Shown: piece by piece, positions 1 through 64,000 of the stretch
Layout: each line of letters begins with the position of its first letter
Position numbering within the stretch: the stretch's first letter is position 1
Assembly: GCF_003014475.1 (NCBI RefSeq)
Contig: NZ_PYGJ01000003.1
Location: 248,001 to 312,000, forward strand
Source: Shimia abyssi
GTDB taxonomy: Bacteria; Pseudomonadota; Alphaproteobacteria; Rhodobacterales; Rhodobacteraceae
Direction: 5' to 3'
DNA: 64,000 nucleotides
Program-made: the position numbers and the translations under genes
Notes under the pieces: model-generated
Database searches by the model: none
What the model saw: the letters and a program-made list of their open reading frames with translations, nothing else
Told to the model about the DNA's origin: nothing

Positions 1-997
1 GTTGACGGCGAAGCATATCGTGTTGGCCGCCGGCGCGCGGGCACGCGAACTACCTGGGCTGGAGGCGGACGGAGATCTGGTCTGGACCTATAAACACGCG
101 CTGACACCGTCGCGGATGCCAAAGAAACTGTTGGTGATTGGGTCGGGGGCGATAGGGATCGAATTTGCGAGTTTCTACAACACGCTGGGTGCCGAGACCA
201 CGGTTGTCGAAGTGATGGATCGCATTCTGCCAGTTGAAGATGCCGAGATAAGTGCCTTTGCCAAAAAGCAATTTGTCAAACAGGGTATGACGATCATGGA
301 GAAAGCCATGGTCAAGCAGTTGGACCGTGGCAAGGGCAAAGTCACTGCCCATATTGAGCTCAAAGGCAAGGTCGAGACGCAGGAGTTTGACACGGTGATC
401 TCCGCTGTCGGCATTGTTGGCAATGTCGAGGGGCTGGGGCTTGAGGCGTTGGGCGCGACGGTGGATCGCACTCATGTCGTGACAGATGAATACTGCCGAA
501 CCGGCGTTGACGGGTTGTTTGCCATTGGTGATGTCGCGGGGGCGCCGTGGCTGGCGCATAAAGCGAGCCATGAGGGTGTTATGGTAGCCGAGCTGATCGC
601 AGGGGGCAAACCGCACCCGGTGAAGCCCGAGAGCATTGCGGGGTGCACCTATTGCAATCCGCAGGTGGCCAGTGTCGGATATTCCGAAGCCAGGGCCAAA
701 GAACTAGGATATGACATCAAAGTGGGGCGGTTCCCGTTTATCGGCAATGGCAAAGCAATTGCCTTGGGCGAGGCCGAGGGCATGGTTAAGACTGTCTTTG
801 ACGCCAAAACCGGAGAGCTGCTCGGTGCGCATATGGTGGGCGCTGAGGTGACAGAGATGATCCAGGGCTATGTCATTGGACGCACGCTGGAAACGACCGA
901 GGCCGAGCTGATGGACACCGTGTTCCCACATCCGACACTCAGCGAAATGATGCATGAAAGTGTGTTGGATGCTTATGGCCGTGTGATCCACATGTAG
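1..997 (+). CDS. lpdA: Dihydrolipoyl dehydrogenase, C-terminal part (start lies left of the window)
   Basis: This FAD flavoenzyme reoxidises the dihydrolipoyl groups of 2-oxoacid dehydrogenase complexes using NAD. About 331 residues are visible of a family length near 465, so the N-terminal FAD domain with the redox-active Cys pair is outside the window. What can be seen is the NAD-binding glycine motif (GSGAIGIEFASF), the second FAD motif (GLFAIGDVAGAPWLAHKA) and the dimerisation domain ending in FPHPTLSEMMHESV, whose His and Glu form the catalytic dyad with the partner subunit. A methyltransferase-like gene starts 9 bases after the stop. The family is clear. Which complex it serves (pyruvate, 2-oxoglutarate or branched-chain) cannot be told from this part. 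Confidence 0.95.
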   Translation, partial: LTAKHIVLAAGARARELPGLEADGDLVWTYKHALTPSRMPKKLLVIGSGAIGIEFASFYNTLGAETTVVEVMDRILPVEDAEISAFAKKQFVKQGMTIMEKAMVKQLDRGKGKVTAHIELKGKVETQEFDTVISAVGIVGNVEGLGLEALGATVDRTHVVTDEYCRTGVDGLFAIGDVAGAPWLAHKASHEGVMVAELIAGGKPHPVKPESIAGCTYCNPQVASVGYSEARAKELGYDIKVGRFPFIGNGKAIALGEAEGMVKTVFDAKTGELLGAHMVGAEVTEMIQGYVIGRTLETTEAELMDTVFPHPTLSEMMHESVLDAYGRVIHM

Positions 998-1006
998 TGT
1001 GAGGAA

Positions 1007-1567
1007 ATGGCCAGTCTCAATCGCATTGTAATGAATAAGTCCAGTCGCACTTGGTTGCGTGAGTTGGATCTTGAAAACATGGATGCGGCAGAGATTTCAG
1101 GCAAGTGGGGCAGGGAGCTGCCGGTGCGCAGTTACAAGCAATACCGCTATCCAAAGCATGACATTTGTGAGGGGCCCTATCTAAATGCGCGAGGCACACC
1201 AAGACAGTTTGATCTGATCATGGCGAACCAGGTGTGGGAGCATTTGGACCGGCCTTATCGGGCATTGTGCAATGTGCATGACATGCTGCGGGATGGTGGG
1301 TATTTCTGGCTAGCGGTGCCTTTTGTCGTCCCACAGCACGCAGCGCCATATGATTGTTCGCGCTGGTCAGCGCGTGGGTTAACAAACCTATTGATAGAAG
1401 CCGGGTATCACCCGGACGAAATTCGCGCGGATCAATGGGGTAATCGGGCCGCCGCGCTGCGCAATCTGGAGCCAAGCTGGCCGCCGGAATATCATCCAGA
1501 GACCGATGATTTGACCAATGATCCGGACTTTCCGATTTGCGCCTGGGCGTTGGCGCGCAAGACATAA
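1007..1567 (+). CDS. Class I SAM-dependent methyltransferase-like protein
   Basis: The protein has 186 residues. The segment FDLIMANQVWEHLDRPYRALCNVHDMLRDGGYFWLAVPF matches the post-I and motif II/III region of class I methyltransferases: an acidic-hydrophobic strand, a W/H-E-H loop, and an 'L+DGG' turn followed by a strand. The N-terminal glycine-rich motif I is poorly visible, so the fold may be shortened. A GAGGAA ribosome site directly precedes the ATG, and the gene lies 9 bases downstream of lpdA, so the two are probably co-transcribed. The substrate is unknown. A structural role without catalysis cannot be excluded. Confidence 0.6.
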   Translation: MASLNRIVMNKSSRTWLRELDLENMDAAEISGKWGRELPVRSYKQYRYPKHDICEGPYLNARGTPRQFDLIMANQVWEHLDRPYRALCNVHDMLRDGGYFWLAVPFVVPQHAAPYDCSRWSARGLTNLLIEAGYHPDEIRADQWGNRAAALRNLEPSWPPEYHPETDDLTNDPDFPICAWALARKT

Positions 1568-1627
1568 ATAGAATTTTTGGGAGCGACCGGCCACGTGCAC
1601 AGGGCCGATCACAATTTCCCGGTGTGT

Positions 1628-2005
1628 TTAAAGAATGGCGTGCGCAAGGATCATGAGCACACCTGACCCGAGCACATAAGCCGCGTCCACGGCAATAGCG
1701 AACCCTGATTTCTGTGCCCACGCGCCGGTGTTGGCGACATAAGCGGCTGCGCACAGGATCGCGAGCAGGGCGACGCCGAGGCTTTGAGTGGTTTTTGTCA
1801 GACCGATGATCAGCGCCAGCAAAAGGATTCCGGTCCAGTTGGTAACCATTGGAAACATTGGCATTTTTGCGGGTGGTTCCGGGCTGATGCGGGTCCCTTC
1901 GGCCCAGCGTTTTTGCAGGCCAAGAACTGGCCCATAGATAAGAAAGCCAAATGCCATCGCGGCCACGGCACCTGCGATAAAGGCAATCCAATTCATATCA
2001 GTCAT
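1628..2005 (-). CDS. DUF1761-like small membrane protein
   Basis: The protein has 125 residues and about four hydrophobic helices: one near the N-terminus (NWIAFIAGAVAAMAFGFLIY), two in the middle and one at the C-terminus. This layout resembles DUF1761 membrane proteins, whose function is not known. I start it at the ATG at 2005 because that ATG overlaps the stop of the upstream SRPBCC gene in an ATGA arrangement. A longer reading frame runs into that gene. It is the third gene of an ArsR-SRPBCC-membrane protein operon and is presumably controlled by that ArsR protein. Confidence 0.65.
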   Translation of the reverse strand: MTDMNWIAFIAGAVAAMAFGFLIYGPVLGLQKRWAEGTRISPEPPAKMPMFPMVTNWTGILLLALIIGLTKTTQSLGVALLAILCAAAYVANTGAWAQKSGFAIAVDAAYVLGSGVLMILAHAIL

Positions 2006-2430
2006 AGAGCAGTCTCCAATGCTGCGAGGATCATGGTCCAACCCCCTTCGTGATTGTCGCGGCTTTCCTGATTAGGAAAGCGAATATGGGTCAAGGTGAT
2101 GTCGGTGCCTGTTCCCTTTGGCTTTAGATCAAGTGTGACTTCGCTGTTGTCCTGAGTGTAGCCTGAAACCCATGTAAACCGAAGCCTGTTGGCACGGTCG
2201 ATCAAGAGGTATTCGCCTTCGTGTGGCCAGCATTCGTCCATGTCGGGGGCCTGCATGACCACACGAAACCGCCCCCCAACACGCGGATCGCTGGTGGCTT
2301 CGGGTACTGTCATGCCGGGGCCGGGCACAAGGAATTTTCGCATAGTTTCCGGGTCGAGCCATGCGTCAAACACGCGTTCGGGTGCAAATGGCAGGTGGCG
2401 GGAGACGGTGAGTGAGAGCTCAGTTGTCAT
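2002..2430 (-). CDS. SRPBCC (AHSA1-like) domain protein
   Basis: The 142-residue protein begins with a strand and then the family signature of a hydrophobic ligand-binding Bet v1-like fold (FAPERVFDAWLDPETMRKFLVPGPG). It ends with a long amphipathic helix (NHEGGWTMILAALETAL). Members called 'activator of Hsp90 ATPase homologue 1-like' often sit beside an ArsR regulator, as here. The ATG at 2430 is chosen because GGAGG lies about seven bases upstream. It overlaps the end of the ArsR gene by 11 bases, so the two are probably translationally coupled. The ligand is unknown. Confidence 0.75.
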   Translation of the reverse strand: MTTELSLTVSRHLPFAPERVFDAWLDPETMRKFLVPGPGMTVPEATSDPRVGGRFRVVMQAPDMDECWPHEGEYLLIDRANRLRFTWVSGYTQDNSEVTLDLKPKGTGTDITLTHIRFPNQESRDNHEGGWTMILAALETAL

Positions 2431-2767
2431 TGTCGGTTTCCTCCGTAAGGGCAGCTTCGAGGGTATCAAAACGCAACGCCCAGATAGAGCGCAGCTGGGT
2501 GAACCAAAGGTCGATCGCAGAGAGAGGTTCCATCTGCACCTCGATCAGGTGTTCGCGCCATTCGGTGCGGCGACTGACCAGTCCTGCGGTCTCCAACACT
2601 TTGATATGTTTGGAAATCGCATTGAGACTTTGATCATACTGGCGCGCAATGTGGGTGACTTTCATCGGTCCGTGCTGCGCCAATAACGTCAGGATCGCCC
2701 GCCGCGTGGGATCAGAAGCAGCCTTGAGAATGGCGCTGAGGTTTTCGTCTTTCTGTCGTTCAACCAT
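2420..2767 (-). CDS. ArsR-family winged-helix transcriptional regulator
   Basis: The protein has 115 residues, typical for ArsR repressors. The DNA-binding domain is visible: ASDPTRRAILTLLAQHGP, then VTHIARQYDQSLNAISKHIKVLETAGLV as helix-turn-helix, then a wing (RRTEWREHLIEVQ). There are no Cys pairs of the metal-sensing type, so this is the non-metal ArsR class usually paired with SRPBCC genes. It heads the operon with the two genes that follow. Two near-identical palindromic sites lie at and just upstream of its own start codon, which suggests autoregulation. Confidence 0.85.
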   Translation of the reverse strand: MVERQKDENLSAILKAASDPTRRAILTLLAQHGPMKVTHIARQYDQSLNAISKHIKVLETAGLVSRRTEWREHLIEVQMEPLSAIDLWFTQLRSIWALRFDTLEAALTEETDNDN

Positions 2768-2815
2768 GTGGATGAATAACAGTTGTTGTTCTATCAGTCA
2801 ACCATATGGATGAAT
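2760..2815 (-). promoter_or_regulatory. Duplicated ArsR operator-like site
   Basis: An 18-base sequence, TCAACCATRTGGATGAAT, occurs at 2760-2777 and again at 2798-2815. The copies are 38 bases apart and differ at one position. Each has an imperfect dyad centred on CCATATGG/CCATGTGG. The first copy covers the start codon of the ArsR gene and the second lies in its promoter region. This fits autorepression by ArsR (inference). Confidence 0.5.
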
Positions 2816-3134
2816 GAATGCCCGGCTCATCCGCATGGCACCAACTTGTCGGTGACGGCGTTTCGAGGGATTCCAAAGCGTGAGGTGAGAAGAGTGACGC
2901 GCGATGCGGAAAAGGGGACGCACCCACGATCAGCGGGTCGTGGACAGCCGGTTCCAGCGAGGCCCGGATTTCAAATTACCGTGAATGGGCGAGAGCTCGG
3001 CAAGCCGGATAGAACTTGCCGGTGGAACTGGGCAATAGATCATCCGAATAATCCCGTGTCTCGTAATGAGATGCAGTAGGACAGTTACGTGGACCTGCAC
3101 CGCTCTGTGTGACTGGACAGCGTTTGGGAATGAT
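2816..3134. other. Non-coding stretch with two small hairpins, no gene recognised
   Basis: Between the ArsR operator and the uvrA promoter I see no convincing gene. An open frame of 98 codons exists but has no family resemblance and no good ribosome site. Two inverted repeats are visible: CCACGA...TCGTGG at 2923-2942, and CGGCAAG...CTTGCCG at 2998-3021. The stretch could be a decayed gene or a structured untranslated region. Confidence 0.35.
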
Positions 3135-3149
3135 GTTCTTATTATGTTC
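3135..3149 (+). promoter_or_regulatory. LexA-binding SOS box upstream of uvrA
   Basis: The sequence is GTTC, seven bases, GTTC (GTTCTTATTATGTTC), an exact match to the alphaproteobacterial LexA operator GTTC-N7-GTTC. It lies about 65 bases upstream of the chosen uvrA start, where LexA would block the promoter. The same arrangement occurs upstream of lexA in this window. Confidence 0.9.
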
Positions 3150-3214
3150 TTAACTTTTGATTGGAAGTTCGGCCCAGCTGTCTTATGTGTGGGGTCTGTG
3201 GTTTGAGGATGACA

Positions 3215-6073
3215 ATGGCCGAGTTGAAAAACATCGAAGTGCGCGGCGCGCGCGAGCATAACTTGAAGAGCATAGACGTGGATATTCCGCGCGATCAGCT
3301 GGTGGTGATCACCGGGTTGAGTGGCTCGGGCAAGTCATCTTTGGCGTTTGATACGATCTACGCTGAAGGGCAGAGGCGTTATGTCGAAAGCCTGTCAGCG
3401 TACGCGCGCCAGTTTCTGGACATGATGGAAAAGCCGGATGTTGACCACATCAGCGGTCTGAGCCCGGCGATTTCCATTGAGCAGAAGACCACCAGCAAAA
3501 ACCCACGTTCGACCGTAGGCACGGTGACGGAGATCTATGATTATCTGCGCCTGTTGTTTGCGCGGGTGGGGACGCCATATTCGCCCGCGACTGGGTTGCC
3601 GATCGAAGCGCAGCAGGTTCAGGATATGGTCGACCGGATCATGGCCATCGAAGAGGGCACGCGCGGTTATCTGCTGGCACCGATTGTACGGGATCGCAAA
3701 GGTGAATATCGCAAAGAATTCCTGGAGTTACGCAAGCAGGGATTTCAGCGCGTCAAGGTGGACGGCGCGTTTTACGAGCTGGACGAGCCGCCGACATTGG
3801 ACAAAAAATTCCGCCATGACATTGACGTGGTCGTGGACCGCATCGTGGTACGAGAGGGGCTTGAGACGCGGCTGGCGGACAGTTTGCGCACTGCGCTGGA
3901 TCTGGCGGATGGGATCGCCATTCTGGAAACAGCACCCAAGGACGCGGAGCCGGAACGGTTTACCTTTTCGGAAAACTTTGCCTGCCCTGTCAGTGGATTC
4001 ACCATTCCAGAGATTGAACCGCGGTTGTTTTCGTTCAACGCCCCATTTGGAGCCTGTCAGCAGTGTGACGGTTTGGGCGTTGAGCTGTTTTTTGACGAAC
4101 GGTTGGTTGTGCCGGATCAGACACTGAAGGTGTATGACGGGGCGTTGGCACCGTGGCGCAAGGGCAAGTCGCCGTATTTCCTGCAAACCATTGAAGCAAT
4201 TGCCAAACATTACGAGTTTGACAAGAACACGCCGTGGAAAAACCTGCCCAAAAAGGTGCAGGAGGTGTTCCTGTACGGCTCGGGGGAGGAAGAGATTGCG
4301 TTTCGCTATGACGAAGGCGGGCGCGTCTATCAGGTAACACGCGTCTTTGAAGGTGTGATCCCCAATATGGAGCGCCGCTATCGCGAGACGGATAGCAACT
4401 GGATCCGGGAAGAGTTTGAGCGCTATCAGAATAACCGGCCCTGCGGTGCATGTCGTGGGCATCGACTGCGCGAAGAAGCGCTGGCGGTGAAGATTGCAGA
4501 TCAGCATGTCGGGCATGTGGTACAGTTTTCGATCCGCGAAGCGTTGGCCTGGATCGAGGATGTTCCAAACCATTTGACGGCGCAGCGTCAGGAGATCGCC
4601 AAGGCGATTGTGAAGGAGATTCGCGAGCGGCTTGGCTTCTTGAATAATGTTGGATTAGAATATCTTACACTGTCACGTTCAAGTGGAACATTGAGCGGAG
4701 GGGAGAGCCAGCGAATCCGTTTGGCGAGCCAAATCGGGTCTGGATTGACCGGTGTCCTTTATGTGCTGGATGAACCGTCGATTGGGTTGCATCAGCGAGA
4801 CAATGACCGGCTTTTGACCACGCTTAAAAACCTCCGCGATCAGGGGAATACGGTGATCGTGGTGGAACATGACGAAGAGGCGATCCGCGAGGCGGATTAC
4901 GTCTTTGACATTGGTCCGGGCGCAGGTGTGCATGGTGGACAGGTGGTTTCGCAGGGACGGCCAGAAGAGATTTCGGCTGATCCGGCGTCGATGACGGGGC
5001 AGTACCTGTCCGGCCAGCGCGAGATCGCTGTGCCGACGGAGCGGCGCGAAGGCAATGGCAAGAAAGTCAGCGTGGTCAAGGCTACGGGCAACAACCTTCA
5101 GAAAGTGACGGCGCATTTCCCATTGGGCAAGTTTGTGTGTGTGACTGGTGTGTCGGGCGGGGGCAAGTCCACGTTGACCATTGAGACACTGTTCAAGACC
5201 GCCTCAATGCGGCTAAACGGTGCGCGCCAGACGCCGGCACCTTGTGAGACGATCAAGGGGCTGGAGCATCTGGATAAAGTGATCGATATCGACCAGCGTC
5301 CGATTGGACGCACACCACGGTCAAACCCCGCGACTTACACGGGCGCATTCACACCGATCCGCGATTGGTTTGCGGGACTGCCCGAATCTAAGGCGCGTGG
5401 CTACAAGCCGGGGCGGTTCTCGTTCAACGTCAAGGGCGGGCGCTGTGAGGCTTGTCAGGGCGATGGGGTGATCAAGATCGAGATGCATTTCCTGCCGGAT
5501 GTGTATGTGGAATGCGAAACCTGCAAGGGCGCGCGATATAACCGCGAAACTTTAGAAATCCGCTTTAAGGGCAAGAGCATAGCGGATGTTCTTGATATGA
5601 CCGTTGAGGAGGCGCAAGGCTTTTTCAAAGCGGTTCCGAGCATTCGTGACAAGATGGATGCGCTGGCGCGGGTCGGGTTGGGGTACATCAAAGTGGGCCA
5701 ACAGGCGACGACTTTGTCTGGTGGTGAAGCGCAGCGGGTGAAGTTGTCAAAGGAGCTGTCTAAACGATCAACCGGTCGGACACTCTATATTCTGGACGAA
5801 CCGACAACGGGGCTGCATTTTGAAGATGTGCGCAAGTTGTTGGAAGTGCTGCATGAACTGGTGGATCAGGGCAACACGGTTGTGGTGATTGAGCACAACC
5901 TTGATGTTGTGAAAACGGCGGACCACATTATCGATATCGGCCCCGAGGGCGGTGATGGCGGCGGAGAGATTGTTGCCGTGGGTACACCGGAGGACGTGGC
6001 TGCCGTGGAACGTAGTCACACCGGGCATTACCTGAAAGAGATGTTGGAGTCGCGAAAAGTGGCTGCCGAGTAA
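3215..6073 (+). CDS. uvrA: UvrABC excinuclease subunit A
   Basis: UvrA is the damage-recognition ATPase of nucleotide excision repair. The 952-residue protein has the full family layout: a first Walker A ([12 protein letters not shown]), zinc-finger cysteines (CPVSG...CQQC and CGAC), an ABC signature ([11 protein letters not shown]) with Walker B (VLDEPSIGL), a second Walker A (GVSGGGKST), the second zinc finger (CEAC...CETC), a second signature ([10 protein letters not shown]) and Walker B ([10 protein letters not shown]). The ATG at 3215 is preferred over the ATG at 3209 because GAGGA at 3204-3208 gives it normal spacing and [17 protein letters not shown] is the usual N-terminus. An exact SOS box upstream predicts LexA control. 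Confidence 0.98.
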
Positions 6074-6077
6074 TTTA

Positions 6078-6103
6078 ACACCCCGGCTTTTGTCCGGGGC
6101 GTT
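6078..6103 (+). terminator. Terminator between uvrA and the convergent membrane gene
   Basis: A CCCCGG (6081-6086) and CCGGGG (6094-6099) hairpin, extended by flanking AAC/GTT pairing, lies just after the uvrA stop. It is followed by a short T-rich stretch (GTTAGTTTT). It could work in both directions, since the next gene converges on it. Confidence 0.65.
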
Positions 6104-6107
6104 AGTT

Positions 6108-6545
6108 TTAGGCTGGACGAGCGGACGTGGCCATGTTGCTGAGGAAGAGCGGCAGCATGAAAAGTGCGAGAAACCCGCTGTTGAGAACAACGTTGAACCA
6201 AGCGCCCGCCAGCACTGATCCGGTGCTGTCGATTAGAAACCAAGTCACAATACCGGCTTTAATAATGCGCGCGCCGAGTGCTGGGTGTTTGGCATAAACG
6301 TCGATTGTGATCCGCCACATCACCACCCCAAACCCCGCTAATAAGCCACCGCAAATCGCGCCGAGCAGAAGCTCGGAATCGCTGGCGAACCCTTGGGTGC
6401 CATCAAGCGGCAAGTGTGCGAGGTCAAGGAACCACGCAAAGGCAGGTTCAAGACCGAGAAGAATGGACAGAAACATCAGAAGGCCAAAGCCAATGCTGAT
6501 GGCGGAGGCCCGTTTGAGATAAGTGACTGAACGATCATGTGTCAT
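6108..6545 (-). CDS. Hypothetical four-helix membrane protein
   Basis: The protein has 145 residues and I recognise no family. Hydrophobic segments are at about 14-38 (AISIGFGLLMFLSILLGLEPAFAWF), 58-77 (LLLGAICGGLLAGFGVVMW), 92-113 and 118-137. The short loops carry few charges. It reads towards uvrA and shares a divergent promoter region with the XRE regulator at 6673, which has a palindromic operator-like site between them. That makes it a plausible regulatory target (inference). The function is unknown. Confidence 0.6.
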   Translation of the reverse strand: MTHDRSVTYLKRASAISIGFGLLMFLSILLGLEPAFAWFLDLAHLPLDGTQGFASDSELLLGAICGGLLAGFGVVMWRITIDVYAKHPALGARIIKAGIVTWFLIDSTGSVLAGAWFNVVLNSGFLALFMLPLFLSNMATSARPA

Positions 6546-6606
6546 GAGATGCGCCTTTAAATATTCAACTGTGCTTAAGGTGGCAGAGGCTTGGGGCGAA
6601 AAACAA

Positions 6607-6621
6607 TTACCTGAGAGGTAA
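6607..6621. promoter_or_regulatory. Palindromic operator-like site TTACCT-GAG-AGGTAA
   Basis: A perfect six-base inverted repeat with a three-base centre lies between the divergent membrane gene (start 6545) and the XRE regulator gene (start 6673). The size and dyad symmetry fit a dimeric helix-turn-helix repressor site. The adjacent XRE protein is the obvious candidate (inference). Confidence 0.45.
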
Positions 6622-6672
6622 GTGTGTTGTGGCGCGGATCAGGTATGATCTGTTTTGGGCAAAGGAGGCATT

Positions 6673-7437
6673 ATGACCAATGCATTCGGAACAGCGTTAA
6701 AGGATTGGCGACGGACACGACGTATGAGCCAACTGGATCTGGCGGTTACGGCGGGTGTCTCGTCGCGACACATTTCATTTCTGGAAACCGGGCGGTCGCG
6801 CCCCAGCCGTGGCATGATATTGCGTTTGTGTGATGAGTTGACGGTGCCGTTTTCGGCTCGCAATCACCTTCTGACTTCGGCTGGGCTGAGCCCAGCCTAT
6901 GAGGAGCGAGACATGTCGCAGGACGACATGCAACCGGTTCGCGACGCGGTGGATTGGATGTTGCGCAGTCACGCGCCTTATCCGGGTATGGCGCTGGATC
7001 GTCATTGGCGGCTGGTTTCGATGAATGCGCCCGCGGAGCAGCTGTTTGGTGCGGTTGGTGTCGGACAGGGCGACAGTTTGCTTGAAATGCTGATATCAAA
7101 CACAGCCGCACGCGCGGCATTAGAAAACCTGGATGAAATCTTGCGGCATATGGTGGAGCGATTGCGAGTTGAGAGCGTGCATTACGGTGGTGATGCGGTT
7201 CTGGATGATGCGGCGCACCGGATGACCGTTATGGTAAAAAGCCTGCAGGAGTCGGCGAATAATGCAAAACCGGCATTTATTCCGGCAGTGTACTGCTTGG
7301 GAGATACACGGTTGTCGTTTTTTTCGACGATCAGTCAATTTGGATCGACCGGAGACATCGCTTTGTCTGAACTTCGGATCGAATTGATGTTTCCGGCGGA
7401 TGAAGCGACCAAAGCACTGCTGAAGGCGATGAGTTAA
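6673..7437 (+). CDS. XRE-family transcriptional regulator (MmyB-like)
   Basis: The protein has 254 residues. The N-terminal helix-turn-helix is clear (MSQLDLAVTAGVSSRHISFLETGRSRPSRGMILRLCDEL, about residues 18-56). The rest resembles the PAS-like ligand domain of MmyB-type regulators, with LDRHWRLVSMNAPAEQLFG around residue 108 as its landmark. The start at 6673 follows an AAAGGAGG ribosome site. The divergent membrane gene and the palindrome at 6607-6621 suggest local regulation. The ligand is not known. Confidence 0.8.
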   Translation: MTNAFGTALKDWRRTRRMSQLDLAVTAGVSSRHISFLETGRSRPSRGMILRLCDELTVPFSARNHLLTSAGLSPAYEERDMSQDDMQPVRDAVDWMLRSHAPYPGMALDRHWRLVSMNAPAEQLFGAVGVGQGDSLLEMLISNTAARAALENLDEILRHMVERLRVESVHYGGDAVLDDAAHRMTVMVKSLQESANNAKPAFIPAVYCLGDTRLSFFSTISQFGSTGDIALSELRIELMFPADEATKALLKAMS

Positions 7438-7514
7438 GAGATTGAAACGAAGTTAACATTTCCTTTTCCCGCCGAGGGTGGGGGGATCTTTAACCAATCT
7501 TACTAAGTGCTGTC

Positions 7515-7540
7515 GCGCATTTGCCTTGGGAGGCAAGCGC
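7515..7540. terminator. Hairpin between convergent genes
   Basis: GCGC-AT-TTGCCT, loop TGGG, AGGCAA-GCGC forms a stable stem between the XRE gene and the convergent hydrolase gene. There is no T-run, so it is at best a Rho-assisted or bidirectional terminator. Confidence 0.35.
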
Positions 7541-7590
7541 GTGTCGCTTGACCTGCAATTGACGTCCAGGCGGATTGCATCGGCACTGGC

Positions 7591-9063
7591 TTAGAAGTCG
7601 ACGTTGAAGCCGCGTGTATCGACATGAACAAAGGTCGGATAGGTGCCAATCCCGCCAAGGAATAATCCTTCGGACCGCATACTGCGCAGTGCCGCGGCCC
7701 AGTCGAGCGGTGTGGAGTTTCCCTGAGCGATGAAATCTATGGCGCGAAATTGCGTGTGAAGGCTTTGCGAAGCGCCACCAATTGCCACGTTGTATGCGGG
7801 GCTGCGATAGACGCTGAGGGTTCGGATGGGGGCGTCAACGCGACCGCGCAAGATATCGAGCACGCGCGCTGTTGGTGCGATGTTTGGCCAGAGTTCCCGC
7901 GGTGGGTTTGTGTTTTTTTGAAAGGCCGGACTATGCGGGTTGTTGTTTTTCTCGCCCTTGATCAGAAACTCGTAAGGTTTGAAGTTTTTTAGCCCCAGTG
8001 ATTTGATGAAGGCATTAAAATCGGCCTCGTCATCACCGGTTGTAGCGATGACCGGGGTCGATAGGGCCATGGTGTCGGCGGAAGTATTCCAACCAGGGGA
8101 AGGTGCCGCAACCGCATTGACAGATTCAGCGGCAACGATGCGATCCGCGACCCCCCAATCCTCAAGTTTGTAATTCGCGCCATGCACTTTGCCTGAACCG
8201 ATAGCGATGGTCATTTTGCGTGATCGAACGTCTGCCTGATATTGTGACTTAGACCCCAGCGCCATTGCCTCGGCCAACACCTTGCGGAACGCCTCGCCAG
8301 TGATCGGGCCGGTTTTGTCGAGAAGCTTTTTCAACTCCTTTCTGTCTTTGGCATCCACACTGCCATTCTGGACAGCAATATCAAAGGCCAGGCAGGCGCC
8401 AAGTTCGCCGTTAAGATTAAACTCGTGGACGATAGATTGAGCTTTCGTCCAGTAAAATTCGCGCGCGAGGTTATTTTGCGCCTTTTGAGCGAGCGGGTTT
8501 TTACCCAGACGATCAAAGGCTTCCGCCCATTCTGGTTTGACCTTGCGTTTGTCAGCGCCAATGGAAATCGAATTGGCCCATGTGCGTTGTTTTGCCTTGG
8601 AGCTGGTCAGAATGTCCTTGAACGCAGGAGCGAGCGAGCCAAATGCGTCGTCTATGGCGGAAATGTCGTGTTGCTGAATACGCGCCAACAGTGTTTGAAG
8701 ACGCCCCCCCCCCATGGTGAAGCCAATGATCCCCCATGTGATCAGTGCGCCGTCGTAATTCCCGGCGACCAAGCTGTAGCCGTGTCCTTCGAAGTTGGCA
8801 GTGACGGCAAGGGCGCGTTCGAACATCGTTGGCGGTGCTGGATTACCTGTGAGGCGCGACCATGTGGACAGGTCGACCGCCCCAGTCACTGGTAAGTTGA
8901 CAGCGGTTTGATAGCTTCGCACGGCGGTTTCCGTGCCTTTGCCAAAGTCGCCATCGATGAGACCGGGGCTGTGGCCTACGTCTCGTAAGTTGCGTTGTAC
9001 TTGCAGGACAATGCTGCCTTTTGGGTCTAAAAATCCTGCGCTGGAGTTGCGTAAAATGATCAT
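7591..9063 (-). CDS. Three-domain peptidoglycan hydrolase: PG-binding, GH46-like and M15 peptidase
   Basis: The protein has 490 residues in three parts. Residues 15-75 look like a PG_binding_1 domain (VLQVQRNLRDVG...DGDFGKGTETAVRSYQ). Residues about 80-290 resemble a lysozyme/chitosanase-type fold, with a possible catalytic Glu92 (FEG) and Asp104 (NYDGALITWGI). The C-terminus is a peptidase M15-type D,D-carboxypeptidase with zinc ligands H436, D443 (SLHTQFRAIDF) and H480 (FVHVD). I see no signal peptide. The ATG at 9063 has AGGAGAC upstream; the longer frame lacks a start codon. A run of ten G bases encodes Gly118-120 (8704-8713). It may act on the cell's own wall or serve lysis or competition. 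The glycosidase assignment is the least certain part. Confidence 0.7.
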   Translation of the reverse strand: MIILRNSSAGFLDPKGSIVLQVQRNLRDVGHSPGLIDGDFGKGTETAVRSYQTAVNLPVTGAVDLSTWSRLTGNPAPPTMFERALAVTANFEGHGYSLVAGNYDGALITWGIIGFTMGGGRLQTLLARIQQHDISAIDDAFGSLAPAFKDILTSSKAKQRTWANSISIGADKRKVKPEWAEAFDRLGKNPLAQKAQNNLAREFYWTKAQSIVHEFNLNGELGACLAFDIAVQNGSVDAKDRKELKKLLDKTGPITGEAFRKVLAEAMALGSKSQYQADVRSRKMTIAIGSGKVHGANYKLEDWGVADRIVAAESVNAVAAPSPGWNTSADTMALSTPVIATTGDDEADFNAFIKSLGLKNFKPYEFLIKGEKNNNPHSPAFQKNTNPPRELWPNIAPTARVLDILRGRVDAPIRTLSVYRSPAYNVAIGGASQSLHTQFRAIDFIAQGNSTPLDWAAALRSMRSEGLFLGGIGTYPTFVHVDTRGFNVDF

Positions 9064-9133
9064 GAAAAATGTCTCCTGATACAATATCGTGTCAAGAGTG
9101 TATCACATTTCACGCTTTCACGTTAGCCGGGTG

Positions 9134-10006
9134 TCAGTTACGCCCCCGTTTCTCAAACCTTGGCAACATGGCGGAGAAGTCAGATCCATGGCCATTTTCA
9201 GTTTCCACGAACTGTTCATAAAGTGCGGTCGCCTGTTGGCCCATCGGGGTGTCTGCATCTGCGCTTTCGGCGGCTTGTTGTGACAGGCGCAGGTCTTTGA
9301 GCATGAGTTCGGAAGCAAAACCGGGTTGATAATCGTTGTCGGCGGGGGATTGCGGGCCGACACCGGGGGCGGGGCAGTAGGCGTTCATGGTCCAGCTGTA
9401 GCCCGAAGACGTGGAGACAACGTCAAACATTTTCTGGCGGTCGAGGCCCAGTTTGTCGGCCAGGGCAAAGGCCTCGCAGGTGGCGATCATTGTGACACCG
9501 AGGATCATGTTGTTGCAGATTTTTGCGGCCTGGCCCGCGCCTGCATCGCCGCAATGCACGGCCTTTTGGCCCATGATGTCAAAAAGTGGTGCGGCCTTGG
9601 CAAAGGCGTCGGGACTGCCACCTGCCATGAATGTCAGTGTTCCGGCGGCGGCGCCTCCGATACCGCCAGACACTGGCGCGTCTACAGCGTGGAGGCCGGC
9701 CTCGGCCGATAGAGCAGCCACCGCACGGGCGCTGTCGACATCGACAGTGGAACAATCGACAAGGGCGGCGCCTGCGGACATGGCGGGGATGATTTCTTCG
9801 GCCACTGCGCGCAGGATGGCGCCATTGGGGAGCATGGTAATGACCACATCGGCGTTCGTCGCGGCGGCACCGCCGCTTTGGGCCATGGTGACGCCGTCGA
9901 TTGACACATCGGCCATGTCGAAACCTGTGACGTCGTGACCTGCCTTGGCCAGGTTGGCGGCCATCGGGCCACCCATATTGCCCAATCCGATAAATCCGAT
10001 TTTCAT
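9134..10006 (-). CDS. mmsB: 3-hydroxyisobutyrate dehydrogenase
   Basis: This NAD enzyme oxidises 3-hydroxyisobutyrate to methylmalonate semialdehyde in valine breakdown. The 290-residue protein has the N-terminal dinucleotide motif (GFIGLGNMGGPMAANL), the substrate signature (DAPVSGG) and the catalytic lysine helix (GAGQAAKICNNM). The C-terminal helical domain contains GYSWTMNAYCP. Its start lies four bases after the stop of the upstream hydrolase gene, so the two are coupled. MmsA, which takes its product, is about 4 kb upstream on the same strand. Confidence 0.95.
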   Translation of the reverse strand: MKIGFIGLGNMGGPMAANLAKAGHDVTGFDMADVSIDGVTMAQSGGAAATNADVVITMLPNGAILRAVAEEIIPAMSAGAALVDCSTVDVDSARAVAALSAEAGLHAVDAPVSGGIGGAAAGTLTFMAGGSPDAFAKAAPLFDIMGQKAVHCGDAGAGQAAKICNNMILGVTMIATCEAFALADKLGLDRQKMFDVVSTSSGYSWTMNAYCPAPGVGPQSPADNDYQPGFASELMLKDLRLSQQAAESADADTPMGQQATALYEQFVETENGHGSDFSAMLPRFEKRGRN

Positions 10007-10010
10007 GGCG

Positions 10011-11051
10011 TTACTCTCCCTTTTCGAATGTCAGTTTGGACGCGCCCAGAGGCATGAGCATGTTGGTCACGTCCATTTGCGAGAGGGCGTGCATGTCGTG
10101 TTTCCATTGAGGGTTGCGGTCTTTGTCGATGATCTGGGCACGGACGCCTTCGAGGAAGTCGCCATGTTCCATGGCGCGGTAGGTGAAGCGATATTCCTGA
10201 TCCAGAGCAAAGTGCATGTCGGCGCGGGCGCGGACGCGGTGGATGATTTCCAGTGCGCAGCCCATGGCGAGTGGGGAGTTGCGCGACATTTTCTTGATCG
10301 TGTCGCTGGCAAAGCTGGTCTCGGCGGCCGCGAGGGCGTTCAGGATGTCGCGCAGGGTTTCGCCACCGAAATGGGCGTCTATCTCCGCGCTCTGTCTGGC
10401 GATAGGTCCGGGGTCGATATGACGAGCCGCTGCGTCGATCAGTGACCAGTCGGCGGTCTCTTCTAGCTTGGTGATCAGAGCGGGCCAATCGGCCTCTGGG
10501 ATGTAGTAATCGGCAAACCCGGCGTGGATCGCATCACCTGCCGAAAGCCGTGCAGCGGTGAGCCCGAGATATTCGCCCAATCGACCGGGGGCCCGTGAGA
10601 GGATCAGCGAGCCGCCAACGTCAGGCACAAGGCCGATACCGCACTCGGGCATAGCGATTTGGGATGTGTCGCCGACGATGCGGTGTGAGCCGTGACACCC
10701 AACACCAACCCCGCCGCCCATGGTGAAACCCTGCATAAAGCTGGCCACAGGTTTGGGAAAGGCGAACATCTTGGCATTCATGCGGTATTCGTCGGCCCAG
10801 AAGGTCTGGCCATAAGCGTAGTTGCTTGACGTGCCTGTCTCATAGAGTTCAGCGATGTCGCCACCTGCGCAGAACGCTTTGTCGCCTTCGGCGTCGATAA
10901 TCAGCAGTTTGATCGTGTCGTCCTCGGCCCACCCATCCAGCGCGTCTTCGATGGCGGTGCACATGTCGTAAGACATGGCATTGAGTGCCTTGGGGCGCGT
11001 GAAAGTGATGCGGCCTGTTTGGCCTTGGGTGCGGATGTGGATATCGGTCAT
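10011..11051 (-). CDS. 3-hydroxyisobutyryl-CoA hydrolase (crotonase superfamily)
   Basis: The protein has 346 residues, longer than a simple enoyl-CoA hydratase (about 260) and the right size for the ECH_2 hydrolase group. The oxyanion-hole segments are present (AFCAGGDIAELY and MQGFTMGGGVGVGCHGSHRI), followed by the family's MPECGIGLVPDVGGS. In valine degradation it frees 3-hydroxyisobutyrate from CoA, the substrate of MmsB encoded next. It follows the acyl-CoA dehydrogenase gene by 49 bases, which supports one operon. An enoyl-CoA hydratase role is possible but less likely by length and neighbours. Confidence 0.88.
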   Translation of the reverse strand: MTDIHIRTQGQTGRITFTRPKALNAMSYDMCTAIEDALDGWAEDDTIKLLIIDAEGDKAFCAGGDIAELYETGTSSNYAYGQTFWADEYRMNAKMFAFPKPVASFMQGFTMGGGVGVGCHGSHRIVGDTSQIAMPECGIGLVPDVGGSLILSRAPGRLGEYLGLTAARLSAGDAIHAGFADYYIPEADWPALITKLEETADWSLIDAAARHIDPGPIARQSAEIDAHFGGETLRDILNALAAAETSFASDTIKKMSRNSPLAMGCALEIIHRVRARADMHFALDQEYRFTYRAMEHGDFLEGVRAQIIDKDRNPQWKHDMHALSQMDVTNMLMPLGASKLTFEKGE

Positions 11052-11100
11052 GTTGCTACATTCGTTGGAGTGTCCGCCCGGAAATTCACCGGGCAGAGCC

Positions 11101-12246
11101 TCAAGCCACGTCTGAGATCATCTGGCGCGAGATGATCAGCCGCATAATTTCGTTGGTGCCTTCAAGGATCTGGTGCACGCGCAGGTCGCGGACGATTTTT
11201 TCGATGCCATAATCGGCAAGGTAGCCGTAGCCGCCGTGCAGCTGCAAACAGCCATTGGCGACCTCAAAGGAGGCATCGGTGACCATGAGCTTGGCCATGG
11301 CGCAGAACTTGGACGCGTCATGCGTGCCGTTGTCGAGTTTCCACGCAGCTTGACGTAAGAAGGTGCGGGAGGATTCCAGCTTGGTTTCGAACTCCGCGAG
11401 TTTGAATTGCAGGGCCTGGAACTGGTTGATGGGTTTGCCAAAGGCCTTGCGTTCGGACATGTATTGCATCGTCAGGTCGAGTGCCTTTTGCGCACCGCCC
11501 AAGGCAGACGCGGCGATGTTGAGGCGACCGCCGTCAAGGCCTGCCATGGCGTAGGAAAAGCCGCGCCCCTCTTCGCCGATCAGGTTGTCGGCGGAGATTT
11601 TGCAATCGTCGAATTGGACCTGAGCAGTGGGTTGGGCGAGCCAGCCCATTTTCTTTTCCAGCGCGCCAAAGGAAAGCCCGTCTGTGCCGTCTTCGACCAC
11701 AACGGTAGAGATGCCCTTGGGGCCGTCTTCGCCGGTGCGCACCATGGTGACATAGGCGTCGGAGTAGGATCCACCGGAGATGAATGCCTTGGTGCCGTTC
11801 AGTGTATAGCCTTCGTTGGTGCGGGCGGCGCGGGTTTTAAGGGCGGCGGCGTCGGAGCCGGAGCCCGGTTCGGTGAGGCAGTAGGAGAAGACCTTTGACA
11901 TGGTGCAGAGGTCAGGCAGCCACTTTGCCTTGGTCTCGTCTGAGCCGAACTTGTCGATCATACCACCGCACATATTGTGGATCGAAAGGAACGAACCGAC
12001 GGCGGGGCAGGACATGGCGAGGGCCTCGAACACAAGTGTTGCGTCGAGGCGCGACAGGCCGGAGCCGCCGTAATCCTCGGACACATAAATGCCGCCAAGG
12101 CCGAGTTCTGCGATCTGGGGCCACAGGGCCTTGGGGATGGTACCCGCAGTTTCCCAATCCTGGGCAAAGGGGGCGATGTGCTCCTCTCCGAACGCGCGTG
12201 CCATGTCAAAGATCAGGGTTTGTTCTTCGCTGAGTGCAAAGTCCAT
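11101..12246 (-). CDS. Acyl-CoA dehydrogenase, probably isobutyryl-CoA dehydrogenase
   Basis: The 381-residue flavoprotein has the standard order: an N-terminal helical domain, the FAD/substrate segment CLTEPGSGSDAAALKTRA, a middle beta domain and the C-terminal helices with QLHGGYGYLADYGIEKIVRDLRV and ILEGTNEIMRLIISR. The ATG at 12246 has GGAGGA six bases upstream; a TTG further up is less likely. Within a cluster holding a 3-hydroxyisobutyryl-CoA hydrolase and MmsB, the natural substrate would be isobutyryl-CoA. The catalytic base assignment cannot separate isobutyryl- from 2-methylbutyryl- or isovaleryl-CoA specificity. Confidence 0.88.
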   Translation of the reverse strand: MDFALSEEQTLIFDMARAFGEEHIAPFAQDWETAGTIPKALWPQIAELGLGGIYVSEDYGGSGLSRLDATLVFEALAMSCPAVGSFLSIHNMCGGMIDKFGSDETKAKWLPDLCTMSKVFSYCLTEPGSGSDAAALKTRAARTNEGYTLNGTKAFISGGSYSDAYVTMVRTGEDGPKGISTVVVEDGTDGLSFGALEKKMGWLAQPTAQVQFDDCKISADNLIGEEGRGFSYAMAGLDGGRLNIAASALGGAQKALDLTMQYMSERKAFGKPINQFQALQFKLAEFETKLESSRTFLRQAAWKLDNGTHDASKFCAMAKLMVTDASFEVANGCLQLHGGYGYLADYGIEKIVRDLRVHQILEGTNEIMRLIISRQMISDVA

Positions 12247-12353
12247 CGGCTCCTCCAACGGGCATAAATGAACGCTTGTTTAATAATACAATCCTTGCAG
12301 GAGTATGTCAGTGGGTAATTTTGCAAAACGGTTTGCAGAAATGCCGGTGGGTC

Positions 12354-12420
12354 AGGGGGCGTTGCCCCGATCGCAAGTGTGCTTGCGATTTCCCCCAAAT
12401 ATTTTTTGGCGAAAGGAAAG
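12354..12420. repeat. Dispersed intergenic hairpin repeat, copy 1
   Basis: The element holds a GGGGC-GTT-GCCCC hairpin, a second perfect stem (ATCGCAAG-TGTG-CTTGCGAT, 12370-12389) and then CCCCC, AAATATTTTTTGG and GAAAGGAAAG. The tail closely resembles that of the element at 60088-60134. Each lies just downstream of the stop of a minus-strand gene, so it may act as a 3' end or transcription stop. Confidence 0.55.
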
Positions 12421-12434
12421 CAGGAGCGTTGCCG

Positions 12435-13568
12435 TTACAAATCTGCGTGGAATTCTTCGGTAAGGTGTTGGACCACAGCGCGCAGAGCGTTGTTTGGGGA
12501 TTGGCCGGACGTGATTGCGTTATTGTAGACGGCGCGCTGGCGGTCGGCGCTGTTGCCGGTATTGAGGATCGAGCGCACGTTTTCGATTTCGGTCATGCTT
12601 TCGAGTGCGGCGCCGTCTTCTTGCAGCAGGTCGACCAATTCATGCATCAATTCGTCAAAGGGTACGATTTCGCGTCGGCCCCAATCGATGAGGCCTTTGG
12701 AGATGCCATATCGCTGGGCGCGCCAGCGGTTTTCTTCGATCAGGAAGCGGTCATAGATGCGCCAGCGTTGGTTCCGGGTGGCGAGGCGCCAGAACATCCG
12801 GCACAGAGCCTGGGTGAGAGCGGCGATGGTCAGGGTGGTTTCAAGGCGGGGAGAGACGTCGCAGATACGTGATTCGATGGTGGGAAAGCGCGAAGAGGGG
12901 CGCAGGTCCCACCAGATCTTGGAGGAGTCTTCGATCACGCCGACGCGAGTCATTGCTTCAACCGAGCGTTCATATGTGGACCAACTGTCCATGCGCGGTG
13001 GTAGGCCCGTGCGGGGCAGATTGTCAAAGACGGTGAGGCGATAACAGCTAAGGCCGGTATCATCACCCACCCAGAAGGGGGAAGAGCAGCTGAGCGCAAG
13101 CAGATGAGGCAGGAAATAGGCGAGCTGGTTCATCAAATCGATGCGCATGTCAGGGTCTGGAATGCCGACATGCACATGCTGGCCACAGATCACCATACGC
13201 CGCACAACGCCGCCCAGATCATCGCGCAGGGTGTTGTAGCGTTCCTTTTTAGTGTGGTGCTGTTTGCGCCAGTCTGAGAACGGATGACAAGAGGCAGCGA
13301 TGGGGGCGAGGTTATGGCGTGCGGCCTCTTCTGCCACAACGGATCGCAGGTTGCGCAGGTCATCGCGGGCCTGGCCCACGGTGGTGCAAACTTGTGAGCC
13401 GATTTCAACCTGGCATTCGAGGTATTCGGGGGCGAATTGTCCTTGAAGTCGTTCAGAACAGGCCTGCATGAGCGCCGTGGGGGCCGGCGCGAGATCAAAG
13501 CTGTCACGATCTACGAGAAGGTATTCTTCTTCGATACCGATGGTGAAATCGGGTTGCTCTAGCGGCAT
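12435..13568 (-). CDS. Carboxylate-amine ligase, YbdK / GCS2 family
   Basis: The protein has 377 residues. It opens with [13 protein letters not shown], the glutamate/ATP-binding signature of the glutamate-cysteine ligase type 2 family, followed by the [10 protein letters not shown] histidine motif and the [12 protein letters not shown] segment. YbdK proteins make weak gamma-glutamyl-cysteine in vitro, but the true substrate is generally unknown. It lies between the acyl-CoA dehydrogenase gene and mmsA on the same strand, but a 12354-12420 repeat and gaps separate it from the valine genes. I do not infer a role in valine breakdown. The start has AAGGGGG upstream. Confidence 0.88.
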
Positions 13569-13643
13569 GTTTTCCCCCTTGTGATTGGGTTTAGGGGAAT
13601 TTGAGCAGTAAATCCGCGCCTTTACAAGAGGATCTGTGACACC

Positions 13644-14063
13644 CTAGGCCGCGTCGGCGTCTGAGGCTACAAGGACGGTTGCATCTATGGCGAGCACATC
13701 GCAGGCCTCTTCGATCGATCCCAGAATAAGCGCAATAATGCCGTCGATATCTTTCCAAGAGCGAAGCGCTGTCATGGCCATGGCATGGGTCGCTTCGTTT
13801 GGGGCGATGTAAATCAGGTGGATTGGAGCGCTCGCGCCCATGAAGGCTTCTGTGCGCAGCGCCTGAAACTCCATGATGCGGGTGAAATCGCGTTCGTAGC
13901 TGACAACATCGCGCAGGTCGACGATTTGTGATTGGCCGTGGCGAAAATCGGTATGTTGCATGTATTGATGAAACGCCGCCAGAGACTGGTCAAGATCAAC
14001 AGCTCCGCGGCATCTCACAAGCACTAGGCTGTGACTGGGAAATACACGAAAACTGACTGCCAT
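13644..14063 (-). CDS. Hypothetical protein, possibly STAS-like
   Basis: The protein has 139 residues and no recognised family. The pattern is alternating strands and helices: SFRVFPSHSLVLVRCRG, a helix, QSQIVDLRDVVSYERDF, a long helix, PIHLIYIAPNEATHAMAMTAL and a C-terminal helix. The 'shared strand then VDLRDV' arrangement recalls the SpoIIAA/STAS fold, which would suggest a small regulatory or partner-binding protein. The identification is weak and rests on the strand pattern only. Confidence 0.5.
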   Translation of the reverse strand: MAVSFRVFPSHSLVLVRCRGAVDLDQSLAAFHQYMQHTDFRHGQSQIVDLRDVVSYERDFTRIMEFQALRTEAFMGASAPIHLIYIAPNEATHAMAMTALRSWKDIDGIIALILGSIEEACDVLAIDATVLVASDADAA

Positions 14064-14266
14064 ATGTTTCGTTCATCCTCACATGCGATTATGGAGCGGT
14101 TGATCCGCTCATGTCATTTCAAACATATTCAGATTTGTTGAACAATCCATAACCTAAAAGTATGAGGTGCCGATCTCTTGGCTGCTCATTGAAAATTTCT
14201 TTAGTTGGGGCAATGGGCAAAAAATTATCCCCCCAAGAATTGGTTTCTCGGAGGGATTGCACGGTC

Positions 14267-14283
14267 AAATTGGTCTGACCTCA
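14267..14283. promoter_or_regulatory. GntR/FadR-type operator-like sequence
   Basis: TTGGTCTGACC at 14270-14280, within AAATTGGTCTGACCTCAA, resembles the GGT-N2-ACC core bound by PdhR/LldR-type GntR regulators. It lies directly after the mmsA stop and about 200 bases upstream of the hypothetical gene starting at 14063. No GntR gene is present in the window. Confidence 0.25.
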
Positions 14284-14284
14284 A

Positions 14285-15784
14285 TCAGTCCATTGCCTTG
14301 AAGTTGAATTCGCCACCCTCTTTGATGCCAGAAGGCCAACGCGATGTGACAGTTTTGGTGCGGGTGTAGAATTTGAACGAGTCTGGTCCGTGCTGGTTCA
14401 GGTCGCCAAACATGGATTTTTTCCAACCGCCAAATGTGTGGTACGCCAAAGGCACCGGGATTGGCACGTTGATGCCGACCATGCCGATGTTGATGCGGTT
14501 GGCAAAGTCGCGTGCGGTGTCACCGTCACGTGTGAAGATCGCGGTTCCGTTGCCATATTCGTGGTCCATGGCGAGGCCGATGGCTTCTTCGTAAGAGCCA
14601 GCGCGCACTGTGGAGAGGACAGGGCCAAAGATCTCTTGTTTGTAGATATCCATGTCCGGCGTCACCTTATCAAACAGGTGAGGGCCGACAAAGAAGCCGT
14701 CTTCGTAGCCTTGCAGCGAGAAGTTGCGGTTGTCGACAACCAGTTCCGCGCCTTGTTCGACGCCTGAGTTGATCAGGCCAAGGATGCGCTGTTTGGCGGC
14801 GCCGGTTACAACGGGGCCCATGTCGACATCGTCACCAGCAGTGTAAGGGCCGACTTTGAGCTTTTCCATGCGGGGCACGAGAGCTTCGATCAGGCGGTCT
14901 GCGGTATCTTCACCGACGGGCACAGCGACAGAAATAGCCATGCAACGTTCGCCAGCGGCACCAAAGCTGGCTCCGACGAGTGCGTCGGCGGCCTGATCCA
15001 TATCAGCATCCGGCATGACGATCATGTGGTTCTTCGCGCCGCCAAAACACTGTGCGCGTTTGCCGTTGGCAGTGGCGCGCGCGTAAATGTACTGCGCGAT
15101 TGGGGTGGAGCCAACAAAGCTGACGCCCTGAATTATGTCGCTGTCAAGGATAGTGTCGACGGCTTCCTTGTCGCCATTAACGACCTGGAACACGCCAGCA
15201 GGCAGGCCCGCCTCGACAAAGAGTTCAGCCAGCATCAGGGGCACGGAGGGGTCACGTTCGGATGGTTTCAGGACAACTGCGTTGCCGCAGGCCAGTGCCG
15301 GGCCAACATGCCAGAGTGGCATCATGGCAGGGAAGTTGAAGGGCATGATCGAGCCGACGACGCCCAGCGGCTGACGCATGGAATACATGTCGATACCGGG
15401 GCCTGCGCTGTCGGTGAATTCACCTTTGAGCATCTGTGGCGCGCCGATGCAGTATTCGATCACTTCGAGACCACGTTGCAGATCGCCCTTGGCATCGGGG
15501 ATGGTTTTACCGTGCTCGCGGCTGAGCGCCTCGGCCAGTTTGTCCATGTCACGGTTCATCAAGCCAACCATTGCCATCATGACGCGGGCGCGTTTTTGCG
15601 GGTTGGTTGCGCCCCAAGCGACCTGTGCTGCAGCGGCCTGTTCGATGGCGGCGTTTGTTTCCGCAACGCTGGCCATTGGGCATTTATACTGAACTTCGCC
15701 CGTAGCCGGGTTGAAGACATCGTCAAAGCGGCCCGACGTGCCGGCAACCATTTGGCCGCCGAGAAAATGGGTGAGATCGGTCAT
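14285..15784 (-). CDS. mmsA: CoA-acylating methylmalonate-semialdehyde dehydrogenase
   Basis: MmsA converts methylmalonate semialdehyde, NAD and CoA to propionyl-CoA, CO2 and NADH, the last step of valine degradation. The 499-residue protein has the aldehyde dehydrogenase NAD site (MPFNFPAMMPLWHVGPALACGNAVVLKPSE region), the GSTPIAQYIY turn, and the catalytic cysteine in FGAAGERCMA, the MMSDH version of the active site. The C-terminal GMVGINVPIPVP and the FGGWKKSMFGD motif are also typical. It reads away from a LysR gene that starts 103 bases upstream on the other strand. The shared promoter region contains repeats that could be that regulator's sites. Confidence 0.97.
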   Translation of the reverse strand: MTDLTHFLGGQMVAGTSGRFDDVFNPATGEVQYKCPMASVAETNAAIEQAAAAQVAWGATNPQKRARVMMAMVGLMNRDMDKLAEALSREHGKTIPDAKGDLQRGLEVIEYCIGAPQMLKGEFTDSAGPGIDMYSMRQPLGVVGSIMPFNFPAMMPLWHVGPALACGNAVVLKPSERDPSVPLMLAELFVEAGLPAGVFQVVNGDKEAVDTILDSDIIQGVSFVGSTPIAQYIYARATANGKRAQCFGGAKNHMIVMPDADMDQAADALVGASFGAAGERCMAISVAVPVGEDTADRLIEALVPRMEKLKVGPYTAGDDVDMGPVVTGAAKQRILGLINSGVEQGAELVVDNRNFSLQGYEDGFFVGPHLFDKVTPDMDIYKQEIFGPVLSTVRAGSYEEAIGLAMDHEYGNGTAIFTRDGDTARDFANRINIGMVGINVPIPVPLAYHTFGGWKKSMFGDLNQHGPDSFKFYTRTKTVTSRWPSGIKEGGEFNFKAMD

Positions 15785-15817
15785 GGAATCCTCCTGGAAA
15801 ATCTGATGACAGAATAG

Positions 15818-15869
15818 GCTTGCAAAAAACGCCTGAAAACAGCCATGTTTTCAAAATGGTCTTGCAAAA
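15818..15869. promoter_or_regulatory. Repeat-rich mmsA/LysR divergent promoter
   Basis: The 103-base gap holds an inverted repeat, TGAAAAC-N6-GTTTTCA (15834-15853). It is flanked by two direct copies of CTTGCAAAAA (15819-15828 and 15860-15869 within one or two bases). The positions fit a LysR-type regulator controlling the divergent mmsA gene (inference). Confidence 0.4.
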
Positions 15870-15887
15870 ATGCAAAAGGGGTACGGC

Positions 15888-16784
15888 ATGAGTTTGCAAT
15901 GGGATGATCTGAGGGTGTTTGTTGCCGTCGCGCGAGAGGAAAGTCTTTCTGCTGCAGGGCGGCGATTGAATGTTGATCCTGCAACGGTTGGGCGGCGTGT
16001 CGCGCGGCTGGAGGCGGCCTATGAAACACCGCTGTTTGTGAAATCGCCTACGGGATATGCGCTGACGGATGCGGGACAAAGGCTGATGAGCCATGCGGTG
16101 CGCGTTGAGCAATCATTGCAAGAAGCGGCTGAGGAGATGGTCGGGCAGACGACCGGTTTGTCAGGGCAAATCCGCATTGGCGCACCGGATGGCGTGGCGA
16201 ATTATCTATTGCCACAGGTGTGTTGGCGAATTGCGCAGGATAACCCCGATCTGGATATCCAGATTGTGGCGCTGCCGCGAGTTGTAAACCTGTCAAGGCG
16301 CGAAGCGGATCTGGTGGTTGCAGTCAGTGCGCCGACAGCAGGGCGGCTTACCGTGCAAAAGATCTGTGATTACAAACTGCACTTGGCGGCTGTGCGATGG
16401 TATCTGAAGAAGAATCCACCGATCGAAAAGCTGTCTGACCTCAAGGATCATATGGTTGTCGGTTATATTCCGGACATGATTTTCGACAAGGAACTGGATT
16501 ATCTGAACGAGGTTGGTGTGGAGCGGGTGCGATTGGCGTCAAATTCAGCTTCGGTTCAATTCAATTGGGTGCGTCGGGGCGCAGGGATTGGGATCGTGCA
16601 TGATTTTGCGATTCCCTCGGCGCGTGCGATCCACAAGGTTTTGCCGGAGGACGTGTCGCTGACGCGGAGTTTTTATCTTATCCGTCATGCGGATGACCGC
16701 CGATTAGAACGCATGAACCGATTTGCCGAGGCCCTGTGCGAGGGAATGCGTCAGGAGGTCGCGTTGCTGGAGGAGCAAGCTTGA
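15888..16784 (+). CDS. LysR-family regulator, likely for mmsA
   Basis: The 298-residue protein has an N-terminal winged helix (LQWDDLRVFVAVAREESLSAAGRRLNVDPATVGRRVARLEAAYETPLFVKSPTGYALTDAGQRL), followed by an effector domain (IRIGAPDGVANYLLPQV...ADLVVAVSAPTAGRLTVQKI). The ATG at 15888 has AAGGGG upstream; the in-frame ATG at 15870 would place the helix too far in. It is transcribed divergently from mmsA with a repeat-rich intergenic region, the classic LysR target arrangement. Effector identity is unknown; a valine-pathway intermediate is a reasonable guess only. Confidence 0.85.
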   Translation: MSLQWDDLRVFVAVAREESLSAAGRRLNVDPATVGRRVARLEAAYETPLFVKSPTGYALTDAGQRLMSHAVRVEQSLQEAAEEMVGQTTGLSGQIRIGAPDGVANYLLPQVCWRIAQDNPDLDIQIVALPRVVNLSRREADLVVAVSAPTAGRLTVQKICDYKLHLAAVRWYLKKNPPIEKLSDLKDHMVVGYIPDMIFDKELDYLNEVGVERVRLASNSASVQFNWVRRGAGIGIVHDFAIPSARAIHKVLPEDVSLTRSFYLIRHADDRRLERMNRFAEALCEGMRQEVALLEEQA

Positions 16785-16844
16785 CAAGAACGATTCGTGC
16801 GGCAACGCTTGATTTTACGGAATAAATTTACGGGAGGCCCCCAA

Positions 16845-17279
16845 ATGCTTGTTCACCAAATTCTGAAATCCAAGGGATCAGACGGCGTATTGACGGTGAA
16901 ACCAGGGACTTTGGTCTCGGAAGCGGCCAAGATTTTGGCCGACAAGGGTATTGGGACCGTGATTGTATCTGAGACCGGCGAGTATCCGGACGGCATACTT
17001 TCGGAGCGCGATATTGTGCGTGAACTGGCGCATAAGGGTGTTGGCTGCATGTCTGACAGTGTGGACGCCTATATGACATCGAATGTGGTGACATGTGCGC
17101 CAAATGATGACGCGGTGACCGTATTGGAAAAAATGACTCAAGGTCGGTTCCGTCACATGCCGGTGCTGGATGATGGCAAACTGGTCGGGCTGGTATCGCT
17201 AGGAGACACAGTCAAGGCGCGCCTGAGTGAGCTGGCGATGGAGAAAAACGCGTTGGAAGGCATGATAATGGGGCACTGA
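16845..17279 (+). CDS. CBS-domain protein (paired CBS)
   Basis: The 144-residue protein consists of two CBS motifs and little else. The first spans about residues 8-65 (LTVKPGTLVSEAAKILADKGIGTVIVSE...GILSERDIVREL). The second spans about residues 75-135 (VVTCAPNDDAVTVLEKMTQGRFRHMPVLDDGKLVGLVSLGD). CBS pairs bind adenosyl ligands such as AMP, ATP or SAM and act as sensors. This one has no catalytic partner domain. GGGAGG lies seven bases before the ATG at 16845. It follows the LysR gene by 60 bases. Confidence 0.88.
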   Translation: MLVHQILKSKGSDGVLTVKPGTLVSEAAKILADKGIGTVIVSETGEYPDGILSERDIVRELAHKGVGCMSDSVDAYMTSNVVTCAPNDDAVTVLEKMTQGRFRHMPVLDDGKLVGLVSLGDTVKARLSELAMEKNALEGMIMGH

Positions 17280-17294
17280 CACTATAGGTGTCAG
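17276..17294 (+). terminator. Hairpin at the end of the CBS gene
   Basis: CTGACAC-TATAG-GTGTCAG is a perfect seven-base stem overlapping the CBS gene's stop codon. No T-run follows, so termination is uncertain. Confidence 0.3.
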
Positions 17295-17387
17295 AGTAGG
17301 GGGCGAGCTACTTTAGGTGAATATGCCCTCTTGCAATCCGGCGCGCAATAATGTTGCGTGTGCCAGACTTAAATACGGAGCTGCGCC

Positions 17388-17885
17388 ATGAAGACTGGGC
17401 TTTATCCGGGCACATTCGACCCGATCACTTTGGGCCATATCGACATTATTCGCAGGGCGTCTGTTCTGGTGGATCGGTTGGTAATAGGCGTTGCCATCAA
17501 TCGCGACAAGGGGCCGTTGTTTTCGCTGGAAGAGCGGGTTGCGATGATCGAGGCCGAGTGTGCAACTCTGTCCGAAGAAACTGGAACCGAGATTGTTCCG
17601 CATCCATTTGAAAATCTGTTGATCGATTGTGCCCATGATGTAGGCGCACGGATCATTGTGCGCGGATTGCGCGCGGTTACAGATTTTGAGTATGAATATC
17701 AGATGGTTGGCATGAATCGCGCGCTGGATGACAGCGTTGAAACTGTGTTTTTGATGGCTGACTTGCAGCATCAGGCGATTGCGTCAAAACTGGTTAAAGA
17801 GATTGCACGTTTAGACGGGGATGTGGCCAAGTTCGTGCCGCCTGCGGTGAATGAAGCGCTGTTGGAGCGGTTGGGCAAACGCTGA
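17388..17885 (+). CDS. coaD: Phosphopantetheine adenylyltransferase
   Basis: CoaD transfers AMP from ATP to 4'-phosphopantetheine, making dephospho-CoA. The 165-residue protein is the normal size and begins with the nucleotidyltransferase signature GLYPGTFDPITLGHIDII. The substrate segment IIVRGLRAVTDFEYEYQM and the C-terminal ISSTxxKE-type motif, here QAIASKLVKEIARLDGDVAKFVP, are also present. It stands alone between the CBS gene and a DUF808 gene, both on the same strand with gaps of over 100 bases. Confidence 0.97.
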   Translation: MKTGLYPGTFDPITLGHIDIIRRASVLVDRLVIGVAINRDKGPLFSLEERVAMIEAECATLSEETGTEIVPHPFENLLIDCAHDVGARIIVRGLRAVTDFEYEYQMVGMNRALDDSVETVFLMADLQHQAIASKLVKEIARLDGDVAKFVPPAVNEALLERLGKR

Positions 17886-18038
17886 GACCTGTGGATTTGG
17901 CGCTGTTGCGCAGTGGGTATTTCAGAACATTGAGAAGATGATATCGGTTTGGAGCCTTTGGGTGAGGGCTTCAGTGTGACTTGTGCTAAGCGGTGCAACG
18001 CGGCAGGGTGGCGATAAGTGATTTAAGGGCGGAATGAT

Positions 18039-19010
18039 ATGAGTGGTTTGCTTGCGCTGCTAGATGATGTGGCGGGTATTGCCAAGGTAGCTGCGGCTTC
18101 GATTGACGATGTAGCGGCAGGTGCAGCCAAGGCGAGCGCCAAGGCGGCGGGTGCCGTGATTGACGACGCGGCCGTGACGCCGAAGTATGTGCAAGGGTTT
18201 GAAGCCAAACGCGAATTGCCGATCATCTGGAAGATTGCCAAAGGGTCGATCAAGAATAAGCTATTGATCCTGTTGCCTGCGGCGTTGTTACTGGCAAATT
18301 TTGCGCCCTGGTTGATTTCGCCATTGTTGATGCTAGGCGGGGCGTACCTGTGTTTTGAGGGTGCGGAAAAGATTTACCACGTTCTGATGCCACATGGTGA
18401 TGGCCATACGTCTGAAGAAGATGTGGCGGGCGATCCGGCGCATTTGGAAGAGAAAAAGGCGGCCGGGGCGATTAAGACTGATTTTATTCTGTCAGCTGAA
18501 ATCATGACGATCATCCTGTCTGGCATTCCAGAGAGCAATTTCTGGATGGAGGCGTCAACGCTGGCGGTGGCCGGGATCGGGATCACCGTGGCGGTCTATG
18601 GTTCGGTGGCGTTAATTGTGAAGATGGATGATGTCGGTCTTACGATGTATGCGGGGGGTGATTTTGCGCTGACGCGCGCCATAGGGCGTGGGCTGGTTCG
18701 TGGGATGCCGTATTTCATGAAGTTTTTGACCATTGTTGGCACCGCAGCGATGCTGTGGGTGGGGGGCTCGATTGTTATTCATGGCATGGAAGAGCTGGGC
18801 TTCGGCTGGCTGGGCCATCACATCCACGATTGGGCCTATGCGGTAGGGCATATGGTGCCTGAGGCATGGGCCGGATTTGTCGAGTGGACCGCCAAGGCGG
18901 CCATGGATGGCGTGTTTGGTGTGGCGTTGGGGCTGGCGCTGATCCCGGTGGCGACCAAGGTGATCGCGCCTATCCTGGGAGTTTTCGGCAAGGGTGAAAA
19001 AGCCCATTAA
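18039..19010 (+). CDS. DUF808 / YedI-family membrane protein
   Basis: The 323-residue protein opens with the family signature SGLLALLDDVAGIAKVAAASIDDVAAGAAKASAKAAGAVIDD and continues with KYVQGFEAKRELPIIWKIAKGSIKNK. Several membrane helices follow: about 78-105, 165-195, 225-250 and 285-310. The DUF808 family is widespread and its function is unknown. AAGGGCGGA precedes the ATG. No operon partner is evident. Confidence 0.9.
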   Translation: MSGLLALLDDVAGIAKVAAASIDDVAAGAAKASAKAAGAVIDDAAVTPKYVQGFEAKRELPIIWKIAKGSIKNKLLILLPAALLLANFAPWLISPLLMLGGAYLCFEGAEKIYHVLMPHGDGHTSEEDVAGDPAHLEEKKAAGAIKTDFILSAEIMTIILSGIPESNFWMEASTLAVAGIGITVAVYGSVALIVKMDDVGLTMYAGGDFALTRAIGRGLVRGMPYFMKFLTIVGTAAMLWVGGSIVIHGMEELGFGWLGHHIHDWAYAVGHMVPEAWAGFVEWTAKAAMDGVFGVALGLALIPVATKVIAPILGVFGKGEKAH

Positions 19011-19106
19011 TACCGGTACAGTGGGTCCGGCATGTGCTTTCGAGCGGGCTGGGTGGTATGATCAGGTACGAATGTGCCTTGTTTCATGTCATCCGGGAGT
19101 TTGAAA

Positions 19107-19481
19107 ATGCCATATATTGATGGATTTATCGCAGCCGTCGCCAATGATAAACGCGACGCATTTGAGGAACATTGCCGCACGACCTGGCCTGTATTTCAAG
19201 AGCTGGGCGCAATTGCGCAATGGGAATGTTGGGGCGAGGATTTGCCAGAGGGGGAGGTCACGTCATTTCCGATGGCCGTAAAAGCCAAGGAGGACGAAAC
19301 AGTCGTGTTTTCTTGGGTGGTTTGGCCGGACAAGGCGGTGCGCGACAAAGCGTGGGGTCAGATGATGACGGACCCGAGTATTGGCGAGGCGATGGGGGAA
19401 ATGCCCTACGACGGCAAACGGATGATCTATGGTGGGTTTCAGCCGATTTTTGGCCAAGGTGATATCAACGCGATGTCTTAG
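19107..19481 (+). CDS. DUF1428 domain protein
   Basis: The 124-residue protein begins MPYIDGFIAAVANDKRDAFEEHC and contains WECWGEDLPEGEVTSFPMAVKAKEDETVVFSWVVWPDKA..RD, the family core. It ends with KRMIYGGFQPIF. DUF1428 proteins have a dimeric alpha/beta barrel fold and no assigned function. GGGAG lies seven bases before the ATG at 19107; an upstream in-frame start lacks such a site. It converges with tkt, separated by a hairpin terminator. Confidence 0.88.
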   Translation: MPYIDGFIAAVANDKRDAFEEHCRTTWPVFQELGAIAQWECWGEDLPEGEVTSFPMAVKAKEDETVVFSWVVWPDKAVRDKAWGQMMTDPSIGEAMGEMPYDGKRMIYGGFQPIFGQGDINAMS

Positions 19482-19496
19482 GCATTGGAAATGAAA

Positions 19497-19518
19497 AGGC
19501 GCCCCGAAAGGAGCGCCT
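19497..19518. terminator. Terminator between DUF1428 gene and tkt
   Basis: AGGCGCcCC-GAAA-GGaGCGCCT forms a nine-base stem with one mismatch and a GAAA loop between two convergent genes. It could serve both. Confidence 0.6.
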
Positions 19519-19541
19519 AAATGAAGATTCATTGTGGCGAG

Positions 19542-21560
19542 TCAGAGCAGTGCTTTGACCTTGTCCGCGACGTTGGCTGCGGTGATGCCAAATTTTTCGA
19601 ACAGTTCGCCGGCTGGGGCTGAGGCACCGAAACGGTCCATGCCGACAAAGTCTGATTTGCCGGGCTTGGCGCGTTCACCCAGCAACCACTGATCCCAGCC
19701 CTGACGCACGGCAGCTTCGATACCGACGCGGACGGCGGCACCGGCTGGCAGAACCTTGCGACGGTAGGCCTCGTCCTGTTCGGCAAACAACTCCATACAA
19801 GGCATAGAAACCACGCGGGTGCCAATACCTTCGGCCTCAAGCAGGGCTTTGGCGTCAAGTGCTGTGGACACTTCGGAGCCGGTGGCAATCAGGATGACCT
19901 GTCGCTTGCCCTCGGCCTCGGCCAGTACATATGCGCCTTTGGAAGTGAGGTTGGCCAGTTTATGCTCAGTCCGCACGGTGGGCAGGTTTTGACGGGTCAG
20001 CGCGAGCACCGAAGGTGTCTCTTTGCTGGACAGCGCCAGTTCCCAGCTTTCGGCGGTTTCTACAGTGTCGGCGGGGCGGAACACATAGGTGTTTGGCGTA
20101 GCGCGACAAATGGCGAGATGCTCGACCGGCTGGTGGGTCGGGCCGTCTTCGCCTACACCGATGCTATCGTGGGTCATCACGAAGACGGTGGGGATTTTTG
20201 ACAGAGCCGCCAGACGCATCGCAGGGCGCGCGTAGTCGGTGAAGCAGAAGAAAGTGCCGCCATAAGGACGGATGCCTCCGTGCAGTGCCATGCCGTTCAT
20301 CGCAGAGGCCATTCCGTGTTCGCGGATGCCCCAATAGATATAGCGGCCTTTGCGGTTGTCGGTGTCAAACACACCCAGATCGCTGGTTTTGGTGTTGTTG
20401 GACCCGGTCAGGTCCGCAGAACCGCCAACGGTTTCGGGCATGATCGGGTTGATTGCCGCAAGCGCCATTTCCGAGGATTTCCGGGTTGCAACCTTGGGTT
20501 GCTGCTCGGAGATCTGCTTTTTCAGCGCCTTAATGGTGGCCGAAAGTTTGTTTGGCGCATCCAGCGCATAGGCGCGGTTGAAACGGTCCTGTTTCTGCTT
20601 GGAGGCTTCTGCAAAGCGGGCCTCCCATGCTTCACGCTCGGCAGCGCCACGTGTGCCGATGGCTTCCCATTGGGCTTTGATGTCGGCAGGAACTTCAAAC
20701 GCAGCGCCGGGCCAGCCATAGGCTGCTTTGGCGGCGGCCAGTTGATCCGCGTCGGTCAGTGCGCCGTGGCCCTTTGACGTGTCCTGAGCAGCATGGCCGA
20801 TGGCGATGTGGGTTTTGCACGCGATCATCGACGGTTTCTTGGTTTTCTTCGCGGCCACAATGGCGGCGTCGATCGCCTCAGGGTCGTGCCCGTCGATTTC
20901 CTGAACGTGCCAGCCGGATGCCTTGAAGCGCTGCACCTGATTGGTGCGGTCCGAAAGCTCAACCGTACCGTCAATGGTGATATTGTTGTTGTCCCAGAAT
21001 ACGATCAAATTACCGAGGGAATGGCGACCAGCAAGGCCGATGGCCTCTTGGGAGATGCCTTCCATCAGGCAGCCGTCACCGGCGATGACATAGGTGTTGT
21101 GATCGACCAGCTTGCGGCCATATTGTGCGCGCTGGATTTCTTCGGCCATGGCGAAACCAACCGAATTGGCGATACCCTGACCGAGCGGGCCAGTGGTGGT
21201 TTCGACGGCGTCGATCAGGAAGTTTTCCGGGTGGCCCGCAGTGAGCGCGCCCATCTGGCGGAAGTTCTTGACCTGGTCCAACGTAACCTGTTTGTCGCCC
21301 ATCAGATAGAGCAGCGAATAGATCAGCATGGAGCCGTGGCCGGCCGACAGAATAAAACGGTCTCGGTCGGGCCATTGTGGGTTGGACACATCAAATTTCA
21401 GGTGCTTTTCAAACAGCACCGTTGCCACATCGGCCATGCCCATGGGCATGCCGGAGTGTCCGGAATTGGCTGCGGCGACCGCATCAAGGGTCAGGGCGCG
21501 AATGGCGGTGGCTTTCATCCAGTGTTCTGGGTTGTTTTCACGGAGCGCGGCGATGTCCAC
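19542..21560 (-). CDS. tkt: Transketolase
   Basis: This thiamine diphosphate enzyme moves two-carbon units between sugar phosphates in the pentose phosphate pathway. Signatures include [23 protein letters not shown], the TPP motif [13 protein letters not shown]...NNNITIDG, the [19 protein letters not shown] segment of the second domain and the [19 protein letters not shown] loop. I place the start at the GTG at 21560 ([14 protein letters not shown]...), giving 672 residues, the usual length. AGAGGA lies eight bases upstream. The ATG at 21641 would add 27 atypical residues without a ribosome site. It is divergent from the coiled-coil/zapA operon. Confidence 0.95.
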
Positions 21561-21791
21561 TGGGGCAATCCTCTGGTTGGAAAATCGGGTCGCGTGCTCA
21601 ATAACAGCATGGGTATAAAGTGCAAGCGGTAGCGCTGTCATTGAGGCAAGTGATTGATGTATATGGGGGCGCAATTTGCGCTTTCATTAGTTAATATCGG
21701 ACAAAGCCTGGCTGAGGCCGATTCGTTTCGACGCACAAAGGCGTGTAGCGAAACCGTGTTGGTCTCGGGAAAAGAACGAGGAACGAGGCAA

Positions 21792-22499
21792 ATGAGTGAC
21801 ATAAGCGATCTTGAGAACAGGATCAGCGCCGCCATGGACCGGATCGGTCGCGGAGTCGAAGCATTGTCGAGCGCACCGTCAGGCGACGGCGGCGGCGATG
21901 CAGAGCGCCTTGAGCGCGCTCTGGAAGATGAGAAAATGGCAGGTGCGCAGCTCGAAGAGCGTGTGAAGGCGTTGGTCCAAAACCAGGATGCTTTGGAAAA
22001 GGAACTGGCCGCGACCAATGAGGCGGCTGATGCCGTTCGTGCCGAAAAAGAAGAGATCGAAGCGCAGCTGGATGCGGTGAAAGCGGCGAAAGCAGCGGCG
22101 GAGACCGCCAAGGCCGAGGCCGAAAAGAAGCTGACAGACGTTGAGACAAAGCTGGCTGAGGCGGGCGAAGTTGCAGCGGCGTTGGCACCTGCCGCGTCTG
22201 ACGAGGATATTGCAGCGAGCCGTGAAGCGGTGAACGAAATGGCGATGCGGTTGCGTCGGATGCGCCGCATGGTGCGCAATATTCGGGAAAACAACCAGCG
22301 TTTGCGGGAAGCCGCCCAAAAAGGTGTGACCGATCCAAACCTGATCAATGCGTCGTTGCAATCAGAGCTGGAAGCACTTGAGGCCCTACGTGCCACGGAT
22401 CTGGCGGAAACAGACGCCATACTGGCCGAGCTGCGCCCAATGTTGGTTGGTGCTAGTGCGGAACCCGCCAAAGAGACTGCTGAAATGGGAGACGCGTGA
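21792..22499 (+). CDS. Coiled-coil protein upstream of zapA
   Basis: The 235-residue protein is mostly a long predicted coiled coil. An N-terminal helix (ISDLENRISAAMDRIGRGVEAL) is followed by about 90 residues rich in Ala, Glu and Lys with heptad spacing (about 45-135). A conserved-looking C-terminal part follows (AVNEMAMRLRRMRRMVRNIRENNQRLREA...INASLQSELEALEALRATDLAETDAILAELRPML). The stop overlaps the zapA start (TGATG), so the two are translationally coupled. A division-associated role is plausible by position only. The ATG at 21792 follows ACGAGG; the longer frame has no support. Confidence 0.75.
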   Translation: MSDISDLENRISAAMDRIGRGVEALSSAPSGDGGGDAERLERALEDEKMAGAQLEERVKALVQNQDALEKELAATNEAADAVRAEKEEIEAQLDAVKAAKAAAETAKAEAEKKLTDVETKLAEAGEVAAALAPAASDEDIAASREAVNEMAMRLRRMRRMVRNIRENNQRLREAAQKGVTDPNLINASLQSELEALEALRATDLAETDAILAELRPMLVGASAEPAKETAEMGDA

Positions 22500-22894
22500 T
22501 GCCAGAAGTGGAAATCGAAATCGGCGGACGTGTTTTTGAAGTTGCTTGTCAGGAAGGCGAGCAGCATTTTCTACAGTCTGCGGCGCGGATGCTGGACGAT
22601 GAGGCGCGCGTGTTAGCGGCGCAGACGGGGCGCATTCCAGAGACACGCATGTTGTTGATGGCTGGCTTGATGCTGGCCGATAAGACGGCAGGCGTGGAAG
22701 ATAAGTTGCAAGAGCTGGAAGGCAAGTTGGCAGCGCAAGAAGCAGAGCTGGAAAGCCTGCGCAATGCGCCCGCGCCGGAGCCGCAGAAGATCGAAGTGCC
22801 AACCATTCCGTCCGAAGTGAGTGAGACACTGGCCGAGCTGGCAGCCCGCGCCGAGGCATTGGCAGCAGAGGTTGAAGAAAAGGCGGCTGGCTGA
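22499..22894 (+). CDS. zapA: Cell division protein ZapA
   Basis: ZapA binds and bundles FtsZ at the division ring. The 131-residue protein has the family beta-strand start (PEVEIEIGGRVFEVACQEGEQHFLQSAARMLDDEARVL), then RMLLMAGLMLADK and a long C-terminal coiled coil (EDKLQELEGKLAAQEAELESL). It is a little longer than typical ZapA because of an extra acidic helix at the end. A strong terminator follows. In many alphaproteobacteria zapA is followed by the 6S RNA gene; here a 6S candidate lies 0.6 kb downstream beyond a small minus-strand gene. Confidence 0.9.
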   Translation: MPEVEIEIGGRVFEVACQEGEQHFLQSAARMLDDEARVLAAQTGRIPETRMLLMAGLMLADKTAGVEDKLQELEGKLAAQEAELESLRNAPAPEPQKIEVPTIPSEVSETLAELAARAEALAAEVEEKAAG

Positions 22895-22931
22895 AGCAGG
22901 TGCCAACGTCAGTAGTTGCATTGCGTTTTGG

Positions 22932-22966
22932 ACCGCTGATCTCGACATAGAGGTCAGCGGTTTTTA
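22932..22966 (+). terminator. Rho-independent terminator after zapA
   Basis: ACCGCTGA (22932-22939) pairs with TCAGCGGT (22954-22961), with an inner CTC/GAG pairing, and is followed by TTTTATTTTATTTT. This is a classical intrinsic terminator reading on the plus strand. Confidence 0.85.
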
Positions 22967-22968
22967 TT

Positions 22969-23430
22969 TTATTTTAGGGATTTCCAGAAGATGATTTTGT
23001 CATCACCCGGCCCCCAGAAATCGCGGATGCGGGCCTCTTCGATATAGTGGTTTTGAGCGTAGAACGCGCGGGTTTTGGCAAAGTCATTGGAGCCAGAGGT
23101 ATCGACGATCAAAACGCGGTGACCGCGGTCTTTAAGAGACACCTCTAAAGCGCGGGTGAGCGCGCGACCGAAACCTTTTCCTTGCTGGTCCGGAGACACA
23201 GCAATGGCCAGCATGTTCCACGTGCCTTCGGTAAAGGTTTCAGGCGCGGCATAACAAAAACCAACAACCTTTTCGCCATTGAGGCAAGTCAGCCATAGGT
23301 CAGCGGGCGTGTTTTCTGTCAGGAATGCGTGCACCATGTCGGGCAGCATGTCCGACGGAAACAGCTGCGTGGCGTCAAGAACGCGTTGCAAGGGGGCTAT
23401 ATCTTGAGCTCGAGTGGTTCGTATGTTCAT
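22969..23430 (-). CDS. GNAT-family N-acetyltransferase
   Basis: The 153-residue protein has the GNAT fold signatures. These are an N-terminal strand and helix (MNIRTTRAQDIAPLQRVL), WLTCLNGEKVVGFCYAAPE, and the acetyl-CoA motif A (MLAIAVSPDQQGKGFGRALTRALEVSLKDRG), with the P-loop-like Q-G-K-G-F-G. Motif B follows (LIVDTSGSNDFAKTRAFYAQNHYIEEARI). The acceptor substrate is unknown. I start it at the ATG at 23430. The frame runs 79 codons further upstream, but that part lies over the 6S RNA candidate on the other strand and has no protein-like character. Confidence 0.82.
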   Translation of the reverse strand: MNIRTTRAQDIAPLQRVLDATQLFPSDMLPDMVHAFLTENTPADLWLTCLNGEKVVGFCYAAPETFTEGTWNMLAIAVSPDQQGKGFGRALTRALEVSLKDRGHRVLIVDTSGSNDFAKTRAFYAQNHYIEEARIRDFWGPGDDKIIFWKSLK

Positions 23431-23499
23431 TGGTCTTTTGACTTTCACAACGTGCCCACTGCCGCGAGACGTCAGTACAGCCGGTTTTGGCGTCTGTTC

Positions 23500-23640
23500 G
23501 ACGTAAATCAAAGGTTGTTTGCGGCAGTTATGTGTGGGCATGAAAACAGGCGCCTTGCGCGATGGCGCAGGCGATTGGGTGTGTGGTTGATCCAAAGGAT
23601 CAGGACCTAGCGGTTGCCCGCAATCGTAAACATAAAATCT
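23500..23640 (+). ncRNA. ssrS: Probable 6S RNA (ends approximate)
   Basis: 6S RNA mimics an open promoter and binds sigma-70 RNA polymerase. The candidate has a long-arm shape. TTGCGGCA (23519-23526) pairs with TGCCCGCAA (23615-23623, one bulge). An apical stem, CGCCTTGCGC-GAT-GGCGCAGGCG, lies near 23551-23573. The small hairpin TTGATCC-AAA-GGATCAG sits on the 3' side of the central bubble, near 23587-23603. That last hairpin followed by GGACCTAGCGG corresponds in place and form to the E. coli CTTGAACC-AAG-GGTTCAAG element. Position downstream of zapA also fits alphaproteobacterial ssrS. The exact ends are not fixed. Confidence 0.55.
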
Positions 23641-23732
23641 CCACTGTTGGCGCACGTGCCAAGACAAGAAAAGTGCTAGCAGAAGACAGTTCTTGCGGCA
23701 ACATAAGCGATGTGGACCTTCTGGTAGAAACC

Positions 23733-23762
23733 AAAAAGCCCCGACAGATGTCAGGGCTTTGA
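23733..23762 (-). terminator. Terminator of the bolA-grxD operon
   Basis: AAAGCCCCGACA (23735-23746) pairs with TGTCAGGGCTTT (23749-23760) with one mismatch. On the minus strand it ends in CTTTTTGG. It follows the grxD stop. Confidence 0.75.
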
Positions 23763-23782
23763 GTTATTGCCGCGGAAACGGA

Positions 23783-24157
23783 TTATCCGTTGGCTTCGCG
23801 AATGCGATCTGCGGCTTCTTTGTCAAAGCCAACGCCGTTGTCGTTGAACATTGTGTCCAACTCGCCAGAGAGGGTCATTTCGGTGATGATGTCGCAGCCG
23901 CCCACAAATTCACCCTTGATGTAGAGCTGTGGGATCGTTGGCCAGTCGGAATAATCCTTGATACCCTGACGAACACCGTCATCAGCCAAAACATTCACAT
24001 CGGTGAATTCGACGCCCATATAGTTCAGAACGCCCGCGACACGGCTGGAAAAGCCACATTGGGGCATGTCCTTGGTGCCTTTCATGAAAAGCACGACATC
24101 GTTGGCTTTTACGGTTTCGTCGATCTGGGCGTGGGCGGGGTTGGTTGTCTCGGTCAT
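23783..24157 (-). CDS. grxD: Monothiol glutaredoxin, Grx4 type
   Basis: The 124-residue protein carries the CGFS active site at C34-S37 ([12 protein letters not shown]) and the [21 protein letters not shown] glutathione-binding segment. CGFS glutaredoxins bind a shared [2Fe-2S] cluster as homodimers or with BolA proteins and move clusters to target proteins. A bolA gene lies two genes upstream on the same strand, which supports that partnership. The ATG at 24157 has AAGGA eight bases upstream. It starts four bases after the stop of the small gene before it. Confidence 0.95.
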
Positions 24158-24161
24158 TGGG

Positions 24162-24452
24162 TCAATCCTTTTTGCCGTAAGCGCGGTGGTATTCCGCGGC
24201 ATAGGTTTCGTCGTCTTTGAACTGTTGTATTGTGCGGCTGGCGGCCTCGGTAAAGCTGCCCCGGTTTCGGCTGAAAATATTGCTTGAGCGTTCCAACGAT
24301 TGGTTTTGGCGGATTGTCGATTCCACCGCGTCCAGATCTGTCGCTTCCATCCCCAAGGGCACTTGTCGCTGTTCCATTTTTGGCTGTCGCGTGGACAGTG
24401 GCCGGTAGGGGCCCGGTCGAAATGGATATGTGAGGCGTTTCCAGAGGGACAT
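24162..24452 (-). CDS. Small hypothetical protein between bolA and grxD
   Basis: The 96-residue protein has no recognised family. It begins [32 protein letters not shown], basic and proline-rich, and ends with a charged helix ([31 protein letters not shown]). It has no membrane helix or cysteine. It is placed tightly between bolA (52 bases) and grxD (4 bases), so it is almost certainly co-expressed with both. The ATG at 24452 has GGAGC upstream. Position makes an iron-sulfur-related role conceivable, but nothing in the sequence shows it. Confidence 0.6.
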
Positions 24453-24504
24453 TTCGATTTTGCTCCGAGGTGCGGTGGAGGTTTTCAAACGCACCGGTTC
24501 AGGG

Positions 24505-24741
24505 TTATTCCGGGGCCTTGGTCGTTAAGCCGAGGGCGTGGATTTCACCATTGGGGCCATCCATTTTGCCTTTCAGAGCAGCCATCACCGCACGTTGTTG
24601 TTGAACGCGGTTCTTGCCACGAAAGCTCTCATCGATGACTTCGGCCGAAAAATGTACGCCGTCGTCCCCGACAACTGTGATTTGCGCATCCGGAAAGGTT
24701 TCGCGGATCAGGGCTTCGATATCTGAAGCGAGCATTGGCAT
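24505..24741 (-). CDS. bolA: BolA-family protein
   Basis: The 78-residue protein fits the short BolA/IbaG type: an N-terminal helix (ASDIEALIRETFPDAQITVVGDDGVHFSAEVI), the FRGKNRVQQQRAVMAALKGKM core with the conserved arginine, and NGEIHALGLTTKAPE at the end. BolA proteins form a [2Fe-2S] heterodimer with CGFS glutaredoxins, and grxD is two genes downstream. The invariant histidine near the end (IHALGL) is present. A second in-frame ATG two codons downstream is also possible. Confidence 0.92.
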   Translation of the reverse strand: MPMLASDIEALIRETFPDAQITVVGDDGVHFSAEVIDESFRGKNRVQQQRAVMAALKGKMDGPNGEIHALGLTTKAPE

Positions 24742-24836
24742 AGAGGTAATCCCTTGTTGGTTCTTGGGATGAATTTAGGCCCGCGCACGGGCGGGCGCAA
24801 GGTAGCGCGGCGTCTTCGCACCACTTTACAGAAACG

Positions 24837-24872
24837 AAAAATGGCCCCGCCTTAGGAAGCGGAGCCATTTGT
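24837..24872 (-). terminator. Terminator of purL
   Basis: AAATGGCcCCGC and GCGGaGCCATTT form a stem around 24839-24870. On the minus strand it is followed by TTTTTCGTTTC. It ends purL transcription before bolA. Confidence 0.8.
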
Positions 24873-24894
24873 GACAAACAGATGGTCGCGCGAA

Positions 24895-27054
24895 TTAGGC
24901 GACAGCCTCGGCGAAGCTGCTGCGGAACGTATCCGCAAGGTCCGCCAGAGGCGCGCCGGAATTGCCGAACCAAACGTGGTCGCCGGTGAACTTGCCAACT
25001 GTGGTAATTGAAACCCCAGTTTGGCCGGCGGCGATCATCAGCGCCTCTGCCTGATCGAAATTGCAGGCTACGAGGTAGCGCGCCTGATCTTCGCCAAAGA
25101 GGGTGGGGGTGTCGTCTGCGTCGAGTTGTACGCCAACGCCCGCTTCTTCGGCCATTTCAAAGGCGGCCAAGGCAAGGCCGCCATCGGCGAGGTCGGTGCA
25201 GGCTTTGATCATGTCGCGGTTGTTGCGGATGAATTCGCCGTTGCGGCGCTCGGCGTCCAGATCAACGGTTGGCGCATCGCCATCTTCGCGGTTGAAGACC
25301 TCGGCAAGCAGTGCCGATTGGCCGAGATGGCCAGCGGTGTCACCAACCAGCAGCGCAACATGGCCGTCACGGGCGATACCGTTGATTGGTTCTTCGTCTG
25401 CGGCAATCAGGCCAACGGCGCCGATGGTGGGGGTTGGCAGGATGCCGGTACCGTCAGTTTCATTATAAAGCGACACGTTGCCCGAAACGATGGGCATATC
25501 GAGAGCGGCGACGGCTTCGCCAATGCCTTTGATCGCACCGACGAACTGGCCCATGATCTCGGGCTTTTCAGGGTTGCCGAAGTTCAGGTTGTCGGTGGTG
25601 GCGAGCGGCTTAGCACCTACGGCTGACAGATTACGGAACGCTTCGGCCACGGCCTGTTTGCCGCCTTCGGTTGGGTTGGCTTTGACATAACGCGGAGTAA
25701 CGTCCGAGGTGAAGGCCAGCTTTTTGTCTGTGCCGTGCACGCGCAGGATGCCAGCGCCAGAGCCGGGCAGGCGGGCGCTGTCCGCCATGACCATGGTGTC
25801 ATATTGTTCATAGACCCATTGTTTGCCCGCATAATTAGGTGAGGAGAGCAGGGCGCGCAAGCCGTCGATCCCGTCGATCTGTGGAACGTCAGCCAGTTCG
25901 TCCGCCGGGGGCGTTTCGATCCAGGGACGGTCGTACTCCGGCGCGGTGGAAGCCAGTTTGGACAGTGGCAGGTCGGCCATGATCTTGTCGTCGTGGACAA
26001 TCAGGAAGCGATCTTCGGGGATGGTTTCGCCCACGATGGCAAAGTCCAGATCCCATTTTTCGAACACCGCGCGCGCCTCGGTCTCTTTTTCCGGCTTGAG
26101 GACCATCAGCATACGTTCCTGGGACTCTGAGAGCATCATTTCGTAGGCGGTCATGTGCTCTTCGCGTTGGGGCACATCGTTGAGGTTAAGCTTGATGCCC
26201 AAACCACCCTTGTCACCCATTTCAACGGCGGAACAGGTCAGACCTGCCGCGCCCATATCCTGGATCGAGATCACGGCGCCGGTTTGCATCAACTCAAGTG
26301 TGGCTTCCATCAGTCGTTTTTCGGTGAAGGGGTCGCCAACCTGAACCGTAGGGCGTTTTTCTTCGATCGTGTCGTCGAACTCTGCGCTGGCCATGGTGGC
26401 GCCGCCGACGCCATCGCGGCCGGTTTTGGCACCAAGGTAAACAACCGGCATACCGACGCCTGAAGCGGCGGAGTAGAAAATACTATCGGTCTTTGCCAGA
26501 CCCGCGGCAAAGGCATTCACGAGGCAGTTGCCATTATAGGCAGGGTGAAAGCGCACTTCTCCACCTACGGTTGGGACGCCGAAGCAATTGCCGTATCCGC
26601 CGATACCTTCGACCACGCCGTTCACGAGCTGGCGGGTTTTGGGGTGAGAGGTTTCACCAAAGGAGAGTGAGTTCATCGCGGCGATGGGGCGGGCACCCAT
26701 GGTAAAGACATCGCGCAGGATGCCGCCAACACCGGTGGCCGCGCCCTGGTAGGGTTCAATATAAGACGGGTGGTTGTGGCTTTCCATCTTGAAAACCACG
26801 GCGTCGCCATCACCGATGTCGACAATTCCAGCATTTTCACCGGGTCCACAGATCACCTGCGGGCCATCGGTGGGCAGGGTGCGGAGCCACTTTTTGGAAG
26901 ATTTGTAAGAGCAATGCTCGTTCCACATCGCCGAGAAAATACCAAGCTCGGTAAAGGTGGGTTCGCGGCCGATGATCTCGAGGATCATGTTGTACTCATC
27001 CGGGTTTAGGCCGTGGGCCGCGATGAGATCTGTAGTGATGGCCGGTTCCTGCAT
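24895..27054 (-). CDS. purL: Phosphoribosylformylglycinamidine synthase II
   Basis: PurL uses ATP and ammonia to turn FGAR into FGAM in purine synthesis. At 719 residues it is the short form that works with separate PurS and PurQ subunits, which are not in the window. Visible motifs are [39 protein letters not shown] (start of the family), the [37 protein letters not shown] catalytic region and the C-terminal half with [10 protein letters not shown]. It has its own terminator, and a gap with the mscS terminator lies upstream. Confidence 0.97.
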
Positions 27055-27137
27055 GACAGTCGATTCCCCAAATTCTGGTTTGGAGGTCTCTTAAGCCATG
27101 TAACGTTGATGCGAAAGGGGGAGGTGCCCCGAGACAA

Positions 27138-27172
27138 AAAAGGGCGCGGCAAATTTAGTGCCGCGCCCTTTT
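27138..27172 (-). terminator. Strong terminator after the MscS gene
   Basis: AAGGGCGCGGCA (27140-27151) and TGCCGCGCCCTT (27159-27170) form a perfect 12-base stem. T-rich runs flank it on both strands. It lies between the mscS stop and the purL start on the minus strand. Confidence 0.9.
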
Positions 27173-27191
27173 TCTTGATCAAATGGTCGAG

Positions 27192-29477
27192 TTAATCGGG
27201 GCCTTTGGGGGCACTGGCTGGACCTTGCTCATCCTGCTGTTGGGCGGCGGCAGCTGCGGCGGCTGACAGAGCCGTCTTTTCAGCTTCGGTCATCTCTTCG
27301 TGATGCTCCATGTCCGGCAAAGCCACGCGAACTTCGCGGCGAGCAAAGTCGATACCGTTTTCTTTAAACGCGGATTTGACCTTGTTGTAGATTTCTTTGC
27401 GGATCATAAACTGTTTGCCAGGTTTGGCCATGAATTTACCACGGATCACCATGCCGACATCATCTATGTCAAAGACACCCTGAGACTTAAACGGTTGCAG
27501 GAAATCGTCTTTGAATAGCTCGTCCTGAAGCATTTCCTGGCCGATCTTTTTGAAGATCTTTTTGACCTTGTTTGGATCGGTATCAAACGGCACGGTGAAT
27601 TTAAGCTTCATAATGACCCAGTCACGGGAATAGTTCGTGAGTTTGGGAATTTCGCCGTAGGGGATGGTGTGCACCGGCCCCCGATGGTGGCGCAACTGCA
27701 TGGACCGGATCGAGATTTTCTCGACCGCGCCCATAGTACCGTCGATCTCGACATATTCACCGGTGCGGAATGCGTCATCCACAAGGAAGAAGATGCCCGA
27801 AACCACGTCGGTGACAAGTTTCTGAGCACCAAAACCGATGGCCAGACCGGCGATACCAGCACCAGCCAGAAGCGGTGTGATGTCGATGCCAAGATTGCCG
27901 ACGGCAAGCAGACCGAAGATCACGATTATCGTGGTCTGGGCCGAGACAAGAGCCAGAGGCAGTACGGTTGACAGGCGTGAGCCGCCACCTCCGCCCATTT
28001 CATTGTCGGCGTCTTCCTGGCTCATCCCGAGTGCGGTCATTTCTGCCGCGAGGCGACGGTTGATCCAGAGCGAGACACCTTCGTAAGCGATATAGCCTAC
28101 AATAACCGTCATCAGGAAACTGAACAGATTGTCAGCGACGCCGGCGCGATCTTGCAGCAGGTCAAACGAGTTAAAGTCCCAAGCGCGTGCGATCAGCGCC
28201 AGAACGATGCCAACAGCGATCACACGACCAATGCGGACATAGCTGCGTTTGGTGGCAACATAGGCTTGTTCAGCAACTTCACCTTCGCCCAGCATGGGCG
28301 GGACAAGGTGACGAACAAGACCGCGAATGGCGGTGTCGATTGCAGGGGTAAAGAGCAGCAGAAACATCGTGGTGTAATGCGCGCCCTGCAGGATCTGTTT
28401 GAATATCCCCATGCCTGCCAAGATTGATACGACTACCCATGTGGCAACCACTACGGCGATGCCAAAATACGGGTAGCTGCGCGCAACCATTTCGTCAAAG
28501 CGAGTGTTGTCAGGGTCAGTGCCTCGCATCATGTCAGACAGCCCGTCGCGAGCGTACCAACACATATAGGCGATGTTCAGGTAGACAAGCATATTGATCC
28601 AGTACCCGATCAGCGATTTGCCGGGGGGCACACCGTTGGCGCCATTAAACTGGACAACAAAGATCATCAGGCCGCCAAGAAATACAACGCAGACGATGCA
28701 GCGGTGTATGAATTTGGCCCAGTGATCGTCGACGTTAACCAAGCGCAAGTCTGACCTGTTCGGCGCCATCATAAACCGCGAAAAGGCAGCAGCAAGGCGC
28801 GGCATCCAAATCAGGTAACCAACAAACGGCGAGGCAAAGATGATCTGCTCGGGCGACAGAATCGCGCGCCCGACCAAGCGAAGGACGATATAAAAGACAA
28901 CTAGTCCAAATATCTCGCGCAGGAAACGACGTAACAAGAAGCGTACAGCGTCGAGCAATGACTTGCCAGAATCGCTGGCATCCGGGTTGCGCACTTTGAT
29001 GAACCATGTCCGCACGCCAAATTCGGCGCCAAAGGCAATCGCCAGTGCCAGCGCCATTAGGCCAAACAACGTCAGAACACCTGACGCACCGCCATAGAAA
29101 CTAGCAAAATTACTGAACGCGTCCATTTGCGACGGGATAAGGTTTGGCAACACCTTGATCGCGGTAACCGTTGGCGCGACGAATGCAGCCCAAAGACCAG
29201 CCATCTTTTCGACAAATGTTGCAGGGTCTTCGACGACTTCGCCCTTCTGCGCGACAGCGTCGAGCCGGTCGAGAAGCAGATTGCGCACCTCATCGTCGGA
29301 CATGCGCGCCACCATGGCGTTTATCGCCTCGGGGGTCATTTCTTCGGGTACAATATCAACCTCTTCAACAGTTTCGGAAGAGGTGGTGGTCATCGGCATC
29401 GTCTGCGCCTGAGCGTGTTCTGCTACCAGGAAAGAGGAGCAGGCGAGCAATGCCAGCGTCCAAATGAACTTTTTCAT
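27192..29477 (-). CDS. Large mechanosensitive channel, MscS family
   Basis: The 761-residue protein begins with a signal peptide (KKFIWTLALLACSSFLVAEHAQAQ). About 100 periplasmic residues follow, then many membrane helices from about residue 130 to 500. The pore and beta domain are clear: LLAGAGIAGLAIGFGAQKLVTDVVSGIFFLVDDAFRTGEYVEI, then IRSMQLRHHRGPVHTIPYGEIPKLTNYSRDW. Such proteins open under membrane tension and release solutes after osmotic downshock. It is larger than E. coli MscS (286) and smaller than MscK. An unusual poly-alanine and glutamine stretch (SAAAAAAAQQQDEQG) closes the protein. It stands as a single gene. Confidence 0.93.
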   Translation of the reverse strand: MKKFIWTLALLACSSFLVAEHAQAQTMPMTTTSSETVEEVDIVPEEMTPEAINAMVARMSDDEVRNLLLDRLDAVAQKGEVVEDPATFVEKMAGLWAAFVAPTVTAIKVLPNLIPSQMDAFSNFASFYGGASGVLTLFGLMALALAIAFGAEFGVRTWFIKVRNPDASDSGKSLLDAVRFLLRRFLREIFGLVVFYIVLRLVGRAILSPEQIIFASPFVGYLIWMPRLAAAFSRFMMAPNRSDLRLVNVDDHWAKFIHRCIVCVVFLGGLMIFVVQFNGANGVPPGKSLIGYWINMLVYLNIAYMCWYARDGLSDMMRGTDPDNTRFDEMVARSYPYFGIAVVVATWVVVSILAGMGIFKQILQGAHYTTMFLLLFTPAIDTAIRGLVRHLVPPMLGEGEVAEQAYVATKRSYVRIGRVIAVGIVLALIARAWDFNSFDLLQDRAGVADNLFSFLMTVIVGYIAYEGVSLWINRRLAAEMTALGMSQEDADNEMGGGGGSRLSTVLPLALVSAQTTIIVIFGLLAVGNLGIDITPLLAGAGIAGLAIGFGAQKLVTDVVSGIFFLVDDAFRTGEYVEIDGTMGAVEKISIRSMQLRHHRGPVHTIPYGEIPKLTNYSRDWVIMKLKFTVPFDTDPNKVKKIFKKIGQEMLQDELFKDDFLQPFKSQGVFDIDDVGMVIRGKFMAKPGKQFMIRKEIYNKVKSAFKENGIDFARREVRVALPDMEHHEEMTEAEKTALSAAAAAAAQQQDEQGPASAPKGPD

Positions 29478-29603
29478 CTAAAGCCTCGGAATAATGGGTC
29501 TGCCTTTGAGAATAGCAGTCAAAGTCGCAATTGCATTCAAAAAGTGAACTAAAGCGTTTGAAGGTGTGAGTTGGAAAGGTCGTTTCACGTATTGAAATGG
29601 TGA

Positions 29604-29685
29604 AAAAAAAGGCCGAGCATAAGCTCGGCCGAAGTCCAACAGGGAGGTATGAAGGTGATGCGCATATGTGCAATCATCGCCTTCG
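29604..29685 (-). ncRNA. Candidate small RNA, about 82 nt, with own promoter and terminator
   Basis: On the minus strand a promoter-like pair, TTGAAA and TATTTC, is spaced 17 bases apart, followed about seven bases later by a hairpin (AAGGCGATG...CATCACCTT, 29652-29683). A short single-stranded stretch contains CCTCCC. Then comes a perfect GGCCGAGC-TTAT-GCTCGGCC hairpin (29611-29630) and eight T. No credible protein frame uses this unit. The CCTCCC loop could pair with ribosome-binding sites of target mRNAs (inference). It could also be a terminated leader RNA. Confidence 0.55.
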
Positions 29686-29691
29686 AGAGAT

Positions 29692-29720
29692 GAAATAGTA
29701 GTCAGTTTGTAAATTTTCAA
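29692..29720 (-). promoter_or_regulatory. Sigma-70-like promoter for the small RNA
   Basis: The minus strand reads TTGAAA (29720-29715), 17 bases, TATTTC (29697-29692). The -35 has five of six and the -10 four of six consensus bases. The predicted start is near 29685, just before the first hairpin. Confidence 0.45.
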
Positions 29721-29771
29721 GGTTTTTTATGCCGCACGTGCAGCATGGCCGCTATGCGTTTTTGGCATAGC

Positions 29772-30677
29772 TTAGGGATTTCCCTTTTTGGCCAACTGTT
29801 TGCGATGTGAAATAATCTCTTCCTGCACAAAGTCGCGGAAGGCGGAGATGCGCTTGGATTGTCTTAATTCCTCTGGATAGGCGAGGAAAACAGGGACTTC
29901 GGCGCTTTCGATCTCGGGCAGAACGCGGATGAGTTCCGGAAAATCCTGAATCACATAGTCTGGCAAAACTCCAACCCCAAGATCGTGCAGCACAGCCTGA
30001 AGGACGCCAAAGTAATTGTTGACGTACAAAAGCGACTGCCCGCCCTCTCCGAGCAAACTTTGGACAAAGCTGGCACCCGCGCCAACCTGTTCAGAATTGA
30101 TATTCTGGCAGATCAGGCGGTGGTTCTTAAGGTCGCGCAGTTCATTGACCGGCCCATGGCGATTGAGGTGATCCTGCGTTGTGTAAAGACGCATTCGTAC
30201 ACTCATCAGGCGCTTGCGAATGAGGTCGGCCTGGCTTGGTTCCTTCATGCGGATGGCGACGTCGGCCTCGCGCATAGGTAGGTCGAGCACTTTTTCCTCA
30301 AGCATAAGGTCAATGTTGAGGTCTGGGTATTTCTCGTAGAGTTTCTTGAGGCGCGGAGCGAGCCACAATGTGCCAAAACCAATAGTTGTCGTGACTTTGA
30401 GTTCTCCGAACACCTCTTCTTCGCTGTCGCGAATACGTGCCGAGGCGGCATCTAGACGTTTGGTCATGGATTTGGTGGCGTCAAACAATAGCTCGCCTTG
30501 TTCGGTCAGAATCAGTCCACGGGCATGGCGGTGAAAAAGTGTGGCATTCAACGAATCCTCTAACGCACGAATCTGGCGCGAAACCGCAGATTGCGACAAA
30601 TGCAGGACATCACCAGCATGTGTAAGGCTGCCGGCATCGGCAACAGCGTGGAAGATTCTGAGCTTATCCCAGTCCAT
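29772..30677 (-). CDS. LysR-family transcriptional regulator
   Basis: The 301-residue protein has the N-terminal winged helix (MDWDKLRIFHAVADAGSLTHAGDVLHLSQSAVSRQIRALEDSLNATLFHRHARGLILTEQGELL). Its effector domain starts near LKVTTTIGFGTLWLAPRL and includes EADVAIRMKEPSQADLIRKRL. It is divergent from the indolepyruvate ferredoxin oxidoreductase gene, whose promoter contains a perfect palindrome with T-N11-A geometry. That gene is the likely target (inference). The inducer is unknown. Confidence 0.88.
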   Translation of the reverse strand: MDWDKLRIFHAVADAGSLTHAGDVLHLSQSAVSRQIRALEDSLNATLFHRHARGLILTEQGELLFDATKSMTKRLDAASARIRDSEEEVFGELKVTTTIGFGTLWLAPRLKKLYEKYPDLNIDLMLEEKVLDLPMREADVAIRMKEPSQADLIRKRLMSVRMRLYTTQDHLNRHGPVNELRDLKNHRLICQNINSEQVGAGASFVQSLLGEGGQSLLYVNNYFGVLQAVLHDLGVGVLPDYVIQDFPELIRVLPEIESAEVPVFLAYPEELRQSKRISAFRDFVQEEIISHRKQLAKKGNP

Positions 30678-30778
30678 TTTGGTAACTTTCGCGACGTTTT
30701 CATTTGTGTAGGCGAAATAGCCGAAAAACGGAACCGGGCAGGTGACGTAATGTTTGGAAATGACGAAAAAATGTTTGC

Positions 30779-30801
30779 TTAGGTCAGAATTTATGACCTA
30801 A
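30779..30801. promoter_or_regulatory. Perfect palindrome TTAGGTCA-N7-TGACCTAA
   Basis: The site has eight-base arms and a seven-base centre and lies about 50 bases before the indolepyruvate oxidoreductase start. It contains the T-N11-A pattern of LysR-type sites. The divergent LysR gene starts 102 bases away on the other side. Confidence 0.6.
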
Positions 30802-30851
30802 TATTGCACCTATATTGATCACATGGTCCATCCAGCGAAGGGGAGCGCAAG

Positions 30852-33800
30852 ATGAGCATCCAGAAGATTTCCTTGAACGATAGACTAGACCTTAGCAAGC
30901 GCTCAGTTCTGTTAAATGGCACACAAGCGCTAGTGCGTTTGATGCTGATGCAGAAAGTGCGTGACACGGCTGCTGGTTTGAACACAGCTGGGTATGTCAC
31001 GGGCTATCGTGGCTCTCCGCTAGGCGCGGTGGATAGCCAAATGATGCGGGCAGAGAAGGTGCTGGTTGAGCATGACGTTCTGTTCAAGTCTGGTTTGAAC
31101 GAAGACCTTGCTGCAACGGCGCTGTGGGGCAGCCAGCAGGCGGAACTGCGTGGCGAGGGAAAATTCGACGGCGTTTTTGGTCTTTGGTACGGCAAGGGGC
31201 CCGGTGTGGATCGGACCGGTGACGTGATGCGTCATGCCAATATGGCAGGCACATCGCGCATGGGTGGCGTTCTGATGGCGATGGGCGATGACCACACCGG
31301 TGAAAGCTCAACCGTTTTGCACCAGAGCGAATGGGCGCTCGTTGATGCATATATGCCGATTGTGTCGCCCGCCGGGGTGCAGGAGATCATGGACTATGGT
31401 CTTTATGGCATTGCTCTGTCTCGGTTTTCCGGGCTGTGGGTTGGTTTGAAGACGATGAAGGACACGATCGAAGCGACGGCCGTGGTGGACGGTGATCCCG
31501 AACGTATGTCTTTTGTCGAACCTGATTTTGATATGCCTGAAGGCGGGTTGAACATTTGGTTGGTCGACACGCCTCACGATCAAGAAGCGCGCATGATCGA
31601 TCACAAACGGTTTGCCGCCGAAGCGTTTTCACATGCCAACAAGATGGACAAGCGTGTCTGGGGCAAACCGGGGGCCAAGATTGGCTTTGTCGCGGCGGGC
31701 AAAAACTGGCTTGACCTGGTTCATGCGCTTGATCTGCTCGGAGTGAACGAGGAAGAGGCGGAACGACTGGGCATCACCACCTATAAGGTTGGACAGGTAT
31801 TTCCGCTGGATATGAAGGGTTTCAGCGACTGGGCCGAGGGCTTGGATCTGATTGTCATTGTTGAAGAGAAACGCAAACTGATCGAAGTGCAGGTCAAGGA
31901 GGCGATTTTTGATGATCGGCGCGGGCGGCGCGTTTATGGATGGCACAAGGGCGGTGGTGCAGGTTCGATGCATGGCGAGGAGCTGTTCCCGACACGCGGT
32001 GCGCTTGACCCGATCATGATTGCTGAAAAATTGGGCGCTGTCCTGATCGAAGAGGGCCGCGGCACTGAAAGTGTCAAGGCGGGTCTGACCACATTGGCCG
32101 AAGCCAAACGCGCGGATAATGCCGAAGACATTGCCGTGCGCACGCCGTGGTTTTGTTCTGGCTGCCCGCATAACAGTTCGACCAAGGTGCCAGAGGGCAG
32201 CCGGGCCTATGCGGGGATCGGGTGTCATTACATGGTGCAGTGGATGGACCGCGACACGGTTGGGTATACGCATATGGGCGGTGAAGGGGCCAACTGGATC
32301 GGTGAAGCACCGTTTTCAAATACATCGCATGTTTTTCAAAACCTTGGCGATGGCACGTATAACCATTCGGGCGTTCAGGCGATCCGCGCTGCATTGGCGG
32401 CGGGCACGACGATTACCTACAAGATTTTGTTCAACGATGCCGTCGCCATGACTGGTGGGCAGGCCAACGATGGCGGGCTGTCCCCGCAGAAAATTGCGTC
32501 CGAAGTGCAGGCCATGGGTGTCGCGCATGTCGCGGTGGTGTATGATGAGAAAGAGGATGTGGATCAGTCAGATTTCCCCAGTGGTGTGCGTTTTCATGAA
32601 CGTGCGGAACTGGTTCTGATTGAAAAAGAATTTAGGGAAATCAAAGGTGTATCTGTTATTGTTTATGTGCAAACATGCGCCGCAGAGAAACGCCGCCGCC
32701 GCAAGCGCGGACTATTTCCTGATCCGGATCGTCGTGTGTTTATCAACACGGATGTATGCGAAGGCTGTGGCGATTGTGGTGTACAATCCAATTGTATCTC
32801 GATCGAGCCGGTTGAGACCGAGCTGGGGCGCAAGCGCAAGATCAACCAATCAAGTTGTAACAAAGATTTCAGCTGTTTGAACGGGTTCTGCCCCAGTTTT
32901 CTGACCATTGAAGGTGGCACGATCAAGAAGGCCGCGACGGCAACGCTTGATTTGCCAGATTTGCCGCTGCCCGCAATGAAAACAATTGAGGGCACGCACA
33001 ACGTGGTCATCACGGGTGTTGGTGGTACCGGGGTTGTGACGATTGGTGCCATTCTTGCGCAGGCCGCGCAGATTGACGGCAAAGCAGCGGCGATGATGGA
33101 GATGGCGGGGTTGGCCCAAAAGGGCGGCGCGGTGCATATCCATTGCCGTTTGGCCGAAAGCCGCGAGGCGATCAGTGCGGTGCGCGTTGCGACCGGCGAG
33201 GCGGATGCGCTGATTGGCGGTGATCTGGTGGTCAGTGCCGGCGCCAAGACGTTGGGGCTCACACGGACCGGGCGGACAGGTGCCGTGGTGAACAGCCATG
33301 AAATTATCACGGGTGATTTTACGCAGGATACAGAATTTAGGTTGCCTTCCGGTCGGTTAGAGGTCGCACTTCAAGCACGCTTGCAGGACAGGTTGGCGAT
33401 GTTTGACGCCTCTGAACTGTCGCGCGTGGTCATGGGGGATTCGATTTATTCCAACATGATGGTGTTTGGAGCTGCGTGGCAGCAAGGGCTGGTGCCGCTG
33501 AGCCATGAGGCCATCGTGGCCGCGATTGAGTTGAATGGGACGGCGGTGGAGCGCAATAAGCGGGCGTTTGAAATTGGTCGTTGGGCAGCGCTCTTTCCCG
33601 CGGAGGCATCTGGGCTGGCTGCGCCAAAGGTTGTTGAACTACCCAAATCGTTGGACGACAAAATCGCGTTCCGTGCGGAACATCTGGTGAAATACCAGGG
33701 CAAGCGATTGGCCAAGCGCTATCGCAAGCTGGTGGACAGTATCGCGGATGTCCGTTTGAAAGAGGCTGTTGCCAAGGGATACCATAAGCTGTTGGCGTAT

Positions 33801-34271
33801 AAGGATGAATACGAGGTTGCCCGCCTGCATATTGAGAGCCGTGAAAAGGCGGCTGAGGTTTTTGAAGGCGACTTTGAAGTGAAATACCAGCTAGCTCCGC
33901 CGCTACTCTCAAAAGAGGGGCCGAATGGACGGCCCATGAAAAAAGAGTATGGCGCAGGTATGGAGAGATGGTTCCGTGTGTTGGCCCGGATGAAGGGGCT
34001 GCGCGGAACACCTTTGGATGTGTTTGGACGTAGCGACGAACGCCAGATGGAACGGGCTCTGATAAGGCAATATGAGGCGGATATGATTTCGGTGGTTCGC
34101 GAACACGGAGAACGCGCGTCGGAAGCTGCTGTGGCATTGGCCGCATTGCCATTGGACATCCGCGGGTTTGGCCCGGTTAAACAAGCCAACGAAGCAAAAG
34201 CGGCAAAGCGGCGAGAGGTGCTCTTGGCGGCATTGAACGCAGAGGATCAGGTGAACGTTGCGGCAGAATAG
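30852..34271 (+). CDS. Indolepyruvate ferredoxin oxidoreductase, fused long form
   Basis: The enzyme oxidatively decarboxylates aryl pyruvates to acyl-CoA using thiamine diphosphate and passes electrons to an iron-sulfur acceptor. The 1139-residue protein fuses the IorA-like part (TGYRGSPLGAVDSQM near residue 49, the TPP-binding core around FCSGCPHNSSTKVPEGSRAYAGIGCHYM near 430) with the IorB-like gamma domain (VVITGVGGTGVVTIGAILAQAAQ near 720). Cysteine-rich stretches for Fe-S clusters lie between them (VCEGCGDCGVQSNC and SCNKDFSCLNGFCPSF). It is a single-gene unit. The pathway is presumably aromatic amino acid breakdown. A palindrome and a divergent LysR gene suggest regulation. Confidence 0.95.
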   Translation: MSIQKISLNDRLDLSKRSVLLNGTQALVRLMLMQKVRDTAAGLNTAGYVTGYRGSPLGAVDSQMMRAEKVLVEHDVLFKSGLNEDLAATALWGSQQAELRGEGKFDGVFGLWYGKGPGVDRTGDVMRHANMAGTSRMGGVLMAMGDDHTGESSTVLHQSEWALVDAYMPIVSPAGVQEIMDYGLYGIALSRFSGLWVGLKTMKDTIEATAVVDGDPERMSFVEPDFDMPEGGLNIWLVDTPHDQEARMIDHKRFAAEAFSHANKMDKRVWGKPGAKIGFVAAGKNWLDLVHALDLLGVNEEEAERLGITTYKVGQVFPLDMKGFSDWAEGLDLIVIVEEKRKLIEVQVKEAIFDDRRGRRVYGWHKGGGAGSMHGEELFPTRGALDPIMIAEKLGAVLIEEGRGTESVKAGLTTLAEAKRADNAEDIAVRTPWFCSGCPHNSSTKVPEGSRAYAGIGCHYMVQWMDRDTVGYTHMGGEGANWIGEAPFSNTSHVFQNLGDGTYNHSGVQAIRAALAAGTTITYKILFNDAVAMTGGQANDGGLSPQKIASEVQAMGVAHVAVVYDEKEDVDQSDFPSGVRFHERAELVLIEKEFREIKGVSVIVYVQTCAAEKRRRRKRGLFPDPDRRVFINTDVCEGCGDCGVQSNCISIEPVETELGRKRKINQSSCNKDFSCLNGFCPSFLTIEGGTIKKAATATLDLPDLPLPAMKTIEGTHNVVITGVGGTGVVTIGAILAQAAQIDGKAAAMMEMAGLAQKGGAVHIHCRLAESREAISAVRVATGEADALIGGDLVVSAGAKTLGLTRTGRTGAVVNSHEIITGDFTQDTEFRLPSGRLEVALQARLQDRLAMFDASELSRVVMGDSIYSNMMVFGAAWQQGLVPLSHEAIVAAIELNGTAVERNKRAFEIGRWAALFPAEASGLAAPKVVELPKSLDDKIAFRAEHLVKYQGKRLAKRYRKLVDSIADVRLKEAVAKGYHKLLAYKDEYEVARLHIESREKAAEVFEGDFEVKYQLAPPLLSKEGPNGRPMKKEYGAGMERWFRVLARMKGLRGTPLDVFGRSDERQMERALIRQYEADMISVVREHGERASEAAVALAALPLDIRGFGPVKQANEAKAAKRREVLLAALNAEDQVNVAAE

Positions 34272-34380
34272 AATGAGTGTTGCCGTTAGGTAATACCGTT
34301 GTCATGTCGATGTTGTAGAGGCTGGTTCAAATGCGGCGTCCGCCGTATGTGGAGCCAAACTGTCAGCTAAGACTTGTACC

Positions 34381-35259
34381 ATGCCAAGCCAAAACCACGT
34401 CGCCAGAGAGATCAGCTATGCCTTTTCCGCCAGCACCAAGGGCGGGCGGGCGATGATCCGTGTCATGGAAAATGCCACTGGGCGGATCAGTTTGATCAAG
34501 CGCGCGCAGGGTTATGAAGACGAGGTTGCCGCGGGACGGGATTTCTGGGAGGTCATGCGCGAGCGTTATGGCCTGCGACTGGAGGTGATTGGCGGATCGC
34601 TTGAGAATGTGCCGCGTTCCGGGCCTCTGATCATGATTGCGAACCATCCTTATGGCATTTTGGACGGGTTGATGATGGGCCACATCCTGAGCCAGACGCG
34701 GGGTGATTTTCGCATTCTAGCCAATCAGGTGTTTCGCAAGGCCGAAGATTTGAACCGGGTGGTGCTACCGATCAGTTTCGACAACACCAAAGAGGACGTG
34801 AAATTGAACCTGCGCACGCGCAAGGTGTCGTTGGATTATCTGGCGAATGGTGGCGCGATTGGCATCTTCCCCGGTGGCACGGTGTCGACCGCAGAAAAGC
34901 CGTTTGGCACACCGCTTGACCCCGGTTGGCGCGGGTTTACAGCGCGCATGATCGCCAAATCCGAGGCGTCGGTTTTGCCTGTTTTCTTTGATGGACATAC
35001 GACGCGTTTGTTCCAACTGGCCAGTCATTTACACGTGACACTGCGCATGGGTTTTCTGATCCGTGAGTTCAAAAAACGTGTGGATACGCCGGTGCGCGTT
35101 GTTGTTGGCAAACCGATCGGTAGGGATGTGCTGAATGATCGCGCCATGGACACACGCAACTTGATGGACTTCCTCCGACAAGAGACTTATGCTTTGTCCC
35201 CATCGCCCATGAGAAATCTGGGCTATGGTTTTGAATTTGAAGAGAAATACCGCGCTTGA
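34381..35259 (+). CDS. Lysophospholipid acyltransferase family protein
   Basis: The 292-residue protein has the LPLAT motifs [11 protein letters not shown] (the His-Asp acyl-transfer motif in a one-residue-longer variant), FGTPLDPG and [15 protein letters not shown] (the EGT/FPEG-like glycine motif). This group resembles PlsC-type or hemolysin-like acyltransferases but with NHP-G in place of NHxxxxD. It has no clear membrane helix. It starts 109 bases after the oxidoreductase stop and lies 23 bases before murI, so it is probably co-transcribed with murI. The acyl acceptor is unknown. Confidence 0.82.
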
Positions 35260-35282
35260 TCGGGCGTGTCGGATGGGAAAAG

Positions 35283-36095
35283 ATGGCAGTCGGAATTTTT
35301 GACAGTGGTCTGGGTGGACTGACAGTGTTGGATGCCGTGACAAAGCGGCTTCCTGAGCAATCGTTTGTCTATTTTGGAGACAACGCGCACGCGCCTTATG
35401 GGGTGCGGGATGCGGACGATGTCTATGGTCTGACGACCAAGGCCGTGTCGCGCATGTGGGATGCGGGCTGTGATCTGGTAATTCTAGCCTGCAACACGGC
35501 CAGCGCTGCCGCGCTCCGGCGGATGCAGGAAAGCTGGATCCCAGCTGACAAACGGGTGCTGGGCGTGTTCGTGCCATTGATTGAGGCGCTGACCGAACGT
35601 AGCTGGGGCGATAATTCCCCGCCGCGCGAAGTGGAGGTCAAGCATGTGGCGCTGTTTGCGACACCGGCAACGGTTGCGAGCCGTGCCTTCCAGCGTGAGC
35701 TGGCCTTTCGCGCCATTGGCGTGGATGTCGAGGCGCAAGCCTGTGGTGGGGTTGTGGATGCGATTGAGGATGGCGATCTGATTTTGGCCGAAGCATTGGT
35801 GCGGTCGCACGTCGATGCGTTAAAACGCAAGATGCCCAACCCGCAGGCGGCCATTTTAGGGTGCACACATTATCCGCTGATGCACGAAACCTTTCAGGAT
35901 GCACTGGGGGCGGATGTGAAGGTGTTTTCGCAGGCCAATCTGGTTGCGGAGTCATTGGCGGACTATTTGCAGCGCCATCCCAAGATGACGGGAACCGGAG
36001 CGGATAGCCTGTTCCTGACCACAGGTGACCCGCGACGTGTTTCGGACCGCGCGACGCAGTTCCTGCGACGAAGGATCACGTTTGAAGCAGCGTGA
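35283..36095 (+). CDS. murI: Glutamate racemase
   Basis: MurI makes D-glutamate for peptidoglycan. The 270-residue protein has both catalytic cysteines, C70 in [11 protein letters not shown] and C194 in LGCTHYPLM, plus the N-terminal [13 protein letters not shown] motif and [10 protein letters not shown]. The ATG at 35283 is preferred. The open frame extends nine codons upstream to a TTG that overlaps the previous stop, but homologous proteins begin right before AVGIFDSG. The acyltransferase gene is immediately upstream. Confidence 0.96.
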
Positions 36096-36200
36096 ACGCT
36101 GCGCCTCTCGTAATTCGTCTATTTCTCGACTACATATCGCCCAGAACTCAGGGCTGTGCGCGTGTGATGTCACGCGTTTCAGAAAGGAACAGGTCGTATC

Positions 36201-37229
36201 ATGACCCATAAAATCGCAATTCTTGGTGCCAGCGGATATACAGGCGCAGAGCTGGTTCGGTTGATTGCCACTCATCCCAACATGGACATTGTGGCACTGT
36301 CGGCGGATCGTAAGGCTGGCATGGAAATGGCCGCGGTATTCCCGCATCTACGCCATCTGAGCCTGCCGACCCTTTGCAAGATCGATGAGATTGACTTTGC
36401 AGATGTGGACCTGTGTTTCTGTGCGTTGCCACACGCGACCAGCCAGAAAGTGATCCGGAATTTGCCCAAATCGCTGAAGGTTGTGGATCTTTCCGCCGAT
36501 TTCCGGCTGCGTGATCCTGAAGAATACGCCAAGTGGTATGGCGGTGCGCATGATGCACTGGAGTGCCAAGCCGAAGCGGTTTACGGGCTGACCGAATTTT
36601 ATCGTGACGAGATCAAGGGCGCTCGGCTCGTGGCGGGCACTGGCTGTAACGCGGCCACCGGGCAGTATGTTTTGTCGCCACTGATCAAGGCCGGTGTTGT
36701 TGATCTCGATCATATCATTCTGGACCTGAAATGTGCAGTCTCTGGTGCAGGGCGGTCGCTTAAGGAGAACCTTTTGCATGCTGAACTGAGCGAAGGATAT
36801 CATGCCTATGCCGTGGGGGGGACGCACCGGCATTTGGGCGAGTTTGACCAAGAGTTCAGCAGGTTGGCAGGGCGCGATGTGAAAATCCAGTTCACACCGC
36901 ATCTGGTGCCTGCAAACCGGGGTATTCTGGCGACAGCCTATGTGCACGGGAGCGCACAAGAAGTGTATGATACGTTGGTAAAGACTTATGACGGTGAGCC
37001 ATTTATCAAAGTTCTGCCCTTTGGCGAAGCACCGAGCACGAAACATGTTCGGGCCTCGAATTTTTGTCATATTGGCGTGGTCGCGGACCGGATAGACGGG
37101 CGCGTGATCGTGGTTGCGGCGCTTGATAATTTGACCAAAGGCTCCAGCGGGCAGGCGTTGCAGAATGCCAATCTGATGCTGGGAGAAGCGGAAACGGCTG
37201 GTTTGATGCTGGCACCTGTTTTCCCGTAA
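36201..37229 (+). CDS. argC: N-acetyl-gamma-glutamyl-phosphate reductase
   Basis: ArgC reduces N-acetylglutamyl phosphate to the semialdehyde in arginine synthesis. The 342-residue protein has the NADP motif at the N-terminus ([19 protein letters not shown]), the acyl-enzyme Cys149 in [17 protein letters not shown], and the closing [17 protein letters not shown] motif. AGAAAGGAAC precedes the start. The ccmE gene follows after 23 bases, although the two functions are unrelated. Confidence 0.97.
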
Positions 37230-37252
37230 AGGGGCCAAGTAGGGGAAAAAGG

Positions 37253-37702
37253 ATGAAAAACCTCAAGAAGAGACGGCGGATACAAGTGATTGTGGTCGCG
37301 TTTGTGGCTTTGGCGGTTTCGACGGCGCTTATCGGGTATGCGATGCGCGACGGGATAAACTTTTTCCGATCGCCTAGTCAGGTGGCCGAAACACCCCCGG
37401 ATGCGAGCGAAGTGTTCCGTATGGGTGGTTTGGTTGAAGAGGGCACATTGGTGCGCGGTCAGGGCGAGACGGTGACGTTTTCGGTAACGGATGGCGGTGC
37501 TTCGATTCCCGTGGCTTATAGGGGTGTGTTGCCTGATTTGTTTGAAGAAAATCAGGGCATGGTTGGCACGGGGCGTTACATCAACGGCGTATTCGAAGCT
37601 TCTGAAATCCTTGCGAAACACGACGAAACATACATGCCGAAAGAGGTGGTGGACGCGCTCAAGGAGCAAGGCGTTTACGTGGAGCCTGATACGGAAAGTT
37701 AA
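37253..37702 (+). CDS. ccmE: Cytochrome c maturation haem chaperone CcmE
   Basis: CcmE receives haem covalently on one histidine and passes it to apocytochrome c through CcmF/H. The 149-residue protein has a basic N-terminus, one membrane anchor (QVIVVAFVALAVSTALIGYA, about 11-30) and a beta-barrel periplasmic domain. The haem ligand H123 lies in LAKHDETYMP. An intrinsic terminator follows, which separates it from the downstream lysis pair and from ccmF. Confidence 0.96.
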   Translation: MKNLKKRRRIQVIVVAFVALAVSTALIGYAMRDGINFFRSPSQVAETPPDASEVFRMGGLVEEGTLVRGQGETVTFSVTDGGASIPVAYRGVLPDLFEENQGMVGTGRYINGVFEASEILAKHDETYMPKEVVDALKEQGVYVEPDTES

Positions 37703-37725
37703 ACTGTTTTTTCTCGTACTTTTGG

Positions 37726-37760
37726 AAAGGCCCGACCGGGAAAACGGTACGGGCCTTTTT
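37726..37760 (+). terminator. Rho-independent terminator after ccmE
   Basis: AAAGGCCCG-ACCG-GGAAAA-CGGT-A-CGGGCCTTTTT forms a long stem with a T-run on the plus strand. It should end argC-ccmE transcription, so the muramidase/holin pair needs a promoter of its own. Confidence 0.85.
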
Positions 37761-37849
37761 GATGTGTCGCGTCTTGCGTACGGTGGTCTTGGGCGGGATT
37801 AACCTCTTTGCGGCAAGGTGATTGGCGTTGCAAATCGCGAGGAAACGCC

Positions 37850-38461
37850 ATGCAGGATGTCAGGCAGATCGCCAAGGAAATCGTTGCTCGTGAAGGGGGT
37901 TTTGTAAATGACCCCGACGATCCGGGCGGCGCCACAAAATACGGTGTCACGATTGGCACCGCGCGCCAGCTGGGGCTGGACAAGGACCGCGATGGAGATG
38001 TTGACATCAATGATGTTCGCGCGCTGAGCCGCAGCGACGCTGAAGAGGTTTTCCTCAAGCATTACTTTGTGAAACCCGGTGTGAACCGGATGCCATATGC
38101 GCTGCAGGCCTCGGTTTTCGATATGTATGTCAACGCCGGTTCAAACGCAGTGAAGATCCTTCAGCGTTTGTTGGGGCAGATGGGGCACAAAGTGACCGTA
38201 GACGGCGCGATTGGGCCACAGACGATTGCCGCGGCTGAGGCGGCGGCTGCGGCGGCGCCGGATCATCTGGCCGATGCTTATGGGATCGCGCGGCGGAATT
38301 ATTACCTGTCAATCGCAGATAAGCGGCCCAAAAGCCGCAAGTATGCGCGTAGTCGTTCCGGGGGCAAGGGTGGCTGGATTCGCCGAGCGGAGGAGTTCAT
38401 CTCGCCGCGCTACCACCTGAGCGATGAAGAGTTTCAGAAGAGGGTTTCGTCATGGGCGTGA
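37850..38461 (+). CDS. Holin-associated N-acetylmuramidase (GH108 type)
   Basis: The 203-residue protein carries the GH108 catalytic start (REGGFVNDPDDPGGATKYGVT) with the predicted catalytic Glu15, and a C-terminal PG_binding_3 region (VTVDGAIGPQTIAAAEAAA). A DxDxDGxxD loop at residues 44-52 resembles a calcium-binding dockerin/EF-hand loop. There is no signal peptide, as expected for a lysozyme released by a holin. The holin gene overlaps its end by 10 bases. The ATG at 37850 has GAGGAAA upstream. The pair lies between ccmE and ccmF and behind a terminator. A gene transfer agent lysis role is plausible. Confidence 0.85.
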   Translation: MQDVRQIAKEIVAREGGFVNDPDDPGGATKYGVTIGTARQLGLDKDRDGDVDINDVRALSRSDAEEVFLKHYFVKPGVNRMPYALQASVFDMYVNAGSNAVKILQRLLGQMGHKVTVDGAIGPQTIAAAEAAAAAAPDHLADAYGIARRNYYLSIADKRPKSRKYARSRSGGKGGWIRRAEEFISPRYHLSDEEFQKRVSSWA

Positions 38462-39009
38462 TCGAGAAGCTTATCTCGCTGGTGTTTGGTGGTGGCCGCA
38501 ATGCGGTCAAGGAAACGGCCGAGGTGTTTCGCGAAAACGCCGAAGCCGGCGCGCAGCGGGCAATGGACGTGCAGGTTGCAGCTATGAAGGGGTTTTCGGC
38601 CGAGTTTCGACAGGCCGGGCGTGGAAGGTTTGACCGGTTCATGGATGGTATGAACCGGCTCCCACGTCCGGCCATGGCGTTGGGCTGTTTGGGATTGTTC
38701 GTTTCGGCCATGGCGAACCCGGTTTGGTTCGCAGAACGCATGGCTGGCATTGCACTGGTGCCGGAGCCGCTTTGGTGGTTGCTTGGCGTGGTCGTGAGCT
38801 TTTATTTTGGCGCGCGTCATCAGGCCAAAGGGCAAGAGTTTCAGCGCGCCATTGCCACCAGCATTGCAAGCGTGCCTCAAGTTGTTGAAAACATTCAGGA
38901 TGTGCGCGCTTTGAAGTCCGAAGAGGGCAATGCGGAAACCGCAAACCCCGCAGATGCGTTACATGATAACCCGGCATTGCGGGACTGGCAGAGGGCGCGG
39001 GCGGGGTGA
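38452..39009 (+). CDS. Phage-type 3TM holin
   Basis: The 185-residue protein opens with an amphipathic, glycine-rich start (GVIEKLISLVFGGGRNAVKETAEVF) and a charged helix, and then has two clear membrane helices (PAMALGCLGLFVSAMANPVWFAERM and PLWWLLGVVVSFYFGARHQ, about 62-86 and 102-120). The C-terminus is acidic and hydrophilic. This matches the 3TM_holin family, whose members make the pores that let endolysins cross the inner membrane. It overlaps the muramidase gene by 10 bases, so the two are translated together. Confidence 0.85.
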   Translation: MGVIEKLISLVFGGGRNAVKETAEVFRENAEAGAQRAMDVQVAAMKGFSAEFRQAGRGRFDRFMDGMNRLPRPAMALGCLGLFVSAMANPVWFAERMAGIALVPEPLWWLLGVVVSFYFGARHQAKGQEFQRAIATSIASVPQVVENIQDVRALKSEEGNAETANPADALHDNPALRDWQRARAG

Positions 39010-39081
39010 CCGCGACAATGTGATCACCCGGAATTGTCGAAACCGATTGGCCGCGCCGTGTGCGCGGCCTATATTCGAGGC

Positions 39082-41055
39082 ATGATAGTAGAGCTCGGCC
39101 ATTTCGCCCTAATCCTCGCCGCCATCACCGCCATGGTGCAGGCTGTTATCCCTCTTATCGGTGCGCATAAACGCTGGCCCGGCTGGATGGCCGTGGCGGA
39201 ACCTGCGGCGGTGATCCAGTTTTTGCTCACAGCACTTTCTTTTGGCGCGCTAACCTATGCGTTTGTTCTGTCGGATTTCTCGGTTCAGTTGGTGACAGCC
39301 AACTCGCACACGCTCAAGCCGATGCTTTACAAAATTAGCGGCGTTTGGGGGAACCACGAGGGATCGATGCTGTTATGGTTGCTGATCCTGACATTGTTTG
39401 GTGCCTGTCTGGCGTGGTTCGGGGGCAACTTGCCACCCAGCTTGCGCGCGCGCGCACTGGCGGTTCAGTCGGCTGTGGGGGTGGCGTTTTTTGGGTTTAT
39501 CCTGCTGACATCTAACCCTTTTATCCGTATGAAAGATGCGCCCTTTGATGGGCGCGGGCTAAATCCGTTGTTGCAGGATCCCGGCTTGGCGTTCCATCCG
39601 CCATTTTTGTATCTGGGGTATGTTGGACTTTCGATGGCGTTTTCATTTGCCATTGCCGCCTTGATCGAAGGCCGGGTCGATGCGGCTTGGGCGCGTTGGG
39701 TGCGGCCTTGGACCTTGGCGGCGTGGGTGTTTCTGACCATTGGTATCGCGTTGGGATCGTGGTGGGCTTATTACGAGCTGGGCTGGGGCGGGTTCTGGTT
39801 CTGGGATCCGGTTGAAAACGCGTCCTTTATGCCATGGCTTTTGGCGGCGGCGTTGTTGCATTCCGCGATTGTGGTTGAAAAACGCGAGTCGTTGAAAAGT
39901 TGGACCATCCTGCTGGCCATTCTGGCCTTTGGATTCTCACTGATCGGGACATTTATTGTGCGTTCTGGCGTGATCACCTCGGTGCATGCTTTTGCCAATG
40001 ATCCGGAACGCGGCGTTTATATTCTCGCGATTTTGGCGCTGTTTACCGGAGGTGGGCTGACGCTTTTTGCCGCGCGCGCATCGACGATGGAGGCCAAGGG
40101 TGTGTTTGGCATGGTCAGTCGCGAAAGCGGGCTGGTGCTGAACAATATCCTGTTGGCAGTAAGTTGTTTTGTTGTGTTTGTGGGTACTATCTGGCCGCTC
40201 GTGTCCGAGATATTCTTTGTCCGTAAGCTGAGCGTGGGACCGCCCTTTTTCAACATGGCATTTACGCCGTTCATGATCGTGCTGGGCATCGCCATGCCGA
40301 TTGGTGGCATGTTGCCGTGGAAACGGGCCAAGCTGGGCAAGGTCATTCGACCATTGCTGCCAGCGTTGGCATTGGCTGTGTTGCTGGGTGGATTGGCGTG
40401 GACGTTGCAGACCGGGCGCAGCCTGCTTGGACCTGTCGGCTTGTTTCTGGGCACGTGGATGGTGTTTGGCTCGGTAACGGACGTGTATACGCGCACCGGC
40501 AAAGGCGCGATTGGCGCAAGGCTTGGTCGGCTTGGCCGATTGCCGCGCGCGGATTGGGGTAAGGCCGTGGCCCATGCGGGCATGGGAGTGACCATGATTG
40601 GGGTGTCTGGCCTGATGGCTTGGGAAGAAGAAGACATCCGCGTGGCCTATATTGATCAGCCTTACATGGTTGGCGCTTATGAGCTGACCTTACAGAATGT
40701 GCGCGAGGCGCCGGGTCCGAATTACCTGTCGACCAAGGGCACCGTTCTGGTACGCAAGGATGGTCAAGACGTTGCCGTTTTGGAACCTGAAAAGAGAGTC
40801 TACCCGGTATCTGCAATGCCCACGACAGAGGCGGCGATTGATTATCGTCTGATGCGTGATGTGTATGTTGTGGTGGGTGATCCGCAGGACGATGGCGGAT
40901 ATACGGTGCGCACCTATATTAAGCCGCTGACGAACTGGATCTGGATCGGTAGCGCCTTAATGGCGCTGGGTGGGATCTTCAGCCTGTCGGATCGACGCTA
41001 TCGTGTGGCGGCAGGGGCTCGGAAATCCCCGACTGGGGGAGTGCCTGCAGAATGA
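39082..41055 (+). CDS. ccmF: Haem lyase CcmF
   Basis: CcmF attaches haem from CcmE to apocytochrome c thiols together with CcmH. The 657-residue membrane protein has about 14 hydrophobic helices. It carries the WWD-type domain WGGFWFWDPVENASFMPWLLA near residue 235 and conserved histidines (GNHEGSMLLWLLIL and HPPFLYLGYVG). The ATG at 39082 gives the normal N-terminus (IVELGHFALILAAI), though its Shine-Dalgarno spacing (GAGG, one base away) is short. The stop overlaps the ccmH start (ATGA). Confidence 0.96.
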   Translation: MIVELGHFALILAAITAMVQAVIPLIGAHKRWPGWMAVAEPAAVIQFLLTALSFGALTYAFVLSDFSVQLVTANSHTLKPMLYKISGVWGNHEGSMLLWLLILTLFGACLAWFGGNLPPSLRARALAVQSAVGVAFFGFILLTSNPFIRMKDAPFDGRGLNPLLQDPGLAFHPPFLYLGYVGLSMAFSFAIAALIEGRVDAAWARWVRPWTLAAWVFLTIGIALGSWWAYYELGWGGFWFWDPVENASFMPWLLAAALLHSAIVVEKRESLKSWTILLAILAFGFSLIGTFIVRSGVITSVHAFANDPERGVYILAILALFTGGGLTLFAARASTMEAKGVFGMVSRESGLVLNNILLAVSCFVVFVGTIWPLVSEIFFVRKLSVGPPFFNMAFTPFMIVLGIAMPIGGMLPWKRAKLGKVIRPLLPALALAVLLGGLAWTLQTGRSLLGPVGLFLGTWMVFGSVTDVYTRTGKGAIGARLGRLGRLPRADWGKAVAHAGMGVTMIGVSGLMAWEEEDIRVAYIDQPYMVGAYELTLQNVREAPGPNYLSTKGTVLVRKDGQDVAVLEPEKRVYPVSAMPTTEAAIDYRLMRDVYVVVGDPQDDGGYTVRTYIKPLTNWIWIGSALMALGGIFSLSDRRYRVAAGARKSPTGGVPAE

Positions 41056-41519
41056 GACTTTGGCAAGTTCTGACGCGCGCGGCGATGGTCGTGCTAATCG
41101 CATTGCCGGTTTGGGCGGTGCAACCGGATGAAGTATTGGACGATCCAGAGCTCGAGGCGCGCGCGCGGGTTATTTCCAAGGATCTCCGATGTCTGGTGTG
41201 TCGCAACGAGAGTATTGATGAATCCAATGCAGACCTAGCGCGGGATTTGCGTATTCTGGTACGAGAGCGCCTGAGTGATGGCGATACCAATGACGAAGTG
41301 ATTGATTTTGTTGTCGATCGATATGGCGAATATGTGTTGCTGCGCCCGCAAACCGGTGGATCAAATCTGCTATTATGGGCTGCGGGCCCAATGGCATTCC
41401 TGCTTGCGCTGGTGTTGGCGGGTGCCTATCTCAGACGGCGTAGCGTCGCGCCTGAACCGGTGGCAAACAGTCTGAGCAATGAAGAGCAGGCGCGTCTGGA
41501 CGAAATCCTGAAAGACTGA
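41052..41519 (+). CDS. ccmH: Cytochrome c maturation protein CcmH (CycL)
   Basis: CcmH is a membrane-anchored thioredox protein that reduces apocytochrome c before haem attachment. The 155-residue protein has a signal/anchor (VLTRAAMVVLIALPVWA), the redox motif L-R-C47-L-V-C50-R-N, and a C-terminal membrane helix (LLLWAAGPMAFLLALVLAGAY). This is the short CcmH form without the CycH/TPR extension. It is translationally coupled to ccmF by an ATGA overlap. Confidence 0.95.
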   Translation: MRLWQVLTRAAMVVLIALPVWAVQPDEVLDDPELEARARVISKDLRCLVCRNESIDESNADLARDLRILVRERLSDGDTNDEVIDFVVDRYGEYVLLRPQTGGSNLLLWAAGPMAFLLALVLAGAYLRRRSVAPEPVANSLSNEEQARLDEILKD

Positions 41520-41583
41520 CGTCAGGTTCCGCTTGGAGCGGTCTGGCCGGGGTGGCAATGTCACGCTGAAGCGGAGAGAACGA

Positions 41584-42360
41584 ATGATCTACCAGACTAT
41601 TACCCTTGATATAACGGATGGCGTTGCGATTTTGACGCTGAACTTGCCGGATACGATGAATGCGCTGACCCAGCAGATGCGGGCGGAAATTACCGACGCG
41701 ATGATTCACGCGGGACAAAACGCGCGTGTTGTTGTTCTTACAGGTCAGGGGCGAGCCTTTTGCTCGGGGCAGGATCTGGGCGATGGTGGTAGTGCGGCGA
41801 GCATGGATCTGGAGCGTGGATTGCGGGATGAATACATGCCCATGATCCGGGCCGTTCGCGAGTGCCCGGTTCCGACAATCTGTGCCGTCAATGGCGCAGC
41901 GGCGGGGGCGGGGGCAAACCTTGCGCTGGCGGCGGATGTGGTGATCGCAGCAGAGAGCGCTTATTTCATGCAAGCTTTTGCGCGTATTGGCCTGATGCCC
42001 GATGCGGGCGGAACCTATGTGTTGCCGCGCGCAATGGGTACAGCCAAAGCGATGGGCGCGGCATTGTTTGCAGACAAGATCACGGCGCGACAGGCGGATG
42101 ACTGGGGTATGATCTGGGAAGCGGTCGAGGATGATGCGTTTGATGCGCATTGGCGTGACCGTGCAGCACAGCTTGCCGATGGTCCAACCGAAGCTTATCG
42201 CCGTATTAAACAGGCGCTTCGCCAGAGCTGGGACAACGATTGGCAGGGGCAGATGGAGAACGAAGCGCGTCTGCAAGGGCGGCTTGGCAAGAGCCGCGAT
42301 TTCCAGGAAGGCGTTGTTGCGTTTCTGGAAAAGCGCCCCGCGAAATACGAGGGGCGCTGA
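41584..42360 (+). CDS. Enoyl-CoA hydratase/isomerase, PaaG-like
   Basis: The 258-residue crotonase has the oxyanion-hole segments GRAFCSGQDLGDGG and NGAAAGAGANLALAADVVIAAES, then FARIGLMPDAGGTYVLPRAMG. The Asp in MPDAGGT with no Glu at the hydratase position fits the PaaG/isomerase branch better than a plain hydratase. No other phenylacetate genes are nearby, so the pathway is open. GGAGAG lies about six bases before the ATG at 41584. It follows ccmH by 64 bases with no visible functional link. Confidence 0.85.
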   Translation: MIYQTITLDITDGVAILTLNLPDTMNALTQQMRAEITDAMIHAGQNARVVVLTGQGRAFCSGQDLGDGGSAASMDLERGLRDEYMPMIRAVRECPVPTICAVNGAAAGAGANLALAADVVIAAESAYFMQAFARIGLMPDAGGTYVLPRAMGTAKAMGAALFADKITARQADDWGMIWEAVEDDAFDAHWRDRAAQLADGPTEAYRRIKQALRQSWDNDWQGQMENEARLQGRLGKSRDFQEGVVAFLEKRPAKYEGR

Positions 42361-42366
42361 GCTGCG

Positions 42367-42867
42367 TTATTGCCTGAGACGGTTGATAAGCGCGAGCGCC
42401 TCGGGCGGTGGTTTCTGTTCCAGCCGCCGATATGTGCGCCCGTCGATGGTGCGCGTGGCCAGTTTGTGATCGATCAGCGAACGGCGCAAAAGTACATGAT
42501 CGGCAAAGGCTAGCCCCTGTTTCAACGCCTCGTTCACCTCTTTTTCGGTCATATCCTGATGCGCAGGTAAGCGCGCCCAGAATGGCCATAGGCACAGGCC
42601 CTGCACCTTGGTTTGTTTTGGCCAGCGCGCCATGCGGCCTGTTTCGTCAAACACTCGTAGGGCGCGTTTTAGGGCCAGTTCGTCAAGCGGCTCTGGTGCT
42701 GGCTTCGCGCGCAGATGTTGGTGGTTTTTGTACCCGGCAGATTTTGCGATCAAGGCCAGCATGGCGGCGTGGCCGGGTATACCATCTTGATCGGCAAGCG
42801 ATTTACGCAAGGTTTTGGCGAATCCCGTAACGTCGGGAATAAAAAGTGGGGTCGCGTCTTTTGACAT
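42367..42867 (-). CDS. DUF2087 domain protein
   Basis: The 166-residue protein has an N-terminal helix pair (FAKTLRKSLADQDGIPGHAAMLALIAKSAGYKNHQHLRA) and the DUF2087 core (RVFDETGRMARWPKQTKVQGLCLWPFWARLPAHQDMTEKEVNEAL...FADHVLLRRSLIDHKLATRTIDGRTYRRLEQ). DUF2087 looks like a winged-helix domain and may be a nucleic-acid-binding or regulatory protein. AAGGA gives normal spacing to the ATG at 42867, better than the ATG nine bases earlier. A two-part hairpin lies in its 5' leader. Convergent with the crotonase gene. Confidence 0.82.
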   Translation of the reverse strand: MSKDATPLFIPDVTGFAKTLRKSLADQDGIPGHAAMLALIAKSAGYKNHQHLRAKPAPEPLDELALKRALRVFDETGRMARWPKQTKVQGLCLWPFWARLPAHQDMTEKEVNEALKQGLAFADHVLLRRSLIDHKLATRTIDGRTYRRLEQKPPPEALALINRLRQ

Positions 42868-42890
42868 GGCGCGCATCCTTTTGACTGATC

Positions 42891-42935
42891 GTGCCGCCCA
42901 AGGGTGAGGTCGATGGCCGCCCTTGTCGACGGCAC
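42891..42935 (-). promoter_or_regulatory. Leader hairpin upstream of the DUF2087 gene
   Basis: On the minus strand GTGCCG...CGGCAC (outer, six bases) encloses CAAGGG...CCCTTG (inner, six bases) with a 15-base loop. The 3' arm ends about 23 bases before the start codon. It may act on translation or transcription. No known riboswitch class is recognised. Confidence 0.3.
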
Positions 42936-43187
42936 GGCGAAAAGCATGCTGTCGTTTAAATCAAACAGGTTTAGCGTGGTCAAATGACCGGCGGCGCCTC
43001 GGTGAACTGCGGACCGTGAACCATCGCTAGGCTAAGCCCGCAGGCATTGCAACAAAAAAGGCAAAACTGGAAACCGTTTGGCTCGGGTTTTTGGTGGCCT
43101 AATTTGTGGCAATTGGCCTATTGTCAAACGCCTATTCGGATTTGCCTGTCCGCGTAACAGTTTCCATTTTCTGAACCACCCAAAAAA
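42936..43187. other. Intergenic stretch without recognised gene
   Basis: Between the DUF2087 leader and the gltA terminator no gene is recognised. It should hold the DUF2087 promoter. Confidence 0.4.
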
Positions 43188-43218
43188 GAAACGCCCGGCA
43201 TGCCAGATGCCGGGCGTT
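43188..43218 (-). terminator. Terminator of gltA
   Basis: AAACGCCCGGCAT and ATGCCGGGCGTTT form a perfect 13-base stem. On the minus strand a T-rich run (CTTTTTTGG) follows. It lies 22 bases after the gltA stop. Confidence 0.9.
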
Positions 43219-43239
43219 TTTCTTGGAACTCGGAGCGTA

Positions 43240-44535
43240 TTAGCGGCTCTCGATGTCGACATAGCCGCGCTCGTTTTCACCGAGATACAGCTGGCGCGGG
43301 CGACCGATTTTATGCGCCGGATCTGACAGTTGTTCTTTCCACTGCGAAATCCAACCAACGGTGCGCGACAGCGCAAAGATTGGGGTGAACATCGAGGTTG
43401 GGAAACCCATCGCTTCGAGAATGATGCCGGAATAGAAATCCACGTTCGGGAATAGTTTTTTATCCGCGAAATAGGGATCTGCCAGCGCGGCTTCTTCCAG
43501 GGCCTTGGCGGTGGCAAGCACAGGGTTGTCTTCGATACCTAGCAGGTCCAGCACTTCGTCTGCGGACTGTTTCATCACCTTTGCACGCGGATCGAAGTTT
43601 TTGTAAACGCGGTGCCCAAAGCCCATCAGGCGGAAAGGATCGTTCTTGTCCTTGGCGCGTGCTATATATTCAGGGATGCGATCGGGGGTGCCGATCTCCT
43701 TGAGCATTTCGAGGCAGGCCTGGTTTGCGCCACCGTGGGCAGGGCCCCAAAGGCAAGCAATGCCAGCAGCAATACACGCAAACGGGTTTGCGCCAGAAGA
43801 CGAGGCAAGACGGACAGTCGACGTAGACGCGTTCTGTTCGTGGTCGGCATGTAGCGTAAAGATACGGTCCATGGCGCGGCTGAGGATCGGGTTAACCTCA
43901 TATTCCTCGCAAGGCACGGCAAAGCACATACGCAGGAAGTTGGACGCATAATCCAGATCATTGCGTGGGTACACAAATGGCTGACCAATTGTGTATTTGT
44001 AGGCCATTGCAGCAATCGTTGGCATTTTTGCAATCAAGCGGTGCGAAGCCACTTCGCGCTGGCGCGGATCGGTGATGTCGGTGGAGTCGTGATAAAACGC
44101 TGACATCGCGCCAACAACACCAGTCATGATCGCCATCGGGTGCGCATCGCGACGGAAACCGCGGAAAAAGTTCATCATCTGTTCATGCACCATAGTGTGG
44201 CGCGTGATGGTGGTTTCAAACTCTTCCAGTTCGGCGGCGGTGGGCAGATAACCGTAGAGCAGCAGGAAACAAACCTCAAGATAGTGAGATTTGCCGGCCA
44301 GTTCATCGATTGGATAACCGCGGTGCAGAAGGATACCTTCTTCGCCATCGATATAAGTGATTGTCGATTCACACGACGCCGTCGAGGTGAAACCTGGGTC
44401 ATAGGTGAACACACCTGCTTGACCATAGAGCTTGCGAATATCCAACACATCGGGACCGGCTGTGGGCGAGTGGATCGGCAATTCGTATGACGTGTCGTCA
44501 ATCGTCAAAGTCGCGGATTTTGGTGTGTCAACCAT
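43240..44535 (-). CDS. gltA: Citrate synthase, type II
   Basis: GltA condenses oxaloacetate and acetyl-CoA at the entry of the TCA cycle. The 431-residue protein has the type II N-terminal beta extension ([31 protein letters not shown]) and the active-site histidines in [16 protein letters not shown] and [14 protein letters not shown], plus [15 protein letters not shown]. The catalytic Asp is near [12 protein letters not shown]. The ATG at 44535 follows AAGGGAAA and gives the usual start. Upstream in-frame ATG codons are unlikely. Confidence 0.97.
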
Positions 44536-44617
44536 AGGGTTTCCCTTCATCTTCGGCCCGTGTTCCGCGCGTCGCACGGCCCAGTCGGGCGGTATTATTG
44601 GTCGAAGCGCAAACCGG

Positions 44618-46042
44618 TCAGCCGGTTGGCGTCTCTGTTTCGTACCTGACTGCGTCTTCGAGCCGCGCGATGGTTTCGTCGCGTCCCAAAACGAGCATCA
44701 TGTCAAACACGCTGGGCGTCACTGCACGCCCGGCGAGAGCTGCCCTAAGGGGGCCGGCCATCTTGCCGAATTTGATATCCTTTGCCTCGGCAAAGCTGCT
44801 CGTGACGGCCTCCAGCCCGTCTCGCGACCAGCTAGCATTTTGCAGCTGCGGCGTCAATTCTTTCAGTATACCACGGGATACTGAATCAAGGTTTTTTGAT
44901 GCTTTTTGATCATAGTCCAGTGGGCGATCAACCATCACAAATTGTGCTTTTTCAAGTAGTTCCGGGAAAGTCTTGGCCCGTTCCTTGAGGCAATACATCG
45001 CATCCCGTAGTAATACGGTCTTTGCCTCATTTAAGGTCGGCAGGTCCTTGGCCACTCTGAATTCCACCAATTCTTGCAGCAATGCGGCATCGTCCGAGGC
45101 GGCGATATGCTGGCCGCTCAGGTTCTCAAGTTTTTTTGTGTCAAATCGGGCTGGGCTTTTGCCGATGCCATCAAAGTCGAACCAGTCTTTTGCCTGATCA
45201 TCGGTAAAGAACTCGTTATCACCGTGGCTCCAGCCCAATCGTGCAAGATAGTTGCGCATACCGGCGGCGGGGTACCCCATGCCCTGATATTCTTGCGCGC
45301 CCAACGCGCCGTGACGTTTGGAGAGCTTTTTGCCATCGGGACCGTGGATCAGCGGAATATGCGCCCAGACCGGGACGTCCCAGCCCATGGCCTCGTAGAT
45401 TGTCATCTGGCGCGCGGCATTGTTCAGGTGATCGTCGCCCCGGATGACGTGGGTTACGCCCATATCATGGTCATCAACAACAACTGCCAACATGTAAACC
45501 GGTGTACCGTCCGAGCGTAACAGGACCATGTCATCAAGCTGATCATTTCGGATGGTGACATCGCCCTGCACCTGATCGCGGATCACTGTTGCGCCTTCCT
45601 GTGGTGCCTTAATGCGAATGACAAAGGGTGCGTCCGGGTGCGTGGCAGGATCTGCGTCGCGCCATGGGCTGCGATATAGCGTCGACTTTCCGGCGGCGCG
45701 GGCCTCTTCGCGGAACGCGGCGATTTCGTCCTGTGTTGCAAAACACTTATATGCCTTACCTTCGGTCAGCAGTTGGTGCGCCACCTCTGCGTGCCGTTCA
45801 GCGCCGTCAAACTGGCTGATTACGTCACCGTCGTGATCAAGACCCAGCCACGCCATTCCCTGAAGGATTGCCGCTGTTGCTTCGGGTGTTGACCGTTCGC
45901 GGTCAGTGTCCTCGATCCGAAGCAGAAATTTGCCATCGCGTCCACGCGCATAGAGCCAATTGAACAGCGCCGTACGCGCGCCGCCAATGTGCAGAAATCC
46001 AGTAGGAGAAGGGGCAAAGCGGGTGACGACCTGGCCTGTCAT
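44618..46042 (-). CDS. gltX: Glutamyl-tRNA synthetase
   Basis: GltX charges tRNA-Glu. The 474-residue class I synthetase has the HIGH-type motif [24 protein letters not shown] and the KMSKS-type loop [15 protein letters not shown]. The C-terminal anticodon-binding helices include [24 protein letters not shown] and [29 protein letters not shown]. It is a single gene reading toward gltA, with the divergent comEC gene starting 64 bases upstream. Confidence 0.97.
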
Positions 46043-46105
46043 AAGAGGTTTAACCTTTCAGTAACCTTGGGTGTTTAGCGTTGGCGTCTGTCTATCGACC
46101 CGTCA

Positions 46106-48159
46106 GTGAGAGGACAAGGCTTGCGCGCCGTCAATGCACTTGGCTTGGCCCTGTTGGGCCAGCGGGGATACTTGTTTCCTTGGGTGCCAGTTTGGCTGGC
46201 GATTGGTATTGGTGTGTTTTTCAGCCAGCCCCGAGAGCCGGATGTGCTGGTGTTGCTGGCCGCTGGTGGGGTGGGCGCGTTTGTCTTTGTTGGTGCGGCC
46301 TTCCTTGGTGCGATTGGCCGAATTGTTGCGTTTGCGCTCGCGATGTCTGCGTTTGGGTTTTGCCTTGCTGGGGCGCGCTCACACATGGTTGACGCGCCTG
46401 TCCTCGGATTTCGCTATTATGGCCCGGTCGAGGGCAGGGTGGTCGGGCTGGATCGATCTGCTTCGGACGCCATGCGCGTGACTTTGGCCGATGTGCGCCT
46501 GTTTGATGTGGCTTCGGACCAAACTCCGGCACGTGTGCGAATTTCGCTGCATGGCGCTGAAACCTTGGCAGAACCGGCGCCCGGAATGTGGGTTGGTATG
46601 ACTGCGCATCTGTCGCCACCTTCGGGACCGGTTGAGCCAGGTGGCTTTGATTTTCAGCGCCACGCGTGGTTCCAGCGGTTAGGTGCCGTCGGGTATTCGC
46701 GGGTTCCGGTGGTTGAATTGGGGCCAAGGCATCGCGGTGCGCATGTGTTTGCATTGCGAATGCGCCTTTCCAAAGCGGTTCAAAACCGTTTGCCGGGTGC
46801 CGTGGGCGGTTTTGCGGCGGCGGTGACGACAGGGGATCGTTCGGGCATGCCTGTGGGCACCATCGAGGATTTGCGTATTTCGAACCTTGCTCATTTGCTC
46901 GCGATTTCCGGCCTGCACATGGGGCTTTTGGCCGGGTTTGTATTTGCGGCGGTGCGGGTTGGATTGGCGATGATTCCCGCCGTAGCGCTCAGAGTGAACT
47001 CCAAGAAGGTCGCGGCTGTCGTCGCGCTGGTGGCATCGGCGGGCTATCTGATGTTGTCGGGAGGGAGTGTTTCGACACAGCGGGCGTTTCTGATGACGTC
47101 GGTGATGTTGACTGCGGTCCTGATGGATCGGCGCGCGCTTAGCTTGCGAGCTGTTGCGGTGGCGGCTGTGTTGGTGCTTGTGTTGCGGCCCGAAGCCCTG
47201 TTGGGGCCGGGATTTCAGATGTCGTTTGCGGCGACAACAGCGTTGATTGTCGTTTTTGGCTGGTTGCGCGAAAGGGAAGTGTCATTCGGCCCAAAATGGC
47301 TCCAACCGGTGATCGCAGTTGTTATTTCCTCTTTTGTCGCCGGAATGGCCACCGCGCCCTTTGCAGCGGTGCATTTTAACCAAATTGCGCATTTCGGTCT
47401 GCCGGCAAATCTATTGTCGGTTCCGATTATGGGCACGGTGGTGGTGCCCGCGGCCGTTTTGGCGGCGTTGCTTTCGCCGTTTGGATTGGAACAGGTTGGG
47501 TTGGTTCCCATGTCCTGGGGGCTGGAATGGATCCTGCGCGTGGCGGATTTTTTGCGTCACTTGATGGCGCGCGAGGCATGGTTCCCAGCCCAGACCGTTG
47601 GGTTCTGCCACTCTTGGCACTCGGTGGAGTGACGATGGCTTTGTGGCAGGGGCGGTTCAGATGGTCCGGCCTTTTGGTGCTGCTGCTGGCGTTTGGGCTT
47701 TGGAGCGAAACCGAGCGCCCGAATGTTCTGATCGCTGAAAATGGCGGGTTGGTTGGTGTTTTGACCAAGGACGGGCGCGCCATGTCAAAGGCCAAGGGGC
47801 AAGGATTTGTGGCGCGGAACTGGCTGGAGAATGATGGCAGCCCTCTGGATCAGTCGGCGGCAGCCAGCCTTTGGCAAGATGATATGCCGTCGGTGCAGGA
47901 AAACGCGCTCGGCGATGGCGGTCGTATTATTCATGTTCACGGAAAAAAGGGGCTGGCGGCATTTCAGAGCTGTGATCCAAGCGATGTTGTCGTCTTTTCA
48001 ACAGCTTACTTGAAGGACGCGGCATGCGATGTGTTTGATCCGCCCCGGCTAAAGACACTCGGGGCTGTTGCCATTCGGCTGGAAGAAGGCATTCCGCAAG
48101 TGATCACCGCGCGGCAGGTGAGTGGTCAAAGACTGTGGAACACCGGACGTGAGCGATAG
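46106..48159 (+). pseudogene. comEC: comEC (DNA uptake channel) interrupted by a frameshift
   Basis: ComEC/Rec2 proteins carry DNA across the inner membrane. The first frame (46106-47632) holds the DUF4131-like start, many membrane helices and the competence signature NLAHLLAISGLHMGLLAG. It then runs out of frame after residue 490. The second frame (from about 47575 to 48159) continues VPSPDRWVLPLLALGG and the C-terminal domain to the end. A one-base deletion in GAGG at 47573-47577, where GAGGGC would keep the frame, explains both. Together the protein would be about 684 residues, normal for this family. Real pseudogene or sequencing error cannot be separated here. Confidence 0.85.
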
Positions 48160-48196
48160 CGCAAAATTTTTGTGCAGTTGTGTGCCAGTGCGAGGA

Positions 48197-48904
48197 TCAG
48201 TAGCTACGGATCAAGCCAACCAGCTTGCCTTGAACTTTGACCTTATCCTCTGGAAAAACGCGGGTTTCATAGGCCGGGTTTGCTGCCTCAAGCGCAATGG
48301 ACGTGCCGTTGTGGTGAAACCGTTTAAGCGTGGCCTCCTGATCCTCGACAAGTGCAACGACGATGTCACCATTATCTGCCGTGACTGATTCACGAATAAT
48401 GACCACATCACCGTCATTGATCCCGGCTTCGATCATCGAATCGCCTTTGACTTCAAGTGCATAGTGAGATCCACCAGCCGAAAGCATCTGGCCGGGAACG
48501 GCCACATGATGGTCAACATGGCTGATCGCCTCAATCGGGACACCGGCCGCAATTTTACCCATGACAGGCAGCTCGCGCGCATAAAGCTTCACTTCTTCCG
48601 GCGTTACGTTGGCTGCTTGCGCGGGCGACGGGTGCGGGCCGTCAATGACCTTGGGCGTAAAGCCCGGCGCAGTTGGTGCACCACCCATGCTTTCAGGGAG
48701 CTTCACGATTTCAATGGCGCGCGCCCGATGGGCGAGGCGCCGGATAAACCCGCGCTCTTCCAAGGCCGTGATCAGCCGGTGAATGCCTGATTTGGACCGC
48801 AGGTCCAGCGCATCCTTCATTTCATCAAAACTGGGTGGCACGCCATCGCGCGTCATACGCTCGTGAATAAATTCCAGCAGGTCGAGTTGTTTTTTGGTCA
48901 GCAC
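48197..48904 (-). CDS. lexA: SOS repressor LexA
   Basis: LexA represses DNA-damage genes and cleaves itself when RecA filaments form. The 235-residue protein has the N-terminal winged helix ([31 protein letters not shown]), the self-cleavage site A120-G121 in KIAAGVP, and the Ser-Lys dyad S156 ([12 protein letters not shown]) and K194 (DQEATLKRF). It has the linker insertion common in alphaproteobacteria. A GTTC-N7-GTTC box lies 31-45 bases upstream of its start, so it controls itself, and the same box precedes uvrA here. Confidence 0.97.
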
Positions 48905-48925
48905 GATCAGCCCTCCGCAGCAATT

Positions 48926-48949
48926 GTTCCTTTTGTTCTATTCATGTTC
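48926..48949 (-). promoter_or_regulatory. LexA-binding SOS box upstream of lexA, with an extra half-site
   Basis: GTTC at 48935-48938 and 48946-48949, seven bases apart, form the alphaproteobacterial LexA operator. A third GTTC at 48926-48929 is five bases before the first. It could be a chance half-site or an extended operator. Confidence 0.85.
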
Positions 48950-49039
48950 TGGTTTTGTGTCAATTATTTTGCGAACATAAGGGAAACACGTGCGGATTGT
49001 GTGTGCTTATGCGTGTTCGGTGAGCACTGAGTTCGCAGA

Positions 49040-50215
49040 TCAGATCGGCAAGTATTGTAGGTGTGACCCGGCGTTCTGTGCAGGGTCATTTGGCGGGCGA
49101 ATTGCGAGTGCGTTGGCTTGGGACAGGATAGAAAGTAGCGAGCTGTCCTGGTTTTCAAACACGGTCAAGGTGCCATTTTCCAGCCGCGCGCGCATATAGT
49201 GCTCGCGTGGGCCGTTTGGTGGGATAGGTGCGGCGAGCGGGGCCGATAAGCGCGGCGCAGTGGATTGTCCCAGCCCAAGCATGGCCCGGATCACGGGTTG
49301 TACAAAAATATGTCCACACACCATGGCCGACACCGGGTTGCCTGGAAGGCCTATCATCATGGCACCATTGGCCAATCGCCCCGCCATAAGAGGTTTGCCG
49401 GGGCGCATTGCAATTTTGTAAAAACTGCGCTCCATCCCCAAATCCTGGGCCACGTCACCGACAAGATCGTGATCCCCTACAGAAGCCCCGCCGATGGTGA
49501 TCATCAGATCCGCGTCATCAGCAAGCGAAAACGCCATTGCCAGCGAATCCTTGGTGTCGCGCGCAATCGGAAGCAGCCGAGCCTCTGCTCCGAGATCACG
49601 CAACATTGCCTGAAGGCCAAAACTGTTGGACGCGATGATCTGGTCGGGGCCGGGCACCTCGCCGGGCATGACAAGTTCGTCTCCCGTGGAAAGGATCGCA
49701 ACGCGCGGTTTGCGCATCACCGGAACCTCGGCAATATTCATGGCCGCCAAAAGGGCAATGTCGGACGGGCGCAGCACGCGTGGCGACTCTATGTGTTGCC
49801 CTCGTCGAAAATCGCCACCTGCGGGTCGGATATGGAACCCGTGATCAAGGTTTTCAGAGATGCTGATGGTGTCACCGATACGCTGCACATCCTCTTGGAT
49901 AATGACCCGTGAGGCCCCTGCGGGAACGGGTGCGCCGGTAAATATGCGCACGGCTTGGCCTTGTGTGACGTGCCCATCAAAGGAATGGCCTGCAGCGGCT
50001 TCTCCGATCACATCGAGTGTGGCACCTGGTACGGCGTCAGCTTCGCTTACGGCGTAACCATCCATAGCGGATGCAGAAAACGGTGGTTGATCACGGTTGG
50101 CGGAAACAGGCGCAGCAAGACTACGCCCATTTGCCTGCGACAGCGGGATGGTTTCGGCTGGCAGAGAATTGGCCAGCGAAAAGAGGTGATCGAGTGCGTC
50201 AGATACGGAAATCAT
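49040..50215 (-). CDS. moeA: Molybdopterin molybdenumtransferase MoeA
   Basis: MoeA inserts molybdate into molybdopterin-AMP to make the active molybdenum cofactor. The 391-residue protein has the family landmarks: an N-terminal dimerisation part ([31 protein letters not shown]), [27 protein letters not shown], and the MPT-binding domain ([15 protein letters not shown]...[13 protein letters not shown], and [11 protein letters not shown]...[11 protein letters not shown]). The start overlaps the moaC stop (ATGA). Confidence 0.97.
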
Positions 50216-50706
50216 GATGCCTCGTAGCGGCCTGATTTGCCGCCGTCTTTTAGAACCACGCGGATGCCGCCGATTTCCATGGCCTTGTCGACCGCCTTGG
50301 ACATGTCATAGACGGTGAGCGCGGCGATGTTGACGGCGGTGAGGGCCTCCATCTCGACGCCGGTCTGGCCGGTGGTTTTCACCGTGGCCTCGATACGCAC
50401 GCCGGGTAAGGAGACGTCTGGGGTCAGTTCAACGGCGACCTTAGTGATGGGCAGCGGATGGCAGAGTGGGATCAGAGTTGAACATTGCTTGGCGCCCATG
50501 ATCCCGGCAAGGCGTGCGACCCCCAGCACATCACCCTTTTTGGCGCGACCTTCTGCAATGATATCAAAGGTTTCTCGCGCCATCTTGATCCAGCCTTCGG
50601 CCACGGCCACGCGTGACGTTACCGCCTTGTCGGACACGTCAACCATATGAGCGTCGCCCTTTGCATCAAAATGGCTGAGATCGTCGGCGCTGGGTGTGTC
50701 GTTCAT
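50212..50706 (-). CDS. moaC: Cyclic pyranopterin monophosphate synthase MoaC
   Basis: MoaC forms cyclic pyranopterin monophosphate, the first stable intermediate in molybdenum cofactor synthesis, from the product of MoaA. The 164-residue protein has [29 protein letters not shown] at its start, the IPLCHPLPI core, and [27 protein letters not shown]. It is coupled to trpC upstream (TAATG) and to moeA downstream (ATGA), so it belongs to the trp-mo operon. MoaA is not in the window. Confidence 0.97.
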
Positions 50707-51518
50707 TACATGGCCCCGGCGGTCAGAGGGTCAGTGAGCAGGTCGCGGGTCGCATCTTCAACGTTTTCCTGACGCATCAGGCTTTCTCCGATCAGGAAGA
50801 TGCGTGCGCCGTAGCGAGCCATGTCAGCAAGGTCAGCTGGTGTGTTGAGACCGCTCTCGGAAATGATCAACCGATCGGCGGGCACCTGCTTGGAAAGGGT
50901 TCTGGTGGTGTCCAGTGTGGTCTCAAAGGTTTTCAGATTGCGGTTATTGATGCCCATCAGCTCGGATTTGAGCAAGCTGGCGCGCTCCAGCTCTTCTGCA
51001 TTGTGTACCTCAAGCAAAACGTCCATGCCCCAATAAAATGCAGCATCTTCGAGTTCCTGCGCCTGCGCGTCGCTAACCGAGGCAAGGATGATCAGGATGC
51101 AATCTGCGCCCAAGGCGCGGGCTTCGGCGACCTGATAGGTGTCATACATGAAATCCTTGCGCAGCGCAGGCAGGTTTGTCGCTTCGCGTGCTTGGCTCAG
51201 AAAGGATTTGTCACCCTGAAAGCTGGGCGTGTCGGTTAGAACTGACAGGCAGGTCGCCCCGCCGTCTTCGTATGCTTTGGCCAATGCTGGTGGGTTAAAA
51301 TCGGCGCGGATCAGTCCCTTGGAAGGAGAGGCTTTTTTGACTTCGGCAATCAGCCCATAGCCCGAGCGTGACGCCATTCGCAGCGCATCGGCAAACCCAC
51401 GTGTCGGGCTGGCTTCGCGCGCTTCCGCCTCGATTGCTTCAAGCGGTTTGGCGGCCTTGTCGGCTGCTATTTCTTCAAGCTTGTAGGCTTTGATTTTATC
51501 CAGCACAGTTTGGGTCAT
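50706..51518 (-). CDS. trpC: Indole-3-glycerol phosphate synthase
   Basis: TrpC closes the indole ring in tryptophan synthesis. The 270-residue protein has the family motifs [14 protein letters not shown] (phosphate and substrate loop), [42 protein letters not shown] and the C-terminal [16 protein letters not shown] and [10 protein letters not shown]. No TrpF fusion is present. The ATG at 51518 overlaps the ung stop in ATGA, better than the in-frame TTG upstream. The stop shares one base with the moaC start. Confidence 0.97.
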
Positions 51519-52183
51519 GGTGTCGTCCAATTGATGGTTTGCTCGCCGCGATCAGCGAGCCATGTGTTGATACGCGAGAAGGGGCGAGAACCGAAAAAGC
51601 CACGCCGCGCCGAAAGGGGCGAAGGGTGGGCGGTTTCGATCATCAGATGGCCCGCATCCGCTTTGTCGCCAGTTTTAGGCGATGTAATGTGAGGTGCAAG
51701 GGCCTGAGCCTGTTTTCCCCACAATACAAAGGCTGTGGGACGGTTTGAAACTTCGGCAAGGATCTGGTGGGCGAGGGTTTGCCAACCCAAATGCTTGTGC
51801 CCGTTCGCTTCGCCTGCGGGCACAGACAGCACCGTATTGATGAGCAAGACGCCTTGTTTCGCCCAAAACCGCAGGTCGCCGTTAGGGGGTGTGCCGCCAA
51901 GATCCTCTTGTAGTTCCTTGTAGATATTGTTGAGCGAGCGCGGCAGCGGGGCCACGTCTGGTTCCACTGAAAAGGCCAGCCCATGCGCGTGTCCGGGGGT
52001 CGGGTAAGGGTCTTGTCCGAGAACGACGACACGGGTTTGGCTTGGCGATGTGAGCTCGAGGGCGGTGAAACGCTGGGAGGCGGGGGGCAGGAGGGTGCGT
52101 GCATCACCCGCGAGCGCGGCGTCGATGGCTTGTAACGTGTCGCGAAAGAAAGGCAGGTGGGACCAGTTGGCGGGTGGGGTCAT
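51515..52183 (-). CDS. ung: Uracil-DNA glycosylase
   Basis: Ung removes uracil from DNA as the first step of base excision repair. The 222-residue protein has the family A water-activating motif [21 protein letters not shown] with catalytic D58, and the minor-groove loop [21 protein letters not shown] with the catalytic His. Proline follows GQDPY where many bacteria have histidine, a known variation rather than a defect. The ATG at 52183 fits family length. It lies 57 bases after trpD and overlaps trpC by ATGA, so it is embedded in the trp operon. Confidence 0.95.
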
Positions 52184-52240
52184 AGAGTTACTCACACCGC
52201 CTGAGGCGGCAAGATCGCGCAATGCAGGTGAACGACCGGC

Positions 52241-53260
52241 TCAAGTTGCGGATGTCGCTTTGGCCAGTGCTTCAACCTTAGCACGCGCTGCACCGCTGTC
52301 GATGCTTTCACGTGCCTTTTCAACGCCTTCCTTGAGGTTGGCTACTGCATCCGCAACAACAAGTGCCGCCGCAGAATTGAGCAACACCGCATCACGATAT
52401 GCCGATTGTTCACCGCTCAGCAATGCGCGGAACGCGTTTGCGTTGTCTTCGGGGGTGCCGCCAATGATGTCTTCGAACGGATGCACAGGTAAGCCAGCGT
52501 CCTCGGGGTGTAGTTCAACGTCGCGAATGGTGCCGTCGATTTCCAATGCCGAGACCCAGCTGACACCAGTGATGGTCAGCTCATCCGTGCCATCCGAGCC
52601 ATGTACCAACCATGCGCGTTCTGAACCCAGCTGGCCGAGTGTTTCGGCCATCGGGCGGATAAGATTGCGCGTAAAGGCCCCGGTGAGTTGGCGCTTGACG
52701 CCTGCCGGGTTTGTAAGAGGCCCGAGGATGTTGAAAATTGTGCGGGTGCCAAGCTCAGTCCGTGTCGGCATCACATGCGCAATCGCCGGGTGGTGCATGG
52801 GCGCCATCATGAACGCAATGCCGCAGGTATCCAGCGCATTTTGCACGACGTCAGGGCCAACCATGACGTTGATTCCCATCTGCGATTGCACATCTGCCGT
52901 GCCCGACTTGGATGACAGGTTTCGGTTGCCGTGTTTGGCGACGGTCACACCTGCGCCAGCGGTCACAAAGGCCGTTGCCGTTGAGATATTGAGCGTGTGC
53001 TTGCCATCCCCACCTGTGCCGACAATGTCCATCGCACCTGCGGGCGCGGTGACGGCGTTGCATTTGGCGCGCATTACAGCGGCGGCGGCGGCGTATTCAT
53101 CAACCGTCTCGCCGCGCGTGCGCAAGGCCATAAGGAGGCCTCCGATCTGGCTTGGTGTGGCTTCACCTTCGAACAGGGTTTCAAAGGCCGTCTCGGCCTC
53201 GGCTCGGGTCAAAGGACGGTCAGCGGCGAGGCCGATCAGCGGTTTCAGGCGATCACTCAT
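52241..53260 (-). CDS. trpD: Anthranilate phosphoribosyltransferase
   Basis: TrpD joins anthranilate to PRPP. The 339-residue protein shows the PRPP and anthranilate sites [47 protein letters not shown], then [34 protein letters not shown] and [12 protein letters not shown]. Its start overlaps the trpG stop (ATGA). The ung gene follows after 57 bases, where a small CCGCC-TGA-GGCGG hairpin without T-run sits. Confidence 0.97.
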
Positions 53261-53844
53261 GCCGGAACGCCTTCTGTCATGGTGTCGAGGAAGTTCTGGA
53301 GCATCGCGTGACCATGCTCTGACTTGATCGATTCAGGGTGAAACTGAACCCCTTGGATCGGCAAGTCCCTGTGTTGCAGGCCCATAATGGTGCCATCCTC
53401 TAGTTCTGCCGTGATTTCAAGGCTTTCCGGAAGAGTCTCGCGTTCGACGATCAGCGAGTGATAACGGGTCGCCTCAAACGGGCTGGGCAGCCCTTTGAAC
53501 AGACCCTTGCCCGTGTGTTTCATGGTGCCCATCTTGCCATGTACGATCTCGTGGCAGCGGATTACATTGCCACCAAATACCTGCCCGATAGTCTGATGTC
53601 CTAGACACACGCCCATGAGAGGTGTGCGCGTTTCTGCGGCGGCCTCGGTCAGGGCGAGGCAAATACCGGCCTGATCAGGATCACAGGGACCGGGAGAGAG
53701 CAGAATGCCCGAAGGATTCATGCCCATGGCGTCCTGTACGGTCAGCGCATCGTTGCGCCAAACCTGCACATCAGCGCCGAGTTCGCCAAGATAGTGCACT
53801 AGGTTGTAGGTAAAACTGTCATAATTGTCGATAAGAAGCAGCAT
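53257..53844 (-). CDS. trpG: Anthranilate synthase glutamine amidotransferase subunit
   Basis: TrpG supplies ammonia to TrpE for anthranilate formation. The 195-residue class I amidotransferase has the catalytic triad: C80 in [15 protein letters not shown], and His and Glu in [13 protein letters not shown] near the end. The ATG at 53844 gives the typical [23 protein letters not shown] start; an upstream extension is not family-like. Overlap with trpD is ATGA. The trpE gene is 4 kb away on the same strand, beyond two plus-strand genes. Confidence 0.97.
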
Positions 53845-53990
53845 TTTCTCGGTTCTTGTCCCAAAGATACGAAACAGGGTAGAGGCCGGGGCCTTGGTCG
53901 CGGTATACATGCTCAGGCTTGGCACAAAGGGTCAAGGGGGGCGCGGGCAGTATCGCCCCAATAAACGAGACAAAACAGAGGGCAGAGCAC

Positions 53991-55397
53991 ATGTTGCGTG
54001 GATTTTTGTCAGGTATCCTTTGGGGCGGTGTTGTCGTCGTGGTGGTGGTGAGCGTAGCGTCTTTGTTGGCGCCTTTGCCAGCGACGGTGAGCCCTCAGAC
54101 CACTGCTGTAGAAGGCATAGAAGGGTCCGAAACCGCACCGAACCAGGGGACGGATGCAGGTGCGTTGACTGAAACGTCGAGCACAGATGCGACCGTGGAA
54201 GACCCGTTGCAGACCGATGTTGCGGAACCCGAGGCCGGAGAGATACCACCGCTGACAGATACAGAATCAGCGCCCCGCCCCGAAGTTGGTGCTTCTGATA
54301 GTGCGTTGAATACGCCGGATAATCCAGATGCGGGTGGCGCGGTACACGTCGAAAGTGAAAACCCGGTTCTGCCTAATCCGCAGGCGGAAAACCCAAGCAC
54401 TCCCGCGCCTGAAGACGAGCCGTCGATTTCCAACAACCCGCCACAGCCACAGGCGCCAGAGGTGACAGAGGAAGGCGCGTTCCCGACCCCCGCGCCGACT
54501 GAGACGGTCGATGGCGGGGCAGGGGAAGCTGTTGATAATGAAGAAGAAGTTGCTGATCTGACTCCATCGGCCGAAGACGGCGCGCCGGATGCTGAGGCCA
54601 GCGACGAGTCACTTTTGACCCCTGCAGGCGACCTAGATGAAAGCTTTGAACAGCGCACATCCGAGCGGTTGCCAACGGTGGGCGAAGACACAAGCGAGAC
54701 GGAAGAAAGTGCAGCGCCCGCGCCACGCCCCTTTGTGGCAAATGCCGAACCGCTTGATAACCCTGCTGGTCAGCCGGTGATGTCGATTGTGCTGGTGGAT
54801 GTTGGCGATGAGACTGTGAACACCGAAACATTGCAGAGTTTCCCTTATCCTCTGAGCGTTGCGGTTTCGACTTTGGACGCGCAAGCTGCAGAGAAAGCTA
54901 CGAAATACCGAGAGATGGGGTTTGAAGTTCTGGCCCTAATCGACCTGCCAGCTGCGGCGGCTGCAGCGGATGTTGAGGTCGCGATGGAAGCACATCTGTC
55001 GGTGATGTCAGAGGCGGTTGCGGTCATGGAAGGGTTTGATGACGGGTTGCAAGGCAGCCGCGAAGTGTCGGATCAGGTGACCGATGTTTTGGCTAGCGAA
55101 GGCTATGGAATGTTGATGCTTCCCAATGGGTTGAACACCGCACAGAAGCTGGCGGCCAAGGAAGGCGTGCCTTCTGCTACCGTGTTTCGAGACTTTGACA
55201 GCAAAGGGCAATCCGCAGTTGTGATGCGCCGTTTTCTGGATCAGGCGGCGTTTAAGGCGGCGCAGACGGATGGCGTGGTCATGGTGGGGCGCATTCGCGA
55301 AGATACCATTGCGGCGCTGCTGCTGTGGGGGCTTCAGGATCGCGCGAGTACGGTGGCATTGGCCCCGGTCTCAGCCGCGCTGAACACCATCGACTGA
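53991..55397 (+). CDS. Divergent polysaccharide deacetylase (YibQ / DUF610-like)
   Basis: The 468-residue protein has an N-terminal membrane anchor (GFLSGILWGGVVVVVVVSVASLLAPL). A long low-complexity linker rich in Pro, Glu, Thr and Ala follows (about residues 30-255). The C-terminal domain resembles the divergent polysaccharide deacetylase family (PVMSIVLVDVGDET...LQSFPYPLSVAVSTLDAQAAEKATKYREMGFEVLALIDLP...VMRRFLDQAAFKAAQTDGVVMVGRIREDTIAALLLWGL). Its real reaction is unknown. The ATG at 53991 starts the anchor; AGAGGG lies upstream. It is divergent from trpG. Confidence 0.78.
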   Translation: MLRGFLSGILWGGVVVVVVVSVASLLAPLPATVSPQTTAVEGIEGSETAPNQGTDAGALTETSSTDATVEDPLQTDVAEPEAGEIPPLTDTESAPRPEVGASDSALNTPDNPDAGGAVHVESENPVLPNPQAENPSTPAPEDEPSISNNPPQPQAPEVTEEGAFPTPAPTETVDGGAGEAVDNEEEVADLTPSAEDGAPDAEASDESLLTPAGDLDESFEQRTSERLPTVGEDTSETEESAAPAPRPFVANAEPLDNPAGQPVMSIVLVDVGDETVNTETLQSFPYPLSVAVSTLDAQAAEKATKYREMGFEVLALIDLPAAAAAADVEVAMEAHLSVMSEAVAVMEGFDDGLQGSREVSDQVTDVLASEGYGMLMLPNGLNTAQKLAAKEGVPSATVFRDFDSKGQSAVVMRRFLDQAAFKAAQTDGVVMVGRIREDTIAALLLWGLQDRASTVALAPVSAALNTID

Positions 55398-55857
55398 GCG
55401 CGCGAATCAGTTGCGCGCAGGCAATAGTTAATAGGCCAAACGCATGTCGGCAGAACGTCGGTATCGCGTCGGTATAACATCGGTATTTTTTCCGCACGAA
55501 GAGCGTTACCTGTGCGCTCGGTCGCTTGGGCGTTTGGCAACCTATTTGTTGCAGACTGACGTGTTGGTCCGGGTGCATCGGGGCAGATGCCGCGAATTGC
55601 TCTCGCTCAGAATACGGTTTTGCCACCGCGAAGCGGTAGCCTGTGTGGCTTTGTGATTTGGGCTGGCGGGGGGCGGAACGAGCAATGCGAATGCCTGATG
55701 ATACCCACGCTAACCCCTCGCGCATTGCCTGTTGCAAACCCATAACCGAAAGCCTGACGCATGCGCAGCCGGTTTGGATTTCTGGAGCTTTGCTCGAAAC
55801 CTCACCGATTCCCGGCTTTTGTGGTACGGTAGAAAAAGTAGGGCAGGAGGGAACGCG
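55398..55857. other. 460-base gap with an 11-base periodic repeat, no gene recognised
   Basis: I see no convincing gene between the deacetylase-like gene and the sulfotransferase-like gene. A 70-codon frame at 55444 has no family character. The notable content is the four-fold TCGG repeat at 55447-55486. The end of the gap carries CAGGAGGG, the ribosome site of the next gene. Confidence 0.4.
55447..55486. repeat. Four TCGG repeats at exact 11-base spacing
   Basis: TCGGTAT occurs at 55458, 55469 and 55480, with a degenerate copy (TCGGCAG) at 55447. The spacing of 11 bases is about one helical turn, so the copies face the same side of the DNA. This would suit a cooperatively binding regulator (inference). 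Confidence 0.45.
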
Positions 55858-56493
55858 ATGTCATTGAATGTGGTCGGAAGCGGCTTTGGTCGAACGGGTA
55901 CGATGAGCATGAAGCTGGCTTTGGAGCAGCTCGGGCAGGGGCGATGCCATCATATGGAGGAAGTATTCGAGAATCCTTGGCAGGCGCCGTTTTGGGCGGC
56001 GGCATTGCGTAATGAGCAAGTCGATTGGGACATGCTGCTGAATGGGTACGGGGCCACTATGGATTGGCCTTCAGGGCATTTTTGGCGAGACCTGTTGGCG
56101 GCTAATCCGGACGCCAAAGTGATCCACACAACGCGGTCAGCAGAAAGCTGGTGGGCAAGCTATTCCGAAACCATCATGAAGTTTCTGGAAGTCGCCGTTG
56201 ACGACCCGGCCAATCAAGGGGTGGGGCGCGAAATGAGCGAATGGTGCGTTACAGCGTTTGGTCGCACATTTGGTGCGGACTATCGAGACCGGGAGGGTGG
56301 TCTGCGCTCGTTTGAGCGGCGATTGGCAGAGGTGCAGGAAGCAGTGCCTGCGGATCGATTGCTGGTGTATCCGGTAGGTAGTGGATGGGAACCACTGTGT
56401 GAGTTTCTGGAGGTTCCGGTGCCAAAGGAAGAATTCCCACGTTCAAATGACCGGTCTGAGTTTTGGGAGAATTTTTCTCCTGATGCCGAGTAA
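55858..56493 (+). CDS. Sulfotransferase-family protein
   Basis: The 211-residue protein starts SLNVVGSGFGRTGTMSMKLALEQLGQGRCHHMEEV, in which GFGRTGT is the 5'-PSB/P-loop phosphosulfate-binding loop of this family. It continues with WPSGHFWRDLLAANPDAKVIHTTRSAESWWASYSETI (the strand with the 3'-phosphate-binding region) and ends with YPVGSGWEPLCEFLEVPVPKEEFPRSND, another family hallmark. Many roseobacter and plant-like members are annotated only as sulfotransferases and lack a tested substrate. CAGGAGGG precedes the ATG at 55858. Confidence 0.75.
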   Translation: MSLNVVGSGFGRTGTMSMKLALEQLGQGRCHHMEEVFENPWQAPFWAAALRNEQVDWDMLLNGYGATMDWPSGHFWRDLLAANPDAKVIHTTRSAESWWASYSETIMKFLEVAVDDPANQGVGREMSEWCVTAFGRTFGADYRDREGGLRSFERRLAEVQEAVPADRLLVYPVGSGWEPLCEFLEVPVPKEEFPRSNDRSEFWENFSPDAE

Positions 56494-56520
56494 GAGCAGC
56501 GTAAAATACTGCACATATCC

Positions 56521-56556
56521 CGCTTTGCAGGCGGGTTGAAAACCGACTGCAAAGCG
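56521..56556. terminator. Long hairpin between convergent genes
   Basis: CGCTTTGCAG (56521-56530) and CTGCAAAGCG (56547-56556) form a perfect 10-base stem, extended by an inner CGG(G)TT/AACCG pairing. No T-run follows on either strand. It lies between the sulfotransferase-like gene and the convergent trpE gene. Confidence 0.5.
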
Positions 56557-56596
56557 TTATGCATTCACATTGTCCAACTGATTTCTTGGCTAGCGT

Positions 56597-58108
56597 TTAG
56601 TCATTTCGGTTGCCGCCAAAGCGGGCTGCATCAGCAGCGGCGCGGCGGATGGCGTTGGATTTGTGCACGGTTTCCATGAACTCGGCCTCGGGATCGCTGT
56701 CATAGACAACGCCACCACCGGCCTGCACATAGAGCTTTTGATCTTTGACGATGGCGGTGCGCAGGGCGATGCAGATATCCATGTCGCCACCTGAACTGAA
56801 ATAGCCCACTCCACCCCCATAGACGCCGCGCTTTTCCGGCTCCAGCTCGTCGATGATTTCCATCGCGCGCACTTTGGGGGCACCGGACACAGTGCCTGCG
56901 GGCATACCGGCAAAGAACGCATCCAGCGCGTCTTTGTCATCGGCCAGTTCGCCCACGACGTTGGACACGATGTGCATCACGTGGCTGTAGCGTTCGATGA
57001 TGAATTGTTCGGTCGGGCGCACGGTGCCGATTTTAGAGACGCGGCCCGTATCATTGCGGCCCAGATCGAGCAGCATGAGGTGTTCGGCCAGTTCCTTTTT
57101 GTCCGCGAGGAGATCCGCCTCAAGGGCGTTGTCCTCCTCCGGGGTGGCGCCGCGGGGGCGGGTGCCTGCAATGGGGCGAATGGTGACTTCGTCGCCAAAG
57201 ACCCGCACGAGAATTTCGGGGCTGGCCCCGACAACCTGAAAGCCGCCAAAGTTGAAGTAGAACATGAACGGCGACGGGTTGGTGCGGCGCAGCGAGCGGT
57301 AGAGCGCGAAGGGAGGTTCGCGAAATTCCTGCGTCCAACGCTGTGCAGGCACGACCTGAAAGATGTCACCGGCGCGGATGTAATCCTTGGCCTTTTCGAC
57401 CGCTTCCATATAGCCCGATTTGGTGAAATTTGACACCGGGGGCGCGATTTCATGCGCGTCGCCAAGGTTGCGGGCGGCCTGAGGCATGGCGCGTTCGAGG
57501 TCGCGCACGGCGTCCATCACACGTTCGGCGGCCTGCGCATAGGCGGCACGGGCGGATTGCCCGTCAGAGGCCCAAGCAGGCGAGACCACGGTCACTTCGC
57601 CTTTGACGCCATCGAGCACAGCTACGACCGAGGGGCGCAGCATGACCGCATCGGGCAGGCCAAGCGGATCAGGGTTGACGTTGGGCAGGTGTTCCACAAG
57701 CCGGATCATGTCATAGCCGAGATAGCCAAAGAGACCAGCTGCGGCCTGTGGCAGATCGTCGGGCAGGTCAATGCGGCTCTCGGCGATGAGGGCGCGCAGG
57801 TTGGCAAGCGGGTCGCCATCCTGATCCGTGAAAGCGTCGCCGTCAAAGCGCGCAGTGCGGTTGATGCGGCTGGTGGTCCCGTGGCATTGCCAGATCAGAT
57901 CAGGTTTCATTCCGATGATAGAGTAACGCCCGCGCACTTCTCCTCCGGTAACGGATTCGAGCATAAAGGCGTCTTTATGCGCGCCGGTCAGCTTGAGCAT
58001 CAGCGACACAGGTGTGTCGAGATCCGCAGCAAGGCGCGCATAAACGATCTGGTTCTGTCCGGCCTCGTAGGCCGGGGCGAAATCCTCAAAGGAGGGGACG
58101 AGATCCAC
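56597..58108 (-). CDS. trpE: Anthranilate synthase component I
   Basis: TrpE makes anthranilate from chorismate using ammonia from TrpG. The 503-residue protein has the tryptophan feedback site near the N-terminus (LMLKLTGAHKDAFMLESVTGGEVRGRYSIIG), GLFGYLGYDMIRLVEHLP, and the catalytic half with IAGTRPRGATPEEDNALEADLLADKKELAEHLMLLDLGRND and FFAGMPAGTVSGAPKVRAMEIIDELE. It starts with GTG at 58108, 20 bases after the ppiD stop. AAAGG lies about eight bases upstream. It is probably co-transcribed with ppiD. I see no leader peptide or attenuator in the 20-base gap. Confidence 0.97.
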   Translation of the reverse strand: MDLVPSFEDFAPAYEAGQNQIVYARLAADLDTPVSLMLKLTGAHKDAFMLESVTGGEVRGRYSIIGMKPDLIWQCHGTTSRINRTARFDGDAFTDQDGDPLANLRALIAESRIDLPDDLPQAAAGLFGYLGYDMIRLVEHLPNVNPDPLGLPDAVMLRPSVVAVLDGVKGEVTVVSPAWASDGQSARAAYAQAAERVMDAVRDLERAMPQAARNLGDAHEIAPPVSNFTKSGYMEAVEKAKDYIRAGDIFQVVPAQRWTQEFREPPFALYRSLRRTNPSPFMFYFNFGGFQVVGASPEILVRVFGDEVTIRPIAGTRPRGATPEEDNALEADLLADKKELAEHLMLLDLGRNDTGRVSKIGTVRPTEQFIIERYSHVMHIVSNVVGELADDKDALDAFFAGMPAGTVSGAPKVRAMEIIDELEPEKRGVYGGGVGYFSSGGDMDICIALRTAIVKDQKLYVQAGGGVVYDSDPEAEFMETVHKSNAIRRAAADAARFGGNRND

Positions 58109-58128
58109 GGAACGATACCTTTCGTGGC

Positions 58129-59970
58129 TTATTGTATCTGCACGTGCACTGCATCCAGTGCCTGCTGACTGATGTTGATGTCAAAGCTTTGTTGCAGGGC
58201 CTGTGCGTAGGCGTCAAAAATGTCCTGCGAGATGCTTTGACCAGCCTGTTGTGTCACACCGGTGACCAAGGCGGCAATCTGGGGCGAGTCGTTTTGCGGC
58301 GCGTTGATTGCGTTCAGGCGCACAAGCGTCAGGCCGCCCGCATCCGAAATAGTACGGATTTCGCCCGGCTGCATCTCGAACACCTGAACCATGAAGTTGG
58401 CAGGGGTGCCGGGCACAAAGGCTGAGCGATCCTGACCAGTTTCTTCGATGGCATTGAAGCCGAACGAGGTGAAATCGGTGCCTTCCTGAAGGCGTGGCAT
58501 CAGGCGGGCGACAAGGGCGTCGAGCGCCGCAGAGGTTTCTGCGTTGGTCCACGCAGCAACCACATCGGCGCGCACATCTTCCAGCGGGGCGGGGTGCGCC
58601 TCGGTGTCGCCTTCAAGACGCACGGCAAAGATGCCGCCGTCGCGCAGGGTTTCGATCTGTGGGAAGTCGCTGTCGGTGACGGATGCGGCCAAGGCGCGGA
58701 ATGCCTCGTAACCCGCAATCGGGTCGGTTGCACCGGGGTGCCAGTCAAGCGTGCCGATTTGCATGTCGGTTTCGTCCGCCAGCTCTTCGAGGGTGGCGCC
58801 GGCGGCGAGCAGATCGTCGATATCGCTAATCTGGGTTTCGATCACACGGCGGGCACGATCGGCGGCCAGCTCATCGCGCAGCACAGGCAGCGCGTCTTCA
58901 AAGCTGGTAGATTGGGCGGGCAGGATGGCGTTGACGCGGAACAGGGCCGGGCCGAGATCGGAGGCAACGGGGCCTGCGATTTCGCCGGATGCGGCGGCAA
59001 AGACCACCTCGCCGGATTGACCAAGGTCGGCCTGGGTTACATCGCCCATGTCGACATCAGACAGCGTCAGGCCGCGCGATTCGACCAGCGCCTCAAACGT
59101 GGTTTCGCCCGCGTCGATCTGATCTTTGGCAGCCTGTGCTGCTGCCATGTCGCCCAGGACAACACGTTCGACCAGTCGGCGCTCGGGGCGGTTGAATTCG
59201 CTGTCACGCTCTTCATAGCGTTCGCGCAGGGCGGTTTCATCCACCTCGACCTGATCGATGATCATGTCGGGCGAGAGCCATGCAAAGGTGATCTGGCGCG
59301 TGGCGGGCACCATGAACTGATCAGTGTTGGCGTCATAATACGCCTGAACCTGCGCATCGTCTGGCGCGGGGATCGGGCGGGTGAGGTTATCTGCGCTCAG
59401 GCGGGTCCACGTAAAGTCGCGCTGTTCTGCGACATAGGCAATCAACGTATCGGCGTAAGAGGTGGGCATGGTCACGCCCGAGATAATCGCGCCTTGCAGG
59501 ATCGAGCGGGCGGTGTCTTCGCGCATGCTGTCTTCGAATTCAGACTCGCTCATACCAGCCTGTTCCATGGCAAAGCCGTAGGCGTCGCGGTCAAATTCAC
59601 CGTCAAGCCCCTGAAAGGCGGGAATGGCGAGCAGTTCGCGGCGCAGGTTTTCGTCGCCAATTGAGATGCCCAACCGGTCGGTTTCTGCATCAAGCGCGCG
59701 GCGGACCACGAGCTGGCCAAGAACGGCCCGATCAAGGCCAAATTGCTGGGCCTGAGCAAAGCTGACATTCTGTCCGGTCTGCGCACCCAAGGCGCGCAAT
59801 TCGTCCTGAAGGGCGCGGAAATACTGGTTAATAGTGATTTCCTTGCCGCCGACATCACCAATGGTGCGGTTGACCCCTGAGAGCGAGGTGGCCCCAAAGC
59901 CTGCAAGTCCCAGCATGAGCAGCCCCATGAGGATCCACACAAAGATATTAGAGGTTTTTCCCTTGGACAT
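58129..59970 (-). CDS. ppiD: Membrane-anchored peptidyl-prolyl isomerase PpiD / SurA type
   Basis: This periplasmic folding factor helps outer membrane and secreted proteins. The 613-residue protein starts at the ATG at 59970. It has one membrane anchor (IFVWILMGLLMLGLAGFGATS), a SurA_N-like helical chaperone region (ITINQYFRALQDELRALGAQTG...), and a parvulin-like region in the middle (about residues 240-370). A long C-terminal part with repeated helical segments follows. The upstream open frame extends 120 codons without family features and is not used. TrpE follows closely downstream. Confidence 0.9.
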   Translation of the reverse strand: MSKGKTSNIFVWILMGLLMLGLAGFGATSLSGVNRTIGDVGGKEITINQYFRALQDELRALGAQTGQNVSFAQAQQFGLDRAVLGQLVVRRALDAETDRLGISIGDENLRRELLAIPAFQGLDGEFDRDAYGFAMEQAGMSESEFEDSMREDTARSILQGAIISGVTMPTSYADTLIAYVAEQRDFTWTRLSADNLTRPIPAPDDAQVQAYYDANTDQFMVPATRQITFAWLSPDMIIDQVEVDETALRERYEERDSEFNRPERRLVERVVLGDMAAAQAAKDQIDAGETTFEALVESRGLTLSDVDMGDVTQADLGQSGEVVFAAASGEIAGPVASDLGPALFRVNAILPAQSTSFEDALPVLRDELAADRARRVIETQISDIDDLLAAGATLEELADETDMQIGTLDWHPGATDPIAGYEAFRALAASVTDSDFPQIETLRDGGIFAVRLEGDTEAHPAPLEDVRADVVAAWTNAETSAALDALVARLMPRLQEGTDFTSFGFNAIEETGQDRSAFVPGTPANFMVQVFEMQPGEIRTISDAGGLTLVRLNAINAPQNDSPQIAALVTGVTQQAGQSISQDIFDAYAQALQQSFDINISQQALDAVHVQIQ

Positions 59971-60087
59971 ATCGGCCCCCTGCGGCTTGGGATTTTTTAT
60001 CTGTCGCGGATGTCTACGCGGTTGGTGCAAGGGGAGCAAGGGGGTGGTGTGGATGAGGGGGAAAGAGAGCGAAATCGGTAATGCAAT

Positions 60088-60134
60088 GTGGGGGCCAGCC
60101 CCCACCCCCCCGAAGTATTTTTGGCAAGATGAAG
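60088..60134. repeat. Dispersed intergenic hairpin repeat, copy 2
   Basis: GTGGGGGC-CA-GCCCCCAC (60088-60105) is a perfect stem, followed by CCCCCC, GAAGTATTTTTGG and CAAGATGAAG. The tail closely resembles that of the element at 12354-12420. It lies nine bases before the end of the minus-strand aminotransferase gene. Confidence 0.6.
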
Positions 60135-60142
60135 AGCGCGGC

Positions 60143-61318
60143 CTAGTAGTGCGCGGTTGCGAGACGGGCGAACAACGATTGAATACCGGTTCGGTCGATA
60201 TTGGCAAAGGCGATACGCAGTTGCCGGCGCCCGGATGGTTCATCGGAAGGCATGAACATGGTGCCGGGTAGTGCGAGAATGTGGTGATCGCGCACGAGCG
60301 CCTGTGCGAGCAGGTCGGAGGGCATATCAAATGGGTGTTGCAGGTAAGCGAAATAGGCGCCGTTACCCATCAGCGTCCAGCCTTTGGCCGTAAGGATCGG
60401 CATGGCGTCGGTGATCGCGGCGCGGCGGTCGAGAATTTCGTCACGCTCGCCTGCAAGCCATTGGGCAAGATTCTGCATTCCCCATAGGGCGGCGTGCTGG
60501 CCCAGCTGATTGGGGCAGATCGCAACTGTATCAAGGAATTTTTCCGCGCCCGCCAGCAGAACGGGGGAGGCGACCATGGCGCCGACGCGGTGGCCGGTGA
60601 GGCGGTAAGCCTTGGAAAACGAGTAGAGTTGGATCAGGGTGTTGGGCCAGTCAGGATCGGAAAAGAGATCATGCGGCGCGCCGGTCTGGGCGTGAAAGTC
60701 GCGGTAAGTTTCATCAACGATCAGCTTGAGGCCGCGAGATTTCGCCAACTCGTAAAAGGCGCGCACAAGGGAGGCGGGATATTCAACACCGCCGGGGTTG
60801 TTCGGAGTGACAAGCACAATCGCGCGGGTGCGTTCAGTGATCAGGCTGGCCGCCCGAACCGGATCCGGCAGAAGTGCCTTGTCTGTCGCCAGAGGCACGG
60901 CGTGCAAGCTCATCATATCGAGCCACATTTTGTGATTGAAGTACCATGGTGTTGGCAGAATGACTTCATCGCCCTCGGTGGTCAGGGCGGTGAGCGCGGC
61001 GCAGAACGCCTGATTGCAGCCTGAGGTGATGGCGACCTGCTCTGGCGTAATGTTGCCGCCATAGGCGGTGGACCATTGGGTCGCGACTTCGGCGCGCAAG
61101 GCAGGCAGGCCAAGCACCGGACCGTAAAGATGAGCCTCGGCCACGTGGAGGGCCGTTTCGGCAATCGCGCGGCGCAAGGGCTCGGGTGGGGGATCGACCG
61201 GTGCGGCCTGACTGACATTGATCAGCGGCTTTGCATCCGTAAATGTCACACCGTCCAACCAGCGGCGCGCCTCCATGACGGGTGGGGGAAAGGTGGTGGC
61301 GGTCCGGGGCAAGGTCAT
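60143..61318 (-). CDS. Class I/II PLP-dependent aminotransferase
   Basis: The 391-residue protein has the fold type I landmarks: LINVSQAAPVDPPPEPLRRAIAE at the start, HLYGPVLGLPALRAEVA, TPNNPGGVEYPASLVRAF, LKLIVDETYRDF (PLP Asp-Tyr) and the lysine that binds PLP in LYSFSKAYRLTGHRVGAM. The late MPSDEPSGRRQLRIAFANID has the conserved Arg. The substrate pair is not clear; aspartate-, tyrosine- or 2-oxoacid-type enzymes share this pattern. It stands alone behind the repeat. Confidence 0.88.
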   Translation of the reverse strand: MTLPRTATTFPPPVMEARRWLDGVTFTDAKPLINVSQAAPVDPPPEPLRRAIAETALHVAEAHLYGPVLGLPALRAEVATQWSTAYGGNITPEQVAITSGCNQAFCAALTALTTEGDEVILPTPWYFNHKMWLDMMSLHAVPLATDKALLPDPVRAASLITERTRAIVLVTPNNPGGVEYPASLVRAFYELAKSRGLKLIVDETYRDFHAQTGAPHDLFSDPDWPNTLIQLYSFSKAYRLTGHRVGAMVASPVLLAGAEKFLDTVAICPNQLGQHAALWGMQNLAQWLAGERDEILDRRAAITDAMPILTAKGWTLMGNGAYFAYLQHPFDMPSDLLAQALVRDHHILALPGTMFMPSDEPSGRRQLRIAFANIDRTGIQSLFARLATAHY

Positions 61319-61407
61319 GGCGCAGCTCCTGAAAAGGCGTTGAGGGCGACCCTAAGTGTGAGCTGTCAGGGTGGCAACGCTCTGCGCCTTAAATGTTCCA
61401 AAAATTC

Positions 61408-61716
61408 TTATGTCGAAATAGGGGCGCCAACCGAGACTGAGTATTCGCGCGGGATGCCTTGGGTGATGGTGAACCAGTCGGACGCCTTGGTGCGGGTTTG
61501 ATGCGCATCAAAGGCGGCTTGGGTGGTGAATACCTCGGCCACTGTAAAACGCCCCGCGATGTTGGCGTCTTCGACAACGTCAAAGGAGAGGCAGCCCGGT
61601 TCCGCGCGGGTCAGGGCGATGTGATCGGGCAAGGCGACACGCACGGCGTCCAGCCGGTTGGCGGGCACGTCTATATGGCCGCTCAGGAACACTCGGAGGT
61701 CTTTTGCATCTGTCAT
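61408..61716 (-). CDS. Antibiotic biosynthesis monooxygenase-type small protein
   Basis: The 102-residue protein resembles the ABM/YgiN dimeric alpha/beta barrel (VFLSGHIDVPANRLDAVRVALPDHIALTRAEPGCLSFDVVEDANIAGRFTVAEVFTTQAAFDAHQ). These proteins are often quinol or aromatic monooxygenases without cofactor, but many have no activity shown. The ATG at 61716 is used because the open frame upstream lies over gpt. It follows gpt by 34 bases and may be co-transcribed. Confidence 0.75.
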   Translation of the reverse strand: MTDAKDLRVFLSGHIDVPANRLDAVRVALPDHIALTRAEPGCLSFDVVEDANIAGRFTVAEVFTTQAAFDAHQTRTKASDWFTITQGIPREYSVSVGAPIST

Positions 61717-61750
61717 TTTGGCTGAAGCCTCCGAGTTGTTGCGTGAGGAT

Positions 61751-62254
61751 TTAGTCGGTACCGCGGTAGGGTTCGACATATTGCAGGGCCATGTCCCATG
61801 GGAAGAAGATCCATGTATCCTGTGACACTTCGGTGATGAACGTGTCGACCATTGGGCGGCCTTTGGGTTTGGCATAGACGGTGGCAAAATGCGCGTTGGG
61901 ATAAAGGTCGCGCACCAGTTCGAGGGTTTTGCCGCTGTCGACCAGATCGTCGATCACCAGAATGCCGGTGCCGTCGCCCATCATTTCCTGGTTGGGGGCT
62001 TTGAGTACTTCGGCTTCGCCCTGGCTCTGGTGGTGATAGGATTTCACGCTGATGGTGTCGACGGTGCGGATGTCGAGCTCGCGGCTGACAATCATCGCTG
62101 GGGCCATGCCGCCACGGGTAATAGCCACAACAGCTTTCCACGCGCCATTGTCAGGGCCCTGGCCATCCAGCCGCCACGCCAGTGCACGGCTGTCGCGGTG
62201 GATCTGGTCCCAGCTGATGTGGAAGCCTTTTTCGTGGGGCAGACGTTCGCTCAT
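61751..62254 (-). CDS. gpt: Xanthine (guanine) phosphoribosyltransferase
   Basis: Gpt salvages xanthine and guanine with PRPP. The 167-residue protein has [17 protein letters not shown] near the start, [22 protein letters not shown] (phosphate binding), and the PRPP loop [44 protein letters not shown] is the typical C-terminus. A small ABM-like gene follows. The start lies on the minus strand next to a 275-base gap shared with the universal stress gene. Confidence 0.95.
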
Positions 62255-62437
62255 CTTGGTGTCATCCTTGCCTTCGATCTGAGTTGCGCCCTTCTATCAG
62301 AAGAAACCTGCAGCGCAAATGGAACCGTTTTCTGGCTGGTGCGGCGGGTTTTCGGGTTGCGCTATGTCAACGTGGCCAACGGGGTGGTGGCGTATACTTG
62401 ATGGGTAAGAGCGGTTTTGTGAGCGGACTTAACGTCT

Positions 62438-62460
62438 GACACTTGGCCGGGCAGAGTGTC
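62438..62460. promoter_or_regulatory. Inverted repeat upstream of the universal stress gene
   Basis: GACACT (62438-62443) and AGTGTC (62455-62460) with an 11-base spacer lie between the divergent gpt and universal stress genes. Operator or hairpin is possible. Confidence 0.3.
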
Positions 62461-62529
62461 CGGTATCATCGCGATATGCGGCGTTGCGCATCGCTCCCGA
62501 ACCGCCTTCGGCACAGTGGGAGATGAGAT

Positions 62530-62976
62530 ATGTTCAAGACAATTGTTGTGGGGCTCGACGGGTCGGAGACGTCGGACAGGGCCATGCGTGTGGCGTGTGA
62601 TCTGGCGAAAACCTATGATGCGACGCTGCATCTGGTGCATTCGCCGCAGCCACAAACGGTGGCTTTTGCGACCGGAGCTATAGCGGGGTATCATATGGTC
62701 ACAACGATGCCGTCCGAAAAGGTGGTTCGCGCTGCGGCCGAAAAAGTGATGGACGCGGCGCGCGAGATTGCGCGGGATGTTGGTGTAACTGTTGGAGAAA
62801 CCCGCACTGATCGGGGCGACCCGGTGGCTCAGATTATCGATTGCGCCGAAGGGCTTGACGCCGATCTAATTGTGACCGGTCGTCGGGGGCTTGGAAGCTT
62901 GGGGGCATTGGTGCAGGGCAGCACGTCTTTGGGTGTTAGTCACAAGGCGCATTGTGCTTGTCTTTCAATTGTTTAG
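62530..62976 (+). CDS. Universal stress protein (UspA family)
   Basis: The 148-residue protein begins MFKTIVVGLDGSETSDRAMRVACDLAKTYDATLHLVHSPQ, the strand and acidic pair of the Usp fold. It ends with DLIVTGRRGLGSLGALVQGSTSLGVSHKAHCACLSIV, the ATP-binding G-2x-G-9x-G-S pattern (GRRGLGSLGALVQGST). The ATP-binding motif suggests the UspFG-like class. A GGGAGATGAG site precedes the ATG. An inverted repeat GACACT-N11-AGTGTC lies about 70-90 bases upstream and could be an operator. Confidence 0.92.
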   Translation: MFKTIVVGLDGSETSDRAMRVACDLAKTYDATLHLVHSPQPQTVAFATGAIAGYHMVTTMPSEKVVRAAAEKVMDAAREIARDVGVTVGETRTDRGDPVAQIIDCAEGLDADLIVTGRRGLGSLGALVQGSTSLGVSHKAHCACLSIV

Positions 62977-63092
62977 AAGGCGATGTTCATTTTGGATGCC
63001 ATCCGTTCAGTTGAGAGTTCGGTGCGAGACTTGCAATGTCTGGCCAAGCCTGTAGCTGTTGACGCAACAAGGTTTGTTCCAGAGGCGGTTAT

Positions 63093-63701
63093 ATGGTGTT
63101 TTGGAAATGGTGCGGCGCGGGCTTGGCGGTTTTGCTGTCTGGCTGTGGGTTTGGCGGCTATGATCCGGTACAGTTTGAGGTGAATGGCGAAGCGATTGTG
63201 GCGCGTGGGGTCATTGATGCGTCAACGCTGCGTGCGTTTGACGAGATCACGGCGCAGTACCCGGACAACAAGGTGCTGGTTTTGCAGAATGTTCCGGGCT
63301 CGGCAGATGATGAAGCCAATCTGGTTCTTGCTCAGAAAGTGCGGGCGCGAGGGTTCAACACGGTGGTACCTGCCAGCGGAATGGTTGCATCTGGGGGGAC
63401 GGATTTGTTTGTGGCCGGGGTGAACCGGGAACTGAAAGCGGGGGCCTGTGTCGGTGTACATAGTTGGGCCACGATTTTTTACGAGGGGCGCGATCTGGAT
63501 CGGGATGATCCGGATCACCAGCCTTATCTTGATTTCTATGACGTCATGGGCATTCCGCAGTCATTCTATTGGTACACGCTGGATGTGGCTTCGGTGGATG
63601 ACATTCACTGGATGACGGCGACGGAGGCGGACCAGTATCGAATGACGACCAGAGGTGGTGGCGCGTTGGGAGCAGATGCCAGTTGCGAGGCGCGGTTCTG
63701 A
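63093..63701 (+). CDS. Lipoprotein with ClpP/crotonase-like fold region
   Basis: The 202-residue protein has a lipoprotein signal peptide with the lipobox LLSGC (Cys18), so it should be anchored in a membrane facing the periplasm. Behind it are VNGEAIVARGVIDASTLRAFDEITAQYPDNKVLVLQNVPGSADDEANLVLAQKVRARGFNTVVPASGMVASGGTDLFVAG, which resembles ClpP/crotonase-type proteins ('periplasmic COG3904-like'). A serine in the position of the nucleophile, ASGMVASGG, would match. Activity is unproven. AGAGG lies before the ATG. It follows the universal stress gene by 116 bases. Confidence 0.75.
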   Translation: MVFWKWCGAGLAVLLSGCGFGGYDPVQFEVNGEAIVARGVIDASTLRAFDEITAQYPDNKVLVLQNVPGSADDEANLVLAQKVRARGFNTVVPASGMVASGGTDLFVAGVNRELKAGACVGVHSWATIFYEGRDLDRDDPDHQPYLDFYDVMGIPQSFYWYTLDVASVDDIHWMTATEADQYRMTTRGGGALGADASCEARF

Positions 63702-63802
63702 TTTGGCGTAAAAACACCAGCGTTGCGTTGTTGGTGCTGCGCTGACAAGCTGATCCCATTCGCCGCGCCACCGGGGTGCGGCATTTCAGATTAGGATTGT
63801 AT

Positions 63803-64000
63803 ATGCCTTACCCCAAGTTCATTACAGACTTTCCCAGCATTGATGTACCGTTTCCCGAAGACGTTGTTGAAACGGCGGTAATCCGGTCTGACCAGGGGTT
63901 GGTCGCATTCTTCACCTTTCTCAAGGACATGGAATTGCCAACGCATTCGCATGGCGCGCAGTGGGGGACGGTTGTTGAGGGGGAAATTGAGCTGACCATT
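63803..64000 (+). CDS. Cupin-domain protein, N-terminal part (runs off the window)
   Basis: Sixty-six codons are visible from the ATG at 63803. The reading FFTFLKDMELPTHSHGAQWGTVVEGEIELTI contains the first cupin motif, with the His-x-His metal ligands (HSH) and the Gly-rich turn, at about residues 47-60. AGGA precedes the start. The full length, metal and function cannot be judged because the end lies beyond the window. Confidence 0.75.
   Translation, partial: MPYPKFITDFPSIDVPFPEDVVETAVIRSDQGLVAFFTFLKDMELPTHSHGAQWGTVVEGEIELTI

Follow-up and report, generated by a model that had tools for sequence, protein, structure and literature searches.

The endolysin and holin genes located inside the ccm cluster of Shimia abyssi (Rhodobacteraceae) very probably constitute its gene transfer agent (GTA) lysis cassette and are orthologs of rcc00555 and rcc00556 of Rhodobacter capsulatus; we place the probability of this reading at about 0.92. 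In the window, that is, the whole stretch of 64,000 nucleotides that was analyzed, the plus-strand gene order was argC, ccmE, endolysin, holin, ccmF, and ccmH. The endolysin gene (positions 37850 to 38461, plus strand, ATG start, 203 aa) encodes a GH108 N-acetylmuramidase that scored 354.7 bits against the NCBIfam equivalog NF040573 ("holin-associated N-acetylmuramidase"; cut-off, 240) and carried the Pfam families GH108 (PF05838) and PG_binding_3 (PF09374). The holin (38452 to 39009, plus strand, 185 aa) scored 104.5 bits against PF11351 (GTA_holin_3TM, "Holin of 3TMs, for gene-transfer release"; cut-off, 24.8). Since both proteins were far over these curated cut-offs, chance or misannotation was ruled out. 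A motif near the endolysin N terminus, which we take to be the site of the catalytic glutamate of GH108, was fitted by 190 of the 200 endolysins compared, including the window copy.

The first-pass annotation had described a GH108-type muramidase without a signal peptide and a 3TM holin, overlapping by 10 bases between ccmE and ccmF with no phage structural, integrase, or terminase genes nearby, and this description held. The two reading frames share positions 38452 to 38461 and are flanked by ccmE (37253 to 37702, plus strand; PF03100), a neighbor outside the lysis module, and by ccmF (39082 to 41055, plus strand; PF16327 and PF01578). Going by simple hydropathy only, the endolysin had no strongly hydrophobic stretch (maximum 19-residue mean, 0.83), in agreement with a muramidase that lacks a signal peptide. 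The holin belongs to the 3TM family, but in this copy two stretches stood out clearly as hydrophobic (19-residue windows with starts at residues 69 to 77 and 96 to 103), so that "3TM" stands here as a family name. The nearest neighbors of the pair were argC, ccmE, ccmF, ccmH, and an enoyl-CoA hydratase gene, with no phage structural or replication genes adjoining. Directly before ccmF there was a promoter-like site (39047 to 39075; TTGGCC, 17 bases, TATATT; 9 of 12 positions matching, a consensus match only), from which ccmF could be expressed without the lysis genes. A second CcmF-family gene, perhaps a nitrite-reductase-type paralog, was present in the same genome about 63 kb downstream of the first (C3:350754-351731).

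The orthology was examined with R. capsulatus DSM 1710 and SP108, which were located among 66 named stretches by a scan with the rcc00555 EMSA primer published in PMC6854486. In both, the order was MurI, ArgC, CcmE, endolysin, and holin, and the endolysins of these stretches were 61 to 62% identical to that of the window. Whole-genome searches of these two genomes with the window endolysin returned one match per genome, at 62 to 63% identity, and in each case this sole match came directly after argC-ccmE and was followed by the holin; in the reverse direction there was likewise a single GH108 match in the S. abyssi genome. Because the only endolysin match follows argC-ccmE and precedes a holin, the R. 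capsulatus locus was taken to be rcc00555/rcc00556. The EMSA primers given in PMC6854486 also pointed there: the forward primer matched exactly inside argC in both R. capsulatus stretches; the reverse primer had no exact match, and its complement fitted the TTAACC site of the DSM 1710 stretch with one mismatch by eye. The single match each way, together with the shared position, makes the window pair, judged from the sequences compared, the positional ortholog of rcc00555/rcc00556. When rcc00555 was disrupted in R. capsulatus, gene transfer fell and particles were left trapped, as PMC3423380 reports from Hynes 2012, although the same source points out that direct evidence of lytic activity was missing from the work of Hynes et al. 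GafA has been described as binding the promoter of the R. capsulatus lysis cassette and as needing CtrA to raise endolysin transcripts (PMC6363796).

The first-pass suggestion that the pair is the equivalent of this R. capsulatus module was therefore upheld by the protein families, the orthology, the conserved position, and a GTA cluster elsewhere in the genome. Only one GH108 match and one PF11351 match were found in the genome, which rules out a prophage of the same genome as closer kin. One GTA cluster was found, as a separate locus on the same contig, 69,021 bp upstream of the pair (start of the GTA_TIM match to start of the endolysin match). The only capsid, large terminase, and GTA_TIM matches obtained in the genome with the queries used fell at C3:205689-217728, about 30 to 42 kb before the window start. 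Ten reading frames were scanned there, and 8 of them matched GTA families (large terminase, portal, prohead protease, capsid, tail tube, DUF2460, baseplate hub, and GTA_TIM). The GTA_TIM gene, gp15 (L033:16512-18656 onwards), was interrupted after codon 714 by a single in-frame TAA, and the cluster may therefore be nonfunctional, although an assembly error could also explain the TAA; the same-genus relatives with a GTA_TIM match (G041, G071, G093, and G109) had no stop within the match. Upstream of the cluster lay a perfect sigma-70 promoter (TTGACA, 17 bases, TATAAT; L033:6341-6435, equivalent to C3:205341-205435), with a strong terminator-like hairpin and T run within about 30 bases of it and before the first GTA gene. 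An antitermination arrangement at the start of the GTA cluster, by analogy with Caulobacter GafZ, is conceivable.

The distribution of the pair was determined in 121 genomes that came from an order-level draw, all belonged to one family, were at least 90% complete, and included that of S. abyssi. The endolysin family was present in 118 of them (117 of 121 over the NCBIfam cut-off), the holin exceeded its Pfam cut-off in 116, GTA_TIM was found in 116, and CcmF was found in all 121; endolysin and GTA_TIM occurred together in 113. At the 118 endolysin loci, ccmE was found upstream within the fetched stretch in 105 (27 of 30 plus 78 of 88), and ccmF was found downstream, within 6 kb and on the same strand, in 91. 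These counts indicated that the location of the pair in the ccm cluster is old, ordinary, and common in the family. The pair and GTA_TIM shared a contig in 63 of 118 cases and were within 150 kb of each other in 19 of those 63. PMC9765227 names 14 gene families in which codon bias tracks that of the GTA genes, ccmE among them.

Exceptions were found on both sides. Five of the 121 genomes (G001, of the same genus as the window organism, G005, G010, G091, and G095) had endolysin and holin but no GTA_TIM; the capsid was present only in G091 and missing in the other four, and the large terminase was present in G001, G010, and G091, carried three stops in G005, and was not found in G095. Since these five genomes keep the pair without GTA_TIM, a working GTA is not a strict condition for its presence. 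Three of the 121 genomes (G013, G081, and G110) had a GTA_TIM match and no endolysin match, with matches in G110 partial or weak throughout. An endolysin was found without a holin match in G085, and in G042 the endolysin match was shortened, PF11351 gave no match, and tblastn matched the holin only weakly.

The region upstream of the endolysin gene contained a recurrent promoter-like element. In the window, TTAACC, a putative CtrA half-site read from sequence only, was located at 37799 to 37804 (plus strand), and a CGNNCG box (CGTACG; 37777 to 37782, plus strand), a candidate activator site, lay exactly 16 bases upstream of it; in own-genome coordinates the site is C3:285777-285803. Among 54 upstream regions (30 from the genome set and 24 from the 66 named stretches), TTAA was present 40 to 72 bases before the start codon in 53, versus 4.6% of shuffles. 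When these were aligned on TTAA, the fixed letters of CG-N2-CG 16 bases upstream were found in 49, 52, 52, and 51 of 53 rows. The full pattern, CGNNCG-N16-TTAA, recurred in 57 of 88 held-out loci, whereas each other spacing from 4 to 29 was found in 0 to 5. With one locus counted per genome, the box was present in 83 of 118, TTAA without the box in 27, and no TTAA in range in 8; the genomes are kin to one another, and counts of the promoter element are not independent events. At all 58 phage-context copies the pattern was absent (0 of 58).

The loci without a box were informative about the half-site. In 10 of these 27 loci, a second TTAA-like half (at least three of four letters) was found at exactly 7 bases, with only 0 to 3 at each of the other spacings from 3 to 13; the 7-base half was present in 11 of the 83 boxed loci (Fisher P value = 0.011). 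PMC9437464 gives 7 bases as the CtrA dyad spacing. This distribution of second halves supports two readings: that TTAACC is a CtrA half-site, and that the box can replace the second half. According to PMC9638019, CtrA half-sites occur at all three late RcGTA loci, including rcc00555/6, and putative GafA sites at two of the three; the box may overlap these putative sites. The CGNNCG box may be a GafA site; PMC11150451 states that the R. capsulatus GafA site has not been mapped at nucleotide resolution.

Two other views of the box were considered. The view that it is mere ccmE coding sequence was rejected: 97 boxes were clear of the boundary of the ccmE frame, 46 of them within the frame and 51 past its stop at the same spacing from TTAA, and the element was also present without an upstream ccmE in L125, L132, L133, L138, and L141. 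A role as a genome-wide marker of the GTA regulon was not supported. The S. abyssi genome held 11 matches versus 39 for a reversed control pattern, and by eye the lysis site was the only one clearly upstream of a fitting gene; the exact pattern missed the lysis site itself in both R. capsulatus genomes. DUF2793 genes, presumably of the GTA fiber family, were found in 12 of 15 genomes, that of S. abyssi not among them. Upstream of 11 of these 12 genes, a search loosened to spacings of 14 to 18 found one element, at spacing 14 (L219), and the R. capsulatus DUF2793 upstream region (L216) held a near-match by eye, ending in TTTACC.

Two hairpins were found between ccmE and the endolysin gene. Downstream of ccmE, at 37727 to 37760 on the plus strand, comes an intrinsic-terminator-like, GC-rich hairpin together with a T run (-25.3 kcal/mol for 37723 to 37762); the first-pass annotation had called this a strong terminator, and the hairpin and T run are there, but the terminator scan did not list it. 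A candidate leader hairpin (GGCGTT / AACGCC; 37824 to 37849, plus strand) ends at the start codon; its loop contains the likely ribosome-binding site. In the window this second hairpin was weak (z = -1.0) and one of two competing folds. Across 144 leader loci, among which L207 and L208 are from prophages, the sequence from -45 to +6 of the endolysin start was structured relative to dinucleotide shuffles, with a mean z of -2.11 and 60% of loci below -1.5. The control gene starts gave mean z values of +0.25 for holin (n = 118), -0.20 for ccmE (n = 133), -0.17 for ccmF (n = 39), -0.06 for argC (n = 29), and -0.46 for murI (n = 20). The best ribosome-binding hexamer had a mean pairing probability of 0.71 before the endolysin in 118 genomes, versus 0.49 to 0.56 in three controls. 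At 134 anchored loci, the 5' arm of the hairpin ended a median of 28 bases past the first T of TTAA, and its 3' arm lay near the start codon. Stem sequences varied widely among loci while pairing was retained.

The hairpin is not special to GTA, because ribosome-binding-site pairing in the named set was 0.79 for the endolysin (n = 24) and 0.75 for the holin (n = 18), and because leaders in phage context were also structured (mean z, -1.23; 45% below -1.5; n = 58). A consensus fold of the aligned leaders failed, the stems being too divergent (8 sequences gave 3 pairs, 1 of them changed on both sides), and the hairpin therefore rests on single-sequence energies and not on formal covariation. The idea that the hairpin weakens as the intergenic gap lengthens was also dropped, the correlation being weak (0.29; n = 127). 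A conserved promoter and an RNA hairpin may together keep the pair silent until it is needed.

From these elements a sequence of events can be proposed. Late in GTA production, CtrA and GafA would switch on the promoter just upstream of the endolysin, a dependence carried over from R. capsulatus; the muramidase would accumulate in the cytoplasm until the holin permeabilized the inner membrane, whereupon the muramidase would cut peptidoglycan, and the cell would burst and free the GTA particles. This strain presumably makes GTA, and the hairpin would prevent endolysin translation from ccm read-through. We also put forward, tentatively and as possible rather than probable, a broader arrangement across the Rhodobacteraceae in which a composite operator and an insulating leader hairpin act as a double lock. 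Here the CGNNCG box, the candidate GafA site, would sit about two helical turns from the CtrA half-site and could substitute for a second half, so that firing of the operator would be limited to late GTA producers; a hairpin that evolves fast and covers the endolysin ribosome-binding site would silence ccm read-through, because only transcripts from the late promoter would lack the 5' arm, as in T4 gene e. The operator would have been gained on domestication, since it was absent from the phage-borne relatives examined. The leader hairpin might instead be a mere attenuator or terminator passed by a GafA-modified RNA polymerase (compare Caulobacter GafZ) and not a translational insulator. This we regard as rather unlikely: GafZ is an antiterminator and a similar activity has been suggested for GafA (PMC11150451), but TTTT was present within the 14 bases that precede the start codon in only 3 of 118 leaders of the genome set and 3 of 24 of the named set.

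A rival reading makes the pair what is left in the ccm cluster of the lysis genes of a prophage, Mu-like or other, with no present role in GTA; homologous pairs in prophage-like stretches speak for it. Two family members had a second endolysin/holin copy in prophage stretches (L207 and L208) beside frames that were Mu-like by eye; identity to the window pair was 68% for the endolysin and 55% and 42% for the holin. The 57 closest viral-contig loci (L226 to L282; from the best 80 of 104) had 55 to 73% endolysin identity (the L280 match spanning 119 residues only), and no ccm, argC, or other window neighbor was found at them by tblastn. The window holin was matched by tblastn in 50 of the 58 phage-context loci assessed. 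Annotated phage records were mostly distant: 508 had endolysin matches, at 31 to 37% identity among the 40 matches listed, with one further record beyond those 40 in the 60 to 80% band, and the holin had no match there at an E value of 1e-5. In an endolysin tree of 200 rows (142 genome and 58 phage context), the two groups were mixed, with 11 label changes, at least 2 of them forced by starred branches; a single clean origin was therefore not resolved, and a domesticated prophage remnant is possible as the distant origin of the pair. As an account of its present state, a remnant with no GTA role is very improbable. Endolysin and holin exceeded their cut-offs in nearly all of the genomes, the position has stayed the same down to R. 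capsulatus, whose copies function in GTA release (PMC3423380), and the box was present in 83 of 118 genome copies versus none of the phage-context copies. Moreover, endolysin dN/dS was 0.05 to 0.16 in the 11 of 14 pairs for which it could be computed, synonymous sites being mostly near saturation.

Those dN/dS values also bear on whether the module has been domesticated by the host and is kept for a purpose independent of GTA as well, such as programmed lysis or DNA or vesicle release. The five genomes with endolysin and holin but without GTA_TIM are what favors this, along with retention of the promoter box in four of them (G001, G005, G010, and G095). In the five pairs with a GTA-less member, dN/dS was 0.07 to 0.16, versus 0.05 to 0.11 in the six others, and the closest such pair, G005-G056 (dS, 0.72), gave 0.069; this constraint on the endolysin in GTA-less genomes hints at GTA-independent use. 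However, the losses of GTA may be recent, pairwise dN/dS cannot date constraint to one branch, and 113 of 121 genomes have endolysin and GTA_TIM together, so that we consider an additional purpose of this kind unlikely.

With the pair read as the GTA lysis cassette, an odd pair in the ccm cluster is settled as a standard GTA release module, and the arrangement suggests how lethal genes can reside in a cluster of housekeeping genes. Genomes in which the pair has outlasted GTA genes offer natural tests of independent use for host-controlled lysis. In the literature covered, outside of which most subscription papers fell, neither the ccm synteny nor the box at its fixed spacing nor the leader hairpin was found described.

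Among known systems, the closest is rcc00555/rcc00556 of RcGTA, which shares with the window the two families and their order, argC and ccmE upstream, and an upstream TTAACC. Unlike the window, the R. capsulatus loci had no ccmF match downstream within the fetched stretch, and DSM 1710 had TGAACG at the position of the box and not CGNNCG; the window in turn differs in its terminator-like hairpin after ccmE. Dshi_1756/1757 of Dinoroseobacter shibae, an endolysin and holin named in GTA release in a paper on the quorum-sensing regulon (PMC6473078), are similar by description. The prophage and viral pairs (L207, L208, and L226 to L282) share the endolysin family and, in many cases, a structured leader; they differ from the window in the promoter element and in their neighbors. 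The lysozyme gene e of T4 resembles the window in the way it would work, with no sequence kinship: a hairpin covers the ribosome-binding site of a lysis gene, and a late promoter lies near its 5' arm, so that long transcripts hide the site and late transcripts lack the arm (PMC3014915). The geometry of the endolysin leaders recalls that of gene e by analogy, the window copy itself being weak, as reported above. LypABC of Caulobacter crescentus likewise acts in GTA release in an alphaproteobacterium, but that organism is described in PMC13236601 as having no holin or endolysin homologs, unlike the window. The pair is of an already known kind, the GTA lysis cassette, here at its ancestral place.
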